Shown in pieces: positions 1 to 64,000 of a stretch of 64,000 bases of DNA (its first letter is position 1; the number at the start of each line of letters is the position of its first letter). The notes beneath the pieces were generated by a model that saw only the letters and a program-made list of their open reading frames with translations, made no database searches and was not told the DNA's origin. The position numbers were made by a program, and so were the translations under genes. This DNA is from Virgibacillus dokdonensis (GTDB lineage Bacteria > Bacillota > Bacilli > Bacillales > Amphibacillaceae), in assembly GCF_900166595.1 (NCBI RefSeq), contig NZ_LT745763.1, positions 2,538,986 to 2,602,985 on the forward strand, read 5' to 3'.

Positions 1-166
1 TTATTCGAAGGATGTTTTAGATGCATAGAAACATGCACGAGTTCTAAGCATGTTACTTTAGTAATTTACACTTTTTCAGCCCATTCCGTGCATGCATTTT
101 AATTATTTTCAAATGCACTCAGCAAGGGATTATCTGTTTAGCAAAACAAATCTAAGGAGGAATTCT

Positions 167-1639
167 ATGTTTGAAGGATTTTGGATTATTATTGGTATTG
201 TTTTATTTTTACTCGTAGCACTTATCGGTATTTTTGTTTCCAAATATCGCACAGCTGGTCCGGATGAAGCACTTATTGTCACTGGAAGTTACCTTGGTGG
301 GAAAAATGTCCATATCGATGAATCTGGAAACAAAATTAAAATTATTCGCGGTGGTGGCTCATTTGTATTGCCAGTGTTCCAACAAGCAGAGCCTCTCAGT
401 CTACTATCTAGCAAACTAGAAGTAACAACACCTGAAGTTTATACAGAACAAGGAGTTCCAGTCATGGCAGATGGAACAGCGATTATTAAAATAGGTGGGT
501 CCATTAGTGAAATTGCTACTGCTGCTGAACAATTTCTTGGAAAAACGAAAGAAGATCGGGAAGTAGAAGCAAAAGAAGTATTAGAAGGGCATCTTCGTTC
601 TATTTTAGGATCAATGACGGTAGAAGAAATTTATAAAAACAGGGATAAATTTTCACAGGAGGTCCAGCGTGTTGCCTCACAAGATTTAGCAAAAATGGGA
701 CTTATTATTGTTTCTTTTACGATTAAAGATGTGAAAGATAAAAATGGTTACTTAGAATCTCTTGGTAAACCTAGAATCGCCCAAGTAAAACGAGATGCAG
801 ATATCGCTACAGCTGAGGCAGATAAAGAAACGCGGATTAAGCAAGCAGAAGCTGCCAAAGAGGCGAAAAAAGCAGAATTAGAACGCGCAACAGAAATCGC
901 TGAAGCAGAAAAAGTCAACCAATTAAAAACAGCCGACTATCGTCGTGAGCAGGATATTGCGAAAGCTCGCGCAGACCAAGCGTATGATTTTGAAACCGCA
1001 AGAGCAAAACAAGACGTAACCGAACAGGAAATGCAAATTAAAATCATTGAACGTCAAAAGCAAATCGAACTGGAAGAAAAAGAAATCTTACGGCGTGAGC
1101 GACAATACGATTCAGAAGTGAAAAAGAAAGCAGATGCTGATCGTTATGCTGTAGAGCAAGCAGCTACAGCAGATAAAATGAAACAAATGACAGAAGCAGA
1201 GGCAAATCAATATCGTATTGAAGCGGAAGCAAAAGCAGAAGCGGAACGTGTACGTGTGGACGGTCTTGCTAAAGCAGATTCACAACGAGCTCAAGGGGAA
1301 TCAGAAGCAGAAGTCATCAGGCTTACTGGTTTAGCAGAAGCAGAAGCAAAACGAGAAATTGCGCAAGCATTTGAACAATACGGAGAAGCAGCTATTCTAG
1401 ATATGATTATTAAAATGCTTCCAGAATATGCAAAAGAAGTCGCTAGTCCACTTTCCAATATTGATAAAATTACTGTAGTAGACACAGGTGGCAATCATGC
1501 TGAGGGTGGAGCAAATAAAGTTTCTGGATATGCAACAAACTTAATGGCAAATCTACAAGAGTCATTGAAGGCATCTTCCGGCATTGATGTCAAAGAGCTG
1601 TTGGAAAATATAAGTGGTAAAACGCACACGACAGATTGA
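167..1639 (+). CDS. floT: Flotillin FloT, C-terminus truncated by an insertion sequence
   Basis: Membrane scaffold protein of flotillin-type microdomains. The start at 167 is chosen because AAGGAGG lies 6 bases before ATG; the frame is open further upstream but has no ribosome site there. The 490-residue protein has an N-terminal hydrophobic segment (about residues 4-25), the SPFH/PHB domain (KYRTAGPDEALIV, FVLPVFQQAEPLSLL) and a long Ala/Glu/Lys-rich coiled coil (about 200-400). It matches Bacillus FloT nearly end to end, up to SLQESLKASSGIDVKELLEN. The family is about 510 residues. Here the stop TGA (1637-1639) is the first three bases of an inserted IS, and the lost 24 codons are still present beyond it (3322-3396). 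No nfeD-like partner can be seen in the 166 bases upstream. Identity is near certain; whether the shortened protein works is unknown. Confidence 0.96.
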   Translation: MFEGFWIIIGIVLFLLVALIGIFVSKYRTAGPDEALIVTGSYLGGKNVHIDESGNKIKIIRGGGSFVLPVFQQAEPLSLLSSKLEVTTPEVYTEQGVPVMADGTAIIKIGGSISEIATAAEQFLGKTKEDREVEAKEVLEGHLRSILGSMTVEEIYKNRDKFSQEVQRVASQDLAKMGLIIVSFTIKDVKDKNGYLESLGKPRIAQVKRDADIATAEADKETRIKQAEAAKEAKKAELERATEIAEAEKVNQLKTADYRREQDIAKARADQAYDFETARAKQDVTEQEMQIKIIERQKQIELEEKEILRRERQYDSEVKKKADADRYAVEQAATADKMKQMTEAEANQYRIEAEAKAEAERVRVDGLAKADSQRAQGESEAEVIRLTGLAEAEAKREIAQAFEQYGEAAILDMIIKMLPEYAKEVASPLSNIDKITVVDTGGNHAEGGANKVSGYATNLMANLQESLKASSGIDVKELLENISGKTHTTD

Positions 1640-1677
1640 TCTGCGCCCTGTCAAGTAGACAGTTAAAAAATAAAAAA

Positions 1678-2439
1678 TTATGCCACAGTCTGGCGCCGGT
1701 ATTCTAATGGTGCTAGGCTGTTTAATCTCTTTTGGTATCGTTCCTCATTATAAAATGTAATATACTTATCAATATCTTTTTCTAGCTCCTCAAAGTTCTT
1801 GTAATTCTTTAAGTCATAGCTTTCACATTTAAAATGACCAAAGAAGCTTTCAATTGGTGCGTTATCAATACAATTACCTACACGTGACATACTACGTTTC
1901 ATCCCAGCTTCTGCCGTAAGATAACGATATTCCTTTGATGTGTATTGTGAACCACGATCGCTGTGAATTAAAGGGGCTGCATCGGGATTTGCCTTTATAG
2001 CTTCTTTTAGCGTGTTCATAACCAAAGGATTGTCATTATAGCGCCCAACCTGATAGGCGACAATCGAACCGTCATAAAGATCTTTAATAGCACTTAAATA
2101 AGCCTTGTTACCAAAGCCATACGTCATATGCGTAATATCCGTTACCCACTTCTCATTCGGATTCTCCGCAGTAAATTCACGATTCAAAATGTTTTCTTCA
2201 ATATTGATATAGCTTGTCTTTGTGGAATAGCCATTCGAGCGACGAATATGCGATTTTAAGCCCATTTGAATCATTAAGCGTCTAATTCTTTTCTCGTCAT
2301 ATTGTTTCTTATATTTGCGATTGATCACCATAGTTATTCGACGATAGCCGAAGTTACCGTTATACTTTCTGAATTCCTCTTTCACTTTTTTCATGAGCCA
2401 CTCATTTTCCCTTTGTCCTTCTGTAGGTTCATGTTTCAA
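1678..2439 (-). CDS. IS3-family transposase OrfB (DDE integrase domain)
   Basis: Catalytic half of an IS150-type transposase. The rve integrase core is clear: WVTDITHM, then IHSDRGSQYTS, then CIDNAPIESFFGHFK supply the D, D and E of the DDE triad, and the C-terminus has the usual TFYNEERYQKRLNSLAPLEYR. The ATG at 2439 is internal. The same frame runs upstream to about 2598 and encodes the expected N-terminal part (FQAIHDYHKE, LLCEILDVSRSGYYKWL), so the true product is an OrfAB fusion made by a -1 frameshift from orfA. The ORF is intact, so the element may be mobile. Confidence 0.92.
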   Translation of the reverse strand: MKHEPTEGQRENEWLMKKVKEEFRKYNGNFGYRRITMVINRKYKKQYDEKRIRRLMIQMGLKSHIRRSNGYSTKTSYINIEENILNREFTAENPNEKWVTDITHMTYGFGNKAYLSAIKDLYDGSIVAYQVGRYNDNPLVMNTLKEAIKANPDAAPLIHSDRGSQYTSKEYRYLTAEAGMKRSMSRVGNCIDNAPIESFFGHFKCESYDLKNYKNFEELEKDIDKYITFYNEERYQKRLNSLAPLEYRRQTVA

Positions 2440-2552
2440 CCATTTATAGTATCCAGATCGGGATACATCTAAAATTTCACAGAGTAATAGAATGGGTATT
2501 GTTGTCTCCTTGTGATAGTCATGAATCGCTTGAAATTTAGCTAGATGTTTAC

Positions 2553-3248
2553 CTAGTCGCGCTGTCCCATCCCCCTTTCGATTTCCTTCAACTTTTTTAA
2601 TAAGCCATTCTCCGCCTCTAAATACTGATTACGGTGTTCCAATTCTTTAATACGAAGTTGTAATTTCTCCTCTTCGGTAAAGCTAGCCTTTGTTTCTAGT
2701 GTTTTTCCACGACGATCCTGAAGACCCTGTTTCCCATCTTTTTCATATTTACGCAGCCAGCTATATACTTGTTGATAAGAAACGTTATACTTTTTAGCCA
2801 CCTCATGATAATTGCGCTCGTTCGCAATCGTATATTGCACAATTTCAATGCGTTCTTGAAGTGTGGTTTTACGCCCTTTTGTCATGGTTTCTCTTCCTTT
2901 ACTAGTAGATTTTATCTCTTTCCCACTAGTATACTGGTTTATCCATTGACGTAAAACCGAATTAGATGAAATATTAAACTTCTCACAAGTCATTCTCAGA
3001 CTGCCTTCTCCATTTAGATAAAATTCAACAGCTTCCCTTTTCAGTTCGCCGGAATACTTCTTCCATGTCCTCGCTTCCTTTAAACCATCCACCCCATCTG
3101 CTTCGTATTTACGCACCCATGAGTTAATCGTAGTACGGTCAACAGCGTATTCTTTAGCAATCGTACTGACAGACGCCATCCCCTCAATCACACGTAATAC
3201 CGCCTCGATTCTTTCATCTAACGTATGTTTACTTCTTCTTTTAGACAT
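2553..3248 (-). CDS. IS3-family transposase OrfA (helix-turn-helix)
   Basis: DNA-binding half of the transposase. The ATG at 3248 follows a GGGGG purine stretch; a TTG 5 codons upstream also keeps the frame. The 231-residue protein has repeated HTH units (TIAKEYAVDRTTINSWVRKYE, then CEKFNISSNSVLRQWINQY, then VAKKYNVSYQQVYSWLRKYE) and ends in a leucine-zipper-like stretch (LRIKELEHRNQYLEAENGLL). This is longer than many IS3 OrfA proteins (about 90-180 residues) because of the extra HTH copies. It ends at TAG just after the slippery site that leads into orfB. Confidence 0.9.
   Translation of the reverse strand: MSKRRSKHTLDERIEAVLRVIEGMASVSTIAKEYAVDRTTINSWVRKYEADGVDGLKEARTWKKYSGELKREAVEFYLNGEGSLRMTCEKFNISSNSVLRQWINQYTSGKEIKSTSKGRETMTKGRKTTLQERIEIVQYTIANERNYHEVAKKYNVSYQQVYSWLRKYEKDGKQGLQDRRGKTLETKASFTEEEKLQLRIKELEHRNQYLEAENGLLKKLKEIERGMGQRD
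2592..2598 (-). other. Programmed -1 ribosomal frameshift site (A AAA AAG)
   Basis: On the minus strand the orfA frame reads TTA AAA AAG, the classic slippery heptamer of IS3/IS150 elements. A -1 slip here joins orfA to the orfB frame, which then runs without a stop to 1678. The heptamer and the open frame are seen; its use is inferred from the family. Confidence 0.8.
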
Positions 3249-3318
3249 AGAAAATGCCCCCAATATCGTAGTAAAGAGTTTTTATTATTTCTCTGTCTAC
3301 CATAGTGGGAGCATATCA

Positions 3319-3396
3319 GATGATTATGATTTAGGTAGCCCACGATATCAAAAAGACGAATTAAATGCAGAACTAACAGATGTAGACAATCGATAA
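3319..3396 (+). pseudogene. floT: Detached 3' end of floT
   Basis: The second copy of the GAT target duplication (3319-3321) is followed by 24 in-frame codons, DYDLGSPRYQKDELNAELTD then VDNR, and TAA at 3394-3396. Removing the IS and one GAT copy joins them in frame to codon 490 of floT. That restores a 514-residue protein, close to the family length. The fragment has no start or ribosome site of its own. Confidence 0.88.
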
Positions 3397-3406
3397 AGGC
3401 TTTAAC

Positions 3407-3434
3407 AGAGAGGTATTGTAAAAAGTGCCTCTCT
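3407..3434 (+). terminator. Hairpin after original floT end
   Basis: AGAGAGG (3407-3413) pairs with CCTCTCT (3428-3434), 11 bases after the original floT stop. The following TCTTCTATGTCTT is only moderately U-rich, so this is a probable rather than a classic terminator. Confidence 0.5.
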
Positions 3435-3546
3435 CTTCTATGTCTTAGCATTTACTTTTACACTGATCGATAGTTTGGCCATGTATAGTTATGGAATAAT
3501 TATCCATTTGAAATAAAATCATGTATCTGTTCCTCCATCAGTATGT

Positions 3547-4110
3547 TTAACGTAATCTATGGTTTTCCTCCAATATAGCATATATTTTCATTTCTATTGA
3601 AGCAGGTAAATTCTGCTTACATGCATTTTGTAAAACATTTGTATGGGAAATGCCGTGTTTTCGAAAATATTTTTCCATATACCTAACTTTTTGCTCTCTT
3701 CTTGGCATTAATTGATAAAGCACGAACCAATCTTCTAGTAAGCAGAATGGAAGTACTTCCCCTAAATAGTTATGCCGCTTAACGGAATCATTGGAAAAAT
3801 CATAGGTATACAAACCATTTGTATGCTCTAACTGAAATTGAGCCATCATATCCACAGTTGCTGTTTTTACACGAAACTTATGAAAATATACGGTAGCAAA
3901 TGGCTTGTGGCGCTCTACTTCTTTTTCTTTTCCCATCTTTTGTAAAACATGGACAGCCTTATCTATATGCTCTGGTTCTACAATAATGTCTATATCATTT
4001 ACATGATATACAATATCATAGTAAGCTAACAGCATAGAACCGCCAATTCCCCAGGTAATTTGAGCTTTGTCTAACTCTTTGGCTATATCTACGATTCGTT
4101 TGACATTCAT
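3547..4110 (-). CDS. Nucleotidyltransferase-fold protein (MNT-like)
   Basis: Predicted soluble protein of 187 residues. The start at 4110 follows AAAGAGGTGG; the longer frame to 4167 lacks a ribosome site. The N-terminal part has the minimal nucleotidyltransferase pattern: WGIGGSMLLAYY (a G-G-S-like turn) followed by NDIDIIVE, whose two acidic residues would bind metal. Substrate is unknown. It could modify RNA, a protein or a small molecule, or be the antidote of a HEPN/MNT pair, but no HEPN partner is adjacent. Family assignment rests on these motifs only. Confidence 0.6.
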   Translation of the reverse strand: MNVKRIVDIAKELDKAQITWGIGGSMLLAYYDIVYHVNDIDIIVEPEHIDKAVHVLQKMGKEKEVERHKPFATVYFHKFRVKTATVDMMAQFQLEHTNGLYTYDFSNDSVKRHNYLGEVLPFCLLEDWFVLYQLMPRREQKVRYMEKYFRKHGISHTNVLQNACKQNLPASIEMKIYAILEENHRLR

Positions 4111-4239
4111 GAATCCACCTCTTTTTATTTTATGCAGCAACGTAAAGATATACAAATTAGAAAACATAGCTTAGCAAACTTTCTTTGAGCGTAAGCTAAC
4201 TTTTTTATACAAGTCTACATCATTACACTTTTGTAGCAA

Positions 4240-4286
4240 AGAAAGTAATCCCTCCAAATCATAAAGCATAAGAAGGATTACTTTCT
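4240..4286. repeat. 12-bp perfect inverted repeat
   Basis: AGAAAGTAATCC (4240-4251) pairs perfectly with GGATTACTTTCT (4275-4286) around a 23-base loop. It lies between two minus-strand genes, downstream of the YtkA-domain lipoprotein. No T-run follows on either strand, so it may be an mRNA-end hairpin rather than an intrinsic terminator. The rest of 4168-4442 shows nothing recognisable. Confidence 0.6.
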
Positions 4287-4442
4287 ACATTGCTTATTGT
4301 CGTTGTTACATAACATAACGCTGTTACATTTTTTATGATTACGTATTGAACCATTCCACATATAGAAATTTATTTTTATATTTTAAGGTAGTAGTGTAGA
4401 CTCCAATTTTCTACCAACTATTTTTATAAGTGAGACGCGTCG

Positions 4443-5201
4443 TTATTTTTCTACTGTAATTTCATACTCTTCATGTTCATGCAAATCATCATCGTTTTCT
4501 ACATGAACAATTAATTGATATTTCCCTTTGTCTGTGAATGTATAAGAACCTGTGTATTCTCCTGCTTCACCTTCTTCAGCGTCTACCCATTCTTTATCCG
4601 CTGTATTTTCCCGACCGATTTCATAACGAACAGAAGCTTCTTCTAAAGGTTTTTCATTCATTTGTAGATGTACCATTAACTCTGTTTCTTCTCCCGCTGC
4701 CACATTTTCTGGTTCCATAAAGTGTAACGCAAATCCGTCTGTTCCCTCGTGGTTGGCATGTTCTTCATCACCCTTTGTTTCTGGATTCTCCACATCACCA
4801 ACTGTAATCGCTTTTTGCGGCATCGTATGCAGATCTCTAGCGGTTGTATGAGCAAACATCTCGTATACACCGTTATTATCAAAAGTAACTTCTGCAGTGT
4901 AAGTGCCATCTTCATGATTGGTAGATTCGTAATTAGTACTGTCATCTTTCTTACCTTTTTCCCAAACTTCAAACACCACTTCATCTGCATCTGTTACTTT
5001 TTCTTCCCCATAAGTTACCGTTGCTTTCAACTCAACAGTGTCTCCTACTTCAGCTGATTCAGGAACTTCAAAATCCACTTTTAACTCTTTCGGCTCCTCC
5101 TCTTTAGCATCCGTACTTTTCTCTACCTTCTCTTCTTGTCCACATGCGGTCATTAAGATTAACGCAATAATTCCAATAAACATCCAAAATCTTCTTCTCA
5201 T
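4443..5201 (-). CDS. Lipoprotein with two YtkA-like domains
   Basis: Secreted, membrane-anchored protein of 252 residues. The signal peptide ends in a lipobox LMTAC, so Cys20 would carry the lipid. Two related immunoglobulin-like domains follow (about 43-135 and 165-250), each with the YtkA/FixH-type pattern of an extended DGTYTAEVTFDNNGVYEM or GEYTGSYTFTDKGKYQL edge. A His/Asp/Glu-rich linker (HANHEG) and tail (DDDLHEHEEYE) could bind metal. It lies 33 bases downstream of ycnK and is probably co-transcribed, which points to a copper-linked role at the cell surface. That role is inferred from context only. Confidence 0.8.
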   Translation of the reverse strand: MRRRFWMFIGIIALILMTACGQEEKVEKSTDAKEEEPKELKVDFEVPESAEVGDTVELKATVTYGEEKVTDADEVVFEVWEKGKKDDSTNYESTNHEDGTYTAEVTFDNNGVYEMFAHTTARDLHTMPQKAITVGDVENPETKGDEEHANHEGTDGFALHFMEPENVAAGEETELMVHLQMNEKPLEEASVRYEIGRENTADKEWVDAEEGEAGEYTGSYTFTDKGKYQLIVHVENDDDLHEHEEYEITVEK

Positions 5202-5234
5202 GATACAACAAATCCCCTTTTTAAATTTAAAATT

Positions 5235-5807
5235 TTAGTGATGCTTGCATTGTGTCGATCCTTTCATTTGTTGATGTAAGACTTCTTGTACCTCATCAAA
5301 TGAATACACTTTTCCTCCAAAACCCTTTACAAATTTATCAGCATGTTCTCGGTACTCAAAAGTTAATAATTGCGGATGACAGCAGCCCATATGTAAAGAA
5401 GTATCCGTCACATACCAAGCTAAAGAAGCACTAATGGTTGTACTCCTTAGAAAATCAGGGCAGATGGCTTGATTCACTTTATCACCAAGTTGTTGTTGGC
5501 GTAGTAAGCCACAGTGGGCACAACAAGTAACTTCGATGTTATGATTCGTCAATATTAAGCGATAAGCCATTTTTTCATTTATCGACCTTGCACAATAAAC
5601 ACACCTATCCTGCCTGTTTTCCTCTGTTTGCACTAAGGAAATGCCACCAAAGGTTTTTGTGACAATTCCTTCTTCTTCCAAGGATTTAACATCACGATGT
5701 ATGGTCATCTCTGATACACCAAACATGTCGCTTAAATCTGCTATTTTTAAATTTTTCCTCTGCAAAATCAGCTCTTTAATACGTTCCTTCCTTTCAAGTG
5801 GTAACAT
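5235..5807 (-). CDS. ycnK: YcnK-type copper-responsive repressor (DeoR HTH plus NosL-like domain)
   Basis: Transcriptional regulator of 190 residues. Residues 1-58 are a DeoR-type winged helix (ADLSDMFGVSEMTIHRDVKS). The remainder resembles the NosL-like metal domain of Bacillus subtilis YcnK, a copper-dependent repressor, and is very cysteine-rich: C69-x2-C72, C95-C96-x2-C99, C116, C142-C143-H144, and a C-terminal CKHH. The start follows GGGGAGG. The next gene is a YtkA-domain lipoprotein, not the YcnJ-type copper transporter of B. subtilis. A palindrome about 95 bases upstream is a candidate operator. The family call is firm; copper as ligand is inferred from the family. Confidence 0.85.
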   Translation of the reverse strand: MLPLERKERIKELILQRKNLKIADLSDMFGVSEMTIHRDVKSLEEEGIVTKTFGGISLVQTEENRQDRCVYCARSINEKMAYRLILTNHNIEVTCCAHCGLLRQQQLGDKVNQAICPDFLRSTTISASLAWYVTDTSLHMGCCHPQLLTFEYREHADKFVKGFGGKVYSFDEVQEVLHQQMKGSTQCKHH

Positions 5808-5902
5808 AGATACCTCCCCTCATTCTATAACAAATTCTAACAATCTAAAACAAAATATATCATTTGCAATCGGATACAACAAGCCTTTTTTCGTGACATG
5901 TT

Positions 5903-5930
5903 TGTGAACTTGTTTGTGATAAAGTTCACA
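5903..5930. promoter_or_regulatory. Candidate operator upstream of ycnK
   Basis: TGTGAACTT (5903-5911) and AAGTTCACA (5922-5930) form a perfect 9-bp inverted repeat with a 10-base spacer, about one helical turn. It lies in the ycnK upstream region, 96 bases before its start. It fits a dimeric repressor site, possibly YcnK itself, but no binding motif was matched. Apart from this the 5808-6098 gap shows nothing recognisable. Confidence 0.45.
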
Positions 5931-6098
5931 TAAAATGAAATTTCGCCCACTACTACGCTTCTAGTTGGGAATAAAATGGGCTTGTGCAAATGTTCAATTA
6001 TGCTACTATAGATCAGTTAGCTTGCGATGGAATATGGATAGTCCTACCTATCATATAAACCTTCAAAAACAAATAGCCACTACTAAAGCTATTAGAAA

Positions 6099-6848
6099 TT
6101 ACATAAAGTCTATTTTCTTTAGCATATATGTCGCAAAGTAGACCAAGTTCTCCTGGTTCCAATCTGGGTTCGTTAAGTTCCGCTGATAATGTTCTAAAGC
6201 TTGCTGTATTAACGGTTTCCAATGATCAGCAACCATTTGCATCGCCCAAATGCCCCCTTCTTGCTTAGAAGCTACCACGCCTTCTTGAACGTAAAAAAGA
6301 GCTCGACATAAATTTAACACATAATAAACGGGAGATTGTATAATTGCTGTTTTTGCTGCTTGTATATCATTTTTTATGGAACATATGAAATACTTATCAT
6401 CGATTGTCGGAATAACTTCTTCCATATTTGGTCCGTCCACAGTCATCCCTCTATGTAGTGTTACTACAAGATGCGCGGCTACATCTTTATCAGTTCCTTG
6501 ATCACAAAGGTAGTCCTCCTCATTTTCATAGTGATACTTATGATAGACAGAGTAATGTAATTCGAACGGCGTTGGAAACTGAAAAGGAAATAATACCGCC
6601 TTGTCAATGACACTCATTTCAAATTGCACTTGGTAGTCTGCCTCAAGACTCATAAGATGGTGAATCAAATGCTTTTTTTCTTGTTTCGTTATTGGAGAAT
6701 TGACGATAACTAAGATATCAATATCACTTCGTCCATATTGATAGCACCCCATTGCAAGCGAACCGTGCAAATATACCCCAACATACTTTCCCTGCAGTAT
6801 GTTTCGACAAAGGCTTGCGAATTGTGTTAACACCTCTTTATGACCCAT
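6099..6848 (-). CDS. Aminoglycoside nucleotidyltransferase-like protein (AadA/ANT family)
   Basis: Predicted soluble adenylyltransferase of 249 residues, close to the 250-260 of the AadA/ANT(9) group. Residues 25-50 hold the nucleotidyltransferase signature YLHGSLAMGCYQYGRSDIDI, with the D-x-D metal pair. The C-terminal half matches the helical substrate domain (ICSIKNDIQAAKTAI, VYYVLNLCRALFYVQEG, ASKQEGGIWAM). Family members inactivate streptomycin, spectinomycin or related drugs; the actual substrate here, and whether it confers resistance, cannot be told from sequence. It is a single gene with no mobile-element signs. Confidence 0.82.
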   Translation of the reverse strand: MGHKEVLTQFASLCRNILQGKYVGVYLHGSLAMGCYQYGRSDIDILVIVNSPITKQEKKHLIHHLMSLEADYQVQFEMSVIDKAVLFPFQFPTPFELHYSVYHKYHYENEEDYLCDQGTDKDVAAHLVVTLHRGMTVDGPNMEEVIPTIDDKYFICSIKNDIQAAKTAIIQSPVYYVLNLCRALFYVQEGVVASKQEGGIWAMQMVADHWKPLIQQALEHYQRNLTNPDWNQENLVYFATYMLKKIDFM

Positions 6849-7253
6849 GAATATCCTCCCTTGAAGAATTATTAAACCATATTTTCATTAAGTGTGAAAT
6901 TTTTGTTATTATAACACAAGTTAGGAAGACGAGTAATTACAACAAACTGGTAGTTAAAAAACTAGGCTTATCGTCAAATCGTATGTGTGAATTTTTTCTG
7001 GACGTAGTTATAACCTCTATATTTCAGCGCCTCTATTTATGTACACTTATACTACTGGTGCTAATAGAACGATTGTTTTACAAACGCACAGGCGAAATGT
7101 AGATAGCCGCTGCTTAAAAACAGTATCAACTGCGGTATTTTTTGTTCTAAAATCTAACAGCTACCGTGCTATCGATTACTAGCTGGCTTCTTCTATCACG
7201 TTCTACAAACCAAGAACTCGATCTCCCTTTGTCCAGTTCTCATTTGTTCTAGA
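6849..7253. other. Gene-free stretch with a degenerate copy of the short intergenic repeat
   Basis: No credible ORF. Around 6955-7030 the text AAAAAACTAGGCTTATCG followed later by TTATAACCTCTATATTTCA resembles a worn copy of the family-1 repeat described at 49118-49214. Nothing else is recognisable. Confidence 0.4.
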
Positions 7254-7286
7254 GTAAAAAACTGCCGCAAGAATCTCCGGCAGTTT
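7254..7286 (-). terminator. Terminator of the YeeE/YedE gene
   Basis: On the minus strand AAACTGCCG and CGGCAGTTT form a 9-bp GC-rich stem followed by TTTTTTA. It starts 3 bases past the gene end, a classic intrinsic terminator. Confidence 0.85.
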
Positions 7287-7289
7287 CAC

Positions 7290-8537
7290 TTAACAAAACG
7301 AATCTTTTGATTTTGGTACAGACAAGCCAAATAATGGGCGTACATATAAAGCGATAAATGTTCCTCCTAGCGCTAAAATCCCCCATATATAGCCATGTAA
7401 ACTAAATGAGGCAATTCCTCCAAAATAAGCGCCAATATTGCACCCAAAAGCTAAACGGGCTCCATAACCCATTAACAATCCACCGATAACTGATGCAGCG
7501 ACATTTTTCAAATTTAAACGTGTAAATTTAAATAAACCACCAGCAGCAGAAGCTATAAAAGCTCCTAAAATAACGCCAAAGTTCAGTACAGTTGTGGAAT
7601 CAGCAAAAATGGAAGCTTGTAATGCTTGAGCATTACCCCCTTGCCAATAACCCCAGCTTGCTACATCCACACCTATAAGTGCAGCAATTTTAGAACCCCA
7701 AAGTGCAAAACCAGATGTTATTCCCCAAGGTGTGCCTCGCGTCATAAGTGTTAGCGCATTTAATACAGCTAACACCACCGCTGCCGCAAGTAAAGGCCAT
7801 GACCCCCGCAATATACGCTTCCAGCCTTTTTCGGAAGGTACAGATGCCATTTTAGGTGATTGTTTTTTCCTCTCTACAACAATCGTGATCCATGTAATCA
7901 TGCCAAACAAAATAATTGATACCAACCATGCGCCACCATACCCAAGGCCCATAGATGTAGCTAATGAAATAGGTGCAAAGCTCGGTAAATCTTCTGTCCA
8001 AAAAGGAAGATGTTTTGCGCCAATGGTAGACCCAATAATAAAAAACAGGAGTGTTACAAACATAACCGTTCTCCCCCCACCAACAGCGTAAAGTGTCCCT
8101 GAAGCACATCCACCACCAAGTTGCATGCCTATCCCAAATACGAAAGCTCCAACTAGTAAGCTAATACCAACAGGCGAAACATAGCCGTTTACTTCTGCGC
8201 CAAAAAAAGAATAACCGTAAGCAAGAATTGGGGCAAACAACGTAACTGCTACAGCAAGCATGAGCATATGAGAACGTAATGCTTCTCCATTACCTACAGA
8301 CATAAAACGTCTAAACGCAGAAGTAAAACCGAAACGTGCGTGAAACAATGTGTAACCTAATAACAAACCAAGTAGTAACAAAATTGGCTGGGTGATTTCC
8401 TGAGTAGTAAATAAATATATTCCAAGGAGAAAAGCAACAATGATTCCGCCTGTAATGAAAGTAATTTGTGGTTTGTTTAATTGAAACTGATCCGTACGTA
8501 CAGGGTTTTTCACTTCACTAACTGGTTGAACTTTCAT
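7290..8537 (-). CDS. YeeE/YedE (TsuA-like) sulfur-compound transporter
   Basis: Integral membrane protein of 415 residues with about 9-10 hydrophobic segments. Two half-repeats carry the family's conserved cysteine motifs: FGIGMQLGGGCASGTLYAVG in the first half and GYGARLAFGCNIGAYFGG in the second. Characterised members (TsuA) import thiosulfate through a relay of these cysteines, so uptake of thiosulfate or a similar sulfur species is likely. The ATG at 8537 is preferred over a GTG three codons upstream because AAAGG is better spaced from it. No TusA-like small protein is adjacent, unlike many relatives. It ends at its own terminator. Confidence 0.88.
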   Translation of the reverse strand: MKVQPVSEVKNPVRTDQFQLNKPQITFITGGIIVAFLLGIYLFTTQEITQPILLLLGLLLGYTLFHARFGFTSAFRRFMSVGNGEALRSHMLMLAVAVTLFAPILAYGYSFFGAEVNGYVSPVGISLLVGAFVFGIGMQLGGGCASGTLYAVGGGRTVMFVTLLFFIIGSTIGAKHLPFWTEDLPSFAPISLATSMGLGYGGAWLVSIILFGMITWITIVVERKKQSPKMASVPSEKGWKRILRGSWPLLAAAVVLAVLNALTLMTRGTPWGITSGFALWGSKIAALIGVDVASWGYWQGGNAQALQASIFADSTTVLNFGVILGAFIASAAGGLFKFTRLNLKNVAASVIGGLLMGYGARLAFGCNIGAYFGGIASFSLHGYIWGILALGGTFIALYVRPLFGLSVPKSKDSFC

Positions 8538-8616
8538 CAAAAACACCCTTTCCTTATAAAATTAGTCGGAATTAATTTATAATAATACATTCTACACAAA
8601 TATGTGTCAATACTTT

Positions 8617-8705
8617 TTAGAAAAATTTGGCTTGTCGCTAATCTTTATAGCCGAAACTGTAGTTGTTGTTATACGATACACCTCTAGACTTTCTTATCGT
8701 GTAAA
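8617..8705 (+). repeat. Family-1 intergenic repeat copy
   Basis: Begins TTAGAAAAATTTGGCTTGTCG and continues CTTTATAGCCGAAACTG and TAGACTTTCTTATCGTGTAA, matching the family-1 consensus with decayed hairpin pairing. It lies in the gap upstream of the YeeE gene. In the rest of the gap one minus-strand frame (about 8723-8850) stays open for 41 codons but has no start. Confidence 0.6.
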
Positions 8706-8881
8706 TAATACTAGAAAAAACTTCACTTCTCAAAATCGCTGTAACTAGCCTTCTCTACAGTTTTAAATTCTATCTCTTTCAAAGCAGAAAACAGCACGAT
8801 TAATAATCCATAGCCCCCTAAGTTATATACATAATTTATTTGCTATATGGAAAATCTACGTATAGCAAAGGAGGAAGTTAC

Positions 8882-9019
8882 ATGTCTGAACAAAACAAAA
8901 ACCGTAACAAAGACAAAAATAAGCAAAACAATCAAAATAAACACAATAAGTTACGTTCCGATGTTGAATTTTCCAGAGAAAATCCAATGAATCAGGAAAT
9001 AAAAAAGCAAAATTGTTAA
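8882..9019 (+). CDS. Small hydrophilic protein, possible gamma-type SASP
   Basis: A 45-residue protein with a strong ribosome site (AAAGGAGGAAGTTAC before ATG). The first half is almost all Asn, Lys and Gln. The second half, DVEFSRENPMNQEIKKQN, resembles the EFASETNAQQVRKQNQ repeat of gamma-type small acid-soluble spore proteins (SspE), which are Asn/Gln-rich amino-acid stores of spores. It has only one such unit and ends in Cys. The assignment rests on this short resemblance. It could also be another small spore or stress protein. Confidence 0.5.
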   Translation: MSEQNKNRNKDKNKQNNQNKHNKLRSDVEFSRENPMNQEIKKQNC

Positions 9020-9522
9020 GCATTAACATTGTTGTACCTAAATTTAATGAAATAAAGCTCGTTGCAAAACGAAAATTCTTCATGAGACTTGGCTTATCGC
9101 TAAGTTTCATTTTTTATACATTGGTTTATTGTAAAACAAAAAATTGCACCAACATGCTCGGAGATAAGCAATTGTTTAGCATTTTCATAAGATAAAATTG
9201 GATCCCTTATAGTACAGTACAAGCGTAACGGCAGCCTTTTGCCACCAGTAAGTCTTTAAAAATACATATGTTAAAAAGCAGCACTACTTTCATAAAGCAT
9301 TTTATTATGCTTTTTTTTACACATCACGTAAACTCTATATAGCTCCAAACGATTCAAACATGGAGCACCACTTATATTTCCTTTTAGAAAAATTCTATGA
9401 CGGAAAAATGAATTATATTCCTATATAATGTGAATCTTGACTCAGCAGGGAGTTTGATACATCCTCCACTGAATGTTCGTACTATCATACTCAAAAGCCT
9501 CTAAATGAAAGGGAGGTTCTCC
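9020..9522. other. Gene-free stretch before the C45 peptidase gene
   Basis: Holds a degenerate family-1 repeat fragment near 9078-9140 (GAGACTTGGCTTATCGCTAA) and an A/T-rich region with TATATAATG (about 9422-9430) that could be the -10 region of the next gene. No credible ORF was found. Confidence 0.4.
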
Positions 9523-10572
9523 ATGCAACAAGTTTATAGTGATATTAATCAATTTCGTGGATCTCATTACGACCTTGGCTATTACCAAGGAACGCTATTA
9601 AAAAATTTGCCTATTTTACCCAATCGAAAAAAGCAATGGGCCGCAAAAAAGCAACGCCATTTTATAATAGATGACAACAAAATAAAAGAACGATTATTTC
9701 AATTTGCACCTGGTATCTGGGATGAACTTCACGGTCTAAAAGATGCTCTACAAATGAATATTAATGAAGCAATTCAAGATTTTGGTGGATATTATTTGGA
9801 GTACGGTCGTAGCGGATGCTCAATTTACACAAATACGGATTACATGGTGCGAAATTACGATAATGCTCCCTCTACCTATGAAGGTCGTTATTTACTGTAT
9901 CAACCTACAGATTATGGATACGCCGCTCTCGGCCCTACAATGCAAATAACAGGACGAACAGATGGGATGAACGAGCATGGTTTAGCAATGGGGTATAACT
10001 TTATTAATCGTAAGCAGTCTGCTGACGGATTTTTATGTAATATGATTGGACGAATTATTTTGGAAACATGTAAAAATGTAGAAGAGGCTGTTGCACTTTT
10101 AAGGGAAATACCACATCGACACTCTTTTAGTTACGCCTTACTCGATAAAAATGGCATGAGTAAAGTCGTCGAAGCCTCTCCTCGAGATGTTGTGGTACAC
10201 AATGCTTCTATTTGCACAAATCATTTTCAGCATTTATCTAAAGAAAACCGTTTTCGCATGGATGATTCCTTGCGACGTTACGATGCAATAGAAAGTCAGT
10301 CTACACATATCCATACCCCTTATCAAGGTTTCCAAATGTTCAATCAGTCAAATAATGGTATATTTTCGACGAAATATGGATCTTGGGCTGGAACACTGCA
10401 TACGGCGCTATATCTACCTAAAAGTAAACTTGCGTGGTTTGCGCTAGGAGGAAATAGAGAGCCTTTACTATTTGACTTTAACCGTTGGCTTCAAGGTAAA
10501 GACACAAATATGAAGCAAGTAAAAGGAGAATTGCATAGTTTGGAAGTTTTTGCAAACATGAAACTTTTTTAA
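9523..10572 (+). CDS. C45/choloylglycine-hydrolase-like Ntn hydrolase
   Basis: Predicted amidase of 349 residues of the acyltransferase/choloylglycine hydrolase group. The start at 9523 follows GGGAGG at good spacing; the six residues upstream in frame have no ribosome site. The nucleophile is probably Cys99 in YGRSGCSIYTNTDYMVRNYD, which would be exposed by self-cleavage after Gly98 as in other Ntn enzymes. TGRTDGMNEHGLAMGYNF and the late TCHxHF-like ICTNHFQH segment also fit. Substrates in the family are linear amides, penicillins and bile salts; the one here is unknown. It is a single gene followed by a hairpin. Confidence 0.8.
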   Translation: MQQVYSDINQFRGSHYDLGYYQGTLLKNLPILPNRKKQWAAKKQRHFIIDDNKIKERLFQFAPGIWDELHGLKDALQMNINEAIQDFGGYYLEYGRSGCSIYTNTDYMVRNYDNAPSTYEGRYLLYQPTDYGYAALGPTMQITGRTDGMNEHGLAMGYNFINRKQSADGFLCNMIGRIILETCKNVEEAVALLREIPHRHSFSYALLDKNGMSKVVEASPRDVVVHNASICTNHFQHLSKENRFRMDDSLRRYDAIESQSTHIHTPYQGFQMFNQSNNGIFSTKYGSWAGTLHTALYLPKSKLAWFALGGNREPLLFDFNRWLQGKDTNMKQVKGELHSLEVFANMKLF

Positions 10573-10606
10573 TGGTGCTAGAAGCACGAATCATTTTTTC
10601 TCAACA

Positions 10607-10637
10607 TAACCAGTGGGCGATGTTTCCCTTCTGGTTA
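10607..10637 (+). terminator. Hairpin after the C45 peptidase gene
   Basis: TAACCAG (10607-10613) pairs with CTGGTTA (10631-10637), with an inner GGG/CCC pair. It lies 35 bases after the stop. The tail (CTTGAAGCCTTTTCT) is only partly T-rich. Confidence 0.5.
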
Positions 10638-10682
10638 CTTGAAGCCTTTTCTACCTTCTATCTATGTTATACTTATATACGT

Positions 10683-10742
10683 TAGAAAAACTTGGCTTGT
10701 CGCCAAGTTTTATGGCAAAAGCTAACGTTTTTCCAATAGTGG
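10683..10742 (+). repeat. Family-1 intergenic repeat copy with intact hairpin
   Basis: TTAGAAAAACTTGGC then TTGTC then GCCAAGTT forms a perfect 8-bp stem. TTATGGC, GTTTTTC and TATAGTGG-like text follow as in the other copies. It runs directly into GGAACAAAGG, the start motif of family-2 elements. Confidence 0.75.
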
Positions 10743-10834
10743 AACAAAGGGACAAATACATCTCAAAAACGTCTAAAAAATGGACATGTCCAGTAATAGT
10801 AGGAACACATAATCATTCGCTTGGAAGGAAAGGT

Positions 10835-10930
10835 GTCGACTCCTACTGGAAAAGCATGAGCTTGGCGTTTTTTGCGAGCGAGGAGACTCAAGCAACCCTG
10901 TGGAAAGCGCCCGCCTATAGTGAAAAACGA
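10835..10930 (+). repeat. Degenerate copy of a Bacillaceae intergenic repeat
   Basis: Contains GTCGACTCCTACTGG, AAAAGCATGAGCTTGGCG, GAGGAGACTCAAGCA and TGTGGAAAGCGCCCGCCTATAG in order. This is a decayed form of a GC-rich repeat I recognise as common between genes in Bacillaceae. Part of it recurs at 50850-50886. It opens a spurious 105-codon frame that should not be called a gene. Confidence 0.6.
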
Positions 10931-10937
10931 CGGGTTC

Positions 10938-11032
10938 AAGTACGTATACAATTTGGATTAGGAAAACAAATAAAATTTTAGAAAAATAACGGGTGAATAT
11001 AGCACCTAAATTCATATACGAGGAGTCATTTT
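10938..11032 (+). promoter_or_regulatory. pabA 5' leader shared with the LysR gene leader
   Basis: The 95 bases before pabA align closely with the 88 bases before the LysR gene at 50976, right up to the ribosome site. Shared blocks are AAAACAAATAAAAT, GGGYGAATA, CRCCTAAAT and ARGGAGT. A short hairpin GGTG-AATATAG-CACC (10992-11006) is conserved as GGCG/CGCC in the other copy. The role is unknown. Confidence 0.5.
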
Positions 11033-11635
11033 ATGATACTCATGATTGACAATTATGATTCATTTACCTTCAATTTAGTACAATATATGAGACAGCTTGA
11101 TTTGGAAGTGCGTATTGAAAGAAATGATGCGATCACTGTAGAAGAAATTCAACAATTGCAGCCAGAAGCGATTGTCCTGTCTCCAGGTCCTGGAACTCCA
11201 AATTCAGCTGGAATTTGTTTAGAAATTGTAACGAAACTATACCAGCAATTTCCTATACTTGGTATATGCCTTGGTCATCAAACGATTGCCCAAGCTTTTG
11301 GCGCCACGATTGAAAAAGCAAAACAACCCATGCATGGTAAAGTGTCTCTCATTACCCACGATAATCGAAGAATGTTTCAAAATCTAAATAATCCTCTAGC
11401 AGTTACTCGGTATCATTCCCTCATTGTAAATAAAGAATCCATGCCAGACTGCTTAGAAACAAGCGCTACGACAAAAGAGGGAGAAATCATGGCGCTTCGC
11501 CATAAAATTTATCCAATAGAAGGCATACAAGCACATCCCGAGGCAATTTTATCAAAAAGTGGAATCGAATTACTACATAATTTTTTTACTGTCAAAGGAA
11601 GTTATAAGAATGGAAAATATTTACCTGCAATTTGA
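11033..11635 (+). CDS. pabA: Aminodeoxychorismate/anthranilate synthase glutaminase subunit
   Basis: Class I glutamine amidotransferase of 200 residues that feeds ammonia to the chorismate-using partner. It has MILMIDNYDSFTFNLVQY, the oxyanion strand VLSPGPGTPNSAG, the nucleophile motif LGICLGHQTIAQAFG and the His-Glu pair IQAHPEAIL. ATG follows CGAGGAGT. It overlaps the next gene by 26 bases, so the pair is translationally coupled. Fusion of the partner to a lyase domain makes a p-aminobenzoate (folate) role more likely than tryptophan, though such subunits can serve both. Confidence 0.93.
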   Translation: MILMIDNYDSFTFNLVQYMRQLDLEVRIERNDAITVEEIQQLQPEAIVLSPGPGTPNSAGICLEIVTKLYQQFPILGICLGHQTIAQAFGATIEKAKQPMHGKVSLITHDNRRMFQNLNNPLAVTRYHSLIVNKESMPDCLETSATTKEGEIMALRHKIYPIEGIQAHPEAILSKSGIELLHNFFTVKGSYKNGKYLPAI

Positions 11636-13337
11636 CTTTAACGAACAGCAACCTGTTGCATTCAAAGATCCCATTACCATTATTTACACCTATGAGTTAT
11701 CTGAAGTTGTCCCTTGTTTGCAGAAGGTGGAGCAATATATTCAAGCTGGATACTACGCAGGAGGGTTTCTAGCTTATGAAGCTGCGCCAGCATTTGACCC
11801 AGCTTTTCAAGTACATACAAACGGGAGCTTCCCGCTAATATGGTTCGGTATTTTTTCAGAAGCGGAGGCACCTCACAAACGACGAGTGAGTCCATTTGCC
11901 ATTCAAAAATGGCAAATGGATATCAAAGAACAAGAATATAAGCAGCAAATTGAACATATTAAACAGCAGATTGAAGAAGGTCATACATATCAAGTTAATT
12001 ATACCATTCCCTTAAAGAGCTATTTTACAGGTGATAGCTTTGCATATTATGAGCAATTAGCCGCTTCTCAAGCTGCAAACTACGCTGCTTATTTACAAAC
12101 GGGCAATTATTCTATTTTATCGGCTTCCCCAGAGCTTTTTTTTCATTTGAAAAAGGGGGTAGTTACTACAAAACCGATGAAAGGAACTGCAAAAAGAGGT
12201 AGCACAATCGAAGAGGATAAAGCAAATGCGGATTGGCTCTATTATTCTGAAAAGAATCGTGCGGAAAATGTGATGATTGTTGATTTATTACGTAACGATC
12301 TTAGTAGAATTGCAAAACGCGGAACCGTACGTGTACCTGAACTGTTTGCAATAGAACGCTACCCCACTGTTTTTCAAATGACATCAACTGTTACAGCAGA
12401 AGTGGAAACGAATTTAACGAGCATCTTTGAAGCATTGTTTCCTTGTGGTTCGATTACCGGGGCACCAAAAGTCAGCACCATGAATATCATTCGTAATATA
12501 GAAAAAACACCGCGCAATATTTATTGTGGCGCAATTGGCTACATAACTCCTGAACATGAGGCGATTTTCAACGTACCGATTCGAACGGTATCCATTGACA
12601 ACACTAGTAATGAAGCTACTTACGGTGTAGGAGGAGGAATAACTTGGGATTCAACAGCGGAGGAAGAATATGAAGAAATGCTTGCCAAAACGCTCGTGTT
12701 AGAAAAAAAGGAAAATAGCTTTGACTTACTGGAAAGTATTCGGCTAGAAAACGGTTGTTATCCATTGCTTGCGTACCATTTAAACAGAATGGAAAAATCG
12801 GCTACCCATTTTTCTTACCCATTTGATCCATTATTTATAAAGCAGAAACTCGAACAAATCGCCCAACAATTGAATACAGGAGTGCACAAATTGCGTTTAT
12901 TGTTATCCAAAACTGGGCAAATTAATTTAGATCTTCAGCCGATAAGCATGTTAAAAAAACAACTGCATGTTCGTCTTGCTACACGGGCAATAAACAAAAC
13001 AAACCCTTTCTTTTATCATAAAACGACAAACCGAGAAATATACGAGGCTTTTTTAACAGAGCATCCCGATGCTGATGACGTTTTATTATGGAATGATGAG
13101 TTGCAAATCACCGAATTTACCATTGGCAATGTGGTCGTAGAAATAGATAAAAAATATTATACTCCCCCAGTAGAATGCGGGTTGCTACCAGGAACCTTCC
13201 GTCAATATGTACTTGAAACAAAAGAAGTGCAAGAAAAAATCATTACTATTACAGATTTACAACAAATATCGAATATCTGGCTTATTAACAGCGTCAGAGG
13301 CTGGGTTCCTGTTACCCTTGAAAGGGAACAAATGTAA
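11610..13337 (+). CDS. pabB: Fused aminodeoxychorismate synthase component I and lyase (PabB-PabC)
   Basis: Bifunctional enzyme of 575 residues that makes p-aminobenzoate from chorismate. The start at 11610 follows AAAGGAAG inside the end of pabA. Residues about 90-365 are the chorismate-binding domain (SASPELFFHL, TKPMKGTAKRG, VMIVDLLRNDLSRIA, CGSITGAPKVSTMNIIR). Residues about 375-575 are a class IV PLP domain (FDLLESIRLENGCYPLL, a candidate Schiff-base lysine in FFYHKTTNREIY, ECGLLPGTFRQ). Pre-chorismate N-terminal sequence is short. No folate genes such as folP follow; instead a terminator shared with the converging ZIP gene. Confidence 0.92.
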   Translation: MENIYLQFDFNEQQPVAFKDPITIIYTYELSEVVPCLQKVEQYIQAGYYAGGFLAYEAAPAFDPAFQVHTNGSFPLIWFGIFSEAEAPHKRRVSPFAIQKWQMDIKEQEYKQQIEHIKQQIEEGHTYQVNYTIPLKSYFTGDSFAYYEQLAASQAANYAAYLQTGNYSILSASPELFFHLKKGVVTTKPMKGTAKRGSTIEEDKANADWLYYSEKNRAENVMIVDLLRNDLSRIAKRGTVRVPELFAIERYPTVFQMTSTVTAEVETNLTSIFEALFPCGSITGAPKVSTMNIIRNIEKTPRNIYCGAIGYITPEHEAIFNVPIRTVSIDNTSNEATYGVGGGITWDSTAEEEYEEMLAKTLVLEKKENSFDLLESIRLENGCYPLLAYHLNRMEKSATHFSYPFDPLFIKQKLEQIAQQLNTGVHKLRLLLSKTGQINLDLQPISMLKKQLHVRLATRAINKTNPFFYHKTTNREIYEAFLTEHPDADDVLLWNDELQITEFTIGNVVVEIDKKYYTPPVECGLLPGTFRQYVLETKEVQEKIITITDLQQISNIWLINSVRGWVPVTLEREQM

Positions 13338-13356
13338 AAATAGATTTTGTAGAAGT

Positions 13357-13394
13357 AAAAAGCTCCAGATAGATTTGTCTATTCTGGAGCTTTT
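13357..13394. terminator. Bidirectional terminator between pabBC and the ZIP gene
   Basis: AAAAGCTCCAGATAGA (13357-13372) pairs with TCTATTCTGGAGCTTTT (13378-13394), with one bulged base. T-runs follow on both strands, so it can end both converging transcripts. Confidence 0.88.
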
Positions 13395-13396
13395 CT

Positions 13397-14215
13397 TTAA
13401 CCAAGCGCAACATCTAATATCATCATAACCGTAAAGCCAACCATTAAACTCATGGAGGCTAAATCACGATTGCCTTGTTCTTGTGATCCAGGAATAACCT
13501 CTTCTGCCACTACAAAAATCATTGCTCCGGCTGCAAAACTAAGTGCATATGGTAATAGTGGCTGAATAAATGTCACTGCTAAGGCACCGACAACCCCAGC
13601 TATTGGTTCAACCATACCTGAAAATTGACCGTACATAAAGCTTTTCTTCCTAGACATCCCTTCTCTTCGTAACGGCATTGATACCGCAACACCTTCAGGG
13701 AAATTTTGAATGCCAATACCGATCGCTAAGGCTACTGCCCCTGTAATAGTCGCTGTTGGAAGGTCAGCAGCAATAGCTCCAAATGCGACACCAACGGCTA
13801 AGCCCTCAGGAATATTGTGTAACGTAATCGCCAAAACTAACAGCGTGCTACGTTTTTTACGTCCTGGATGTATCCCTTCTGCTTCTTGGATTGGAGAAGT
13901 AGGATGCAAATGTGGTAATACCTTGTCAAAACCCCATAGTGCTATTCCACCAAACATAAAACCGATAGCGGCAGGAACCCATGGCGTGTCACCGTTAGCT
14001 TCCGCCATATCTAACGCTGGAGATAATAACGACCAAAAACTAGCTGCAATCATTACGCCGCCTGCAAAACCGAGCATGCTATCTAAAAAACGTTGGTTAA
14101 AATTTTTGGTTGTAAAAACGAGAGCTGCGCCGAGTGCTGTCATCCCCCATGTAAATAAAGTTGCAATTAATGCTTGAAATATTGGATGTAATGTAAGAAA
14201 ATAATCTACGAGCAT
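13397..14215 (-). CDS. ZIP-family metal (zinc-type) transporter
   Basis: Inner-membrane metal transporter of 272 residues with about eight hydrophobic segments, the usual size of GufA/ZupT-type bacterial ZIPs. The two metal-site helices are plain: [15 protein letters not shown] and [15 protein letters not shown] short cytoplasmic loop has HLHPTSP. ATG 14215 is 7 bases after GGAGGG; the ATG two codons upstream is only one base away from it and is unlikely. ZIPs move divalent metals into the cytoplasm; zinc is most usual but iron or manganese are possible. Confidence 0.9.
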
Positions 14216-14334
14216 GCGCATACCCTCCAAAATATCAATTATTTGCCATACTACCATTTTATCATACATTATCCTATTGGCACATGAACAAGCTATTCAC
14301 GACACTATTTATTGAAAGGAGGGGACATAACATC

Positions 14335-14721
14335 ATGCGACTTTGGCATGAAAAGCTAATCACAAAATTACCTAGACAACAACTTTTAGGGCAACATCGA
14401 GAATGTTGTGCTTTACGAGGAAACGGTTGGGGAAAAAGTCACGCAATTGTAAATTACGTGTTTCACTACTCTCCATATCGCCTGTTTTTATATCACCAAT
14501 TCATTATGGGAGAAATGAAAGTAAGAGGATATCGAGTCGATCCTTTATGGGAAAACGCATTTTACCGAGGGAAACAATGTAAGCAACATACAAAAGAAAG
14601 CCTCTATGCAGGGGAAGAAAATATTAGTAATGAATGGCCTGTCTACCCCGAACATGACGACACATATTTACAAGAATGTGTTGTGAACTTAAAAGAAAAA
14701 GGCATTGATATTTTAGTTTAA
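14335..14721 (+). CDS. Pyrimidine-dimer-glycosylase-like protein (TIGR02328/Pyr_excise)
   Basis: Small protein of 128 residues; ATG follows AAAGGAGGGG. The sequence MRLWHEKLITKLPRQQLLGQ then HRECCALRGNGWGK is the hallmark of the TIGR02328 group, related to the pyrimidine dimer DNA glycosylase (endonuclease V) fold. The N-terminal Arg-Leu-Trp-His and the HREC segment correspond to the conserved core. Family members are predicted to act on UV-damaged DNA, but biochemical proof for this subgroup is not known to me. The next gene on the other strand is splB, another UV-repair gene. Confidence 0.75.
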   Translation: MRLWHEKLITKLPRQQLLGQHRECCALRGNGWGKSHAIVNYVFHYSPYRLFLYHQFIMGEMKVRGYRVDPLWENAFYRGKQCKQHTKESLYAGEENISNEWPVYPEHDDTYLQECVVNLKEKGIDILV

Positions 14722-14813
14722 TTTATTTTATAGAAGGCTGGTCTTGCAAAAGTTGTTCCTACTTACTATAAACCAACAATCTTTGGGAGAAGCTCCCGTT
14801 TTTCTAAACGTAA

Positions 14814-15040
14814 GAACAAAGGCGCAAGCGCCCGTTTAGCAACGTAGCGAGTGGAACGAATCAACGAAAGTTTTAGGAATCATGCCACTAAAACAGGGGT
14901 ATGCCGACGGTGGGCGGCAAGCCCGTTTTTAGTCGGCCTTCCTTTTTAACACGAACCGATGATGACTTATCGTAGGGCGATGGAGTGAAGTCGCCTAGTT
15001 GCTAGGCGCTGGAGCCGGACGTGGCTAAATAACTTAGTAA
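14814..15040 (+). repeat. Family-2 structured intergenic repeat, copy A
   Basis: About 225 bases starting GAACAAAGGCGCAAGCGCC and ending near GGAGCCGGACGTGGCTAAA. It has several self-complementary parts: GGCGC-AA-GCGCC; CACTAAAACAGGGG with CCCGTTTTTAGT; GGCGA with TCGCC; GCGCCTAGC-type pairing near the end. It is highly similar to 26019-26240 over its whole length. Part of a degenerate family-1 element (about 14730-14800) precedes it. It holds no ORF. Confidence 0.75.
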
Positions 15041-15077
15041 GTTTATTCACAGCTGCTAAATTTTATAATTTCCTAGA

Positions 15078-15136
15078 CCATAAGAAAAGGGGCTGCTTAT
15101 ACCACTTTAGTGGATTAGCAGCCCCTTTTCTTATGG
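15078..15136. terminator. Bidirectional terminator before splB end
   Basis: A perfect 20-bp stem (15078-15097 with 15117-15136, core AAGAAAAGGGGCTGCT) surrounds a loop that itself contains CCAC-TTTA-GTGG. Being A/T-flanked on both sides it can end splAB and anything read from the left. Confidence 0.8.
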
Positions 15137-15168
15137 TGTTGCCACAAATTCTAAAGATAAACATTTTA

Positions 15169-16197
15169 TCACGTGAAATATTCCACTTTGGCAGCTGGAA
15201 ATAACTCTTGAATATACCCATGTAATGTCGTTTTTATATCAGCCTGTTCTTCATCTTTATATACATATTTTCCAATGCCGTAACGGCCCCATTTCCATTT
15301 TCGTTTTGATTCGTCTAGCTCTAACTTAGTCATTGGATAATTTTTCTCAATTACACGCTTAGCTGGCTTCGTAAAACGATGCTGAATCATTTCAAAAGTT
15401 AAATCTTTCTTCGCTTTTTCTGGCAGCATTGCTTCCAATTTTTCAAACATCTCATAGTAGCCTGTTTTCCAACCTTCATGCAAATAAATTGGTGCAACGA
15501 TAAAACCTAATGGATAACCTGCCTTAGCCACCTTTGCAGCAGCTTCTATTCGCTCATGAAGCCTGGACGTACCCGGCTCAAAGTATTTAATAATGTAATC
15601 ATCATTAATACTAAAGCGGAAGCGAGTTCTTCCATTGTGTTCAGCATCGAGTAAATGATCAACATGAGCAAATTTCGTAACAAATCGCAACTGTCCATGC
15701 TCTGTTTTTCCGAAGAATTCGATTGCTCGTTTTAATGTGTGGGTTAAATGATCGATACCTACAATATCCGACGTACAGGAAGCTTCAAAACGCGTAATTT
15801 CTGGGGCTCTTTCTTCCATATATGCCTCCGCAGCTTCAAATATCTCTTCTGTGTTAACATACGTACGAATATACGGTTTGCTCCCCATTGTCGTCTGTAA
15901 ATAACAATAATGACAATGGCCCATGCACCCTGTAGCAAAAGGGATAGCGTATTCGGCAGAAGGTTTTGACGTATCAAATTTTAACGTTTTTCGTAACCCT
16001 ACTACTAAAGTAGATTTTGCTACCCGATATTTTTGAAAATGGTTATCTCCAGGTAAATTACGAATCTGATTATGGGAAGTAGTTTGCCGAATCTCTATCC
16101 CCATATTCTCAAACTTTGTAACGAGCTCTTGCCCTAAAGGATAATCCAATGCTTTTGGCTCCACATAAACAAGTTGCGGCACAAACGGCTTAACCAT
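15169..16197 (-). CDS. splB: Spore photoproduct lyase
   Basis: Radical-SAM enzyme that reverses the spore photoproduct (thymine dimer) during germination. The ATG at 16197 follows AGGAAGGAT and gives 342 residues, the length of Bacillus SplB; the longer frame overlaps splA and lacks a ribosome site. The iron-sulfur motif C-x3-C-x2-C is GCMGHCHYCYLQ, and the conserved H-atom-donor cysteine is in FEASCTSDIVGIDH. The first codons overlap the end of splA by 8 bases, so the two are one operon. Confidence 0.96.
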   Translation of the reverse strand: MVKPFVPQLVYVEPKALDYPLGQELVTKFENMGIEIRQTTSHNQIRNLPGDNHFQKYRVAKSTLVVGLRKTLKFDTSKPSAEYAIPFATGCMGHCHYCYLQTTMGSKPYIRTYVNTEEIFEAAEAYMEERAPEITRFEASCTSDIVGIDHLTHTLKRAIEFFGKTEHGQLRFVTKFAHVDHLLDAEHNGRTRFRFSINDDYIIKYFEPGTSRLHERIEAAAKVAKAGYPLGFIVAPIYLHEGWKTGYYEMFEKLEAMLPEKAKKDLTFEMIQHRFTKPAKRVIEKNYPMTKLELDESKRKWKWGRYGIGKYVYKDEEQADIKTTLHGYIQELFPAAKVEYFT

Positions 16198-16447
16198 AAT
16201 ATCCTTCCTGATCCGCCACACCAAACGCAGAGGCATATGCAGATTCAGCTTCATCCGATGTTTTATACACAGCTACTTCCTCTGTTAAAGGATAGTACGT
16301 TTCATGGATAAATAGTGCCAACTCATTGGATTGCTCTGGGTGTTCGACTACAGCAGCTTGTTGAATGTGTGCAACATTTTGGGCATGTGGATTGCGAATA
16401 ATGATGTAAACAACTTCACCTGGTTGAAAATGATTATGCACTTCCAT
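16190..16447 (-). CDS. splA: Transcriptional regulator SplA
   Basis: Small protein of 85 residues that in Bacillus damps expression of splAB. It has the family pattern FQPGEVVYIIIRNPHAQNVA followed by ELALFIHETYYPLTEEVAVY. ATG 16447 is 6 bases after AGGTG. It overlaps splB by 8 bases. A sigma-G-like promoter lies upstream, in keeping with forespore expression. Confidence 0.9.
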   Translation of the reverse strand: MEVHNHFQPGEVVYIIIRNPHAQNVAHIQQAAVVEHPEQSNELALFIHETYYPLTEEVAVYKTSDEAESAYASAFGVADQEGYYG

Positions 16448-16478
16448 TTTTTCACCTAGCTTTCTTAACATTTACACT

Positions 16479-16509
16479 CATTATGCGCAATCTTTCCCCT
16501 TTTATTACA
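16479..16509 (-). promoter_or_regulatory. Candidate sigma-G promoter of splAB
   Basis: On the minus strand TGTAATA (16503-16509) and CATAATG (16479-16485) are 17 bases apart. This is close to the forespore sigma-G consensus (TGAATA, 17-18, CATACTA), 31 bases before splA. The B. subtilis operon is sigma-G dependent; the match here was made by eye. Confidence 0.5.
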
Positions 16510-16586
16510 AAATGTCAAATCAATAATAAGAATTAGGGAAGTTCTTTTACATAAACATGACTTCTCCGTAAAATTTTTGTTAAAAC

Positions 16587-17411
16587 TTACTTACCAATTT
16601 GTTTAAATGCTTCCGCTTGTTCTTTAATCCCTTTTTCTGCTGCAAATCGTTCTATACTAGAAGCTCCAAAAAAGCCAACAATCCCATCGACTCTTTTAAT
16701 CACATAAGCAGCATCCTCGGGCTCTGCAATTGGTCCACCATGACAAATCGCCATGATTTCAGGATTTACTGATCTACCTGCAGCAATTATTTTTTGAATA
16801 CGCTCCACAGCATCATCTAATGTTAACGCGGTTTGAGCGCCAATGGTTCCTTTTGTTGTTAAACCCATATGTGCTACTAATATATCTGCTCCAGCTGCTG
16901 CCATTCTTTTAGCCTGGTCTTCATCAAAGACATATGGAGTAGTTAACATATCAAGCTCATGTGCTTTACGAATCATATCTACCTCTAAATCGTACCCCAT
17001 TCCCGTTTCTTCCAAATTTTGACGAAAAACACCATCAATTAATCCGACAGTAGGAAAATTCTGTACTCCACTAAATCCTTGGTCTTTCAGTTGCTTTAAA
17101 AATACGTCCATGACACGAAATGGATCTGTTCCATTTACACCTGCTAAAACTGGCGTATCTTTAACAACTGGTAAAACTTCATTACCCATCTCTACGACGA
17201 TTTGATTAGCATCTCCATAGGAAAGAAGCCCAGCTAGAGAACCGCGACCTGCCATGCGATAACGTCCAGAATTATAAATGATCAACATGTCAGCGCCGCC
17301 AGCTTCACTGCTCTTAGCAGTAATCCCAGTACCAGCCCCTACTCCAAGTAAAACATTACCTTCATTTATTTGTTCATGAAATCGTTGTATAATTTCTTTT
17401 CTACTTAACAT
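16587..17411 (-). CDS. TIM-barrel protein of the PEP-hydrolase-like family (PF09370)
   Basis: Predicted cytoplasmic protein of 274 residues. The ATG at 17411 follows AAAGGAGAG. Family motifs are [77 protein letters not shown] and [16 protein letters not shown]. The family is annotated as phosphoenolpyruvate-hydrolase-like, but I know of no proven reaction. It starts one base after the UPF0261 gene. The two together have the same domain order as the plant resistance protein Tm-1, where they are fused. Function unknown. Confidence 0.85.
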
Positions 17412-17412
17412 G

Positions 17413-18639
17413 CTATTTCTCTCCTTTTCTCTTTTCAATTAATTGAATAAGTTTTTCGGCTGCTGCTTCTGCAAAAGCACGGTCATTAATTGCTTTTTCC
17501 AATTCAATTACTTGAACCTTCGTCCTGTCAACGTTTTCTTTTAGCGTTTGAAAAAGCATTTGATCTTCTTTTGGTCCATAGAATGGCTGACCCTCTACAT
17601 CTAAGCCTGATAATCCTTTTAATGGTAAAATTAAAGAAGTGTTCCCTTGTGCTAAGTTTAACTTTTTAGCTATAACTTCCCCAATGCGTTTGTTTTCATC
17701 TACATTTGTGCGCATCAACGTCACTGTTGGGTTATGTTTATAAAATTTGCGCCCAGTAAATTTTTCAGGAACCGACTCATAAGGTCCAAAGTTAACCATA
17801 TCGACTGCCCCAACAGAAACCACTTGTGGAATGTGATGTTTAGCCGCTGCCTCTAAACGATTCGGTCCAGCTGCTAAAACACCTCCAACTAACTCATCCG
17901 CCCATTCCGTAGTAGTAATATCTAGCACACCTTCAATAAACCCATCTTCAATCAGACTCTCCATTGTTTTACCGCCGATTCCAGTGGCATGAAAAACAAG
18001 CATTTCATAACCTTGCTTTTCCACATATGCCTTCGCATAATTAATACACGGCGTCGTTAAACCAAACATGGTAGCTGCTATAAGTGGTTTTTGTTCTATC
18101 TTTTGATTATTTTCAAATCGTAACATCCCTGCAATCGCAAACACAGCATTCGAAAATATTCTTGTAGAAATTTGATTTAAACCTGCTACATCAACGATAG
18201 ATGGGTACATCATTATATCGCTTGTCCCAACATAATGGGCTACATTACCAGAAGCAACTGTAGATACCATCACTTTTGGAACGCCAATTGGTAACGCTCG
18301 CATCCCAGGAGTTACAATGGAAGTTCCACCTGATCCTCCAAAAGAGAGTACCCCTGCAAATTTTCCTGCTTTATACAGTTGAGGTAATAAGATTTCCATA
18401 CCTTTAGATAATACAAGCGTAGCTTTCGCTCGATCTTCTGCAGCTACAATGGATTGTATGTCTTCCCCAGCAGCTTGAAAAATGGCTTCATTTGAAATAT
18501 CTGGCTGAAATTGTGGTCTGAATACACCAGTATGAATGGTTAAGGTTTTAAAACCTAATGACTCAATTAGATGTTTTACATACAAAAATTCTTCTCCTTT
18601 TGTATCAAACGTCCCTGCTAAAGCTATCGTTTTTGTCAA
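17413..18639 (-). CDS. UPF0261 / Tm-1-like ATP-binding domain protein
   Basis: Predicted cytoplasmic protein of 408 residues. A TTG start at 18639 is chosen since AAAGGAGAG lies 6 bases upstream and the family begins [16 protein letters not shown]. Later motifs are [58 protein letters not shown] and [14 protein letters not shown]. The length matches UPF0261 proteins. This domain of tomato Tm-1 binds ATP; the bacterial reaction is not established. It forms an operon with the TIM-barrel gene (one-base gap) and lies 252 bases downstream of a regulator containing the same TIM-barrel domain. Confidence 0.88.
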
Positions 18640-18891
18640 TGTACTCTCTCCTTTTTCGTGAATAAATAAACGGCACCATTTGTGAAAGTAAAAGCAGTAT
18701 TGATTTAAAATTACTTTTGCCCTCATCTATATGATACCGTTTTCGGAAGTGAAAATTAATGTCGTTATGTATGTTCATTTTGTCTTTATGTTCACTTTCG
18801 AACTTTTAACACGATCAAACGTTTATAATTTCCTGTAAAAAAACGTAAATGGGATTATAGTTCAAGTATTAACAATCACCCATAATATATA

Positions 18892-20094
18892 CTATTCCTT
18901 TAAAAATCGACTTGGAGACACTCCTTTTCTTTTTTTAAAAATCTTACTGAATTGTACGTAATTCGCATATCCTACCATTTCAGCAATTCTTGCTAAGGGT
19001 AATCTTTCCGTATGCATCATTTCAATAGCCCGATTTAATCGGAAATTGATGAGGTAGTCAACAAAAGAAACGCCTACTTCTTCTTTAAAAAGCGTGCTTA
19101 CATACGTTCTGGATAAGTTTAAAATATTTGCTATATCACTTAAGGTGATTTCTTCCATATAATGATTACTGATATAGTCTTTAATAAACTCTACATAGTC
19201 TTCTTTATTTGCAAATCCTTCCATTATTTTTTGAATAGAAGCTTCATATTGAATGTTAAACGTTTCTTTAAAGGATTTGGTTGTATTTTTAATTACTTGC
19301 TCAGCTGGAATGCGTTCAAACACGGACCCACCAATATACCCATTAATACCCGTACCATCGTACATAAATTGCACATCAATTGGACTATTGACAGGCCCAC
19401 CATAAACCATCTTAATTACATTCGGATTTAATTCATTACATGCTCGAAAAATATCTACGGCTAACTTCTTAGCACTCTGTAAAGACTGAATTTGTTTTGC
19501 GCCTAACACACCACCTGTTGTTAAACCTAAATGAACACAAATAATATCAGCCCCAGCATGAAGCATGTCGATAGCTTGCGATTGATTAAATACAAATGCT
19601 ACTGTAAATAAATCAAGTTGGTTTGCTATTCGGATGGCCTCTACTTCTCTAGAAAAAGTGATATCCTGTGATTCTAACGCCTCTCGAAATTGACCATCAA
19701 TTAAGCCGACAGTTGGATAGTTATTAATCCCAATAAAACCATATTGCTTAATACGAGAAATATAGTCTTCCATATGAAGCATAGGGTCGGTGGCAAATAA
19801 TCCAAAAATAACAGGAATTTTTGACATAACTGGCAACAACTCTTTTGAAGCAAAGTCCATAACTAATTCATTGCTACTCGCACAAGCTGTAAAACCAGCC
19901 AAGGAACTAACACCCATTTGGCGAAAACGCCCAGAACATAATGCTAAGATAAAATCAGCTCCGCCCTGCTCTGCATACTTAGCTGTAAGCCCAGATCCTG
20001 CTGCAACTCCAATCACATGCTTATTTGTTTTTATTTGTTGATTTAACTTTTCAAGCAAACGCCATTTATTATATACCATCCATTTACTCTCCAT
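18892..20094 (-). CDS. AraC-family regulator with an N-terminal PEP-hydrolase-like TIM barrel
   Basis: Fusion of two domains over 400 residues. Residues about 15-280 are a close relative of the enzyme-like protein at 16587-17411 ([59 protein letters not shown]). Residues about 300-400 are an AraC DNA-binding domain with both HTH motifs (LSDIANILNLSRTYVSTLFK and RIAEMVGYANYVQFSKIFKK). The barrel probably works as the ligand sensor, seeing the same metabolite that the downstream proteins handle. It is likely the activator of the UPF0261/TIM-barrel operon. The sensing role is inferred. Confidence 0.85.
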   Translation of the reverse strand: MESKWMVYNKWRLLEKLNQQIKTNKHVIGVAAGSGLTAKYAEQGGADFILALCSGRFRQMGVSSLAGFTACASSNELVMDFASKELLPVMSKIPVIFGLFATDPMLHMEDYISRIKQYGFIGINNYPTVGLIDGQFREALESQDITFSREVEAIRIANQLDLFTVAFVFNQSQAIDMLHAGADIICVHLGLTTGGVLGAKQIQSLQSAKKLAVDIFRACNELNPNVIKMVYGGPVNSPIDVQFMYDGTGINGYIGGSVFERIPAEQVIKNTTKSFKETFNIQYEASIQKIMEGFANKEDYVEFIKDYISNHYMEEITLSDIANILNLSRTYVSTLFKEEVGVSFVDYLINFRLNRAIEMMHTERLPLARIAEMVGYANYVQFSKIFKKRKGVSPSRFLKE

Positions 20095-20289
20095 CTACCT
20101 TGTTTAGAATATACTATACATTAATATTCCGATCTTTGCATAACCAATATGTATATAAAAAATTGAATTGTAGCCAAGTTTAGAAGACGAAATATGTAGT
20201 TTTTATCATACTAAAAATATTGAATTTTATACTTTTACTGAAAATACTTATCCGCAAAACCATTTTCATAATAAAAAGCTCACTAATTA

Positions 20290-21119
20290 TTACGAGCCAT
20301 GTAATAAACACCTATCATTAACGATAAACTTAGTAAACCAAGCAACATACTTTGCTCCAGGAATAAATAGTACTTGGGCTAATAATGTACCGAACAAACG
20401 CGAGGTTACCATCATAAGCGAAACGCCTTTTAAAGTTCGATAACTCCCTCGGTTATTCACCACGTCATCTGCTAAAACAGAAACTTTTGGATCTACAAAA
20501 ACAACAAGTAAAATTGTTGCTATTCCATTAATTAATCCAGAAGCCATGACAGCTGTAGCTGCACGTTCTGGTACAAGCAATGAGGCGTATAAAGTAGCTA
20601 ACACACCTATTGTGTAAATAGCTGTTATGATCATATTCATAAGAAATAGTTTCATTGGTATATCACTGAAACGAATTTCTTTTATATCCGTACGTTTTGG
20701 TAAGCGAAAATGTTTCCACCCGCGCATAAAAAACTCCATTGAAAAGCCTTTTTTTATAAGCGCAGGTATAGATCCTTTTTCATTCGCCAAATGAATAACA
20801 GCTCTAGAAAACAAGGCGATAAACGTTGGGAATACAATAATACCAGCGACAGTATCTGCAGTAGAAGCTGCGATTAGTATACGGTATTGCTCTTCAACCA
20901 TTTGTAGTCCATACGCTGGTGGTGCTGTATCAATAAGGCTTCCCGTAAACGGTTGCTGCATCATATTGGCTAGTCTGATACAATAACCATTACATTAAAT
21001 AAAGCAAGTGCAGAGGCAATCATTTTCACTCTAGCCCCCGATAATCGTACTGCATAAGCTAAAGTTTCAATACTATGTATGACAAAAATAAGGGTTAATT
21101 TCCCAGTAAAAACTTCCAT
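20290..21119 (-). pseudogene. amj: Lipid II flippase Amj, disrupted by a one-base frameshift
   Basis: Amj is the alternate lipid II flippase of Bacillus. Frame 1 starts at ATG 21119 (MEVFTGKLTLIFVIHSIETL) and reads to LFNVMVIVSD then TAG. The rest continues in another frame as RLANMMQQPFTGSLIDTAPP through to 20290. One missing A near 20975-20978 (TCAGA where TCAAGA is expected) explains the break, and repairing it gives about 276 residues, close to the 269 of B. subtilis Amj. Several transmembrane segments are otherwise intact. It could be a real null mutation or a sequencing error. An intact ORF from 20964 lacks the first membrane segments. Confidence 0.8.
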
Positions 21120-21333
21120 AAGGATGACATTCCTTCCCAAAAAGATAAAACAATAGCTTTACATTACCATAATCTTGTTTTAAATGTATAGGTAATCTTC
21201 TTTCTATCAAGCTTTACAACATAGTTATTTGCAAACTCTATTTATGTACACTTTTATTCATTTTTTATCTAGAAAATGTTTTGCGCTATAGCAAAGCATC
21301 AGAGAAACAAAGGCTTTCTTATCTTATAAAAAG

Positions 21334-21364
21334 CCTCCACCTTAAACTCACTGGAAGGTGGAGG
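21334..21364 (-). terminator. Terminator of the metallophosphoesterase gene
   Basis: CCTCCACCTT (21334-21343) pairs with AAGGTGGAGG (21355-21364). On the minus strand the stem is followed by CTTTTTAT. The rest of 21120-21437 shows no gene. Confidence 0.85.
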
Positions 21365-21437
21365 AAATGAGTTAAACTTTCACATGAAAATTTACAGAAA
21401 TATCTACAATAGCAACCTCTCTTATGTTGCTAGTCTC

Positions 21438-22280
21438 TTATTTTAAAATCGCCTTTTCTACCTTATCATTTACAGCAAAATGATGAATAGTTATTTCCGG
21501 ACGACTGCCAATACGAATGTTAAAGCCTGTTTGACCGAGCCCTTCGCTAATATAGAAAGGACGCCCATTTATTTTGTGGAGCCCCTTTATCATATTCATT
21601 TTGACCAACTGTCCCATTTTTTTAAGATGATAAGGTTTTGGCCAGTGGATTTGCCCACCATGAAAATGTCCAGAAAGTAAATAATCAAATCGATAGTCAT
21701 TGATCGTTATGACAACGTTAGGATCATGGGTTAATACTAAATTGGTTCCTTGATTTATACCAGTGAAAGCTTTTTTTACATCACTATGCTTCGTGGAATA
21801 ATTATCAATTCCAATGATATTTATTTTCTTCCCATCTAATTCTATTTGTCTATTTTCATTTTGTAATGTTTGAAATCCATATTCATTTAATACTTTCTTA
21901 AGTTTTACAAAGTTTTTCTCTTTTAACACATAATCATGATTTCCAAAAACAGCAAATGAACCGTACACTGGTTGTAAATTCCTTAAAGCTTTTAGATAGG
22001 GAATTAACTTAGGTATACTCCGTTTCCGATCTAAAAAATCTCCAGTTAGAGCGATTATATCAATATTATAAGAACCGATGCTTTCTATTAAACGGTCTGG
22101 AGTAACGGAAATATTTTCTAAATGCATATCAGAAATATGCAATATTTGAAGCACATTTTCTTTATTATCTCTATCATCTGTATCTATCGTAATTTCATTA
22201 ACGACGAATTTTTGTGTATTTTGATAGCCTTTAAAGAACAAGTAACTAAAAAGAATACATATTACTAAGCCAATATACAA
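21438..22280 (-). CDS. Membrane-anchored calcineurin-like metallophosphoesterase
   Basis: Protein of 280 residues with an N-terminal hydrophobic anchor (about residues 2-17). The phosphodiesterase metal ligands are complete: LHISDMHLE, ALTGDFLDR, VFGNHDY, LTHDPNV and LSGHFHGGQIHWPKP. It resembles the YkuE/YpbG-type proteins of Bacillus; the substrate is unknown. TTG at 22280 is the start, a few bases after GGAGGTGA. It stands alone and ends at a strong terminator. Confidence 0.88.
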   Translation of the reverse strand: MYIGLVICILFSYLFFKGYQNTQKFVVNEITIDTDDRDNKENVLQILHISDMHLENISVTPDRLIESIGSYNIDIIALTGDFLDRKRSIPKLIPYLKALRNLQPVYGSFAVFGNHDYVLKEKNFVKLKKVLNEYGFQTLQNENRQIELDGKKINIIGIDNYSTKHSDVKKAFTGINQGTNLVLTHDPNVVITINDYRFDYLLSGHFHGGQIHWPKPYHLKKMGQLVKMNMIKGLHKINGRPFYISEGLGQTGFNIRIGSRPEITIHHFAVNDKVEKAILK

Positions 22281-22897
22281 TATATCACCTCCGCTACTAT
22301 TATAAAAGCAAACTCTATCATCTGGCTAAAGCAATATATGGAAAAAATACGAGTAGAAAATTCTTTGACAGTTATTTTATAATCAGTATAACCCCAAATA
22401 AAAACCGTCTGGATGATCGTTAATTGGCATTGTACTATGGGAAGAAGCCTTATCTATTTAACAGGAATTGAACTTATGGCAATCATTGGAGGTGTGATGC
22501 TATTAATATGAAGCCGTGGGAACAAAGACCGCGGCCAATAAACCACGTATCGAATGGAACAAATTAACGAAGATAAAAAATCATAGTAAGGTGACGAACC
22601 GATAATGACTTATCGTATGAAGTCGCTTAGTTGCTGGGCAATGAATCAAGACATGTATAAACAGTTATTTCTTTATCCCCTAAGTACTTCATTTATCATT
22701 TCCAATACTGCAAAAAATTCCATTATGATCTATCAGTTAATATTTCGGTCAGTATATATTCCTTTTTTGTCTATTTTCAATATACCGTTCTAAATTCCAT
22801 TATTTTATAAAAAATTTCCATTTAATGGGTTTTTGCAGACAAATTATGAAACATTTTTCTTTCTGCATCGTACTACTTCATAAAGGAGACAAAAAAT
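22281..22897. other. Gene-free stretch with repeat remnants
   Basis: A 24-codon frame at 22437-22511 (MGRSLIYLTGIELMAIIGG then VMLLI) looks like the tail of a membrane protein or a tiny membrane peptide, but has no ribosome site. It is followed by a short family-2 repeat copy. The remainder is very A/T-rich with nothing recognisable. Confidence 0.4.
22518..22660 (+). repeat. Family-2 repeat, short diverged copy C
   Basis: GGAACAAAGACCGCGG, ATCGAATGGAACAAATTAACG, AAGGTGACGAACCGATAATG and GAAGTCGCTTAGTTGCTGGGC occur in the same order as in copies A and B, but the central hairpin region is missing. The block AAGGTGACGAACCGAT is shared with copy D at 35245. Confidence 0.6.
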
Positions 22898-23200
22898 ATG
22901 AATATATGGAGCATCATTTTAGTACCTCTAGCTTTTATTGGTGGGCTGTTTTTGTTCCATTTCCTATCTGGTCATGGAAAAGGGAAAATTGTTTTTGATT
23001 TAGATGAGCGCTATATTAATTATGGTGATTATATACAAGCTATTTTACAAGAATTAAAAAAACAAGGAAAGCAAGCTTTCTATGAAGGTAATGGGCGATT
23101 TATTATTGATGGGGCTCCTTACACGTTTATAGAATGGAACGTTAATTTAGGTGGCTTTCCGACCCAACGAACGGTGTTAAAACAAGATAAAACTTCATAA
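22898..23200 (+). CDS. Hypothetical protein with one N-terminal membrane segment
   Basis: A 100-residue protein with a good ribosome site (AAAGGAGACAAAAAAT before ATG). Residues 3-24 are a single hydrophobic segment; the rest is a small soluble domain (KIVFDLDERYINYGDYIQA, FIIDGAPYTFIEWNVNLGG). I do not recognise the family. The high-quality ribosome site and balanced composition argue that it is real. It stands alone between a repeat-rich gap and a MITE-like element. Confidence 0.65.
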   Translation: MNIWSIILVPLAFIGGLFLFHFLSGHGKGKIVFDLDERYINYGDYIQAILQELKKQGKQAFYEGNGRFIIDGAPYTFIEWNVNLGGFPTQRTVLKQDKTS

Positions 23201-23279
23201 ATATCCGTGCTAAAAATTAGTGATTAGTTGACTGTGTTCTCTCTCTACTAACAATTCTTACATCATGATAAGTGAGGAA

Positions 23280-23429
23280 GGGACATAACTACATACTACC
23301 GCAAATGACCGCAAATGGTATGGCTAATTTACCGCTAGGAAGGAGTCATAGTAGAGGAAAACAAAACGACGGCTTTCACCATAAAAATTTGGTGATAAGC
23401 CGCGTTTGTACTCCTTTTAGTTATGTCCC
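23280..23429. mobile_element. MITE-like palindromic element
   Basis: About 150 bp bounded by perfect 12-bp inverted repeats GGGACATAACTA (23280-23291) and TAGTTATGTCCC (23418-23429). A second stem lies inside (ACGGCTT/AAGCCG and TCACC/GGTGA around ATAAAAATTT). It has no transposase and no clear target duplication. The ends look like transposon termini, so a non-autonomous element is likely. It lies just downstream of ectC and opens a spurious 81-codon frame. Confidence 0.6.
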
Positions 23430-23449
23430 ACGCTCTATAGAGTTGATGT

Positions 23450-23836
23450 TTATTCGGTTAAAAGTGGGTAATATCCTTCTTTTGTATGTGTTTCGGTTCC
23501 TACTAGAGGAGGATTAAAAACACAGACCATGCGCATTTGTGTTTTTGCACGAAGCTCATGTTTATCATTTTCGTTTAATAGATACATAGTGCCTGGCTTC
23601 AGGTTATATACTTCACCAGTTTCCAGCTTTTCTATCTCACCTTCCCCCTCAATGCAATAAACCGCTTCAATATGATTTTTATACCAGAAGAAATTGGTCG
23701 TTCCTGCTTTAATTATCGTATCATTTAAACTAAAACCTACATTATCTTTCTTCATGATAAAACGGCGACTCGTCCAATTGTTACCCGATGTTTCATCTCG
23801 AGTGCCAATGATATCGTCTAGTGATTTAACAATCAT
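23450..23836 (-). CDS. ectC: L-ectoine synthase
   Basis: Cyclises N-gamma-acetyl-diaminobutyrate to the osmoprotectant ectoine. The protein has 128 residues, the family length. It shows MIVKSLDDIIGTRDETSGNNW, the cupin core with FFWYKNHIEAVYCIEGEGEI and the GTMYLLNENDKHELRA strand holding metal-binding His/Glu residues, and ends in KEGYYPLL. It follows ectB with a 17-base gap, as in the usual ectABC operon, and is its last gene. Confidence 0.96.
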   Translation of the reverse strand: MIVKSLDDIIGTRDETSGNNWTSRRFIMKKDNVGFSLNDTIIKAGTTNFFWYKNHIEAVYCIEGEGEIEKLETGEVYNLKPGTMYLLNENDKHELRAKTQMRMVCVFNPPLVGTETHTKEGYYPLLTE

Positions 23837-23853
23837 GCAAATATCTCCTTTAT

Positions 23854-25143
23854 TTATCCTTTAATTTTTAACACCTGTTCAATGCTTACTTCTAAAATAT
23901 CAAACCCTTGGTTGATCCCCGCTTCATCAATAGTTAACGGTGGTAGAAACTTGACAACTTCATCATCTGGTCCAGATGTTTCTATAATTAAACCAATTTC
24001 AAAAGCTTCCTTACAAACGGCTGACGCAAGTTCATTTTTCTCCATGGCAATCCCTTGCATCAGTCCTCTCCCACGAGCTTCCGCTTTTAATGATGGGAAT
24101 TTTTCAATAATATGATCTATACGTTTTTTCATGACCTTACTTTTCCGATGAATAGACTTTGAAAATCCCTCATCCTTCCAAAATTCCGTTAAAGCTTCTG
24201 TTGCTGCAATGAACGCTAAATTATTACCCCGGAATGTTCCGTTATGCTCCCCTGGTTCCCATTGATCATATTCTGGTTTGATTAAAGTAATTGCCATTGG
24301 AAGTCCAATACCACCAATTGATTTTGACATACACACTATATCTGGTATGATACCAGCTAGCTCAAAGCTGAAAAAAGTTCCTGTTCTCCCACATCCAGCT
24401 TGAACATCGTCTACAATTAATAAAATATCCCAACGATCACAAATTAAAGCAACCTTTTGCAGCCATTCCGTGCTAGCCGCATTAATGCCTCCTTCGCCTT
24501 GGACAGTTTCAAGAATAATTGCTGCAGGCAAAGCGACGCCGCTCCCGCTATCTTCTAAAAATCGTTCCAAGTAAGCAATTGAATCCTGATCATCCACATA
24601 TTCGTCAAACGGCATAGAAACACTGTGATGCAGTGGTATCCCGGCCCCATGACGTTTAAATGAATTTCCTGTCACCGACAGCGATCCAATTGTCATTCCA
24701 TGAAAAGCATTCGTAAAGCTTATTACTGTATCACGTCCAGTTACTTTTCTAGCTATCTTCAATGCACTTTCAACTGTATTCGTTCCAGTAGGGCCTGGAA
24801 ACATCACTTTATAATCCATATTTCGTGGTTTTAGAATGGTCTTATAAAAGGTTTGTAAAAATTCTTTACGAGGTGTCGTCCCCATATCCAAACTATGAAT
24901 AATATTATCATTTTGAATATAAGTGATTAGCTTCTGTTGCATCTTTTCATGGTTATGACCATAATTTAAAGCACCAGCACCTGCAAAAAAATCAATATAC
25001 ATATTTCCATCTATATCCCAAAGTTTATGGCCTTTTGCTTTTTCAAAAATCGTCGGCCATCCTCTGCTATAAGTTCTTACTGCTGATTCTAATTCTTCAA
25101 ATGCTTGCATTGGGCTATTTTTTACAACTGTTGTAGTCACCAA
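23854..25143 (-). CDS. ectB: Diaminobutyrate-2-oxoglutarate transaminase
   Basis: PLP aminotransferase that makes L-2,4-diaminobutyrate from aspartate semialdehyde. The 429-residue length is typical. Motifs include [15 protein letters not shown], the cofactor-binding [17 protein letters not shown] and [32 protein letters not shown], and the Schiff-base lysine in [15 protein letters not shown]. It lies 9 bases after ectA and 17 before ectC. Confidence 0.96.
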
Positions 25144-25152
25144 ATCATCCTT

Positions 25153-25632
25153 TTATTTGTTATTTTCCCTTGGAATAGGGCCAATCTTATACAACTGTTC
25201 ATCTTCATGTCCTGTTCGTGGAAAATCGACGGAAGTATAGTAATTACCAACAACACATTCTGTATTTAGTTTTTTAGCTAAGCCCATAAATAAATACTGT
25301 GAGGGCAAGTTAGAAGGTGTTACCGTTGCCTCAACAAACTGAATTTCTGCTAACTGCTTTCGTTCTAGCAGTTCAAATAACATACGTGTCGCTAGACCCT
25401 TCCCACGCTGTGAAGTATCAACAGCAACTTGCCAAACAAATAATGTATTCGGTTTATTCGGATGGATAAACCCGGATATAAACCCAACCACTTCTCCCTC
25501 TTCCTCAACGATGATAGATGTTTCAGAAAACATATCACACCATAGAAGATAACTATAAGAAGAGTTTAAATCCAGATTATCAATTTGATGAATTAAATCC
25601 CAGACTGCTGCCCCATCACCTTTTGTAGGCAT
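25153..25632 (-). CDS. ectA: Diaminobutyrate acetyltransferase (5' end doubtful)
   Basis: GNAT acetyltransferase of the ectoine pathway. The body is typical: MPTKGDGAAVWDLIHQID, DLNSSYSYLLWCDMF, the acetyl-CoA loop VDTSQRGKGLATRMLFELL, and PSNLPSQYLFMGLAKKL. The ATG at 25632 has no ribosome site and cuts the usual N-terminus. The frame stays open upstream to about 25720 and encodes TIQTAIRTNSVKSKVEQELT then FR without any ATG, GTG or TTG. A GTG at 25703 behind AAGGGAG is out of phase by one base. One lost A near 25697-25700 would explain this and restore about 183 residues. Confidence 0.88.
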   Translation of the reverse strand: MPTKGDGAAVWDLIHQIDNLDLNSSYSYLLWCDMFSETSIIVEEEGEVVGFISGFIHPNKPNTLFVWQVAVDTSQRGKGLATRMLFELLERKQLAEIQFVEATVTPSNLPSQYLFMGLAKKLNTECVVGNYYTSVDFPRTGHEDEQLYKIGPIPRENNK

Positions 25633-26018
25633 ACGAAATGTAAGTTCTTGTTCTACTTTACTTTTAACTGAATTCGTGCGAATTGCTGTTTGGATGGTTT
25701 CACTTCTCCCTTCGTTTAATATAAGCTTCTATATAAGCTTATAAATAAATCAACTACATCGTCAAAAGGCTTTAAGTAGCATTTAGGAAGATTAAATGTG
25801 TTCAGCAGCCCTCACGGTTGTAGAATATGCCCTCCTTTAAGAATAGCTACGAAAAATTCTAAATAATAGTATTGTTATCTAAATTCGATGATAAATAAAA
25901 CAACATCTCTTACCATTCGACAATTATTGCATCTTTAGCTAGCGTTATTATACAATTAAATGGTAAATGTAACTAATTGTAGGTTTTATTCCTTTTTTGA
26001 ATAGATGCCTCCTATAAT

Positions 26019-26240
26019 GGAACAAAGGTGCAAGCGTCCGTTTAGCAACGTAGTGAGTGGAACGAATCAACGAAAGTTTTAGGAAGCCTGCCACTAAAAC
26101 AGGGGTATGTCGACGCACGAAGGCAAGCCCGTTTTTAGTCGGCCTTCCTATTTAGCACGAACCGATGGTGCCTTAGCTTAGGGCAATGGAGTGAAGTCGC
26201 CTAGTTGCTGGGCGCTGGAGTCGACGTAGCTATTCCGTTA
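26019..26240 (+). repeat. Family-2 structured intergenic repeat, copy B
   Basis: Starts GGAACAAAGGTGCAAGCGTCC and runs to GGGCGCTGGAGTCGACG. It matches copy A (14814-15040) almost throughout, including CCACTAAAACAGGGGTATG, AAGCCCGTTTTTAGTCGGCC and GGAGTGAAGTCGCCTAGTTG. It is followed by TTTTATACTTTCTTAT and then a family-1 copy, so the two families sit next to each other. Confidence 0.75.
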
Positions 26241-26282
26241 AATCGGTATCCAAAAGCAACAAATTTTATACTTTCTTATCCT

Positions 26283-26386
26283 CTTAGAAAAACTTAACTT
26301 TTTCACCAAGGCTTGATGGCGATGGAATGCGTCGTTTTTCTTATACTAATAAGCCTAGAGGTTCTATACTTTCCTATAGTAAAAAA
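26283..26386 (+). repeat. Family-1 intergenic repeat copy
   Basis: TTAGAAAAACTTAAC, CACCAAGGCTTGATGGCGATGG, CGTTTTTCTTATACTAATAA and CTATACTTTCCTATAGTAA follow the family-1 order, with a weakened first hairpin. Confidence 0.7.
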
Positions 26387-26423
26387 TACCCGAACATTAA
26401 ATGACGATGATCGGGTATTTTTT
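26381..26423. terminator. Terminator-like hairpin with A and T tracts
   Basis: AAAAAATACCCGA (26381-26393) pairs with TCGGGTATTTTTT (26411-26423). T-runs would follow on either strand. It has no adjacent gene on the left within 600 bases, so it may end a long or unseen transcript, or be part of the repeat complex. Confidence 0.6.
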
Positions 26424-26593
26424 CAATTCTTAAGTACGATTACAAATATATATGTTTGGTTACCGAATTCTAATAGTGTGAAAAGGGATTTTCTTGTCTC
26501 CCATTAATTACTAAATGTTAGGTCTGAAAAGGTATCTCATTCTTTTTGAACTAACAACAGCTTATGAACCGTAAGATATAATTAAAGCATGGG

Positions 26594-26652
26594 TTCTTTA
26601 TTTCTTATACTATAACCCCTATATATTTTATGCTTTCCTACAGTGTAAAAAT
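26594..26652 (+). repeat. Partial family-1 repeat after the amidohydrolase gene
   Basis: TTTATTTCTTATACTATAACC and TTTTATGCTTTCCTACAGTGT match the right half of the family-1 consensus. It lies about 20 bases beyond the 3' end of the minus-strand amidohydrolase gene. Confidence 0.65.
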
Positions 26653-26672
26653 AGCCTTAAGGCAAATCTGCT

Positions 26673-27917
26673 TTAAAACAATAAGTTTTTTTCTACTTCC
26701 CCATTCTTAATTACTACTTGTATGTTCTCATTATTCGCTAGCATATCAACATCGTTTAGTGGATTACCTTTTACAATGATAATATCCGCTAGTTTCCCCA
26801 CTTCAAGGGTGCCTAACTGCTCTTCCCATCCTAAACACTCTGCGGCTGTTTTAGTAGAAGCCACAATTGTTTCCATAGCAGTCATCCCAGCGTCTCTCAT
26901 TAAGCCAAGTTCTCGTAAATTTGTTCCATGCTTCATAACACCAGCATCCGTTCCCATTGCAATCTTTACGCCTGCCTCGTACGCTTTCGCAATGCTTGCT
27001 TGATGCTGTTCAATCACTTCTTTCGACTTTTCTACAGCTGTATCAGGCATTCCTGCTTCTTTTGCTGTCTCTAAAACAGCAACCGGAGCAAGTAAGGTTG
27101 GAACGAGATAAGTTTCATTTTCTAACATTAATTCAACAGCTTCATCATCTATAAAAATTCCATGTTCAATGGAATGAATACCAGCTTTAATCGCATTCTT
27201 TATCCCTTCAGCACCTTGGGCATGGGCCATTACCTTGACACCTTTGCGAAATTTCGCCTCTTCTACAATGACTTTCAATTCTTCCAATGAAAATTGTGTA
27301 AATTCAGGATGGTCTGTGGCACTTAACACACCACCTGTAGCATGAACTTTAATTACTTCTGCACCAGCCCGTAGCATTTGTCGTGTTTTTTTACGAACTT
27401 CCTCTACGCCATCACATTTTCCATTTGGCATACCTGGGTAATTAGAAGCTAACAAATCCACGGTGTTCCCAGATATAGTATAACCATCGCCATGTCCCCC
27501 AGTAATTGTTAAAGCATTAATACTTAATTGCATCCTTGGTCCACATATTAATCCTTCGTTAACAGCTTTCTTCACTCCTAAATCAGCACCTAAAGCATCG
27601 CGAACAGAAGTTATTCCAGCATGTAAAGTTGCTTTTAAATAATTTGCTGCTTGATAGTACATAAATGAAAATGGAGTGGCTAACCTTTGGGCAATTGGTG
27701 CGTATTCAAACATCATGTGTACGTGTGTATCAATAAAACCCGGCAATACGGTACCACCTTGAGCATCTATTACGTATTCTGATCCATCTAGTGTATAATT
27801 TTCTTCTTTACCAACGTAAGTAATTTTTTCATTATCTAAGACAATGATACTATCTTTTATTGGAGCAGCACCGTTTCCGTCGATAATAAGCGTATTCTTA
27901 ATTAATTTTTTTCCCAA
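26673..27917 (-). CDS. Amidohydrolase-superfamily metallohydrolase (Xaa-Pro-dipeptidase/imidazolonepropionase-like)
   Basis: Predicted cytoplasmic zinc hydrolase of 414 residues. It has the metal motif GFIDTHVHMM, a bridging lysine candidate in GAEVIKVHATGG, histidines in VMAHAQG and SIEHGIFI, and the catalytic aspartate in AMGTDAG. The C-terminal sandwich ends GKLADIIIVKGNPLND. Members act on dipeptides, N-acyl amino acids or cyclic amides. The substrate here is unknown. It lies 15 bases downstream of a multi-pass membrane protein gene, so the two are probably co-transcribed, the latter perhaps importing the substrate. Confidence 0.85.
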   Translation of the reverse strand: MGKKLIKNTLIIDGNGAAPIKDSIIVLDNEKITYVGKEENYTLDGSEYVIDAQGGTVLPGFIDTHVHMMFEYAPIAQRLATPFSFMYYQAANYLKATLHAGITSVRDALGADLGVKKAVNEGLICGPRMQLSINALTITGGHGDGYTISGNTVDLLASNYPGMPNGKCDGVEEVRKKTRQMLRAGAEVIKVHATGGVLSATDHPEFTQFSLEELKVIVEEAKFRKGVKVMAHAQGAEGIKNAIKAGIHSIEHGIFIDDEAVELMLENETYLVPTLLAPVAVLETAKEAGMPDTAVEKSKEVIEQHQASIAKAYEAGVKIAMGTDAGVMKHGTNLRELGLMRDAGMTAMETIVASTKTAAECLGWEEQLGTLEVGKLADIIIVKGNPLNDVDMLANNENIQVVIKNGEVEKNLLF

Positions 27918-27932
27918 TTTTTCTTCCTCCCG

Positions 27933-29102
27933 TTATAAAGTTTTTACTAATATTCCAGCAAGAACTACAGATGCTACTGTAACAGTTGTAAATCCGCCAA
28001 TTAGCATAGGTGCAAGTAGCTCATTGAAGATTATTTTCTCTTCTTGTTTATTTCTAGCTACACTACGACTCACTTCTTCACATAAAATGTAATCCGCAGG
28101 AAATCCAAATAATGCCGTTAAAGCAACAGGCATGCCTTTTAATACATCCCATTTTACGAGCTTGGACATTACATACCCTCCCAGCGCGATTGCGAATGTT
28201 CCTAAAATTAAGATCATCAAAATACTAGGTAAATTTGCGAGAACATCTTGAGGAGACACCCCTGCCATTGTGCCGATAACTACAAATATTATTGCTACCA
28301 TTGTTATGGAAAAAGAATTCGCCTGTTCTAGAGATTTACTCTCTAACAAACCTAATTTCAAACCAATAATACCGATTGCCAAGCACCATAAGCTATAATG
28401 TATAGGTGTTAATTCACCAAGAGCAACACCTATTGCTGCTCCCACAAACACGTAAAACAGTTTTAACGTTAAACTTTGCTTTAATGGACTGATTTGTTCT
28501 GTCGCACTAGACGCTTCTCTATACATGACACTTGCATCCATAGGAATAAATGTATTGGCATCTATTTGCTTTTGGAGCTTCAATGCATATCTCCGCATAA
28601 AATTTAATGCTAACGGCATACCTAAAACCCCTTGAAAAGCAACAACTAAGGCTGGTATAACGACAAGACTAGATTTACCCACGGCAGCAAGCTCTTCAGA
28701 AGTAACAATTAAAGCAATAATTCCTCCACTTAACGGTCCTACTCCAGCAACAGCAGTTGCATAGTCAAAAGCAAGTGAAACAACTATTAAAATAATGGCA
28801 CTTGCTACAAGTATACCACCTAATGAAATAAAGACGGCTTTTATTTGACTTTTTAATAAAGCTATAGGAATTAAAGTGCCCATATGAACGATTGCTGGAC
28901 CAATTAATATGGCGCCTAATGCAGCAAACTGTGATTTTTCCAATATATCTCCTGGAAATATCCCCGTCCAAACAAGAACAAGAAACCCTGTCATGGCAGT
29001 GAGTAGCATAGGTATTCTTGCTCTAGAAACAATGGAGAGCCATTCTCCCAGTGCAATTAATGCAAAAATAAGTACAGTAGCAATTAACGGATTAGTTAAC
29101 AA
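27933..29102 (-). CDS. Multi-pass membrane protein, probable transporter
   Basis: Hydrophobic protein of 389 residues with about 10-11 membrane segments and one cytoplasmic loop near residues 165-205. The pattern (ALGAILIGPAIVHMGTLIPI, VGPLSGGIIALIVTSEELAA, ALTALFGFPADYILCEEVSR) recalls sodium-coupled carboxylate or glutamate symporter-like families, but I do not recognise a named one. It is the first gene of a pair with the amidohydrolase (15-base gap), which suggests it carries that enzyme's substrate. The transport role is inferred. Confidence 0.7.
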   Translation of the reverse strand: MLTNPLIATVLIFALIALGEWLSIVSRARIPMLLTAMTGFLVLVWTGIFPGDILEKSQFAALGAILIGPAIVHMGTLIPIALLKSQIKAVFISLGGILVASAIILIVVSLAFDYATAVAGVGPLSGGIIALIVTSEELAAVGKSSLVVIPALVVAFQGVLGMPLALNFMRRYALKLQKQIDANTFIPMDASVMYREASSATEQISPLKQSLTLKLFYVFVGAAIGVALGELTPIHYSLWCLAIGIIGLKLGLLESKSLEQANSFSITMVAIIFVVIGTMAGVSPQDVLANLPSILMILILGTFAIALGGYVMSKLVKWDVLKGMPVALTALFGFPADYILCEEVSRSVARNKQEEKIIFNELLAPMLIGGFTTVTVASVVLAGILVKTL

Positions 29103-29335
29103 GAGAATCGCCTCCTAAAAATAATACTAACTAATATATCACTAGGAGTGTTTTTTGTCTATACTGCTTTTTTTGACAATTAACGTTTATTTACACGATT
29201 ATCCGCTAATATATAATTAATATTTATCTTATATTTGCGCTGTTTTCTTTATAGATAACGCTTTCAATATATTACTAAAAAGAGCGCCAATGTTTTTAAA
29301 AATTTTAACAAAAGTTTTTAGAAAAAAGTTTTACA

Positions 29336-29433
29336 CAGAAAAATTTAGCTTGTCGCAAGTCTTATGGCAAAAGCCTTTGTTTTTCTGTTACTATAAACCT
29401 CAAAAACTTTATACTTACCTATAGTGATAAAAA
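29336..29433 (+). repeat. Family-1 intergenic repeat copy
   Basis: TTTAGAAAAAAGTTTTACAC, GCTTGTCGCAAGTCTTATGGC, TTTTTCTGTTACTATAAACC and TTTATACTTACCTATAGTGA. It lies in the 560-base gap between the divergent membrane-protein and hsp20 genes; the rest of that gap shows nothing else. Confidence 0.7.
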
Positions 29434-29662
29434 ATTCCAATGGCTATATCGTTATTGTACAAGGATCCCACTCCACGAGTTGGCGGGTATGTGTTGGACA
29501 AGTTCAAATGTTAGGGATATATGCAAGCTCTAGATACGTACATATCTTGATATACATTTGACAACCCTTAGGTAAAATCATTATTTTGGTACAATCGCCC
29601 AAAACGATTGAATAGATAAAGCATATATTATGAATAAATACGCATATAAGAGGTGTTCGCTA

Positions 29663-30079
29663 ATGGATAATAAACGTTGGAAACGGGGAGAACGGGGGCC
29701 GTTTCAAGGTATTATGGAACAAATGGACGCTTTTTTTAATGAATCTGCGAAGAATTTCAATTCGCTGATTAAACGTCCATTGGCTGTTCGTACACGTGAA
29801 ACGGAGGACAATGTGATTGTAGAAGCTGAGCTACCAGGGTACAGACGCGATCAAATCCAATTAGAGATATTTGGTAATCAATTACGGATTTTTGTTGAAG
29901 ATCATTCGAATACGGATGAAGAAGGTTACAGCCAATCAGAAAGAACTGTAACACTTCCATTTGCAATTTCTGAAAAAGAAACCGTAGCAAAATTGAATAA
30001 TGGCATTCTACAAGTAACTATTCCGAAAAACAATTCCAGCCGAAAATTTATCTCCATTCATGACACTACAGATTTGTAA
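29663..30079 (+). CDS. Small heat-shock protein (Hsp20/alpha-crystallin)
   Basis: Chaperone holdase of 138 residues. The ATG at 29663 follows AAGAGGTG; the frame is open for 11 more codons without a ribosome site. The alpha-crystallin domain (about residues 40-130) has VIVEAELPGYRRDQIQLEIF, RTVTLPFAISEKETVA and the A-x-x-N-G-I/V-L signature as KLNNGILQVTIPK. It is like Bacillus Hsp18/YocM-type proteins. No CIRCE or CtsR box was seen upstream. Confidence 0.9.
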   Translation: MDNKRWKRGERGPFQGIMEQMDAFFNESAKNFNSLIKRPLAVRTRETEDNVIVEAELPGYRRDQIQLEIFGNQLRIFVEDHSNTDEEGYSQSERTVTLPFAISEKETVAKLNNGILQVTIPKNNSSRKFISIHDTTDL

Positions 30080-30129
30080 TGGTTTAAGTTAGCGTTTACA
30101 ATAGTAAAAACACAAGATGGCGCATAGCT

Positions 30130-30163
30130 CAATTAGTGGGGCTTTTTCCTTCCCCACTAATTG
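30130..30163 (+). terminator. Terminator of hsp20
   Basis: CAATTAGTGGGG (30130-30141) pairs perfectly with CCCCACTAATTG (30152-30163) 50 bases after the stop. The loop, not the tail, is T-rich. Confidence 0.6.
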
Positions 30164-30312
30164 TTGTAAAGTTTGAATGTGAACGACCGTTTTTATATAC
30201 GTGCCAAACTTTCAAGACACACTTTACAGACACTTTACACCAATTTTATACTCCCTTCATAACAGATTGTTACACTTAACATAGTAAAGACATATAATTG
30301 GAGGGATTTCAG

Positions 30313-30372
30313 GTGAAGTTTTTAGGGAAATTAGTAATTTCGCTTATTTTAATGATTATTTATTATGTATAA
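30313..30372 (+). CDS. Putative 19-residue hydrophobic peptide
   Basis: GTG at 30313 follows GGAGGGATTTCAG and opens MKFLGKLVISLILMIIYYV before TAA. It is a short basic start plus one membrane helix, like many small Bacillus membrane peptides. The ribosome site is strong but there is no other evidence. It lies in a 405-base gap that otherwise holds only the hsp20 hairpin. Confidence 0.4.
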   Translation: MKFLGKLVISLILMIIYYV

Positions 30373-30485
30373 AAACTCCATAGTTTAAAATAGCTAAACA
30401 GAAATCTCCAAACTTTAGACTACTCATTTTCTTTCTTACCTTTAGATTCGTTCACTTATATTTATTTTTATATCAATTTATCAAG

Positions 30486-31232
30486 CTAACCAATTACTAA
30501 ATATAGCCCTCCTAAAGCTGCTAACAGCAACACTATGATAGTAAATACGTTTTGCGGTATCCATGGTAGCACTTTGGCCCCAATGATGGCGCCAGTCAAA
30601 ATTACTGGAAGCATTATTAAATTCAGGCCAAAAGATGCACTGCTAATTAAATTTAAATGCAAATAAAGAGGAACCTTTATCGTATTTACAGTTATAAAAA
30701 ACCACGCACTTGTACCAACAAATTCTTTTTTAGGAACTCTTTTTACTAACAAATAAATTGTCATGATTGCACCAGCAGCATTCCCTACCATCGTCGTAAA
30801 ACCACTAAGGATCCCCATTGTTATTGTAAAGCTAATGGAGGTTGGTAAAAGCTGATTAAACCGCTCACCAAATTGATTACGAATGACATTTAGACCGATC
30901 ATAACGAGAACGATCGTTCCGATAATTGGCTTTAATTGTTCATCATTCACTTGTCTTAAAACCAAGAACCCACCAATAATTCCAACTAAAACCCATGGAA
31001 TAAGCGATATAAGATATTTCCAAACAACATGACGTCGATAATAAATGACAGCAAACAAATCGCCAATCAAAAGCATAGGAAGCAGAACGCCCACTGATTC
31101 CTTTGCTGGAAAAACAAACATAATCATTGTGACCACTAAAATAACTAAATTTGGGATTCCAGATTTAGAAAAGCCAATAAATAAAGCACAAGCAATAACG
31201 ATGAACCAATCTAAAATGGTTAAATCAAACAA
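30486..31232 (-). CDS. TauE/SafE-family sulfite/sulfonate exporter-like protein
   Basis: Membrane protein of 248 residues with about 8 hydrophobic segments in two repeats, as in the TauE/SafE family. Typical pieces are ALFIGFSKSGIPNLVILVV and GILSGFTTMVGNAAGAIMTI. The family exports sulfite, sulfoacetate or related anions; the substrate here is unknown. The start follows AAAAGGAGGGGATTCACTTG-type purines. The 220 bases upstream show no gene. Confidence 0.85.
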   Translation of the reverse strand: MFDLTILDWFIVIACALFIGFSKSGIPNLVILVVTMIMFVFPAKESVGVLLPMLLIGDLFAVIYYRRHVVWKYLISLIPWVLVGIIGGFLVLRQVNDEQLKPIIGTIVLVMIGLNVIRNQFGERFNQLLPTSISFTITMGILSGFTTMVGNAAGAIMTIYLLVKRVPKKEFVGTSAWFFITVNTIKVPLYLHLNLISSASFGLNLIMLPVILTGAIIGAKVLPWIPQNVFTIIVLLLAALGGLYLVIG

Positions 31233-31452
31233 GTGAATCCCCTCCTTTTACTGTAATACTAAAATTTCCATCTATCTTTCGTCACAACGACTTGGCATTT
31301 CCCGACTTTAAATCTCGCTGTGAAACTAATCATTGTTTCTTTTCTATTACAGTAAATGAGTGAGCCATAAAATTGAAAAGTGTAAATAGAATAGTATTGC
31401 ATAATACACATTTTTAAAGCAATATGCTCATTTTTTCGCAAACCAACATGAT

Positions 31453-31719
31453 TTATGAAAATTTCTTTTTATGGCGATACAATATCGCAAACAAACCTAC
31501 CATCACTGCTGCATAAAGGAATATCCATAAATAAATAAGGAGCAGTCTCGTACTGTCCAACGGTTCTTTCATAAGTAAAGCTAATTTTGATACTGGCGGA
31601 AGTACTAATAATATGTATTTCCAATATCCTGGCAATAATGTTTCTACTCCTAAGGAGACAATAGATATTACAAGCACAAGACTAAGCCCCAACCAGGAAT
31701 TAATCTTTTTATTTAATAA
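31453..31719 (-). pseudogene. C-terminal fragment of an ABC-2-type permease, cut off by an IS
   Basis: Encodes about 86 residues of hydrophobic sequence (LNKKINSWLGLSLVLVISIV, LLLIYLWIFLYAAVMVGLFA) ending YRHKKKFS. It joins in frame to the fragment at 33121-33567 if the IS4-type element and one copy of the 9-bp duplication ATTTAATAA are removed. The natural frame would read RILLN-KKINSWLG. The start codon called inside it is an artefact. Confidence 0.85.
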
Positions 31720-33120
31720 CACTAGCGTTGCATTAATTAAATCTGATGATTAAAAATACTAAAAATGTTCAAAAATTAGTGTTCATACAACAAAAAAATC
31801 CTTTACAATGGAAGTACAGGTGGTTCCTGTCCAAATCCAAAAGTAAAGGATAACTGCATGGACAAGAATACACTAAAATCATCATTTGGTAAATGGGTTT
31901 CACCTATAAATACGAAAAAACTATATGAACAAGTAGAAGAAAATAAACAAGATTACTACACAAAAAAACTGACAACGGAAGCGTATATAAAGTTGCTGTT
32001 GCTTGCTCAATTACAAGGATTTGAGAGCTTGGAAGAGATGAGCGATGCACTAATAGATGGTGAACTTCAGAAAGTATTGGGGTTTGAATCGATTAGTACA
32101 TCTCAGCTATCAAGGAAGAATAATGAAATGAATCCAATGATCCTTTCCCATTTATTCTTGGACCTTGTTTACAAAATAAAAGGTATCCAATTTAAAAACG
32201 GGAAATACATGCCATTGAAAATCATTGATTCTAGCACGCTTCCATTAAACTTAACGAATCATAAGTGGGCAAAGTTCCGTAAAACAAAAGCAGGAGTTAA
32301 GCTACATTTACGACTTGTATTTATGGATAAGGGCACCGTCTATCCTGAAAAAACTGTGATTACAACAGCCAAAGAACATGACAGAAATCAACTGGAAGTT
32401 CTCGTAGATGACAAAGAAGCCATGTATGTGTTTGACCGTGGATATGTTGACTATGAACGATTTGACCGAATGACGGATGAAGGCTACTTTTTCGTGTCCA
32501 GACTAAAGAAAAACGCCGTCATTCGTGAAGTAGAATCATTTTCTGTACCTAAAGATGCTACAGCTTTATCCGACAAGATGGTTTACATCGGTTCGACGCA
32601 AAATCGCACAGAGAATGTATTCCGTCTACTTGAAGTAGTGGATACAAAGGGGAACATTTTGCGATTAATTACTAACCGTTTCGATCTAAATTCCGAAGAG
32701 ATTAGTGAAATTTACCGTCAACGGTGGGCCATAGAGCTATTTTTCAAATGGCTCAAACAGCATGTAGAGATCAAACACTTTTATGGTATGAGCGAAACTG
32801 CCATTCAAAATCAAATCTTCCTTGCGCTCATTGCTTACTGTTTACATGTACTTATCCAGTTAGAGATGAGGAGTAAGAAGTCCTTACTCCGAATTAGCCG
32901 CTGGTTAAATAAAGTGCTGTGGAAACCTGCGTACATCTGGATCCGCAGATTTGACGATAGATCTATTCCGTAAATACATACACTGTCGTTGTTGCTAATA
33001 GTTTAATTGTATAATTTTTCCAAATGGACAGCCCACCTTTGCTTAGGTAATGTCTTATTGGCAAAAAATCTTGTGCAAATGATTACTGAATTTTCAAACC
33101 AATTTTATGCAACGCTAGTG
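31720..33120 (+). mobile_element. IS4-family insertion sequence
   Basis: A 1,401-bp element. Both ends read inward as CACTAGCGTTGCAT, a perfect 14-bp inverted repeat, and are flanked by the 9-bp direct repeat ATTTAATAA (31711-31719 and 33121-33129). It contains one transposase gene on the plus strand. It is inserted in a permease gene that reads on the other strand. Exact repeats suggest a recent insertion. Confidence 0.95.
31858..32973 (+). CDS. IS4-family transposase
   Basis: DDE transposase of 371 residues, single ORF. Catalytic residues are visible in KIIDSSTLPL (first Asp), AMYVFDRGYVDYERFD (second Asp) and YRQRWAIELFFKWLKQ, the Y-x2-R-x3-E-x6-K signature with the Glu. ATG follows AAAGGATAACTGC. 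The gene is intact, so the element may still move. Confidence 0.94.
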   Translation: MDKNTLKSSFGKWVSPINTKKLYEQVEENKQDYYTKKLTTEAYIKLLLLAQLQGFESLEEMSDALIDGELQKVLGFESISTSQLSRKNNEMNPMILSHLFLDLVYKIKGIQFKNGKYMPLKIIDSSTLPLNLTNHKWAKFRKTKAGVKLHLRLVFMDKGTVYPEKTVITTAKEHDRNQLEVLVDDKEAMYVFDRGYVDYERFDRMTDEGYFFVSRLKKNAVIREVESFSVPKDATALSDKMVYIGSTQNRTENVFRLLEVVDTKGNILRLITNRFDLNSEEISEIYRQRWAIELFFKWLKQHVEIKHFYGMSETAIQNQIFLALIAYCLHVLIQLEMRSKKSLLRISRWLNKVLWKPAYIWIRRFDDRSIP

Positions 33121-33567
33121 ATTTAATAATATTCTAGAAAATAACACACTGATAGTAACGGCTACTAACCCTAACAAAAAATGAGTGAAAAAGCCAACAG
33201 TGATTTCTAATACTGTTGGATTCTTGCTAAACATTCCACATACAATAGGATAACTGGTCGAAATAAGAGCTAACAAAACTACAAAACTACTTGCCGTTAC
33301 ATATTTACTGCAAAAATATCGCATCTCATTTTTAGCGTGAAGCATCGTTATTTGCTGTTGAACCAGATCTTCTGTATGAAAAAAACGAACCGTAATCCAA
33401 GCTGCTATGATATACAAATATATTGAAGTCACGCCATAACTAGCTAACACAGGGTTTGGATAAATAGCATAGTTGACCACTAAAATGATAATAAAAAAAC
33501 TCATAGGCGCTACATAATTATATGATTTTATGTATGATATAAGATGATAAGCCATCAAAGATCTCAT
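33115..33567 (-). pseudogene. N-terminal fragment of an ABC-2-type permease, interrupted by an IS
   Basis: Starts at ATG 33567 (MRSLMAYHLISYIKSYNYVA) behind GGGAGGGAAGGAA. It has four or so membrane segments and runs to FSRILLN, after which two codons (CAC, TAG) are contributed by the IS end. With the piece at 31453-31710 it rebuilds a 234-residue membrane protein. It follows the ABC ATPase gene by 53 bases and is its natural partner. The transporter is probably non-functional. Confidence 0.88.
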
Positions 33568-33620
33568 TTCCTTCCCTCCCTTGCTTAGAAAACTTGGCTT
33601 ACACAATAAACTCTGAAATT

Positions 33621-34487
33621 CTATACTTCGTACATAGAAAACGCTTTTTGTTGAACAGACCATACAGAATAAATGGACGCTCCACTTTGAATTAATAGAG
33701 CAATGATTTCATCACTCTGTCGTGAACTTATAGTAAATTGAATCTTGTTTTTGTGTATTGTCTCATGATCTATACCATAAATAGCGCTTATTTGTGTAAG
33801 AATAGATACATCTGCTGGAAGTGTCGACTCAATCGTAACAAGGCTCTCCTCGACATGATCACAAGTGATTACACTTTCCATAAGCTTCCCATTTTGTAAT
33901 GTAACGGTACGGTCTGCTAAACGATGCACTAGTGGCAAGTCATGGCATGTAAATAAAATCGTTAAACCTTGCTGCTTTAATTGATATAACATAGATTCTA
34001 CTTCTAACTGAACAGACTCATCTAATCCTGATAAGGGCTCATCTAAAATAAGCAAAGCAGGTTGGTGTAAGAGTGCTTGCATGATATTTATTTTTTGTCT
34101 CATTCCCTTCGAATAATACTTGATTACTTCAAATTGGGCAGTAAAGTTAAACTGATCAAAAAGCTGACCAACACGTTCTTTAGCCACTTCACGTGATAGC
34201 CCTCCTATTCTTCCTAAATGATAAAGATAATTAAATCCTGTAAACATAATATTCGGAGGAAATTGCTCTGGTACATACCCTATCCGGATATGCTTACGTT
34301 GAATGGTTCCACTTGACGGAAGTGTAATTCCTGCTAAAATTCGTAGTAAAGTGCTCTTACCTGATCCATTAGCGCCAATAATTGCTACTGTTTTCTGTTG
34401 ATAAAAAGTAAAGTTTAGGTTCTGTAAAATACGTTTTTTATTTATGTTTTTTGACATATTTTTACCTTGCATCAATATGGACAACAA
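33621..34487 (-). CDS. ABC transporter ATP-binding protein
   Basis: ATPase of 288 residues for an ABC-2-type exporter. It has Walker A GANGSGKST, the Q-loop region YVPEQFPPN, the signature YYSKGMRQK, Walker B LLILDEPLSG and the switch His in FTCHDLPL. A C-terminal extension of about 80 residues follows. TTG at 34487 after AGAGGGG is the likely start. Its stop codon lies in text resembling the right end of a family-1 repeat. The partner permease is broken by an IS. Substrate unknown; such pairs often export peptides or lantibiotics. Confidence 0.88.
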   Translation of the reverse strand: MLSILMQGKNMSKNINKKRILQNLNFTFYQQKTVAIIGANGSGKSTLLRILAGITLPSSGTIQRKHIRIGYVPEQFPPNIMFTGFNYLYHLGRIGGLSREVAKERVGQLFDQFNFTAQFEVIKYYSKGMRQKINIMQALLHQPALLILDEPLSGLDESVQLEVESMLYQLKQQGLTILFTCHDLPLVHRLADRTVTLQNGKLMESVITCDHVEESLVTIESTLPADVSILTQISAIYGIDHETIHKNKIQFTISSRQSDEIIALLIQSGASIYSVWSVQQKAFSMYEV

Positions 34488-34783
34488 ACCACCCCTCTTT
34501 AAAAATACCTATTCTAACGAAGTAATACATTACTGTGCTCATTAGCATGTGTTTTACTTTGATCACACTTTTATTTGACACCTGCGATAAGGAATATTTT
34601 GGATTATATATGTATTTATTATATCCATAGTTGCTTTTACTTTCAAAATCTTTTTACCTATTTGTCTTTTTTGGTGGTTAAATAGATTTTTTTTGTGGTA
34701 TAACATATAAGTGTTATGAATTAGAGCAGTCTGTGTTACAAAGAAAAAGTAAAATTTCACTTTATTCTAAGGAGGATGCATGT

Positions 34784-35236
34784 ATGCCTAGCGGAACAAA
34801 GGAAATGACTCTTCAAGCGCCAATTGCACAAGTATGGGATTTTGTTAGCGATATGAACCATTGGGCTCCGTTAGTACCTGGCTATATTGATCATGAGATT
34901 ATAAACGATACGGAGTCCACATGGAAATTTAAAGGGGATCTCGGTATTGTTCAAAAAAAAGTACAACTAAAAGTACTTATAACAAAGTGGGAAAAACCTG
35001 AAAAAGTAACTTTTAATTTAAAAGGAATAAGTGAGAAATTCACTGGTAGTGGTTACTTTCATGCTTTAGCAATAAATTCAGATACAACAAAAATGACGGG
35101 CCATCTAGACATGAAAGCTGAGGGGATAATGGGACCAGTTATTAATCCAGTTTTAAAATCCTTTCTACCTAAGATGACTACAGAATTAACGGAAGCAATT
35201 GCCCAAGAAATAACAAACAGCAAAAGTCATTCTTAA
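34784..35236 (+). CDS. SRPBCC/CoxG-like protein
   Basis: Soluble protein of 150 residues of the START/SRPBCC fold, related to carbon monoxide dehydrogenase subunit G (CoxG). The ATG at 34784 follows AAGGAGGATGCATGT. Typical parts are TLQAPIAQVWDFVSDMNHWA near the start, LVPGYIDHEI, and the long C-terminal helix after GPVINPVLKSFLPKMT. No CO-dehydrogenase genes are nearby, so a general lipid- or ligand-binding role is more likely. The ABC gene lies divergently upstream. Confidence 0.8.
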   Translation: MPSGTKEMTLQAPIAQVWDFVSDMNHWAPLVPGYIDHEIINDTESTWKFKGDLGIVQKKVQLKVLITKWEKPEKVTFNLKGISEKFTGSGYFHALAINSDTTKMTGHLDMKAEGIMGPVINPVLKSFLPKMTTELTEAIAQEITNSKSHS

Positions 35237-35244
35237 TCTACATT

Positions 35245-35430
35245 GGAAGAACAAAGAGCGGGTCGCACATTTAGAAACGTAGCGAATGAAATGAATCAAC
35301 GGGGATAAAGGATTTACGGTAAGGTGACGAACCGATGATGACTTATCTTGTTACGAAGCTTTTATGGGAAAAAGGGAGTTTTTCTTATATTATAAACCTT
35401 TCATTTTTATACCTTCTATAAGACATAAGC
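35245..35430 (+). repeat. Short family-2 repeat (copy D) followed by a family-1 right half
   Basis: GAACAAAGAGCGGG, AACGTAGCGAATGAAATGAAT and AAGGTGACGAACCGATGATG form a short family-2 copy like that at 22518. It runs into TTTTATGGGAAAAAGGG, TTTTTCTTATATTATAAACC and TTTTTATACCTTCTATA, the right part of family 1. No gene lies in 35237-35632; a minus-strand frame at 35497-35624 is open but has no start. Confidence 0.6.
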
Positions 35431-35479
35431 AAATACAATAAAGCCCAAATTTTTCATATCCTTCTTATAGCGAAAATAA

Positions 35480-35510
35480 AAGCTGAACAATTCTTATCAT
35501 TGTTCAGCTT
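35480..35510. terminator. Terminator-like hairpin downstream of mvaS
   Basis: AAGCTGAACAA (35480-35490) pairs perfectly with TTGTTCAGCTT (35500-35510). It lies 123 bases past the mvaS stop on the minus strand, with TTTTATTTTCG beyond it. Confidence 0.7.
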
Positions 35511-35632
35511 GCTTACATAAGGGAATCTTCAACCCTTGGAGGTTTTCTTTTACCCAAACACGAATTGTGTTTAGTAGCCCAAAGGTATGACGGAAGGCCC
35601 TGTCGGCAATTTGAGTTACCTTACCTCTTTTA

Positions 35633-36814
35633 TTACATTTTCACTGCAAGGCTATTTACATAATGGCGTTTATGCTCACTAACCCCGGAAAGTTTAATCT
35701 TTGCAGGATCATTTTGATCATCCAGTTGATAAGCAGTTCCATCTTTTGGCAACGTCGCTGCAAATATTCGTTCGTACTCCTCTACACTTACTTCTGTTCT
35801 AGAAGAAAGTAATTTCTGATGTTGCTCTGCATGCAAATGTTCTTGATAACCAGGTTGTAAAATACCCGCAAAAAATTCTCCTACTGCTCCAGATCCATAA
35901 CTAAACAACCCAATCCTGTCACCAGCACGTAGATTATTTTGATGCTCAATTAAAGACAGAAAGCTCAAATACAAAGAGCCAGTATAAATATTTCCGACAT
36001 TTTTATTGTATATTTTACTATGTTCCAAGTTTTCTAACAGACGTTCTTTGTCTACTTCCGTTCCTTGGTCATAAATCATTCTTAGAGCTTTTAAACCCAT
36101 TTTCGTATATGGGAGATGGTAGCAAATGGCAGAAAAATCGCCAATTCCCAAGCCTGTCTTTTGTTGATAAGCTTCCCATATTTTCTCAAAAAAAGACAAA
36201 TACATTTCATTTGATAATTTTCCATCTACTTGAGCATATTCAGAGTATACAGGTCGCCAAAAATCCATTACATCTTCTGTTAAATAGGCAGATGGCTCCT
36301 CTATTGCCATAATTTTAGGGTTCTTACTCATTACTATGGCTACTGCACCTGCACCTTGTGTCGCCTCTCCACCAGTTCGTAGTCCATATCTGGCAATATC
36401 TGAGGCCAATACTAGAACTTTGCTGTTTGGATGTAAAGCAATGTGAGCTTTAGCCATTTGAATCCCAGCTGTTGCTCCGAAACAAGCCTGCTTTACTTCC
36501 ACGGTTCTTGTTTGCGGTTGGAGATCTAATAAATGGTGAACATATACTCCTGCTGCTTTAGAATGATCTACACCTGTTTCTGTACCAAATATTACAAAGT
36601 CAATAGCTTGTCTATCTGATTCATCAATAATTTCCAAGGCAGCATTAGCAGCCAACGTAACAGCATCCTGGGTAAGTGGTGCGATAGCCATTTTTTCTTG
36701 ACCAATACCAATGGTGAATTTGGCTGGATCTACGTCCCTAGCTTTTGCCAAATCATTCATATCTACATATAAATGCGGCGTGTAAAATCCTATTTTATCT
36801 ATTCCTATTTTCAT
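35633..36814 (-). CDS. mvaS: Hydroxymethylglutaryl-CoA synthase
   Basis: Condenses acetyl-CoA with acetoacetyl-CoA in the mevalonate route to isoprenoids. The 393-residue length matches Gram-positive MvaS (about 385-390). All three catalytic residues fall at the numbers known from Staphylococcus and Enterococcus enzymes: Glu79 (FGTETGVDHS), Cys111 (VKQACFGATAG) and His233 (CYHLPYTKMG). No HMG-CoA reductase or mevalonate kinase gene is nearby. A decayed carotenoid desaturase gene lies just upstream, so it may once have been part of an isoprenoid/carotenoid cluster. Confidence 0.95.
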   Translation of the reverse strand: MKIGIDKIGFYTPHLYVDMNDLAKARDVDPAKFTIGIGQEKMAIAPLTQDAVTLAANAALEIIDESDRQAIDFVIFGTETGVDHSKAAGVYVHHLLDLQPQTRTVEVKQACFGATAGIQMAKAHIALHPNSKVLVLASDIARYGLRTGGEATQGAGAVAIVMSKNPKIMAIEEPSAYLTEDVMDFWRPVYSEYAQVDGKLSNEMYLSFFEKIWEAYQQKTGLGIGDFSAICYHLPYTKMGLKALRMIYDQGTEVDKERLLENLEHSKIYNKNVGNIYTGSLYLSFLSLIEHQNNLRAGDRIGLFSYGSGAVGEFFAGILQPGYQEHLHAEQHQKLLSSRTEVSVEEYERIFAATLPKDGTAYQLDDQNDPAKIKLSGVSEHKRHYVNSLAVKM

Positions 36815-37019
36815 AATAAGCTCCTAGCTCCTTTACTACATACTAGATGAAATATCCATTAAGTGACTATTTTCACAATTAATCTAAAAAATTAACCATA
36901 GTATATCATAATATAATCTAGTCTTAAACACAAATAACGGCGCTTCCAATTTTTTTATTTAATTGAATTATCGCCCACAAGATTCCTCTATGAATTTGGA
37001 AAGGAAATAAAAAAGGGAA

Positions 37020-37256
37020 AGAGGAAAACATCTATCTAATGGGCAAATGTGCTCCATGAATTTTAGTGCCATAAAATTCTCTGCGCTAAGCGTTATTTCC
37101 TCTTCTACTGTATACATTGGATCTAATCCGTATTACGCCCTGTAAGTTCGAAAATCTCTCGATACAACTCTGGCATCATAACGATACTTGGCCCTAAATC
37201 GAATTGATAACCATCTTGTTCAATCCGATGCATTTTCCCAATTGAATAATTAATAT
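37020..37256 (-). pseudogene. Remnant of a CrtN/CrtI-type carotenoid desaturase gene
   Basis: On the minus strand from 37233 the text reads MHRIEQDGYQFDLGPSIVMM then PELYREIFELTGRNTD and TAG. The FDLGPSIVMMPELY stretch is the hallmark just after the FAD-binding part of diapophytoene/phytoene desaturases. A second frame continues with LDPMYTV and EEITLSAEN, as in the same proteins. The FAD-binding N-terminus and most of the C-terminus are missing. It fills part of the gap between mvaS and ytvA; the rest (36815-37019) shows nothing. Confidence 0.7.
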
Positions 37257-38039
37257 CTACTTAATTTTATCTATGTAATTTAAAGCCATTTTAACATTTT
37301 TAAATGTATTCATATCTTTAAACGTATCTTGAATAATCACCGTTTTCAGAGCCATATCTGGGCGAAAACCAACAAATAATAATTCTTTGCCCATTAATGA
37401 AATAAATTGATGAACTTTTAGAAGACGTGACACAGTATATGTATCCACTTCATATAGCCCAGATAAATCAATAATGATATATCCCTCATTAGCCTGCTCC
37501 ATATACGTAGATATATTAGACATGAGCGTTTCCATTCGCTGATCATTCATATTACCGATAAGAGGTAAGACTGCGACATCATCTCTAATGGGTACAATAG
37601 GCGTGGAAAGTTTATCGATCTCCTGCAAACTCATTTGTAATAGACGTTCACTTTCTTTTAATTCTGTAACATCTTTTTGGACGCCAACGAAATAATATTT
37701 TTTCTCCTCTTCCACCCACATCGGATCAATCGAAAGCTCATTCCAAAAACCAGTCCCATCTTTTCTATAGTTATATAGCTGTAGCGAAATGGATTCCTTT
37801 GTCCAAATTGCAGTCCGTATTCTATCCATACTATAAGATTCCGTAGCTTCACCTTGCAAGAATCGACAATTCTTACCTATAACTTCATTTTCTTCATATC
37901 CTGTTAATTCAGTAAAACCTTTATTTACAAAAATAATTGGATTATCTTCTATATTTGGATCAGTTATAATTAAGCCGACTCTTGTATAATTTAATGCCTT
38001 TTCAAATAAATGCAATTTATCATGTCGTTGCTTCTTCAT
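37257..38039 (-). CDS. ytvA: Blue-light photoreceptor YtvA (LOV-STAS)
   Basis: Sensor of 260 residues that in Bacillus feeds blue light into the sigma-B stress response through the stressosome. Residues about 12-130 are a LOV (PAS) domain with the flavin-reactive Cys58 in IGKNCRFLQG. A linker helix follows (QKDVTELKESERLLQMSL). Residues about 145-255 are a STAS domain (GYIIIDLSGLYEVDTYTVSR). Length and domain order equal those of B. subtilis YtvA (261 residues). It stands between a desaturase remnant and an unrelated gene pair. Confidence 0.94.
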   Translation of the reverse strand: MKKQRHDKLHLFEKALNYTRVGLIITDPNIEDNPIIFVNKGFTELTGYEENEVIGKNCRFLQGEATESYSMDRIRTAIWTKESISLQLYNYRKDGTGFWNELSIDPMWVEEEKKYYFVGVQKDVTELKESERLLQMSLQEIDKLSTPIVPIRDDVAVLPLIGNMNDQRMETLMSNISTYMEQANEGYIIIDLSGLYEVDTYTVSRLLKVHQFISLMGKELLFVGFRPDMALKTVIIQDTFKDMNTFKNVKMALNYIDKIK

Positions 38040-38086
38040 TCAAATGATTCCTCTTTCCTGCAAAATTATCTTGTATAAGACAGACT

Positions 38087-38536
38087 TTATCTATGGCTTG
38101 CTTGATACAAATAATGATATGGTTTTCCTTTAAGTACGCCTTGCTCTTGGTCAATTCCTTTTTGCGTATTTCTATTTTTATGCGCATGCTGGTACGCAGT
38201 AGATGCTTGCCAATTTCGGAAATCTTCCTCCGTTTGCCATTGTGTTAGAACAATATATATATCATCTTGTAAAGGACGTAAAACGCGAATTGCGATAAAG
38301 CCTTGTTCGTTTTCTATCATTCTAGGGCGATGCAAAAAACGTTCTTCAAAGCGCTGCCTTTTTTCATTATAAACACCAATATAATTTAACACAGTAACAG
38401 CCTCTTCACACAAATTATTGGATTGATCAATGATTTCATAGGTATTTACCTGTTCTGAAACAATTTGAACTTGGTTCCCTTCTTCAATAATAGTTAATGG
38501 TTCTCCCCCATGATTCCTTTGAATCTTCAATTTCAC
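38087..38536 (-). CDS. Antibiotic-biosynthesis-monooxygenase-fold protein, possible heme monooxygenase (HmoB-like)
   Basis: Protein of 149 residues whose C-terminal half (about 50-145) is an ABM-type ferredoxin-like fold: NEKRQRFEERFLHRPRMIEN then FIAIRVLRPL, YIVLTQWQTEEDFRNWQAS and AYQHAHK. This resembles the heme-degrading monooxygenases HmoA/HmoB of Bacillus. A GTG start overlaps the stop of the chelatase-like gene by 4 bases (GTGA), so the two are coupled. Coupling to a tetrapyrrole-type protein supports a heme role, but substrate is inferred. Confidence 0.65.
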   Translation of the reverse strand: MKLKIQRNHGGEPLTIIEEGNQVQIVSEQVNTYEIIDQSNNLCEEAVTVLNYIGVYNEKRQRFEERFLHRPRMIENEQGFIAIRVLRPLQDDIYIVLTQWQTEEDFRNWQASTAYQHAHKNRNTQKGIDQEQGVLKGKPYHYLYQASHR

Positions 38537-39246
38537 TTTTCAACATCCTCCCTTAAACTTTTTAACTTCAACAAAACATAATTCTGCAACGACTTATCAA
38601 AATAGACAGGCGGCAACAGCCTTGCTTTTGGATAGCCTAACACCTTGTCTTTAAACTGCTCGTAAACTGCCCCTTTTCCAAATGTTAGTGGCAATATATA
38701 AAACAACTCATAACGGAAAGAAAATTGTTCTAAAACATGTTGCCCTTCGCCAAATAAGAACAGAGACGAGGATGGTCGGGAATATTGTTGTTCCAAAAGA
38801 GTCGTCAACTGTTCAAGTGCATCATTTGCACGAGTGTCATGAGCTGACCCATGTGCCGCAATAATAACTGGTTGATTATAAACCGAATATAAACGCTCAA
38901 CCACATAGGTTAAAAATAAATCGTCTTCGCAAAGTGGTGGGAGCAATACTGTATTTTTATTTATTTCTTGTTCGTATGCTTCAATAACCCCTTTTACATC
39001 CTTGTTATAATGCTTCCCTCTTAAGAAAAGCAATGGAAAAATGTAAACACGTCCGTATAAGCTATCCCGTTGTTGCATAATTTGATTTATAGTAGGCTCT
39101 GCTTGCTCAATATAACATCCAATAAAGCGCGCATTTCCATCATCCCAAGCCTGTAAATTTAAATGATCAACAAAGTTTAAAAACGCTTGATTCTTATCAT
39201 CATCCTTAGATCCATGATAGACAATCACAACTACATCTTTATCCAT
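38533..39246 (-). CDS. CbiX/SirB-like chelatase-family protein
   Basis: Protein of 237 residues with two chelatase-type halves, each opening with a metal-site histidine: VVIVYHGSKDDDKNQAFLNF and VIIAAHGSAHDTRANDAL. The family (sirohydrochlorin cobalt- or ferrochelatases) inserts metal into tetrapyrroles. The body, however, has few other family motifs. ATG 39246 is 7 bases after GGGG. The gene overlaps the following HmoB-like gene. No siroheme or cobalamin genes are adjacent. Confidence 0.72.
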   Translation of the reverse strand: MDKDVVVIVYHGSKDDDKNQAFLNFVDHLNLQAWDDGNARFIGCYIEQAEPTINQIMQQRDSLYGRVYIFPLLFLRGKHYNKDVKGVIEAYEQEINKNTVLLPPLCEDDLFLTYVVERLYSVYNQPVIIAAHGSAHDTRANDALEQLTTLLEQQYSRPSSSLFLFGEGQHVLEQFSFRYELFYILPLTFGKGAVYEQFKDKVLGYPKARLLPPVYFDKSLQNYVLLKLKSLREDVEK

Positions 39247-39460
39247 CAAGAAGCCCCTTTACGTTTATGCATTTTTTAGAGAAAAAATCAGTTTCACAGC
39301 AAAGTTTTTATGAAGGAAAAAACGTTCTTAATAGGAAGAAAAGATGTTTATTTCCCTATAGCGGGAAAGATTCTTCCAGTGCTGCTAAAATCTACATTAA
39401 CAATATCACATTCTTATGCATGATAACAGTTTACCAACCCGACTATCATTATTAAAACTT

Positions 39461-39619
39461 CTATTGCTTGAACAAATGTTCATGTACAAAATAGTAGATG
39501 AATAAATAACTAATAAAGCTTTTGTCATTCTCCTCCATGTATTTAAAAACACACAACATGGTAGTATTCTCATCCTTCAACGTCGGCTTCCCTTGTTCGT
39601 AAAAATGCAGCACCGTCAT
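39461..39619 (-). CDS. Possible small protein or gene remnant
   Basis: A 52-codon frame in the 520-base gap between the chelatase and TRAP genes: MTVLHFYEQGKPTLKDENTT then MLCVFKYMEENDKSFISYLF, ending HEHLFKQ. The composition looks protein-like and the frame is open from just past the TRAP-operon hairpin, but there is no ribosome site before the ATG. I do not recognise it; it may be the decayed end of a larger gene. The rest of 39247-39770 holds only the hairpin and a repeat. Confidence 0.3.
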   Translation of the reverse strand: MTVLHFYEQGKPTLKDENTTMLCVFKYMEENDKSFISYLFIYYFVHEHLFKQ

Positions 39620-39652
39620 AAAACCAATGAGTATGGTTTGTTTTCAAATCAA

Positions 39653-39681
39653 AAAGAGCTCTTATTATGATAAAGCTCTTT
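39653..39681 (-). terminator. Terminator of the TRAP transporter genes
   Basis: AAAGAGCT (39653-39660) pairs with AGCTCTTT (39674-39681). On the minus strand the stem is followed by TTTTTGATTTG. It lies about 90 bases past the end of the DctM-like gene. Confidence 0.7.
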
Positions 39682-39699
39682 AAAAACAGACTTATTACC

Positions 39700-39757
39700 A
39701 CATCTTTATGGCGAATTTCTTATACTATAAACCATAAACCTTTTACAATCCTATAAT
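39700..39757 (+). repeat. Partial family-1 repeat after the TRAP permease gene
   Basis: TTTATGGCGAATTTCTTATAC, TATAAACC and CCTTTTACAATCCTATAATA match the right half of family 1. It ends 13 bases before the DctM stop codon, again at the 3' end of a minus-strand gene. Confidence 0.65.
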
Positions 39758-39770
39758 ACAAGCAAAGGTT

Positions 39771-41078
39771 TCATCTCATTAAACTGGGCAAAATTGTAAC
39801 AAAAGAAGGAAATATAATGAGTAACAAAATGCAAATAATCATGCCGACTATCATTGGTATAGCTCCCTTAAATATAGTTTGTACAGGTATATTAGGAGCG
39901 ACGCCTTTAATTACAAAAATACTAATTCCCAGTGGAGGGGTTAAAGAACCAATATTAATTGCCATTACCATTATAATTCCAAACCAAACACCATTAAATC
40001 CTAGCTCCAAGATTATTGGATAAACAATTGGGATGGTAAGTACAATCAGAGATAACCCTTCAATAAAACATCCAAGCAAAAACAATGCTAGTAAAATACC
40101 AATAAGAATGATATAGTGATTTAATTCTAAACGACTGACAAGATAGGTTAATTCTACAGGAAGTCTACTTATCGTCAAAAACTGACTAAACAATGTAGCT
40201 CCAATCAGAATAAAGAAAATATAAGCTGTTAATTTTACAGATTCGTGAAAAGCCAGTTTTAGACGGTGCCAATTCATTTTTCTAGAAAGCAAGGAAAAAA
40301 ACAAAGCACTGATAGCTCCTACTCCAGCAGCTTCTGTGGGGGTGAATATTCCTAAGTATATTCCTCCAATACTAATCAAAAAAAGCGCTGCAAAGGGCCA
40401 CATGCGTATTAGCGTGGTCATTTTTTCCGTTGTTAAAGCGCTTCCTTCTTCTCTAGCAGGGGCTAACGTAGGGTCTCTACGCACAAGAAAAACTACAATC
40501 AATATAAATAGGAGCAATTGAATCATTCCTGGAATAATACCAGCAATAAGCAGTTCTCCAATAGGTTCTCTCGTTTGAATGCCGTATAAAATCAAAATCA
40601 CACTTGGAGGAATAAGAATGCCTAAAGTTCCTCCTGCTGCCACACATGCTGTAGACAAGCTTGGCTTATAACGATATTTTTCCATTTCAGGTAAAGTGAT
40701 TTTCGATACGGTAGCAGTTGTAGCATTTAAAGAGCCTGATATGGCTGAAAAAATAGCTGCAGAACAAATTGTTGCCATGGCTAAGCCACCTTTCCAATGA
40801 CCAATCCAGCTATCGACAGCTTTGTATAAATCTTTCCCCATGCCTGTATAAGAAAGAATCATACCCATCAAGATAAATAATGGAATAACGCTTAAAGAGT
40901 ATGAACTTGCTGTATCAAAAGGCGTTCTACCTAATTGAGAAAACGCCACATCCCAACCACGAATAAGTGTTGTTCCGCTTAGAGCAATTATAATTAAAGC
41001 GATGCCTACAGGTATTTTTAATAACAACAGGACAACTAATCCAATAATTCCTATCATTCCTATCATTTCAGGAGTCAT
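39771..41078 (-). CDS. TRAP transporter large permease (DctM type)
   Basis: Membrane protein of 435 residues with about 12-13 hydrophobic segments, the ion-coupled channel of a TRAP transporter. Typical pieces are YSLSVIPLFILMGMILSYTG, ATICSAAIFSAISGSLNATT, GGTLGILIPPSVILILYGIQ and GSLTPPLGISIFVIKG. It overlaps the DctQ-like gene by 11 bases. Position at the end of the hpa gene cluster suggests uptake of 4-hydroxyphenylacetate or a similar aromatic acid. Confidence 0.93.
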   Translation of the reverse strand: MTPEMIGMIGIIGLVVLLLLKIPVGIALIIIALSGTTLIRGWDVAFSQLGRTPFDTASSYSLSVIPLFILMGMILSYTGMGKDLYKAVDSWIGHWKGGLAMATICSAAIFSAISGSLNATTATVSKITLPEMEKYRYKPSLSTACVAAGGTLGILIPPSVILILYGIQTREPIGELLIAGIIPGMIQLLLFILIVVFLVRRDPTLAPAREEGSALTTEKMTTLIRMWPFAALFLISIGGIYLGIFTPTEAAGVGAISALFFSLLSRKMNWHRLKLAFHESVKLTAYIFFILIGATLFSQFLTISRLPVELTYLVSRLELNHYIILIGILLALFLLGCFIEGLSLIVLTIPIVYPIILELGFNGVWFGIIMVMAINIGSLTPPLGISIFVIKGVAPNIPVQTIFKGAIPMIVGMIICILLLIIFPSFVTILPSLMR

Positions 41079-41556
41079 TTATGAACACCCCCTTATGCAT
41101 ATAACGTATAGCGTGTAGCAGGGCTGATAATGCGAATAAACTTAATCCAATAACAGCTACCCAAGCAATAGGATAAAGAGGAATAGTAAGATCTCCGGTG
41201 GTTGTATTGGCATTGTATAGACGAATTGCGTATTCGCTAGTACTCCATCCTATTAAAACCATTAAAATAAAGGTGAGGATATGAATGATGGCATGTAAAA
41301 CCAATTGCATTCGCTTTGGAAACCGTTCGAAAACAAAGTCTATGGAAATATGTTCTTCTTTTACATGTGTATAAGCAATGCTTAAAAATATCACCATTGA
41401 TAAACCAAGTTCCGTAAAATCAACGGTACCTAATATAGGTTTATTCCACATCCACCTTGATAAAACATCTATGGTAATACATATAGCCATCATAAACAAA
41501 ATACATTGAGCTAGCCTATGAGAGAATCTTGCAAGTTGTTCTATCCATCTTTTCAA
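41068..41556 (-). CDS. TRAP transporter small permease (DctQ type)
   Basis: Membrane protein of 162 residues with four hydrophobic segments. Family features are CILFMMAICITIDVLSRWMW near the start and FLSIAYTHVKEEHISIDFVF in the second segment. The start is TTG, 5 bases after AGAGGTGATG. It overlaps the DctM gene by 11 bases and lies 16 bases after the DctP gene, giving the order P-Q-M. Confidence 0.92.
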   Translation of the reverse strand: MKRWIEQLARFSHRLAQCILFMMAICITIDVLSRWMWNKPILGTVDFTELGLSMVIFLSIAYTHVKEEHISIDFVFERFPKRMQLVLHAIIHILTFILMVLIGWSTSEYAIRLYNANTTTGDLTIPLYPIAWVAVIGLSLFALSALLHAIRYMHKGVFINDS

Positions 41557-41572
41557 TTGTACATCACCTCTT

Positions 41573-42604
41573 TTAACGTAACTCTTCTTTAAGTTCTAAA
41601 GCTCGACGGTAAATTTCCCTGCCTGGATATCCTTCTTTTTCCATTTCTTCTATCCATGTCTCAAATACAGGTTTTAAGGCTGCGTTCCATTCACCTATTT
41701 GATTTTTATCTACCTCATACACTTTCGCACCGCTCTCTTCCGCTAGATTTCTCCCTTTTCTCCCATCTTGATCAAAAACTTGGCCGCTTTTTATCGCTGC
41801 TTCTAAACCAGTGGATTCGTGTATCATTGATTTTTCCGATTTTGAAAACTGTTCATACTTGTGTTTGTTCATGACAGCAAAAAAAGGCGTTGTTGAAAAG
41901 TTTCCTATAGTAATATAGTTTGTTACTTCATGAAGGTTGTAATTATATAAAGCTTCTAACGGAATCATTGCTCCATCAATGACGCCTCGCTCCATAGATT
42001 CATACACATCTCCCATTGGCATAGATACAGGGACGGCACCTAGCGCTTCTAATATTTCATTTGCTAATGGAGAAGGTGATCGAATACGTAACCCCTTTAC
42101 ATCCTCTGGAGATTTTATTCGTTTTGTTTTCGTCACTAACTGAGCAGGATCTGCGGTGAATAAAAATAATGGAACGCTATCATCATGTTGCTTTTGAATA
42201 CTAGGAAATTCATTAAATAAATGTTCTATTATTTTTGACCCGTGTACTGCTGACTCTGCAAAAAATGGTAATTCCAGTATAGAAACTAAAGGAAATCTTC
42301 CAGGTGAATAGCCATGAACGCTTAAGGCAATGTCTGCCTCTCCAGTGACGGCCATATCATACTGTGATCCTGCATTCCCTAATGCATTAGAAGGATATAA
42401 ATCATATGTAATCGAATTATTCGATTCCTCTGTCCATTCATCGCCAATTCCTTTCAGAATATCCGTTTGAATGGGGTGGCTCCCAGGTAAAAAATGTGAA
42501 ATAATCAAATGGTGATCCGATTCGGTTAAAGCTATTCCTTGAGAACAAGCCGATAGAATAAATAACCATACAAATCCTATAAGCAGATAGTGATTTCGCA
42601 ACAT
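41573..42604 (-). CDS. TRAP transporter solute-binding lipoprotein (DctP type)
   Basis: Extracellular substrate-binding protein of 343 residues anchored by a lipobox (LSAC, Cys20). It shows the family pattern SHFLPGSHPIQTDILKGIGD at the mature N-terminus, DVKGLRIRSPSPLANEILEA with the substrate-carboxylate arginine, and VPVSMPMGDVYESMERGVID. The ligand is unknown; DctP proteins bind organic acids. Its place next to hpaF supports an aromatic acid. Confidence 0.92.
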   Translation of the reverse strand: MLRNHYLLIGFVWLFILSACSQGIALTESDHHLIISHFLPGSHPIQTDILKGIGDEWTEESNNSITYDLYPSNALGNAGSQYDMAVTGEADIALSVHGYSPGRFPLVSILELPFFAESAVHGSKIIEHLFNEFPSIQKQHDDSVPLFLFTADPAQLVTKTKRIKSPEDVKGLRIRSPSPLANEILEALGAVPVSMPMGDVYESMERGVIDGAMIPLEALYNYNLHEVTNYITIGNFSTTPFFAVMNKHKYEQFSKSEKSMIHESTGLEAAIKSGQVFDQDGRKGRNLAEESGAKVYEVDKNQIGEWNAALKPVFETWIEEMEKEGYPGREIYRRALELKEELR

Positions 42605-42708
42605 CCTATCACCTCAAATTAAAATTACTAAGCAAATAAGATCGTTCAAAACAAAGTTCGGTGTGCCGCGTTGCAAATGCAACAAATCAACTAAAGATTA
42701 TGGACAAA

Positions 42709-42752
42709 TTTCTGCTAAACCCGTCCACGTCTTGTGGTGGGTTTAGCAGAAA
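42709..42752 (-). terminator. Hairpin between hpaF and the TRAP genes
   Basis: TTTCTGCTAAACCC (42709-42722) pairs with GGGTTTAGCAGAAA (42739-42752), with a further CCAC/GTGG inside. On the minus strand it is followed by TTTGTCC, a weak T-run. It lies 10 bases after hpaF, so it may partly end or attenuate the catabolic transcript before the transporter genes. Confidence 0.7.
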
Positions 42753-42761
42753 GCAAACAAA

Positions 42762-43151
42762 TTATTTTTCTTGTATATAGCGATGATGAATATTGTTTAA
42801 TTTGTAGGTTGGAAGAGTAAATTCATATAATTCTAGGGAAATGGCTAAATACTTTTCGTTATATAAAGAAGCTAAATAGTTTGTCATCACCGTAAACAAG
42901 TCATTGCATAATAATTTTTTTTCCTCATCTGTCCTCCCTTTTCCAAGTTTTAAAGTTGCATGAACAAACGCATCATCCTCTGTACCATCTGCGATAAGAT
43001 ATTCTTCTAATGCAATTGCTCTAGAACGAAGTCCACCTATGGGGATTAACTCGCGATGGCATAATAACACCTGATGAACCTGTTTCAATAAATCAGGGAT
43101 ATTTATTTCCTTTCGAATATTGGCAGTATATTCGATGATTAAATGAGGCAT
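42762..43151 (-). CDS. hpaF: 5-carboxymethyl-2-hydroxymuconate delta-isomerase
   Basis: Tautomerase-like enzyme of 129 residues that isomerises the product of HpaE in homoprotocatechuate breakdown. It begins MPHLIIEYTANI, with the catalytic Pro1 exposed after Met removal. It has the later GLRSRAIALEEYLIADGTED and DDAFVHATLKLGKGRTDEEK of the CHMI family. The start follows AGGGAGG. It is the last catabolic gene before a hairpin and the TRAP genes. Confidence 0.93.
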   Translation of the reverse strand: MPHLIIEYTANIRKEINIPDLLKQVHQVLLCHRELIPIGGLRSRAIALEEYLIADGTEDDAFVHATLKLGKGRTDEEKKLLCNDLFTVMTNYLASLYNEKYLAISLELYEFTLPTYKLNNIHHRYIQEK

Positions 43152-43163
43152 GCAACTTCCTCC

Positions 43164-43934
43164 CTACTCGTTTTTAAAGTTTGTTAACGCTTCTTCACTT
43201 ACAATCGTATTCATTAAACGCCCAATCCCTTCAATTTCCGTGATAACCTCATCTCCCACTACCGTATCAATGGACCCTTTTGGTGTACCTGTTAAGATAA
43301 TATCTCCTGGATATAACGTCATAAAACTACTCAAATATTCAATGAGTTCTTGTATGCTTAGAAGCATATCTCCTGTACAACCTTGTTGTGTTTGTTTTCC
43401 ATTAACAAACGTTCGTAAAGTTAAGTTCATCGGATCCTTTACGTCTTCTTTGTCAACAAGCCAAGGACCAATCGGTGTTGCAGCATCACGGTTTTTCACA
43501 CGTAGGTTTGGGCGATAATAATTTTCTAAGTAATCTCGAAAGGCATAATCATTTGCTACAGTATAGCCTCTTACATAGTCATAAGCCTCTTCCTGCTTTA
43601 TATTCTTTCCTTGTCTACCTATTACTACTGCTAATTCACATTCATAATGCATAAACGTCACATCATTTGGGCGAACAGTCTTTCCATTATGACCAATTAA
43701 AGTGTTTGGGCCTTTAAAAAAGACTAGCGGTTCCTTTTGAACTGCTGAAAATGATAGTTCTTTCGCATGATCCGCATAATTTAAGCCTAATGTAAAAATT
43801 GTATTCGGTTGTACAGGAGGTAACCAAACTACTTCATTTTCCTTGACTAGCTGACCATCAAGTAGTTGAATATCATTCTCTGTCACAATGGCTTCTTGTA
43901 TACTTCCTTCAAATGCTACCCGTGCATACTTCAT
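43164..43934 (-). CDS. hpaG: FAH-family isomerase/decarboxylase, C-terminal-type half of HpaG
   Basis: Protein of 256 residues of the fumarylacetoacetate hydrolase family. It acts on 5-oxopent-3-ene-1,2,5-tricarboxylate in 4-hydroxyphenylacetate breakdown. Metal and substrate motifs are LGLNYADHAKELSF, MHYECELAVVIGR and GYTVANDYAFRDYLENYYRP. It also has LTGTPKG. E. coli HpaG is one chain with two such domains; here the halves are separate genes overlapping by 4 bases (ATGA). It could alternatively serve as another FAH-type step, but it lacks features of the HpaH hydratase. Confidence 0.85.
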   Translation of the reverse strand: MKYARVAFEGSIQEAIVTENDIQLLDGQLVKENEVVWLPPVQPNTIFTLGLNYADHAKELSFSAVQKEPLVFFKGPNTLIGHNGKTVRPNDVTFMHYECELAVVIGRQGKNIKQEEAYDYVRGYTVANDYAFRDYLENYYRPNLRVKNRDAATPIGPWLVDKEDVKDPMNLTLRTFVNGKQTQQGCTGDMLLSIQELIEYLSSFMTLYPGDIILTGTPKGSIDTVVGDEVITEIEGIGRLMNTIVSEEALTNFKNE

Positions 43935-44722
43935 ATTCTTCCTCCTGCTGGTAGTGATTCCGTTACTATTGTATTTTCAAGTGTACCTACCTTTTCAATT
44001 TCTATTTGTACACCATCATTCGCTTTTACCCGTGGAGGTTTCTCAGGTATACCTACTAATAATACATCTCCTTTTGCAAGTGTCATAAACTCAGTTACAT
44101 CACAAAGCAATTTTTCTACGGATCGAATCAATTGATTTGTATTACTACGCTGTTTAACTACTCCATTAACGAGAACACGAACCTCTAAGTTATTAGGATT
44201 ACCTACTGCGGTTTTATCCATAATCCATGGCCCAATTGGACAAAAGCCATCTCGTGCTGTTTCCTTTACCGCTGGACGATAAACACTATCATGCGGAATG
44301 CTAACATCATTGGCAATCGTATATCCTTTAATATAATCTAACGCGTTAGCTTCCGTTACTTTCTTTGCCGTTTTTGCAATCACAATCCCTAATGCAGCAC
44401 CTATTTCCACCGCGCTTTCAGGGCAAGGTATAGAAGATGCTGTTGCAGCAAATGTATTCATCGGTTTTATATAGAGAATGGGTGCCTTAGGTGGCTTTTC
44501 ATAGGGTGCTTCATTCATAGCTGGCTTTAATTGCTCATATGCACCATGGTAGTTTAATAATGTCCCGTATACAGTTCCATTAATAGGAATTTCAAATGGT
44601 ACTTGATCTGCTTTATAGGTGGTATTCCCTATCATAATCGTTTGCTTCCTTAAATCCACTCTTCCTTCTTGTAAAGGCCCTACTCCTGACAACTTCATAT
44701 AAATTGTCTGCACTATTTTCAC
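43931..44722 (-). CDS. FAH-family isomerase/decarboxylase, N-terminal-type half of HpaG
   Basis: Protein of about 255-263 residues, related to its neighbour. Motifs are YIKPMNTFAATASSIPCPES, VEIGAALGIVIAKTAKKV, GYTIANDVSIPHDSVYRPAV and FCPIGPWIMDK. It resembles the N-terminal half of E. coli HpaG. The start is uncertain: GTG 44722 is too close to GGAAGG, so GTG 44713 or ATG 44698 may be used. Its stop overlaps the start of the second half (ATGA), as expected for two chains that act together. Confidence 0.82.
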   Translation of the reverse strand: MKIVQTIYMKLSGVGPLQEGRVDLRKQTIMIGNTTYKADQVPFEIPINGTVYGTLLNYHGAYEQLKPAMNEAPYEKPPKAPILYIKPMNTFAATASSIPCPESAVEIGAALGIVIAKTAKKVTEANALDYIKGYTIANDVSIPHDSVYRPAVKETARDGFCPIGPWIMDKTAVGNPNNLEVRVLVNGVVKQRSNTNQLIRSVEKLLCDVTEFMTLAKGDVLLVGIPEKPPRVKANDGVQIEIEKVGTLENTIVTESLPAGGRI

Positions 44723-44813
44723 CCTTCCTCACTCGTTGCATTAAAATGACATCATAACGTAAGCAGGATTCGAAAAAAGTTGTTATTTTCAAATATATTT
44801 AAGATGAAGAAGC

Positions 44814-45734
44814 CTACGTTTGCTGCAACACCTTTCCATAGTCCATTAAGGTTTCATATATTTCGTTCTGTAATTTCTCAGAGGGAACATCCATTGGCAA
44901 ACGTAATACTGGTTCAATTTTCCCCATCATGCCAAGCGCTGCTTTAACGGGAGCAGGATTCGTATCTTTAAATAAAACATCATTTAACTTCATTAGTTCA
45001 AAGTGCAAATTCTGCGCCTGTTCAACATCCCCCTCAGCCCAGGCATTATGCATATCAGCTACTTTTTTCGGCTCGACATTCGACGTTGCACTAATTGATC
45101 CTGCTCCACCAATTGCAAGCATAGGATAACAAAGCAGTTCAATACCTGAAAACAGCATAAAATCTCTTCCACAATGAAGCAATACACGATTTACATGCTC
45201 AAAATCTTTATTCGATTCCTTAACACCAATAATATTAGGACATTCTTCCCTTAATCTAGCTAATGTTTCCACTTCCATATTGACAGCTGTCCGACCTGGT
45301 ATATTATAGACAATAATCGGTATGTCTACTGCATCAGCTACGGTTTTAAAATGCTTAAATAAAGCGTGCTGATTTGGTTTATTATAGTACGGAACAATGA
45401 CCATAGCAGCATCTGCACCAATCTCTTGAGCTTTTTTCGTTAGGTACATCGTTTCTTCATGATTCGTAGAACCTGTTCCAGGAGCGAATGGCACTCTTCC
45501 ACGAATGGCTTTGTGAGCGTTTTCCATTACGTAAACACGTTCTTCTAAAGTAAGCGAGCTTGGCTCTCCCGAAGTTCCCGTAACAGAAATAGCATGTGTT
45601 CCATTTTGAAGTTGATAGTCAATTAATTCTGTTTGTTTTTCATAATCTACTTCATAATTTGCTTTAAAAGGCGTAATTAACGGGGTAACAGACCCTCGTA
45701 ATCGTTGCTTTATATTCTCATAGTTTTTAACCAA
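44814..45734 (-). CDS. DapA-family (class I) aldolase in the hpa cluster
   Basis: TIM-barrel pyruvate aldolase/lyase of the dihydrodipicolinate synthase family, about 306 residues. It shows the pyruvate-binding GTSGEPSSLTLEER, the catalytic Tyr in IIVYNIPGRTAVN and the Schiff-base Lys in NIIGVKESNKD. TTG 45734 is preferred; the ATG 45743 directly abuts AGGAAAGG. The usual final aldolase of this pathway, HpaI, is of another fold and is not seen, so this enzyme may cleave 4-hydroxy-2-oxoheptanedioate to pyruvate and succinate semialdehyde. A plain DapA role is less likely in this place. Confidence 0.8.
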   Translation of the reverse strand: MVKNYENIKQRLRGSVTPLITPFKANYEVDYEKQTELIDYQLQNGTHAISVTGTSGEPSSLTLEERVYVMENAHKAIRGRVPFAPGTGSTNHEETMYLTKKAQEIGADAAMVIVPYYNKPNQHALFKHFKTVADAVDIPIIVYNIPGRTAVNMEVETLARLREECPNIIGVKESNKDFEHVNRVLLHCGRDFMLFSGIELLCYPMLAIGGAGSISATSNVEPKKVADMHNAWAEGDVEQAQNLHFELMKLNDVLFKDTNPAPVKAALGMMGKIEPVLRLPMDVPSEKLQNEIYETLMDYGKVLQQT

Positions 45735-45991
45735 ATGAATCATCCTTTCCTATTGTTTTCGCATCTAGTCAAAATGAATAACATACATCTTTTATAAATA
45801 ATCACCACAGATGGTAAGCGTATGACCTAAACCTTTACATAATTAGGGAGCTACCATCTAACATCTGATTACAATACGCTTGTATTAGGATGCTTACAGC
45901 TTCTCCCCTTACATGGAGAATAAACAAAAAGAATCAAGACGAAATGAAATGAGATGAGATGCTGATGAAATTCTTGCACACTTTTTTCATG

Positions 45992-46978
45992 CTACATGAT
46001 AAATTGCGGCTTACTTTTTTTCAGTTTAGGCTGCTGTAATGCTATTTTTTGACCGGTTTGTATATCTAAAACGTCTGAAGCTTCATCAAACCAGCTATCT
46101 GGAGCTTCATGTCCCCAAAAGGTTTGCCGCATTGGATCATCCAAATCCCATTTTATAGGTTTGAAATCAGGGTCACTCGTTAAATAATCACCATTATATA
46201 ATTCGATTCGGTGTCCATCTGGGTCTCTCACGTATAGGAAAAAAGCGTTCGAAAGCCCATGGCGACCAGGTCCTCTTTCTATATTGGTGCTATATCCTGA
46301 CGCTGCTAGCACATCACATCCATCAATGAGGCTCATAGGATCTTTTAACCAAAATCCAATATGGTGTAAACGAGGGCCTACTCCATTCATAAATGCAACA
46401 TCATGAACAGATGGCTTACGATGAAGCCATGCTGCCCATATTTTTTGATGCTCCCCTACTGTGTATTCTGAACAGGCAAAATCTAGTTTGTGCAAATAAT
46501 AGTGGTAAGCTGTTTCGACATCGCGCACCATACAGTTAAAATGATCAATTCGTTGAACTTTTGCACCAGTGTGCAAATCATACCGTTGTAAGAGTCGCTC
46601 CACTGTCTCCATTTCTGCATAAAATTCTATTGGAATACCTGTTATATCCTGCACACGAATTGTTTGACCAACAGCAGGCTGTTCTCCTGCTTTGATCCGC
46701 TTTACTTCTCTTCCTTGACGCCTAAAAAAACTTTCAAGTTCATCTATATCTTTTTCTGAGGTCACTTTGTAACTAATTACTTCCACAGCTGGCTCTTGTT
46801 TCTGTTTTAACCATAAGCTATGATGATTATGCTCTTCTAAACCACGAAGAAACAAATTTCCATTATCAGTATCCGTGACGACAAATCCAAGTTTTTCGTA
46901 AAATAAACGCGACTTTTCTATATCGGTAACATGTAAGACAGCACGACCGGCACGTATAATATTAAAATTCACCTTCAT
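45992..46978 (-). CDS. hpaD: 3,4-dihydroxyphenylacetate (homoprotocatechuate) 2,3-dioxygenase
   Basis: Extradiol ring-opening enzyme of the vicinal-oxygen-chelate fold, 328 residues. The ATG at 46978 follows AAAGGAGG. Metal ligands fit His146 (RIDHFNCMVRD), His205 or 206 (RLHHIGFWLKD) and Glu259 (DGHRIELYNGDY). Bacillus and Brevibacterium relatives use iron or manganese. It starts 10 bases after hpaE and is followed after 250 bases by the DapA-type gene. Confidence 0.94.
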   Translation of the reverse strand: MKVNFNIIRAGRAVLHVTDIEKSRLFYEKLGFVVTDTDNGNLFLRGLEEHNHHSLWLKQKQEPAVEVISYKVTSEKDIDELESFFRRQGREVKRIKAGEQPAVGQTIRVQDITGIPIEFYAEMETVERLLQRYDLHTGAKVQRIDHFNCMVRDVETAYHYYLHKLDFACSEYTVGEHQKIWAAWLHRKPSVHDVAFMNGVGPRLHHIGFWLKDPMSLIDGCDVLAASGYSTNIERGPGRHGLSNAFFLYVRDPDGHRIELYNGDYLTSDPDFKPIKWDLDDPMRQTFWGHEAPDSWFDEASDVLDIQTGQKIALQQPKLKKSKPQFIM

Positions 46979-46988
46979 CAAGCCTCCT

Positions 46989-48494
46989 TTATTTACCAAA
47001 TTGCGGAATATAGTGATCCTTCAATGCAACATGAATAATCTGCGTTTCTGTATAAAAATCAAAAGCGTAATGTCCACCTTCACGCCCTATACCACTATGC
47101 TTTGATCCTCCAAATGGTGTCCTTAAATCCCTTACATTTTGAGCATTAACCCATAACATTCCTGAATCAATGGCTTGAGCAACCCGATGCCCACGCTGTA
47201 TATCCTTTGTCCACACATAACCTGCAAGCCCGTAGCGAACATCATTAGCTAAATGAATTACTTCCGCTTCATCCGTGAATGTCATCGCTGCTATGACGGG
47301 GCCAAAAATTTCTTCCTGAACGATACGCATATTATTTTTCGCATGGAGAATTAAAGTCGGTGGAACATAGTTTCCCTCACTATTCCTTGGTGCATGACCA
47401 CTTATTACTTCACAACCTTCTTCTTTTGCTAAATCCAAATAGCTCCGCACATTTTCATAATGTTCTTTATGAATTAACGGTCCTACTTGTGTATTTTCAT
47501 TAAGCGGATCTCCAACTTTTATATTGAAAATTCGTTCTTTTAACTGTTCAATAAATGTGGAAGCAATACTTTCATGTACATAGAGACGTGAATTAGCTGT
47601 ACAACGCTCCCCATTGAAAGAGAAAATTCCCCATGTACAAGCATCTAACGCTCTTTCTACATCTGCATCTTCAAACACTATAATCGGTGACTTGCCACCA
47701 AGTTCCATCGAAAAACGCTTCAAGCTATCCGCTCCATTTTTCATAATTTCTGAACCTGTTGTTGTTTCTCCAGTGAATGAGATTAAAGGCACATCAGGGT
47801 GTGACACCAGTGCTGCTCCAGCTGTTTCTCCATAACCATGAACAACATTAAACACACCATCTGGCAACCCTACTTTATCTATAATTTCCGCTAAACGATT
47901 CGCTGTTAACGGTGACCATTCTGCTGGCTTTAACACGACAGTATTTCCAGTAGCAAGTGCAGGTGCAAGCTTCCAAGTTTCTAACATAAATGGTGCATTC
48001 CAAGGTGTAATTAAACCAGCTACTCCAACAGGCTTATGAATGGTGTAATTTAAAAATTCATCGTCTACTTGATATGCTTCTCCAACCATCCTTGTTGCAA
48101 CCATCTCTGCATAAAAACGGAAATTATATGCTGCTCTACTTACCATTTTCTTTGTCTGACTTATTGGCAACCCCGTATCAAATGACTCGAGTGGGGCAAT
48201 TTCGTCAATATGTTCATCGATGACATCGGCAATTTTATAAATATAAGCCAGCCTTTCCTTTATTTTTAATTGTCCCCACTCACCGTAAAATGCTTTTTTA
48301 GCAGCATCCACAGCTAGATCTATATCCGCTTTATTCCCTGACGCTACTCGATTGATTGTTTGATTGGTAAATGGACTAATATTTTCAAAGACTTCCTCCT
48401 GAACTGTAGTAACAAATTTTCCATTAATATAATGCGGAACATCCTTTACTTGTTGCTTCATTTCTAAATGTTGTTCTGTTATTTGATTTTCCAT
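46989..48494 (-). CDS. hpaE: 5-carboxymethyl-2-hydroxymuconate semialdehyde dehydrogenase
   Basis: NAD-dependent aldehyde dehydrogenase of 501 residues. The ATG at 48494 follows AAAGGGGCGG. The catalytic Cys298 is in FSFNGERCTANSR and the general base Glu264 in FSMELGGKSP; the cofactor loop is FTGETTTGSEI. The pathway role is assigned by its place between hpaC and hpaD and by overall similarity to HpaE proteins. Confidence 0.94.
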   Translation of the reverse strand: MENQITEQHLEMKQQVKDVPHYINGKFVTTVQEEVFENISPFTNQTINRVASGNKADIDLAVDAAKKAFYGEWGQLKIKERLAYIYKIADVIDEHIDEIAPLESFDTGLPISQTKKMVSRAAYNFRFYAEMVATRMVGEAYQVDDEFLNYTIHKPVGVAGLITPWNAPFMLETWKLAPALATGNTVVLKPAEWSPLTANRLAEIIDKVGLPDGVFNVVHGYGETAGAALVSHPDVPLISFTGETTTGSEIMKNGADSLKRFSMELGGKSPIIVFEDADVERALDACTWGIFSFNGERCTANSRLYVHESIASTFIEQLKERIFNIKVGDPLNENTQVGPLIHKEHYENVRSYLDLAKEEGCEVISGHAPRNSEGNYVPPTLILHAKNNMRIVQEEIFGPVIAAMTFTDEAEVIHLANDVRYGLAGYVWTKDIQRGHRVAQAIDSGMLWVNAQNVRDLRTPFGGSKHSGIGREGGHYAFDFYTETQIIHVALKDHYIPQFGK

Positions 48495-48560
48495 GCTTAT
48501 CCGCCCCTTTGTAAACATTCTGAATATAATATATCTGTACTATATGATTTTTACTACAGA

Positions 48561-49037
48561 TTAATTTACGTATTCTGCAGGCTCATATTTTCCATACTGT
48601 CCCTTATAAAAAGTTAACGGGCTGCCTTGATTAGACTCCATTGCTATTACTTTACCAATAAAAAGGGTATGATCCCCTACTTCAAAAGCCTGCTCCACTT
48701 CACAAACAACGGAAACAAGCGCATCTTGAATAATTGGGACAGAATGAAAGATTTCAAATGGTATTTCCTCGCATCTTTTAGCTTGATTGGCAAAATGCAT
48801 GGATATATCTTGTTGCGTATCTGCTAGGACATTAACTGCAAACTTATTAGATTTATGCAGTTTTGTTAACATGTTCGCTCGATTATCTATCGATACTGTA
48901 ATTAATTTCGGTTCTAAGGAAACGGACATAAATGCGTTTGCTGTCATACCATGGATCTCTTCTCCTATTTTAGTTGTAATTACAGTAACTCCGGTTGCAA
49001 AGCGCCCCATTGCATTTCGGAAAGCTCTACTATCCAT
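48561..49037 (-). CDS. hpaC: Flavin reductase component of 4-hydroxyphenylacetate 3-monooxygenase
   Basis: Supplies reduced flavin to HpaB. The 158-residue protein has the family start FRNAMGRFATGVTVITT, the flavin-binding HGMTANAFMSVSLEPKLITV and SIDNRANM, then GDHTLFIGKVIAM. ATG follows AAAGGAGG. It is separated from hpaB by a 155-base gap containing a family-1 repeat, although both belong to one pathway. Confidence 0.93.
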   Translation of the reverse strand: MDSRAFRNAMGRFATGVTVITTKIGEEIHGMTANAFMSVSLEPKLITVSIDNRANMLTKLHKSNKFAVNVLADTQQDISMHFANQAKRCEEIPFEIFHSVPIIQDALVSVVCEVEQAFEVGDHTLFIGKVIAMESNQGSPLTFYKGQYGKYEPAEYVN

Positions 49038-49117
49038 AAGATTTAACCTCCTTTATGTTATTGAAGCTTTCTTTTCCCTTACTTTAAATTTCTAATTTAT
49101 TTATTTTTTGACTACTT

Positions 49118-49214
49118 TAGAAAAACTTGGCTTGTCGCCAAGTCTTATGGCGAATGGCGTAGTTTTTCTTATACTATAAACCTATAGACTTTTATGCTTT
49201 CCTATAGTGTAAAA
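49118..49214 (+). repeat. Family-1 intergenic repeat, best copy, inside the hpa operon
   Basis: Reference copy of the family: TTAGAAAAACTTGGC-TTGTC-GCCAAGTCTTATGGC, GTAGTTTTTCTTATACTAT, AAACC, TTTTATGCTTTCCTATAGTG. ACTTGGC (49125-49131) and GCCAAGT (49137-49143) form a hairpin. The right end overlaps the last codons and stop of hpaB (49192-49214), so the repeat encodes the C-terminal FLHYRKA of HpaB. Confidence 0.85.
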
Positions 49215-50643
49215 AATCACTCACTTGCGCTTTATAAGTTTGTTTATCATACTTATCAAAATAAGCCATTCCCATCTTAATTGGGTCACCAAAGAAATAA
49301 TATTCATAATGGGTCTGCCTGCTTCCAAACGCGCTCATTGTTAAGTCCCACGCTAAGCGAAAGATCTGTACACGCTCATATCCTTGCACATTTTTCCCTT
49401 GCATCGCACGGTGAAGAATAGGTCCAATCTCCTCATTTTCAAAGTCAGCCTGTGTTGGTATCCCCATCATTCCAGATGCTCCCAAAATTCGAATGATTTC
49501 TGCCATCCGTGGATATACACGTGGGAACCAATTTCTAGCTGCATCGAGCGCCGCAAAGTCCGGTGTCATCATTCCCCATTTATCGAGCTTAGCATTATGT
49601 TCTGCACGGAATAAATGTGACTTCATCGTTTCTAATGTAAGGATAATTTCTGTCCCTTTATCTTTCACGTGCTGAAAGCCATCAATACCGATAGAATCCA
49701 TTAATGTCAGCACAACACCAAGTAAAAATTCTGTTTTTGCAATATCTTTTATGACTACTTGATGCGTCATATGAACGACAGCATTCGTTTCACCAAATGC
49801 ACGATTACAAATGGATGAATTCTCCAGCACAAAGATACGATCCCATGGTACTAATACATGATCAAAAGCAACGATTGTATCCCCTTCTTCAAACTGTTGG
49901 CTTAACGGGTGATCGTATGAATTATCACTATAGACAAAAGCTTCACGGCTTAAATATTTTAGACCTGGCGTATTATTTGGGATTGCAAAGGCTAAGGAGT
50001 AAGGGTCATCCAACTCACCTGATTTTTTAACTGTTGAAGGAAAAACTAAAATCTCATCCGTGATCGCTCCTTGTGTTGCTAACAAACGAATACCATCAAC
50101 AACGACTCCATCATCGTTTTTCTCTACAACATGTAATGCTACATTTGCGTCCTTTTGCTTTGCTTGTATTTTTGCCCGGTTAACTTGAGGATGAATTAGT
50201 GTATGCGTCAAACTAATATCATTTTCCCGAGCAAACGCTGCATAATTTCTAGCGTTTTCAGCAAACATCGGATCTCCTTCAGCATAAAATTCACTTGCCT
50301 GCCCCATTGCCATGACATCCGCATTTAAATAGTCAGGTGACCTTCCCATTAACCCCTTTGTAAAACTTTGCCACTCCATAATGGCCTCTCTACGCTCCAT
50401 TAATTCATCTATCGTTGTCGGCACCATAAATGTTTTACTTACTTGATCACCTGTTGTTGGTGATGTATAGAGCATTTTCTCTGGCTTTTCATATTGGAGA
50501 TCATATAGCTTTGCCATAGTTTGAGTGACATTTTTAAAGAGACGATGCTCTGTTACATCTTGAACCCTTTCTCCCTGGATATACACATTATTATTTGCTT
50601 CCTTTAAACGTTGAATATACTGTTGTCCTGTTTTAGCTGGCAT
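49192..50643 (-). CDS. hpaB: 4-hydroxyphenylacetate 3-monooxygenase, oxygenase component
   Basis: FADH2-using hydroxylase of 483 residues that makes 3,4-dihydroxyphenylacetate. It matches the HpaB family along its length: GQQYIQRLKEANNNVYIQGE, SFTKGLMGRSPDYLNADVMA, ISLTHTLIHPQVNRAK, DHVLVPWDRIFVLEN, LGASGMMGIPTQADFEN. ATG follows AAAGGAGGAAAAC. It is the first gene of the catabolic operon and is divergent from the LysR gene. Its last seven or so codons lie in a repeat element. Confidence 0.95.
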   Translation of the reverse strand: MPAKTGQQYIQRLKEANNNVYIQGERVQDVTEHRLFKNVTQTMAKLYDLQYEKPEKMLYTSPTTGDQVSKTFMVPTTIDELMERREAIMEWQSFTKGLMGRSPDYLNADVMAMGQASEFYAEGDPMFAENARNYAAFARENDISLTHTLIHPQVNRAKIQAKQKDANVALHVVEKNDDGVVVDGIRLLATQGAITDEILVFPSTVKKSGELDDPYSLAFAIPNNTPGLKYLSREAFVYSDNSYDHPLSQQFEEGDTIVAFDHVLVPWDRIFVLENSSICNRAFGETNAVVHMTHQVVIKDIAKTEFLLGVVLTLMDSIGIDGFQHVKDKGTEIILTLETMKSHLFRAEHNAKLDKWGMMTPDFAALDAARNWFPRVYPRMAEIIRILGASGMMGIPTQADFENEEIGPILHRAMQGKNVQGYERVQIFRLAWDLTMSAFGSRQTHYEYYFFGDPIKMGMAYFDKYDKQTYKAQVSDFLHYRKA

Positions 50644-50849
50644 AGTTTTCCTCCTTTAATAATAAGCGCTTACATTTTTGCCTGCTACATATTTCTGAAT
50701 AATTCTTTTAATTAGAATAATAGCATTATTTCTGCTATATTCATATTATCTATTTCATTAACAAACTATATAAAATTTATATACCAAAGCTTCATAAGAC
50801 ATACATGATCTTCTGTATTTAAAAGCTAGGTTCTTAATCGCAGCACAAT

Positions 50850-50975
50850 CTTGGCGCTTTTTTACGAGTGAGGAGGGTCAAGCATGTAAACAATTTTGAG
50901 TAGCAAAACAAATAAAATGGTAAAAATAATGGGCGAATAATAACGCCTAAATATATTATACAAGGAGTGCTAAAA
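50850..50975 (+). promoter_or_regulatory. LysR gene leader, shared with the pabA leader
   Basis: CTTGGCGCTTTTTTACGAGTG then AGGAGGGTCAAGCA matches the repeat at 10861-10892. The following bases (AAAACAAATAAAATGG, GGGCGAATAATAACGCC, TAAATATATTATACAAGGAGTG) match the bases just before pabA. The hairpin GGCG/CGCC (50932-50947) replaces GGTG/CACC there. The remaining 50644-50849 is the divergent hpaB/LysR promoter region without a clear motif. Confidence 0.5.
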
Positions 50976-51860
50976 TTGGATTTAAGACAATTAAGGTATT
51001 TTCAAACAATTGCAAGAGAAGGACAAATCACGCGTGCAGCGAAAAAATTGCATGTAGCTCAGCCACCCTTAAGTCAAAGCTTAAAAGCTTTAGAAACCGA
51101 ATTAGGCGTCAAATTAATGGAGCGTAATGGCAGGAAAATGGAATTAACAGAGGCAGGTAATATTTTATACCAAAAAACAATTCACCTGTTTGAGTATGTG
51201 GAAGATACCTGCATAGAGGTAAAAGATACAGCAGCAGGTATAAAAGGAATACTATCCATTGGTTGTGTAAAAACATGCTTTCCGCAAATACCAAAAAAGC
51301 TTAAATATTTTCATAGGAAATATCCGAATGTTCATTTTCAGCTCAAAGAAGGTGATTCTTACTTGCTTGCAGAAGAACTGATCCAGCGATCCATTGATCT
51401 AGCAATTGTTCGCTTACCTCTTGATATGAGCCTTTTTGCTAAACAGTCTCTTCCTAGTGAAAACTACATAGCTGTCATACCGGAAAGTTGGTCTACTACT
51501 TCAACCGCCAAAACCATTACAATGAAAAAATTAAGTGAGTTGCCATTACTACTATTACACCGTATCCACGGACAAGGACAATATGAGTTAATTCTTGAAC
51601 AATTTGAAAACCACCGTTTATCACCAAAAATTATTTGTGAGTGTCCAGATGTGGACATGATCTTGCAATTAGTAAGTGAACAGGTAGGAGCAACTATCAT
51701 TCCAGAATTGACGCTACAAAATCATCCATTACGTGGTTTGAAACAACTACCTATTAAAGATCATTCCTTCCCTTCTTACTCAGCGATCATTTGGCTAAAA
51801 AATCGCTACTTACCAAAAAGCGCCAAACGTTTTATTGAACTATTTACAGGTGATAAATGA
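50976..51860 (+). CDS. LysR-family regulator of the hpa cluster
   Basis: DNA-binding regulator of 294 residues. TTG 50976 is chosen because it gives the usual MDLRQLRYFQTIAREGQITR start and has AAGGAG 8 bases upstream; the GTG three codons earlier abuts the ribosome site. The HTH is RAAKKLHVAQPPLSQSLKAL, and the effector domain runs from about residue 90. It is divergent from hpaB, the usual place for a LysR regulator of the adjacent operon. The effector is probably a pathway aromatic acid. Confidence 0.87.
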   Translation: MDLRQLRYFQTIAREGQITRAAKKLHVAQPPLSQSLKALETELGVKLMERNGRKMELTEAGNILYQKTIHLFEYVEDTCIEVKDTAAGIKGILSIGCVKTCFPQIPKKLKYFHRKYPNVHFQLKEGDSYLLAEELIQRSIDLAIVRLPLDMSLFAKQSLPSENYIAVIPESWSTTSTAKTITMKKLSELPLLLLHRIHGQGQYELILEQFENHRLSPKIICECPDVDMILQLVSEQVGATIIPELTLQNHPLRGLKQLPIKDHSFPSYSAIIWLKNRYLPKSAKRFIELFTGDK

Positions 51861-51872
51861 AATGAGGAAGAA

Positions 51873-53228
51873 CTATGAACGGGCTTTATACATTAATTTC
51901 CCTGGAAGTTTTAACATCATAAAAAATACAAAAACGGAAAAAACAAAACAAATAATGGCAACCAAATGTAATGTTTCATGGCTCACTTGATCATTTAGCG
52001 TTACACCTAGCAAACTAGAGGATAAGATTGCTCCCATATATCTGCTCGTTTGAAATAAACCAGAAGCTTGGCCTGTATTCTCAGGCCTTACATTTTCATA
52101 TAGCGCTGTCTGCATCGATATATTGTTAAAGCCATTACTAGCGCCTAAAACACTCATAATCATAAGTAGCCAACCAATGGGGGAGCTTTCATGATACGTT
52201 AACAATAAACCGGTTCCAATGACGAGTAAACCAATTCCAATTAAAGCAGGTAATTTCGAACCTACCTTATCAATTAAGCTTCCTGCTAATGGTGCAATGA
52301 TAACGCCAAACCCTGCAAGTGCAAGCATCAAAACGCCCGTTTTTGCTTCGTTATACGCTAGAGCTTGCTGCATAAAAATAGGAAAACCAAAAAAATAACA
52401 ATAATATATCAGGTTGATGCCCGTAAATTGCACATACACTAACGTTTCTTTTGTATTTTTTCTTAAACTATTTACATCCATAAATGGGGCATTGTGCTTA
52501 GCCTCAAAACGGTAAAACAGCACAGCAGTTGCAATACAAATAAATAGTGTCCACCAACGGATATCCCCTTCCTCCAACGAAAGCAAAAACAAAATAAAGC
52601 ATGTTATTGATAAAATAAACAAACAAATCCCTAACAGGTCTATCTGTTTTATCACTAATTTTTTATTCGTCGCAGGTAAAATAAACATAGCTAATATAAA
52701 TGACACGATAATAAATGGAAAGTTGATAAAGAAAATAGCTTGCCAATCCCAAGAATGAATGAAAAAACCGCCAATAGAAGGACCAAAAGCTGCCGATGTA
52801 GAAGTGAAGATTGATAAAATCGCCAGCGCCCGCCCTTGTCCTTCTGTAATATGCGTTCGTATCATGCTCATCCCACTCGGGAATAAAGTTGAGCTACCAA
52901 TCGCCTGCAATGCACGACAAGCTAATAAAATTGGAAAATTAGGAGAAAACGGGGCCAGTAAGGATGCAAAAGCTACAAGCGTCAACCCTGTTAAAAATAA
53001 TCGTTTAGCTCCAAACATATCACTTAATTTTCCCATTACTGGCTGTCCAGCTGCGCTTGCTAAATAAAAAATAGAAATTAACCATGATGCATGGATAAAT
53101 GTTAAAGCAAAATCCGCCTGCATACGTGTAACCGCAACAGATATCATCGATGAATTTAACGGGTTCAGTAATGTTCCTAATCCAATTGTAATCATAAACA
53201 GCCAACGCTTTTTGTTTAATTTCTTCAT
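51873..53228 (-). CDS. MFS drug/solute transporter
   Basis: Major-facilitator protein of 451 residues with 12-14 membrane segments. It has the loop 2-3 motif GKLSDMFGAKRLF, the drug-antiporter-type SGMSMIRTHITEGQGRALAI and FGPSIGGFFIHSWDWQAIFF, and NTGQASGLFQTSRYMGA late. This fits the DHA2-like exporter group more than aromatic acid importers. It ends 12 bases from the LysR gene on the other strand, so it need not belong to the hpa pathway. Confidence 0.85.
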   Translation of the reverse strand: MKKLNKKRWLFMITIGLGTLLNPLNSSMISVAVTRMQADFALTFIHASWLISIFYLASAAGQPVMGKLSDMFGAKRLFLTGLTLVAFASLLAPFSPNFPILLACRALQAIGSSTLFPSGMSMIRTHITEGQGRALAILSIFTSTSAAFGPSIGGFFIHSWDWQAIFFINFPFIIVSFILAMFILPATNKKLVIKQIDLLGICLFILSITCFILFLLSLEEGDIRWWTLFICIATAVLFYRFEAKHNAPFMDVNSLRKNTKETLVYVQFTGINLIYYCYFFGFPIFMQQALAYNEAKTGVLMLALAGFGVIIAPLAGSLIDKVGSKLPALIGIGLLVIGTGLLLTYHESSPIGWLLMIMSVLGASNGFNNISMQTALYENVRPENTGQASGLFQTSRYMGAILSSSLLGVTLNDQVSHETLHLVAIICFVFSVFVFFMMLKLPGKLMYKARS

Positions 53229-53477
53229 CAAACCACCAATTCATATGTATAAAGCCTTCTAACTATGAGAATTCAGAAGTAGTCTTTGGCTCTATTTTTA
53301 ATACTGGAAAAAGGTGCCGTATGCGTCCCACTTCAAGAACTAAAAAATAACAGCACCTACATCCCCTTTTTCGTAAGAGGCATTTTTAGATCATACCCTT
53401 AGGTACTAATAATCAGTGTAGGGATAAAAGAACTCACTGATTGAAGATTCATGCGTGAATTTTACCTTAAACGTAAC

Positions 53478-54074
53478 TTATTCCATTTCTCTAAGTTGCG
53501 TTTGCAAATCATGTAAGGATTTTTCCAACTTTTCCATCATCACTTCCATGCCTTGTTTAAGCGGCAAATCTTCAGGCATATAGATAGGTTGTCCAAAAAT
53601 AATTTTAGGCTTTACTCGTTTGAAAAGATCAGTAAAATTATTGGGACCTTGATAAGCCACTGGTAAAATCGGCGCTTTCGCATACCCAGCCATTGTAACC
53701 GCTCCTCTTTTTAATGGTACTTCTTCACTTGTTCTTGTACCACTTGGAAATACACCGACGATTTCACCGTTTTTCAATAGTTTTCTTGGGGTTTTTATTG
53801 CACTTGGTCCTGGGTTTTCCCGATCAACAGGAAACGCATGCAACTGTTCCATTAGCCATTTCAAAAATGTCGACTGAAACAACTCTTTCTTAGCCATATA
53901 ATGAATTTGTTTAGGTAACATACTAACGCCCAGCCATAAAATATCCACCCACCCTGAATGGGTACAAGCGATAACAAAACCACCTGATATTTCCGTATTT
54001 TCCTTTTGATAAACCTTTATTCTGCCAAACAAACTGAGAATTATTTTTAATGCATAAGTGCAAAAATTGTACAT
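53478..54074 (-). CDS. 1-acyl-sn-glycerol-3-phosphate acyltransferase-like protein (PlsC family)
   Basis: Membrane-bound acyltransferase of 198 residues for phosphatidate synthesis. The catalytic H-x4-D motif is CTHSGWVDIL (His39, Asp44) and the substrate motif is VFPSGTRT (about 108-114). An N-terminal hydrophobic stretch (CTYALKIILSLFG) provides the anchor. It stands alone. Bacillus often has more than one PlsC-like protein, so the exact acceptor is unsure. Confidence 0.88.
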   Translation of the reverse strand: MYNFCTYALKIILSLFGRIKVYQKENTEISGGFVIACTHSGWVDILWLGVSMLPKQIHYMAKKELFQSTFLKWLMEQLHAFPVDRENPGPSAIKTPRKLLKNGEIVGVFPSGTRTSEEVPLKRGAVTMAGYAKAPILPVAYQGPNNFTDLFKRVKPKIIFGQPIYMPEDLPLKQGMEVMMEKLEKSLHDLQTQLREME

Positions 54075-54556
54075 GAAAGTTGCCTCCTTCTTACTATTGA
54101 TAGTATGCGTTTATTTTAACACATAGTTTTAATATCTGGTACTAATTTTTTCTTTCTTCACTCTACTAGCATACACATACTTACATCATCCATTCGCATA
54201 AGTCCCTTTCTTCTCTCCTAGTTTATCGTGCAAAACTATATAGAGAGATTTCACTTATAGACAAGTCTTTCTGGTGATGGTACGCCGTCAAGCCTAAATA
54301 TTTCATACTTTTCTATAGCTTAAAAAAGGAGGCGTAATTTTCGTGCTTCCCTTATTACATATTACATGCCCATCTTTTGTAGAAGATATATACGTAAATA
54401 ATTGTATACAAAACATTTTTATAACAGTTATCAACTTATCGACTAAACAGAACATACATTTTGGTGTACAATGGTAAAAGTGCATTTTAGTAACTGAATT
54501 TTCGTCAAGAAACATTTCAGTACTTTCCACAACAACTTAGAAGGAGGCCTATATTT
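54075..54556. other. Divergent gap with a family-1 repeat copy
   Basis: Between the acyltransferase (minus) and YdjM-like (plus) genes. About 54261-54328 is a worn family-1 copy (TGGTGATGGTACGCCGTCAAG, CATACTTTTCTATAGC). No credible ORF or clear promoter was found otherwise. Confidence 0.5.
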
Positions 54557-55183
54557 ATGAATGGTACAACACATGCAGCAATTGGAACGGTAACTGGCTT
54601 TATAATTGCAAATAACTTACAAAGCCCTCCTGCAGAAACAGCTTTACTTGTTAGTCTTGGGACAATTTCAGCATTAATTCCAGACTTAGATATTGATGGG
54701 AAATTACGAGGTAAGATTACCCTATCGCATAAACTGTTTCGAACAATTGCTCAGGTTATCGGTGTTTTACTCATTATTTACAGCTTTTATGAAGGAGTAG
54801 GAATGAAGCAATGGATTGGGGCTGGGAGTGGGTTTGCTTTGCTTTCCATCTCTATTCGCCTTAAACAAAAACATATGCTTACCATAACCGCAATAGGTGT
54901 TATTATTGGTGGACTTGCATTGCAAGAACAGTGGCTGCTATTTTTAGGAATTTATGTTATTATTGCTTCTTTCGTAGCACATAGAAGTTATACACATTCC
55001 CTTGTCGGTCTTTTGTTTTTTGGATTTATTGCCTATTATTTAGATCAATCACTTCAGATCAAAGGGGTATATTATTCATGTTTCATTGGCTATATAACAC
55101 ATATCATTGCTGATAGTAAATTTTTACCCTTTAATAAAAGTGGTGTGAAACTGTTCTTACCATTTTGGAATAAGGAGTTTTAA
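54557..55183 (+). CDS. YdjM-family membrane-bound metal-dependent hydrolase
   Basis: Membrane protein of 208 residues with about six hydrophobic segments. It carries the family's histidine/aspartate motifs MNGTTHAAIGTVTGF, SALIPDLDIDG, VAHRSYTHSLVGLL and YITHIIADS. E. coli YdjM is LexA-controlled, but no function is proven. ATG follows AAGGAGG. No SOS box was identified upstream. It ends near a bidirectional terminator. Confidence 0.87.
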   Translation: MNGTTHAAIGTVTGFIIANNLQSPPAETALLVSLGTISALIPDLDIDGKLRGKITLSHKLFRTIAQVIGVLLIIYSFYEGVGMKQWIGAGSGFALLSISIRLKQKHMLTITAIGVIIGGLALQEQWLLFLGIYVIIASFVAHRSYTHSLVGLLFFGFIAYYLDQSLQIKGVYYSCFIGYITHIIADSKFLPFNKSGVKLFLPFWNKEF

Positions 55184-55289
55184 CTCCTTCGCTTATTCGT
55201 AAGACTAAAATAATTAAAGTTCTAAAATCCAACTTATTGTATATTGAACCTTTTTTTGATAGGACGAAATGAAATTTGATTAAAAAGTA

Positions 55290-55318
55290 GGGGATACTTT
55301 TACCTTAAAAGTATCCCC
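55290..55318. terminator. Bidirectional terminator between ydjM-like gene and tkt
   Basis: GGGGATACTTTT (55290-55301) pairs perfectly with AAAAGTATCCCC (55307-55318) between converging genes, 14 bases from the transketolase stop. Confidence 0.75.
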
Positions 55319-55332
55319 ATGGAACCATTTGT

Positions 55333-57333
55333 TTATAATAAGTTTTTAAAGTTGGCTACGACGTTTTCTACAGTAAACCCGAATTTCTCGATCACTTGGT
55401 CTCCTGGTCCAGAAACGCCAAATGAATCAATGCTCATTACTGCACCATTACATCCCGTATATTCCTTCCAACCAACCTTAGAACCCATTTCAATGGATAA
55501 GCGTGTTTGTAAATGCGAAGGTAATACACTTTCTTTGTACTCTGCTGACTGTTTATCAAATAGATCCCAAGATGGCATACTGACAACATTCACATGGATA
55601 TCTTCTTCAGCAAGCTTTGCCTGAGCCTTCAAAGCGAGGTGAACCTCTGATCCTGCAGCAATTAAAATGCCTTCTGCTGTTTTTTCAGCTTCCGATATAA
55701 CGTAAGCTCCTTTTGGAACACCTGTTACTGCCTTTTCCCTTGTCTGTCTTAAAGTCGGGACGCCTTGACGACCCAGTACGAGAATGGTTGGACGATCCTT
55801 TTGTGTTACGGCAATTTTCCAAGCTTCTTTCGTTTCATTTGCATCGGTAGGCCTTAATACTGTAATGTGAGGCATCGCTCGAAAAGAGGCTAAATGCTCA
55901 ACAGGTTGGTGAGTTGGTCCATCTTGTCCAACCGCCACACTATCATGGGTAAACACAAAGGTTACCGGTTGCTCCATCAAAGCGGACAGTCGAATAGCTG
56001 GTCGCAAGTAATCCGAAAATACAAAGAATGTACTGACAAATGGTCTTAAATAATGACGTGCCATTCCATTTGCGATAGCACCCATAGCAAATTCTCGAAC
56101 ACCAAATGAAATATTTCTACCAGCATAATTTTGTGATGTTAAATCAGGAAATGATTGTAACCTTGTTTTCGTTGAAGCATTTAAATCTGCAGATCCACCA
56201 ACTAGTTCTGGAAAATGCTCTGCTAAAGCTTGCTGCACTTGACTTGCGGAAGCACGTGTTGCATTTGCCTCACCTTCTTTGTAAACAGGCAAATTATCTT
56301 CCCAGTTTTTTGGTAAATCACCAGCGATTAATCGCTTTAATTCAGCAGCAAGCTCTGGATACGCTTCTTCATACTGCTTAAATAATTTATTCCATTGCTC
56401 TTCTTTTTTGCTTCCATTCTCTAAAATACTACGAAAATCTTCGTATACTTCTTCAGGTACATGGAAATCTTCTTCATAGTTCCATTTATAAAACGCTTTT
56501 GCACGTTTAATTTCTTCAACACCAATTGGATCACTGTGTGCATCACTTTTACCTTCAATAGTAGGAGCACCATAACCAATTTTTGTTTTAATTTCGATAA
56601 TCGTTGGGCGGTCTTCATCCGCTTTCGCTTCTTTAATTGCTTGTTCAATTGCTTCTATATCATTACCATCTTCAATATAAAGATATTGCCAATGGCAAGA
56701 TTCAAACCGCTGTTTGATATCTTCTGAAAACGATAACGCTAGTTCACCATCTAAACTAATGTCATTAGAGTCATATAAAACAATTAAACGACCTAATTTT
56801 AAATGTCCTGCTAAAGATGCTGCTTCATAAGAAATACCTTCCATTAAATCGCCATCACCACAAATAGTATAAGTGTAATGGTCAACAATTGGATAGCCTT
56901 CTCGATTAAAAGTTTCAGCTAAATGCCTCTCAGCTAAAGCTAAACCAACAGTAGCTGGTATTCCTTGCCCAAGTGGACCTGTAGTAATTTCCACTCCTGG
57001 CGTTACCCCAAATTCTGGATGTCCTGCTGTTTTACTACCTAATTGTCTGAAGTTTTTCAACTCATCTAAAGATAGATCGTAACCAGCTAGATGTAATAAG
57101 CAGTAATGTAGCATAGAACCGTGACCAGCCGATAAAACAAAGCGATCTCGATTGAACCATTCAGGATTTTTAGGATTCATATTCATGATTCGTTTCCATA
57201 GGCTGTATGCCATTGGGGCTGCTCCCATTGGCATACCTGGATGACCATGTTGCGCACGTTCTACCGCATCAATCGTTAGGGTACGAATAGTATTAATAGA
57301 TAAGTTTTCAATGTTGTTTCCTGATTCCGTCAT
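55333..57333 (-). CDS. tkt: Transketolase
   Basis: Thiamine-diphosphate enzyme of the pentose phosphate pathway, 666 residues, full length. Domain marks are [19 protein letters not shown], the ThDP site [20 protein letters not shown] with DSNDISLDG, the transketolase motif [20 protein letters not shown], and a C-terminal domain after [13 protein letters not shown] follows GGAGGAGTC. It lies 44 bases after the PTS EIIC gene and is probably the last gene of that operon, which suggests a dedicated pentose-route copy besides the housekeeping one. Confidence 0.95.
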
Positions 57334-57376
57334 AGATGACTCCTCCAGTTCATTTTTTCTTGTATTATTTTCCTAT

Positions 57377-58744
57377 CTAAACGTTTTTTGTTGCTTCTTT
57401 TTTCTTACCAAAAGGAATAAGCATTAACCCTAGAATGACAATTAAGCTAATAACGATTGCAATTGGGCCTGCATAATTTGCTAATGTTCCAAAGAATATA
57501 CCGGATACACCAAAGTCAGCATCAGAGAAGGTTGTATTGGCAAAACCTAGCTCTCCTAGGACTGGAAGTAAAAATATTGGTAAAAACGAAATAATAATTC
57601 CGTTTACAAACGAACCGGCAACAGAACCTTTTATACCACCTGTTGCATTACCTAAAACACCAGCTGCTGCACCTGTGAAAAAGTGTGGCACAACACCAGG
57701 AAGAATAATGGTTGTACCTAAAACAAACATAATTCCCATACTGAATATCCCGCCAATAAAACTACTGAAAAAACCAATTAACACAGCGTTCGGTGCATAC
57801 GTATAAATAATCGGAACATCAAGAGCTGGTTTTGCATTTGGAACAATTTTCGTAGAAATCCCTTTAAATGCTGGAATAATCTCTGCTAACACGAGACGAA
57901 CACCTGATAGTATAATAAACACTCCAGCCGCAAAACTACCACCTTTCATCAAAGAAAACACGAGGTAGTTTGTACCATCACTTAATTCAGCTTCAATGAA
58001 TGCGGAACCTGCAAAAAAAGCAACAATGATATACATAACAATCATGGTTAAAGCAATACTTACCGTACTATCGCGTAAAAATCCAAGTCCTTTTGGAAAA
58101 TCAATATTTTCTGTGGAATGTTCTTTGCTTTTTTTGAATAATTTTCCAGTTAATCCGCTAATAGCATACCCTACCGCACTAAAATGTCCTAAAGCGACAT
58201 TATCATTACCAGTAAGCTGTCGCATAAATGGTTGTAAAATGGCTGGAGATAGCGTCATAATAATACCTAACGCAACCGCACCTGCAGCAATTAATGGTAT
58301 CGTATCAAATCCTGCTACAGCCATTATTACGGCAAGCATACAAGCCATATAGAGTGTGTGATGTCCAGTTAAGAAGATATATTTATATCTTGTAAATCTG
58401 GCAATGAGAACGTTAACAATCATCCCGAAAAACATAATGAGTGCTGTATTTGTCCCATATTCATTCAACGCCAATGCAACGATGGCCTCATTATTTGGTA
58501 CTACTCCTGACACATTAAATGCTTCTTGGAACATGGCACCAAATGGAGAAAGGCCTTGTTCTAGTATTCCAGCTCCAGAAGCAATAACAATAAACCCAAC
58601 GAATGTTTTAATAGCGCCTTTCATGATTTCTGACAAATTTTTTCTTTGCGCTAATAATCCAATTAGCGCAATGGCAGCAACTAAAATGGCTGGCTGACTT
58701 AAAATATCGACTAAGACACTTAAGAATTCATTCATGGTAGTCAT
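57377..58744 (-). CDS. PTS EIIC, ascorbate/UlaA (SgaT) type
   Basis: Sugar-translocating membrane subunit of 455 residues with about 10-12 hydrophobic segments. It matches UlaA-type permeases: FVGFIVIASGAGILEQGL, YIFLTGHHTLYMACMLAVI, PHFFTGAAAGVLGNATGG and GSVAGSFVNGIIISFLPIF. It lies 13 bases after the EIIB gene. Substrates in this group are L-ascorbate or pentitol-like compounds; without UlaD/E/F-type enzymes nearby the sugar cannot be named. Confidence 0.9.
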   Translation of the reverse strand: MTTMNEFLSVLVDILSQPAILVAAIALIGLLAQRKNLSEIMKGAIKTFVGFIVIASGAGILEQGLSPFGAMFQEAFNVSGVVPNNEAIVALALNEYGTNTALIMFFGMIVNVLIARFTRYKYIFLTGHHTLYMACMLAVIMAVAGFDTIPLIAAGAVALGIIMTLSPAILQPFMRQLTGNDNVALGHFSAVGYAISGLTGKLFKKSKEHSTENIDFPKGLGFLRDSTVSIALTMIVMYIIVAFFAGSAFIEAELSDGTNYLVFSLMKGGSFAAGVFIILSGVRLVLAEIIPAFKGISTKIVPNAKPALDVPIIYTYAPNAVLIGFFSSFIGGIFSMGIMFVLGTTIILPGVVPHFFTGAAAGVLGNATGGIKGSVAGSFVNGIIISFLPIFLLPVLGELGFANTTFSDADFGVSGIFFGTLANYAGPIAIVISLIVILGLMLIPFGKKKEATKNV

Positions 58745-58756
58745 CCTTTCCTCGTA

Positions 58757-59038
58757 TTAAATTAGATTTTTTTCTTTTACTACTTTTGTTACCTTGTCCC
58801 TCAACTCATCCATATCTATAATATTATCTAACACGATTACTTCACCTAAATGGGCACCTCCCTCAGCAATATCTTTTGCTAAAAAGAATACATCTGCGTC
58901 TCCAGGCGTTGCTGAACTTAAATCAGAATGCGCCACTTCAATACCCGAGACACCTAACTCTTGTAAAATTTGTTGAATATTCATTTCCACCATAAAACTT
59001 GTTCCTAATCCTGACCCACATACTGCTAAAAATTTCAT
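58757..59038 (-). CDS. PTS EIIB, ascorbate/SgaB type
   Basis: Cytoplasmic phospho-carrier of 93 residues. The phosphorylated cysteine is in FLAVCGSGLGTSFMVEMNIQ. The second ATG (59038) is preferred because the first abuts AAAGGAG directly. Neighbours are the regulator/EIIA gene (16 bases upstream) and EIIC. Confidence 0.92.
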   Translation of the reverse strand: MKFLAVCGSGLGTSFMVEMNIQQILQELGVSGIEVAHSDLSSATPGDADVFFLAKDIAEGGAHLGEVIVLDNIIDMDELRDKVTKVVKEKNLI

Positions 59039-59054
59039 TTGGTCCATCTCCTTT

Positions 59055-61082
59055 TTATTTAATAATTTCCATGACTTCTTGCGCTGTTTGCGCTGCTTTT
59101 AAAGCTTGGAGTGTTGCGTTATCTGACAGCAACTTTGTTAAATGTGATAATGCCTTTAAGTGCGCCTCATTATCGATCGCTGCTAAACAAATAAAAATAT
59201 CAATTTGGTGATCATCCTTGCCTAGCAATTTAACTGGTGTTTTTGTTCTTAAAAAAGACATCCCTAAATTGACTACGCCTTCCTCTGGTCGTGCATGAGG
59301 AATAGCAATTCCTTTACCTATATGAATATAAGTTCCTACTTCTTCGACTTTTTTATTCATCGCCTCAATATATTCTGGTCTAATTTTATGAGCTGCAAGT
59401 AATGGTTGTGCAGCCATTTCTATCGCTTCTTTCCAGCTCAAAGGCTCATCTGTAAACTGAATCATTTCTTCGGTAAGTAATTCTGAAAGCATTGGTTTAT
59501 ACCCTCCTATATCGGTATGACTTAGATGTATGAGATCAACAAGGTCTGAAAATAACCGTTTCTCATCTTTAATTTCTGTATGTTTTGCTATAACTTCCAT
59601 TATTTGATCCATCGAAAAATCGTAATTATTGAAAATAGGGAATTGATTCATTACGGATTCAATTAAATAATTTTTTTCTATTTTTGAAAGCAATGGTTTC
59701 ACTGTAAATATCGGCTTGGGCGAATCCACATCTACTGTAGTAAAGATCAGATCATAACTAGACGTTGGAAGTAAGCTTACTTGTTCAGCTGTGTGCACCC
59801 GGGAAAAATGAATGTTTGGAAACATCTCCTTTAACTGTGCACGCAACATAATGGAAGAACTAACGCCGTTAGAACAAACAATTAATCCATGAATTTCTGT
59901 TTTATTCCTATTTCTATTTTTTTCAAGATAACCGCCAAAATGAAGCGTAAAATAACCTATTTCCTCATCACTAATTGGCTTTTTTGTCCACTCAGATAAA
60001 GGAGCGAGCGAGCGTTTGACAAATTGAAACAATTCCACATACTTTTGTTTAATTTGTGATGTTAAAGGGTTCACAAGCGGTATTTCAAATATAATTCGAT
60101 AAAAAGCTGGAACGAGGTGGTTATACAAGCTTTTTTGTAAAAACGTTTTATTATCAATCGGAAGCAAGGTGTTTTTTTCAAATGCTTCAATGATTTGCAT
60201 GGTCAGTCTGCTTAAATATGGATTTTCTTCTAATTTCACTTCCTGTAAGGCAATTAATAATTGCAAGGTCAAATAATATTGTTCTTCTAATTGATTATTT
60301 TCAAATAATCGTCGTGCCAACTCTTCTACCAGTCCAAACAAGCGTTGTGAACGCAATAACTGTTTCTCTTCTTGAGAAAACAATGGCTCGATGTTTGCAG
60401 TTCGGACTCTTATAAACGTCAAATGAAAAATAACTTCGGCTTTTCTATCCTTCACTAAATGAATTTGCTTTGCTTTTAACACATCATTCACTGTTAACTG
60501 CGTATTCACATAGTAGTCTTCCTGTTTCCACGATTTTAATACGAGTACTAACATCTCTTTTCCTAGTGACTTTGTGAGCAAGTAATTGATACAAAAGCTT
60601 GCTAACCTTCTTTTTTCCATTTCTGTACCAGTTAAGTGGTAGCCATCTTTCCTTGAATATTGAAGGATAACCCCTTTTTTTTGACACAACTTTTTTGCTT
60701 TTTTCACATCACTTAGCGCTGTATTCTTACTTACGTAAAGCAATTGCTGATAATGATAATTGGAAACAGGTTCTTTGCGAATAAACGTGTATAAATAGAG
60801 TAAATAAATACGTTCCTCTTCTGATAAAACAATGTGATGCATAGAAATATCCAAAGGAGCACCAGCTTGAAGTAAATCCTTCACTTTAGCATCAACGACA
60901 AATTGTTGATCATGCAGTTTAATTGGCTCTAACTTCATACTTTTTAAAGTGTTATTCACTTTTTCCAAATCATAGTTAAATTGCCGTTCTGAAACATCTA
61001 ATTTTCGTATGAGTTGAGAAACAGTAATCTCATCATGCGTAATAATTTCTTCAAACAGTTTAAAAGACCTTTGATCAAACAA
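59055..61082 (-). CDS. PRD-containing regulator fused to PTS EIIB-like and EIIA domains
   Basis: Sugar-PTS-controlled regulator of 675 residues of the BglG/MtlR type. From the N-terminus: winged HTH (about 1-60, TVSQLIRKLDVSERQFNYDL), a second HTH-like part, two PRD modules (about 185-390), an EIIB-like domain (HGLIVCSNGVSSSIMLRAQL) and a C-terminal EIIA domain with the phospho-His in IGKGIAIPHARPEEGVVNLG. As no separate EIIA gene is present, this domain may serve the EIIB/EIIC pair as well. TTG start after GGAGGGG. First gene of the operon. Confidence 0.9.
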   Translation of the reverse strand: MFDQRSFKLFEEIITHDEITVSQLIRKLDVSERQFNYDLEKVNNTLKSMKLEPIKLHDQQFVVDAKVKDLLQAGAPLDISMHHIVLSEEERIYLLYLYTFIRKEPVSNYHYQQLLYVSKNTALSDVKKAKKLCQKKGVILQYSRKDGYHLTGTEMEKRRLASFCINYLLTKSLGKEMLVLVLKSWKQEDYYVNTQLTVNDVLKAKQIHLVKDRKAEVIFHLTFIRVRTANIEPLFSQEEKQLLRSQRLFGLVEELARRLFENNQLEEQYYLTLQLLIALQEVKLEENPYLSRLTMQIIEAFEKNTLLPIDNKTFLQKSLYNHLVPAFYRIIFEIPLVNPLTSQIKQKYVELFQFVKRSLAPLSEWTKKPISDEEIGYFTLHFGGYLEKNRNRNKTEIHGLIVCSNGVSSSIMLRAQLKEMFPNIHFSRVHTAEQVSLLPTSSYDLIFTTVDVDSPKPIFTVKPLLSKIEKNYLIESVMNQFPIFNNYDFSMDQIMEVIAKHTEIKDEKRLFSDLVDLIHLSHTDIGGYKPMLSELLTEEMIQFTDEPLSWKEAIEMAAQPLLAAHKIRPEYIEAMNKKVEEVGTYIHIGKGIAIPHARPEEGVVNLGMSFLRTKTPVKLLGKDDHQIDIFICLAAIDNEAHLKALSHLTKLLSDNATLQALKAAQTAQEVMEIIK

Positions 61083-61104
61083 CTTTGCCCCTCCTTTAAC
61101 TTTA

Positions 61105-61121
61105 TTGTAATGCGCTTACAA
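61105..61121. promoter_or_regulatory. Candidate operator/cre-like palindrome of the PTS operon
   Basis: TTGTAA (61105-61110) and TTACAA (61116-61121) flank TGCGC, 23 bases before the regulator start. It resembles a catabolite-response element (TGTAANCGNTNACA) but is one base too long, so it could instead bind the operon's own regulator. Confidence 0.4.
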
Positions 61122-61353
61122 TATTGATTCAACAGTGTTTCAGCCCAAACTATGTCGCCTGTTGCTATGTTCTATTGTGCTCTTTTTATGAAATCTTATG
61201 AAAACTGTTGTCGCAGCAAGCTACACAGATTAATTATGTTCATTTTTGTATAAAGGCATCTTCACATAGAAGAGCGAAATCTATTCTTCTTTTTCATCAA
61301 ATCTTAAAAACGAAAACTGTAAACCTTCATCTTATACTTTCCTCAAATGCAAA

Positions 61354-61388
61354 TAGCCGAACAATTTTATTTTAATTGTTCGGCTATG
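61354..61388 (-). terminator. Hairpin downstream of the FMN reductase gene
   Basis: ATAGCCGAACAATT (61354-61367) pairs perfectly with AATTGTTCGGCTAT (61375-61388). It lies about 70 bases past the gene end. The 61290-61350 stretch has weak family-1 likeness (TAAACCTTCATCTTATACTT); nothing else is seen in 61083-61461. Confidence 0.65.
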
Positions 61389-61461
61389 ACTATATGGAGT
61401 TACAGAGGTCCCCTTTTCTTAAAAATAAGTGATAGATCTATTTATTTTTGCTTACATTTAT

Positions 61462-62001
61462 TTAAATGCTATACGTACGTTTTTTAATTGTAATCATTTC
61501 TTGAGCGAGCTTATTTATCCTTTCTTGTACATCTTGGTCAATAATCTCATTATCATCATTAAAACAATCATTGTTAACAAAAACACTATAACGAGGTATG
61601 ATTCCTTTCAAATAAGCAAGTATTGGCTTTAATTGATATTCGGATACGAGAAAGTGCTTATCCGATCCAGCAGTAGTTACAATTCCTGTAACTTTTGATT
61701 TGAAGGCGTCGATTGGAAAATGGTCAAGCAAATTTTTCAGCGCACCTGAAATAGATGCTTGATAGATAGGTGAACCAAAAACAATCATATCTGCTGCTAA
61801 AATCGTATTTACTACATACCATGTGTCTTTATTATAATAGGCTAAAGGTGACCCCTTAACAAACTCTACATCATATTCTTTCAAGTCGATTAATTCGATT
61901 TCTATTTGTTTATCGACACGTTTGGCTACACGTAAAACGTCATGTACTACTTGCGACGTTTTTTCACCGACTAACGAGCCGGCTATTCCAACAAGTTTCA
62001 C
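61462..62001 (-). CDS. NAD(P)H-dependent FMN reductase family protein
   Basis: Flavodoxin-fold oxidoreductase of 179 residues. The FMN phosphate loop is VGIAGSLVGEKTSQ and the isoalloxazine loop FGSPIYQASISGALKNLLDH. It is similar to SsuE/azoreductase-type proteins. Possible roles are flavin supply or quinone/azo reduction; neighbours give no hint. ATG follows AGGAGGGG. Confidence 0.88.
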   Translation of the reverse strand: MKLVGIAGSLVGEKTSQVVHDVLRVAKRVDKQIEIELIDLKEYDVEFVKGSPLAYYNKDTWYVVNTILAADMIVFGSPIYQASISGALKNLLDHFPIDAFKSKVTGIVTTAGSDKHFLVSEYQLKPILAYLKGIIPRYSVFVNNDCFNDDNEIIDQDVQERINKLAQEMITIKKRTYSI

Positions 62002-62262
62002 ACCTGTCCCCTCCTGCTTTATCTATGGATAGTTAATATAAGTTCAAGTTGAAAATAATATTATGAATAAACGGTTACAAGCTCAATCGAAATACGACTG
62101 GGACTATGCAACTAATGCTTACGTGCACACCTCTCTAAAAATTCTAAACAATTATTTCAGTGATATAGGTGTAATAAGTATGCACAAAGAATAGCTTACC
62201 GTAGATATAATAGCAAATTTTTTGCTTCATTCTGCTTCATCAAAAGGGCCTCTCCTTCGAGG

Positions 62263-64000
62263 TTATTTTCCGATAAAGCGAAATAGATCACCAAGGATAA
62301 TTTGATCCGAAGCATATAATTCATTTCTCGCCGTTTCTAAATAATCAGTACATGTATTTGATTTGACAACCTGTTGCTTGTGCTTATCATAACAACGACC
62401 ATTTACATAAGCATATTTACCTGTGACGATGCTTCCATCGCGAAACACAACAGGGGCTTCATTACCTCTCGTAAATAGATTGCGACTAAAATTTATTTGC
62501 TCCTTATCTCGTACACCCATTAATTCAGAAACAGTTGCATGAATATCAATCGTTCCTCCCACTGTTTCTATCTTTTTTCCTTCTTGTCCTGGTACATGGA
62601 TAATTACTGGCACCTTTTGTAGCTCAAGGTGGCTCATTTCCGTATCCTCTTGCCCAAGTAATTCATAAACGCCAGCTTCGTATTTTTGGGAAATACCATA
62701 ATGATCTCCATAGATAACAAACACTGTATCTTCATACATGTCTTTTTCCTTTACTAATTCAAAAAAACGTTTTAATGCTTCATCCTCATACCGAACAGTT
62801 GTTACATATCGATTAACAACACCTACAGATGTATTCGCAGGTGAAATAGATTGATCCTCTTCTTCTAATAAAAATGGAAAATGATTCGTTAACGTAAGGA
62901 AACTTGCCATATAAGGTTCAGATAAATGAAGTAATTTTTCCATTGATTGTTCAAAAAAGGGAATATCTTTTAACCCATAATTAACCGAATTTTCTTCTGT
63001 CACATGATAATCTTTTTTCGAGAAAAATCTATCAAACCCTAACGATTGATACATATCGTCTCTATTCCAAAAAGAAGCATCATTTCCATGAAAAGCAGCA
63101 GCCGTATAGCCATTTGCTTCTCGCAAGATATGCGGTAAAGATTGAAATTCATTGTTCGGTCTGCGAACAAATACAGATCCACTTGGTAAAGGATATAAGC
63201 CAGTATTAATCATAAATTCAGCGTCAGATGTTTTTCCTTGCGCTGCTTGGTCGTATATATTGTTAAAATAAAAACTGTCTTGAATCAGCTCATTTAAAAA
63301 TGGGGTTATTTCTTTGCCATTCACTTTTTGGTTAACCACAAAATTCTGTGTAGACTCTAAACTAATAAAAACAACATTCTTTCCTTTCGCTATTCCAAAT
63401 TCCTGAAACGAATCCTTTTCTTCCTTACCTTGGATATACGATTGTACTTCTTTTACATCTGCCTCATCTGCAAAAGCTTTCATTACGGGAGATTTAACAC
63501 CATTTGCTATATTTATCAGCTGATAATTATATAAACCTAATGACTTCACTAGTTCTTCACGATCGTAATCTGTTTGTAAAAGAAACGGATTTTGAATGAG
63601 CGCAATGGCCAAAGTAAAGACAAGCAACCCCACACCAGTAAAAGCATATCTTTTCTTATTAGGTACTACTGGATGGTTTTTCTTTCTGTTCATTTTAAAA
63701 ATAACATACCCAATAACTGCAACATCCACAAATAACAACGTATCAAGCGGGGAAAAGAGTTCAACCGTGCTAGGTCCTAAACCTCCTACATTGTTCAATT
63801 GTAGTAAAACAGAAACGGTAACAAAATCAATATAAAACCGATAATATAGCACATTTGCATACAATAAGCCTAACAATAATAGATAAATGATAAATAGCAT
63901 AAGTGGAGACAAACGTTTTCTCCACAAGAAACTAATCCCAAACATGATCATAATAATGCCAATTGGGTTGATAAAAACGACCATGATATCAAACCAAGAA
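62263..64000 (-). CDS. Lipoteichoic acid synthase-like sulfatase (5' end beyond the window)
   Basis: Membrane enzyme that polymerises or primes glycerol-phosphate chains. The visible part shows the last membrane helices, then an extracellular sulfatase-like domain with VVFISLESTQNFV, the catalytic Thr in QAAQGKTSDAEFMINTGLYP, AAFHGNDASFWNRD and VFVIYGDHYGISQ. The frame stays open to the window edge (SWFDIMVVFINPIG), so the methionine at 63984 is not the start and the N-terminal helices are outside. Bacillus has several LtaS paralogues; which one this is cannot be told. Confidence 0.92.
   Translation of the reverse strand, partial: SWFDIMVVFINPIGIIMIMFGISFLWRKRLSPLMLFIIYLLLLGLLYANVLYYRFYIDFVTVSVLLQLNNVGGLGPSTVELFSPLDTLLFVDVAVIGYVIFKMNRKKNHPVVPNKKRYAFTGVGLLVFTLAIALIQNPFLLQTDYDREELVKSLGLYNYQLINIANGVKSPVMKAFADEADVKEVQSYIQGKEEKDSFQEFGIAKGKNVVFISLESTQNFVVNQKVNGKEITPFLNELIQDSFYFNNIYDQAAQGKTSDAEFMINTGLYPLPSGSVFVRRPNNEFQSLPHILREANGYTAAAFHGNDASFWNRDDMYQSLGFDRFFSKKDYHVTEENSVNYGLKDIPFFEQSMEKLLHLSEPYMASFLTLTNHFPFLLEEEDQSISPANTSVGVVNRYVTTVRYEDEALKRFFELVKEKDMYEDTVFVIYGDHYGISQKYEAGVYELLGQEDTEMSHLELQKVPVIIHVPGQEGKKIETVGGTIDIHATVSELMGVRDKEQINFSRNLFTRGNEAPVVFRDGSIVTGKYAYVNGRCYDKHKQQVVKSNTCTDYLETARNELYASDQIILGDLFRFIGK

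Follow-up and report, generated by a model that had tools for sequence, protein, structure and literature searches.

Tm-1, a virus-resistance protein of tomato, combines two domains, UPF0261 and TBST (= PF09370), each of which generally has its own gene in bacteria, archaea, and fungi (Yang et al. 2016, PMC5028733). According to the sections of that study covered here, UPF0261 occurs in 491 of 504 TBST-bearing bacterial genomes, the two domains coevolve, their fusion in streptophytes gave rise to Tm-1, and nearly all of the sequenced land plant genomes that were examined carry Tm-1-like genes; the part of a second source covered here lists COG5441-COG5564 as a fungal profile pair (PMC8963296). 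The bacterial pair shares families, order, co-occurrence, and coevolution with the plant Tm-1 of Yang et al., and since the split pair is already in that paper, a split Tm-1 is no discovery of the present work. The same sections discuss no reaction, AraC fusion, cre-like sites, or conservation split (PMC5028733).

A member of the UPF0261 family, MarK, was named a single-component acetovanillone kinase (PMC13101465). PDB entry 9mpy is a Novosphingobium UPF0261 protein with acetovanillone bound and is probably MarK, the published acetovanillone kinase. Hall et al. 2025 is reportedly the source for MarK / Saro_1862. No function of the UPF0261-PF09370 pair, and no published enzyme function for it in particular, was found in the open-licence literature. 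Hence, the sequence-only reading of this locus, which took the bacterial biochemistry to be not established, stands for the pair but not entirely for its UPF0261 half: a relative has kinase chemistry (MarK, 9mpy), and one half of what was called an undescribed pathway therefore has a lead.

Two described systems offer likenesses of another kind. In inositol catabolism, IolG, IolE, IolB, IolC, and IolJ are an oxidoreductase, an isomerase-like TIM barrel, a cupin, a kinase, and a lyase, respectively. NrtR and MocR/GabR are DNA-binding regulators whose ligand sensor is an altered enzyme copy.

Results

In the window, that is, the whole 64,000-nucleotide stretch of Virgibacillus dokdonensis DNA analyzed here, three genes on the minus strand are transcribed in the order AraC fusion, UPF0261, PF09370 (16587-20094), with the following features:

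18892..20094, minus strand: AraC-type regulator with an N-terminal PF09370 TIM barrel, 400 aa, predicted sensor (Pfam)
18751..18784, minus strand: conserved block upstream of the cre-like site, candidate AraC operator (from the window and six same-genus genomes)
18732..18745, minus strand: cre-like site CGAAAACGGTATCA, one mismatch to TGWAANCGNTNWCA (motif scan)
18646..18652, minus strand: AGGAGAG ribosome-binding site of UPF0261
17413..18639, minus strand: UPF0261 / Tm-1-like protein, 408 aa, TTG start, predicted kinase (Pfam, structure model, start context)
17419..17425, minus strand: AGGAGAG ribosome-binding site of PF09370, within the 3' end of UPF0261
16587..17411, minus strand: standalone PF09370 TIM barrel, 274 aa, ATG start, predicted to act on the phosphorylated product (Pfam, 2p10 match, start context)

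The frame 16587-17438 gives a full-length Pfam match to PF09370 (428 bits), and the frame 17413-18726 matches the N- and C-terminal domains of UPF0261 at 206 and 323 bits; PF06792 and PF23189 cover the latter protein over its full length, and together with its Tm-1 fold this makes it a UPF0261 / Tm-1-like protein. In the regulator, residues 13-277 are PF09370 (346 bits), followed by an AraC-type HTH (HTH_18, 69.5 bits, and HTH_AraC in two stretches), which assigns it to the AraC family. Domain E-values of 1e-61 to 1e-128 exclude chance matches. The start of UPF0261 is most likely TTG 18639, rather than ATG 18726 of the open frame, because AGGAGAG precedes this TTG and a start codon is aligned to it in six same-genus genomes (five TTG, one ATG). 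Likewise, PF09370 likely starts at ATG 17411, behind its own AGGAGAG. With these starts and the UPF0261 stop at 17413-17415, stop and ATG are one base apart, and the Tm-1 domain order laid out as two genes, as first read from the letters, agrees with both the Pfam and the start calls. The closest named relative of the regulator is in Virgibacillus pantothenticus (82%).

Two neighboring segments of the window were also looked at. Upstream of the regulator, an amj-like gene (PF10997, 20320-21119, minus strand) runs over two frames compared with a 271-aa same-genus protein, which reads as a frameshift in the genome or in its assembly. Farther away (23450-25632, minus strand), three genes resemble those for EctC, EctB, and EctA of ectoine synthesis, as judged by eye from their translations.

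The structure model of the UPF0261 protein (pLDDT 95.7) matches Tm-1 and 9mpy. Its ATP binding is suggested by the database name "Tm-1-like ATP-binding domain," and by analogy with the distant relative MarK/Saro_1862 it is predicted to be a small-molecule kinase. MarK / Saro_1862 (PDB 9mpy) is about 30% identical to the window protein, as is the MarK-like L125 protein, and both belong to another tree branch; by identity and tree, the window protein falls outside the Saro_1862 subfamily. The carboxylase/phosphatase operon genes found at L125 are absent from the three-gene window unit. Around a Sphingobium relative of MarK, the stretch seen contains carboxylase and HAD genes and, unlike the window unit, lacks PF09370. 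In other loci, divergent UPF0261 genes adjoin a class II aldolase gene, HAD phosphatase-like genes, and phosphotransferases.

The standalone PF09370 protein matches 2p10 with 373 bits and belongs to the PF09370 (PEP_hydrolase) family; NCBIfam yielded no family for PF09370 at E 0.01. Its identity as a PEP/phosphonopyruvate hydrolase is at the level of the name in Pfam, and the title of 2p10 says "putative." Beyond 2p10, the fold neighbors, obtained with the predicted regulator barrel, are the phosphate-binding TIM barrels IGPS and TrpA. The standalone protein likely acts on the phosphorylated product of UPF0261, and cleavage of this product would be its part in a kinase-then-lyase reading.

The barrel of the regulator was compared with the standalone copies in two sets. 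In the first (101 standalone copies and 46 regulators), 109 positions are at least 97% invariant among the standalone copies, and 57 of these are kept in at least 90% of the regulators. The larger set held 233 standalone, 142 AraC, and 4 sigma-54-type copies, with identical sequences alone removed; standalone sets were picked by score to the window protein (>150 bits for locus genes), so that divergent copies, e.g., those of Bradyrhizobium (34 to 39% identity), are underrepresented. The residues of the phosphate loop (G225, G226, G249, S251, E254, R255) and a group of polar residues (R52, N69, D96, N118, E143) are each retained by 141 or more of the 142 AraC copies and by all 4 sigma-54-type copies. 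K33, D41, E78, E134, and H181 are each retained by 136 or more of the 142 AraC copies but vary among the 4 sigma-54-type copies. Y46, Y160, and H224, kept in the 233 standalone copies, are L, F, and Y in every AraC (142/142) and sigma-54-type (4/4) copy; moreover, Q117 is replaced by N in 136 and N47 by S in 101 of the 142 AraC copies. Because these positions lie at strand ends, we infer that the changed residues may be catalytic.

In a tree of 39 standalone, 30 AraC, and 4 sigma-54-type copies, arbitrarily rooted and with a very long sigma-54 row (L082), the groups separate with one change each (branch supports of 100/100, 97/95, and 89/96, respectively), and regulators and standalone copies lie on opposite sides of one branch. 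The regulator therefore did not arise by recent duplication of the enzyme encoded next to it, and its kind of barrel has become attached to two unrelated outputs, sigma-54/Fis and AraC (the former Pfam-checked in three copies, the fourth, L157, being outside the Pfam scan). The sigma-54 activators L156, L082, and L046 share with the window regulator the sensor barrel and the three replaced residues and adjoin the same pair, but their output is AAA+/Fis instead of AraC. Thus, the regulator does carry the same TIM barrel as its sensor, as had been proposed, but not as a copy of the neighboring enzyme, since it forms a separate lineage with fixed strand-end changes. Its barrel is probably an inactive, changed relative of standalone PF09370. 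As for the suggestion that enzyme and sensor probably share a ligand, the conservation pattern supports related ligands for the two, and that of the regulator would be the phosphorylated intermediate.

The arrangement recurs well beyond the window. In 95 of the 109 fetched loci, PF09370 comes immediately after UPF0261 on the same strand; the median gap is 15 bases, and 40 gaps span at most 5 bases (loci not deduplicated; genes in high-GC loci were called with a codon-trained program whose output was compared visually with a single annotated record). Among 299 genomes of the class, full-length PF09370 occurs in 21, all of which (21/21) have UPF0261; one more (G064) has a divergent UPF0261 only, and 7 further genomes have weak or partial PF09370 matches only. 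Of 29 distinct AraC fusions, 28 lie next to the pair: 24 immediately precede UPF0261 in the same orientation, 3 are directly downstream of PF09370, and 1 is one gene downstream of PF09370. The locus of the remaining fusion is too short for its position to be read. Where both flanks of an AraC-fusion unit were seen (n = 13), 11 units consist of just the three genes, no other gene in the same orientation lying within 100 bp.

A survey of neighbors, as the sequence-only reading had suggested, covered 75 nonredundant loci from named genomes and plasmids. With families picked after viewing and p-values uncorrected, operons are enriched in a small cupin (28/75 loci, odds ratio 22), Gfo/Idh/MocA oxidoreductases (11/75, odds ratio 12.5), MalF/G-type sugar permeases (7/75, odds ratio 6), and xylose-isomerase-like proteins (9/75, odds ratio 3.5, p 0.004). 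No such enrichment was found in these 75 loci for LIV-type permeases, SDR, GntR, GlcD-like proteins, the Rbs-type permease, or creatininase, and 30 of the 75 operons hold the pair alone. The small cupin has no NCBIfam family at E 1e-10, and its solved relatives are assorted cupins. Altogether, the neighbors in other lineages point to sugars, sugar acids, or cyclitols as the substrate class.

Several individual loci show further arrangements. Brevibacillus centrosporus has a degraded second copy (L045:7551-10756), in which the regulator is split over two open frames and the N-terminal domain of UPF0261 plus 39 residues of its C-terminal domain run into PF09370; on another contig (L030), the same strain has an intact pair with sugar ABC genes. 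In L080:17170-20275 and L086:16690-19924, a second UPF0261 is accompanied by xylose-isomerase-like and creatininase-family genes in place of PF09370, which looks like a swap of the partner enzyme, and in Thermus a creatininase-family gene likewise adjoins UPF0261. In Thermomicrobium and a relative (L003:7995-17161, L011), the pair is clustered with two genes that resemble a split PEP-synthase/rifampin-phosphotransferase-type dikinase, an arrangement that calls to mind the two-component kinase HpeHI as presented in the part of PMC12167813 covered here. An argininosuccinate-synthase gene and an argininosuccinate-lyase-sized gene adjoin the module upstream in L161 and L162 and downstream in L164 and L165; these synthase neighbors, Pfam-checked in L164 and assigned by the same cluster elsewhere, span two different families and are possibly due to chance. 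Finally, a Vibrio alginolyticus plasmid typed as conjugative (L010:5916-9408) carries, between integrase genes, the pair with TetR-type and DUF1097 genes only, and the module can therefore travel by itself.

In the promoters of AraC-linked units, a de novo motif search (24 nonredundant promoters) returned a 20-base motif of 14.3 bits, compared with 9.7 to 9.9 bits in three shuffled sets. This motif reads as TGWAANCGNTNWCA, which we take to be the CcpA cre consensus. Of the 24 promoters, 12 have a cre-like site with no more than one mismatch, 8 have one with two mismatches, and 4 have one with three or four. In the controls, sites with no more than one mismatch occur in 1.8% of shuffles and in 6 of the 237 remaining intergenic regions from these loci (Fisher p 2e-10). 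At that threshold, the site is absent from all three sigma-54-linked promoters and from 19 of 21 other low-GC promoters; both exceptions, L075 and L182, also have an AraC fusion nearby. The genome encodes CcpA (514.6 bits, cut-off 442), which, with the cre-like site, would place the unit in the CcpA regulon at the level of sequence only. Given the site in half of the AraC-linked promoters, the unit looks catabolic, and that of the window probably is. The AraC protein would activate the pair, with the conserved block at 18751-18784 as its candidate operator. An inverted repeat, TCGAAAGTGAA...TTCACTTCCGA (18791-18801 and 18743-18753), had been considered for this operator and was dropped in favor of the cre-like site and the conserved block: among 34 promoters, with one substitution allowed, both arms occur in the window locus and a 98% relative only, one arm is retained in an 81% relative, and two further promoters have a single chance-like arm. 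A scan for the sigma-70 consensus was uninformative (12 found versus 14.9 expected).

Discussion

We propose a model in which UPF0261 would phosphorylate a hydroxylated carbon compound with ATP, and PF09370 would bind the phosphorylated product via the phosphate site at the barrel end and cleave it. The AraC fusion would sense this phosphorylated intermediate with its altered, probably inactive PF09370 barrel and turn the unit on, whereas CcpA would keep it off under a preferred carbon source via the cre-like site at 18732-18745. The observed parts of this model are gene order, domains, predicted folds, conservation pattern, regulator lineage, and cre-like enrichment. It further rests on three predicted steps, in which UPF0261 would phosphorylate its substrate, PF09370 would use the product, and the regulator would bind that product. 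Taken as a whole, i.e., a kinase, then a lyase, with the intermediate read by a disabled lyase relative in a probably catabolic unit, it is the reading that we tentatively favor, somewhat short of an even chance. Its extension to the family is more doubtful, though possible: a two-step catabolic module of a kinase and an IGPS/TrpA-fold retro-aldol-type lyase, an ancient disabled lyase relative coupled to sigma-54 and AraC outputs that reads the intermediate, and the fused steps as the native function of plant Tm-1.

TrpA, which is among the nearest folds, functions as part of a complex of two proteins. UPF0261 and PF09370 could likewise form one obligate complex for a single ATP-dependent reaction, UPF0261 bringing ATP and PF09370 the substrate site, with no free phosphorylated intermediate and a sensor that reads the substrate. 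The adjacency of the pair in 95 of 109 loci with its 40 gaps of at most 5 bases, and the fusion and coevolution of the halves reported in the sections of Yang et al. covered here (PMC5028733), would fit such a complex; we nevertheless consider it unlikely, as UPF0261 is found without PF09370 in some loci, including genome G064, and 9mpy by itself binds a substrate-like ligand. It is rather improbable that the pair clears a toxic or damaged metabolite instead of serving carbon use, the regulator sensing the toxic compound: the cre-like sites of 12 of 24 AraC-linked promoters and the sugar-catabolism neighbors in other lineages fit carbon use, even if the 30 operons with the pair alone, the Vibrio plasmid with its TetR-type and DUF1097 genes, the near ubiquity of Tm-1-like genes in sequenced land plants (same sections of PMC5028733), and the phenolic nature of acetovanillone, the 9mpy ligand, speak for detoxification. 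That PF09370 is a phosphoenolpyruvate or phosphonopyruvate hydrolase and the unit a branch of PEP or phosphonate metabolism, as the Pfam name and the 2p10 title would have it, is very unlikely, given the "putative" in that title, IGPS and TrpA as the next folds, and no phosphonate-metabolism family among the neighbor families tested (none chosen for phosphonate).

The favored kinase-then-lyase model shares its logic with inositol catabolism as regards the related operons of other lineages, which is a likeness and not a membership: the kinase, lyase, and cupin there are of other families, and the window unit has a predicted kinase and lyase only. Like NrtR and MocR/GabR, the window regulator uses an altered enzyme as the sensor of a DNA-binding protein; those regulators have other folds, and the PF09370 sensor barrel instead has two unrelated output domains. 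The combination of a predicted kinase, a phosphate-binding-type barrel, and an altered-barrel regulator under predicted catabolite control was not found in print in the open-licence literature. New here are the fold neighbors of the barrel, the residue split and lineage of the regulator, the cre-like enrichment, and the neighbor survey.

Our study sheds light on an enzyme family that seems to have become a sensor and to have been coupled to two kinds of output domain. Tm-1-like genes occur across land plants and both halves are common among bacteria, but the literature found assigns the pair no native role; a self-contained bacterial unit with a matching sensor makes this role testable: the inducer of the operon should lead to the substrate of the pair.
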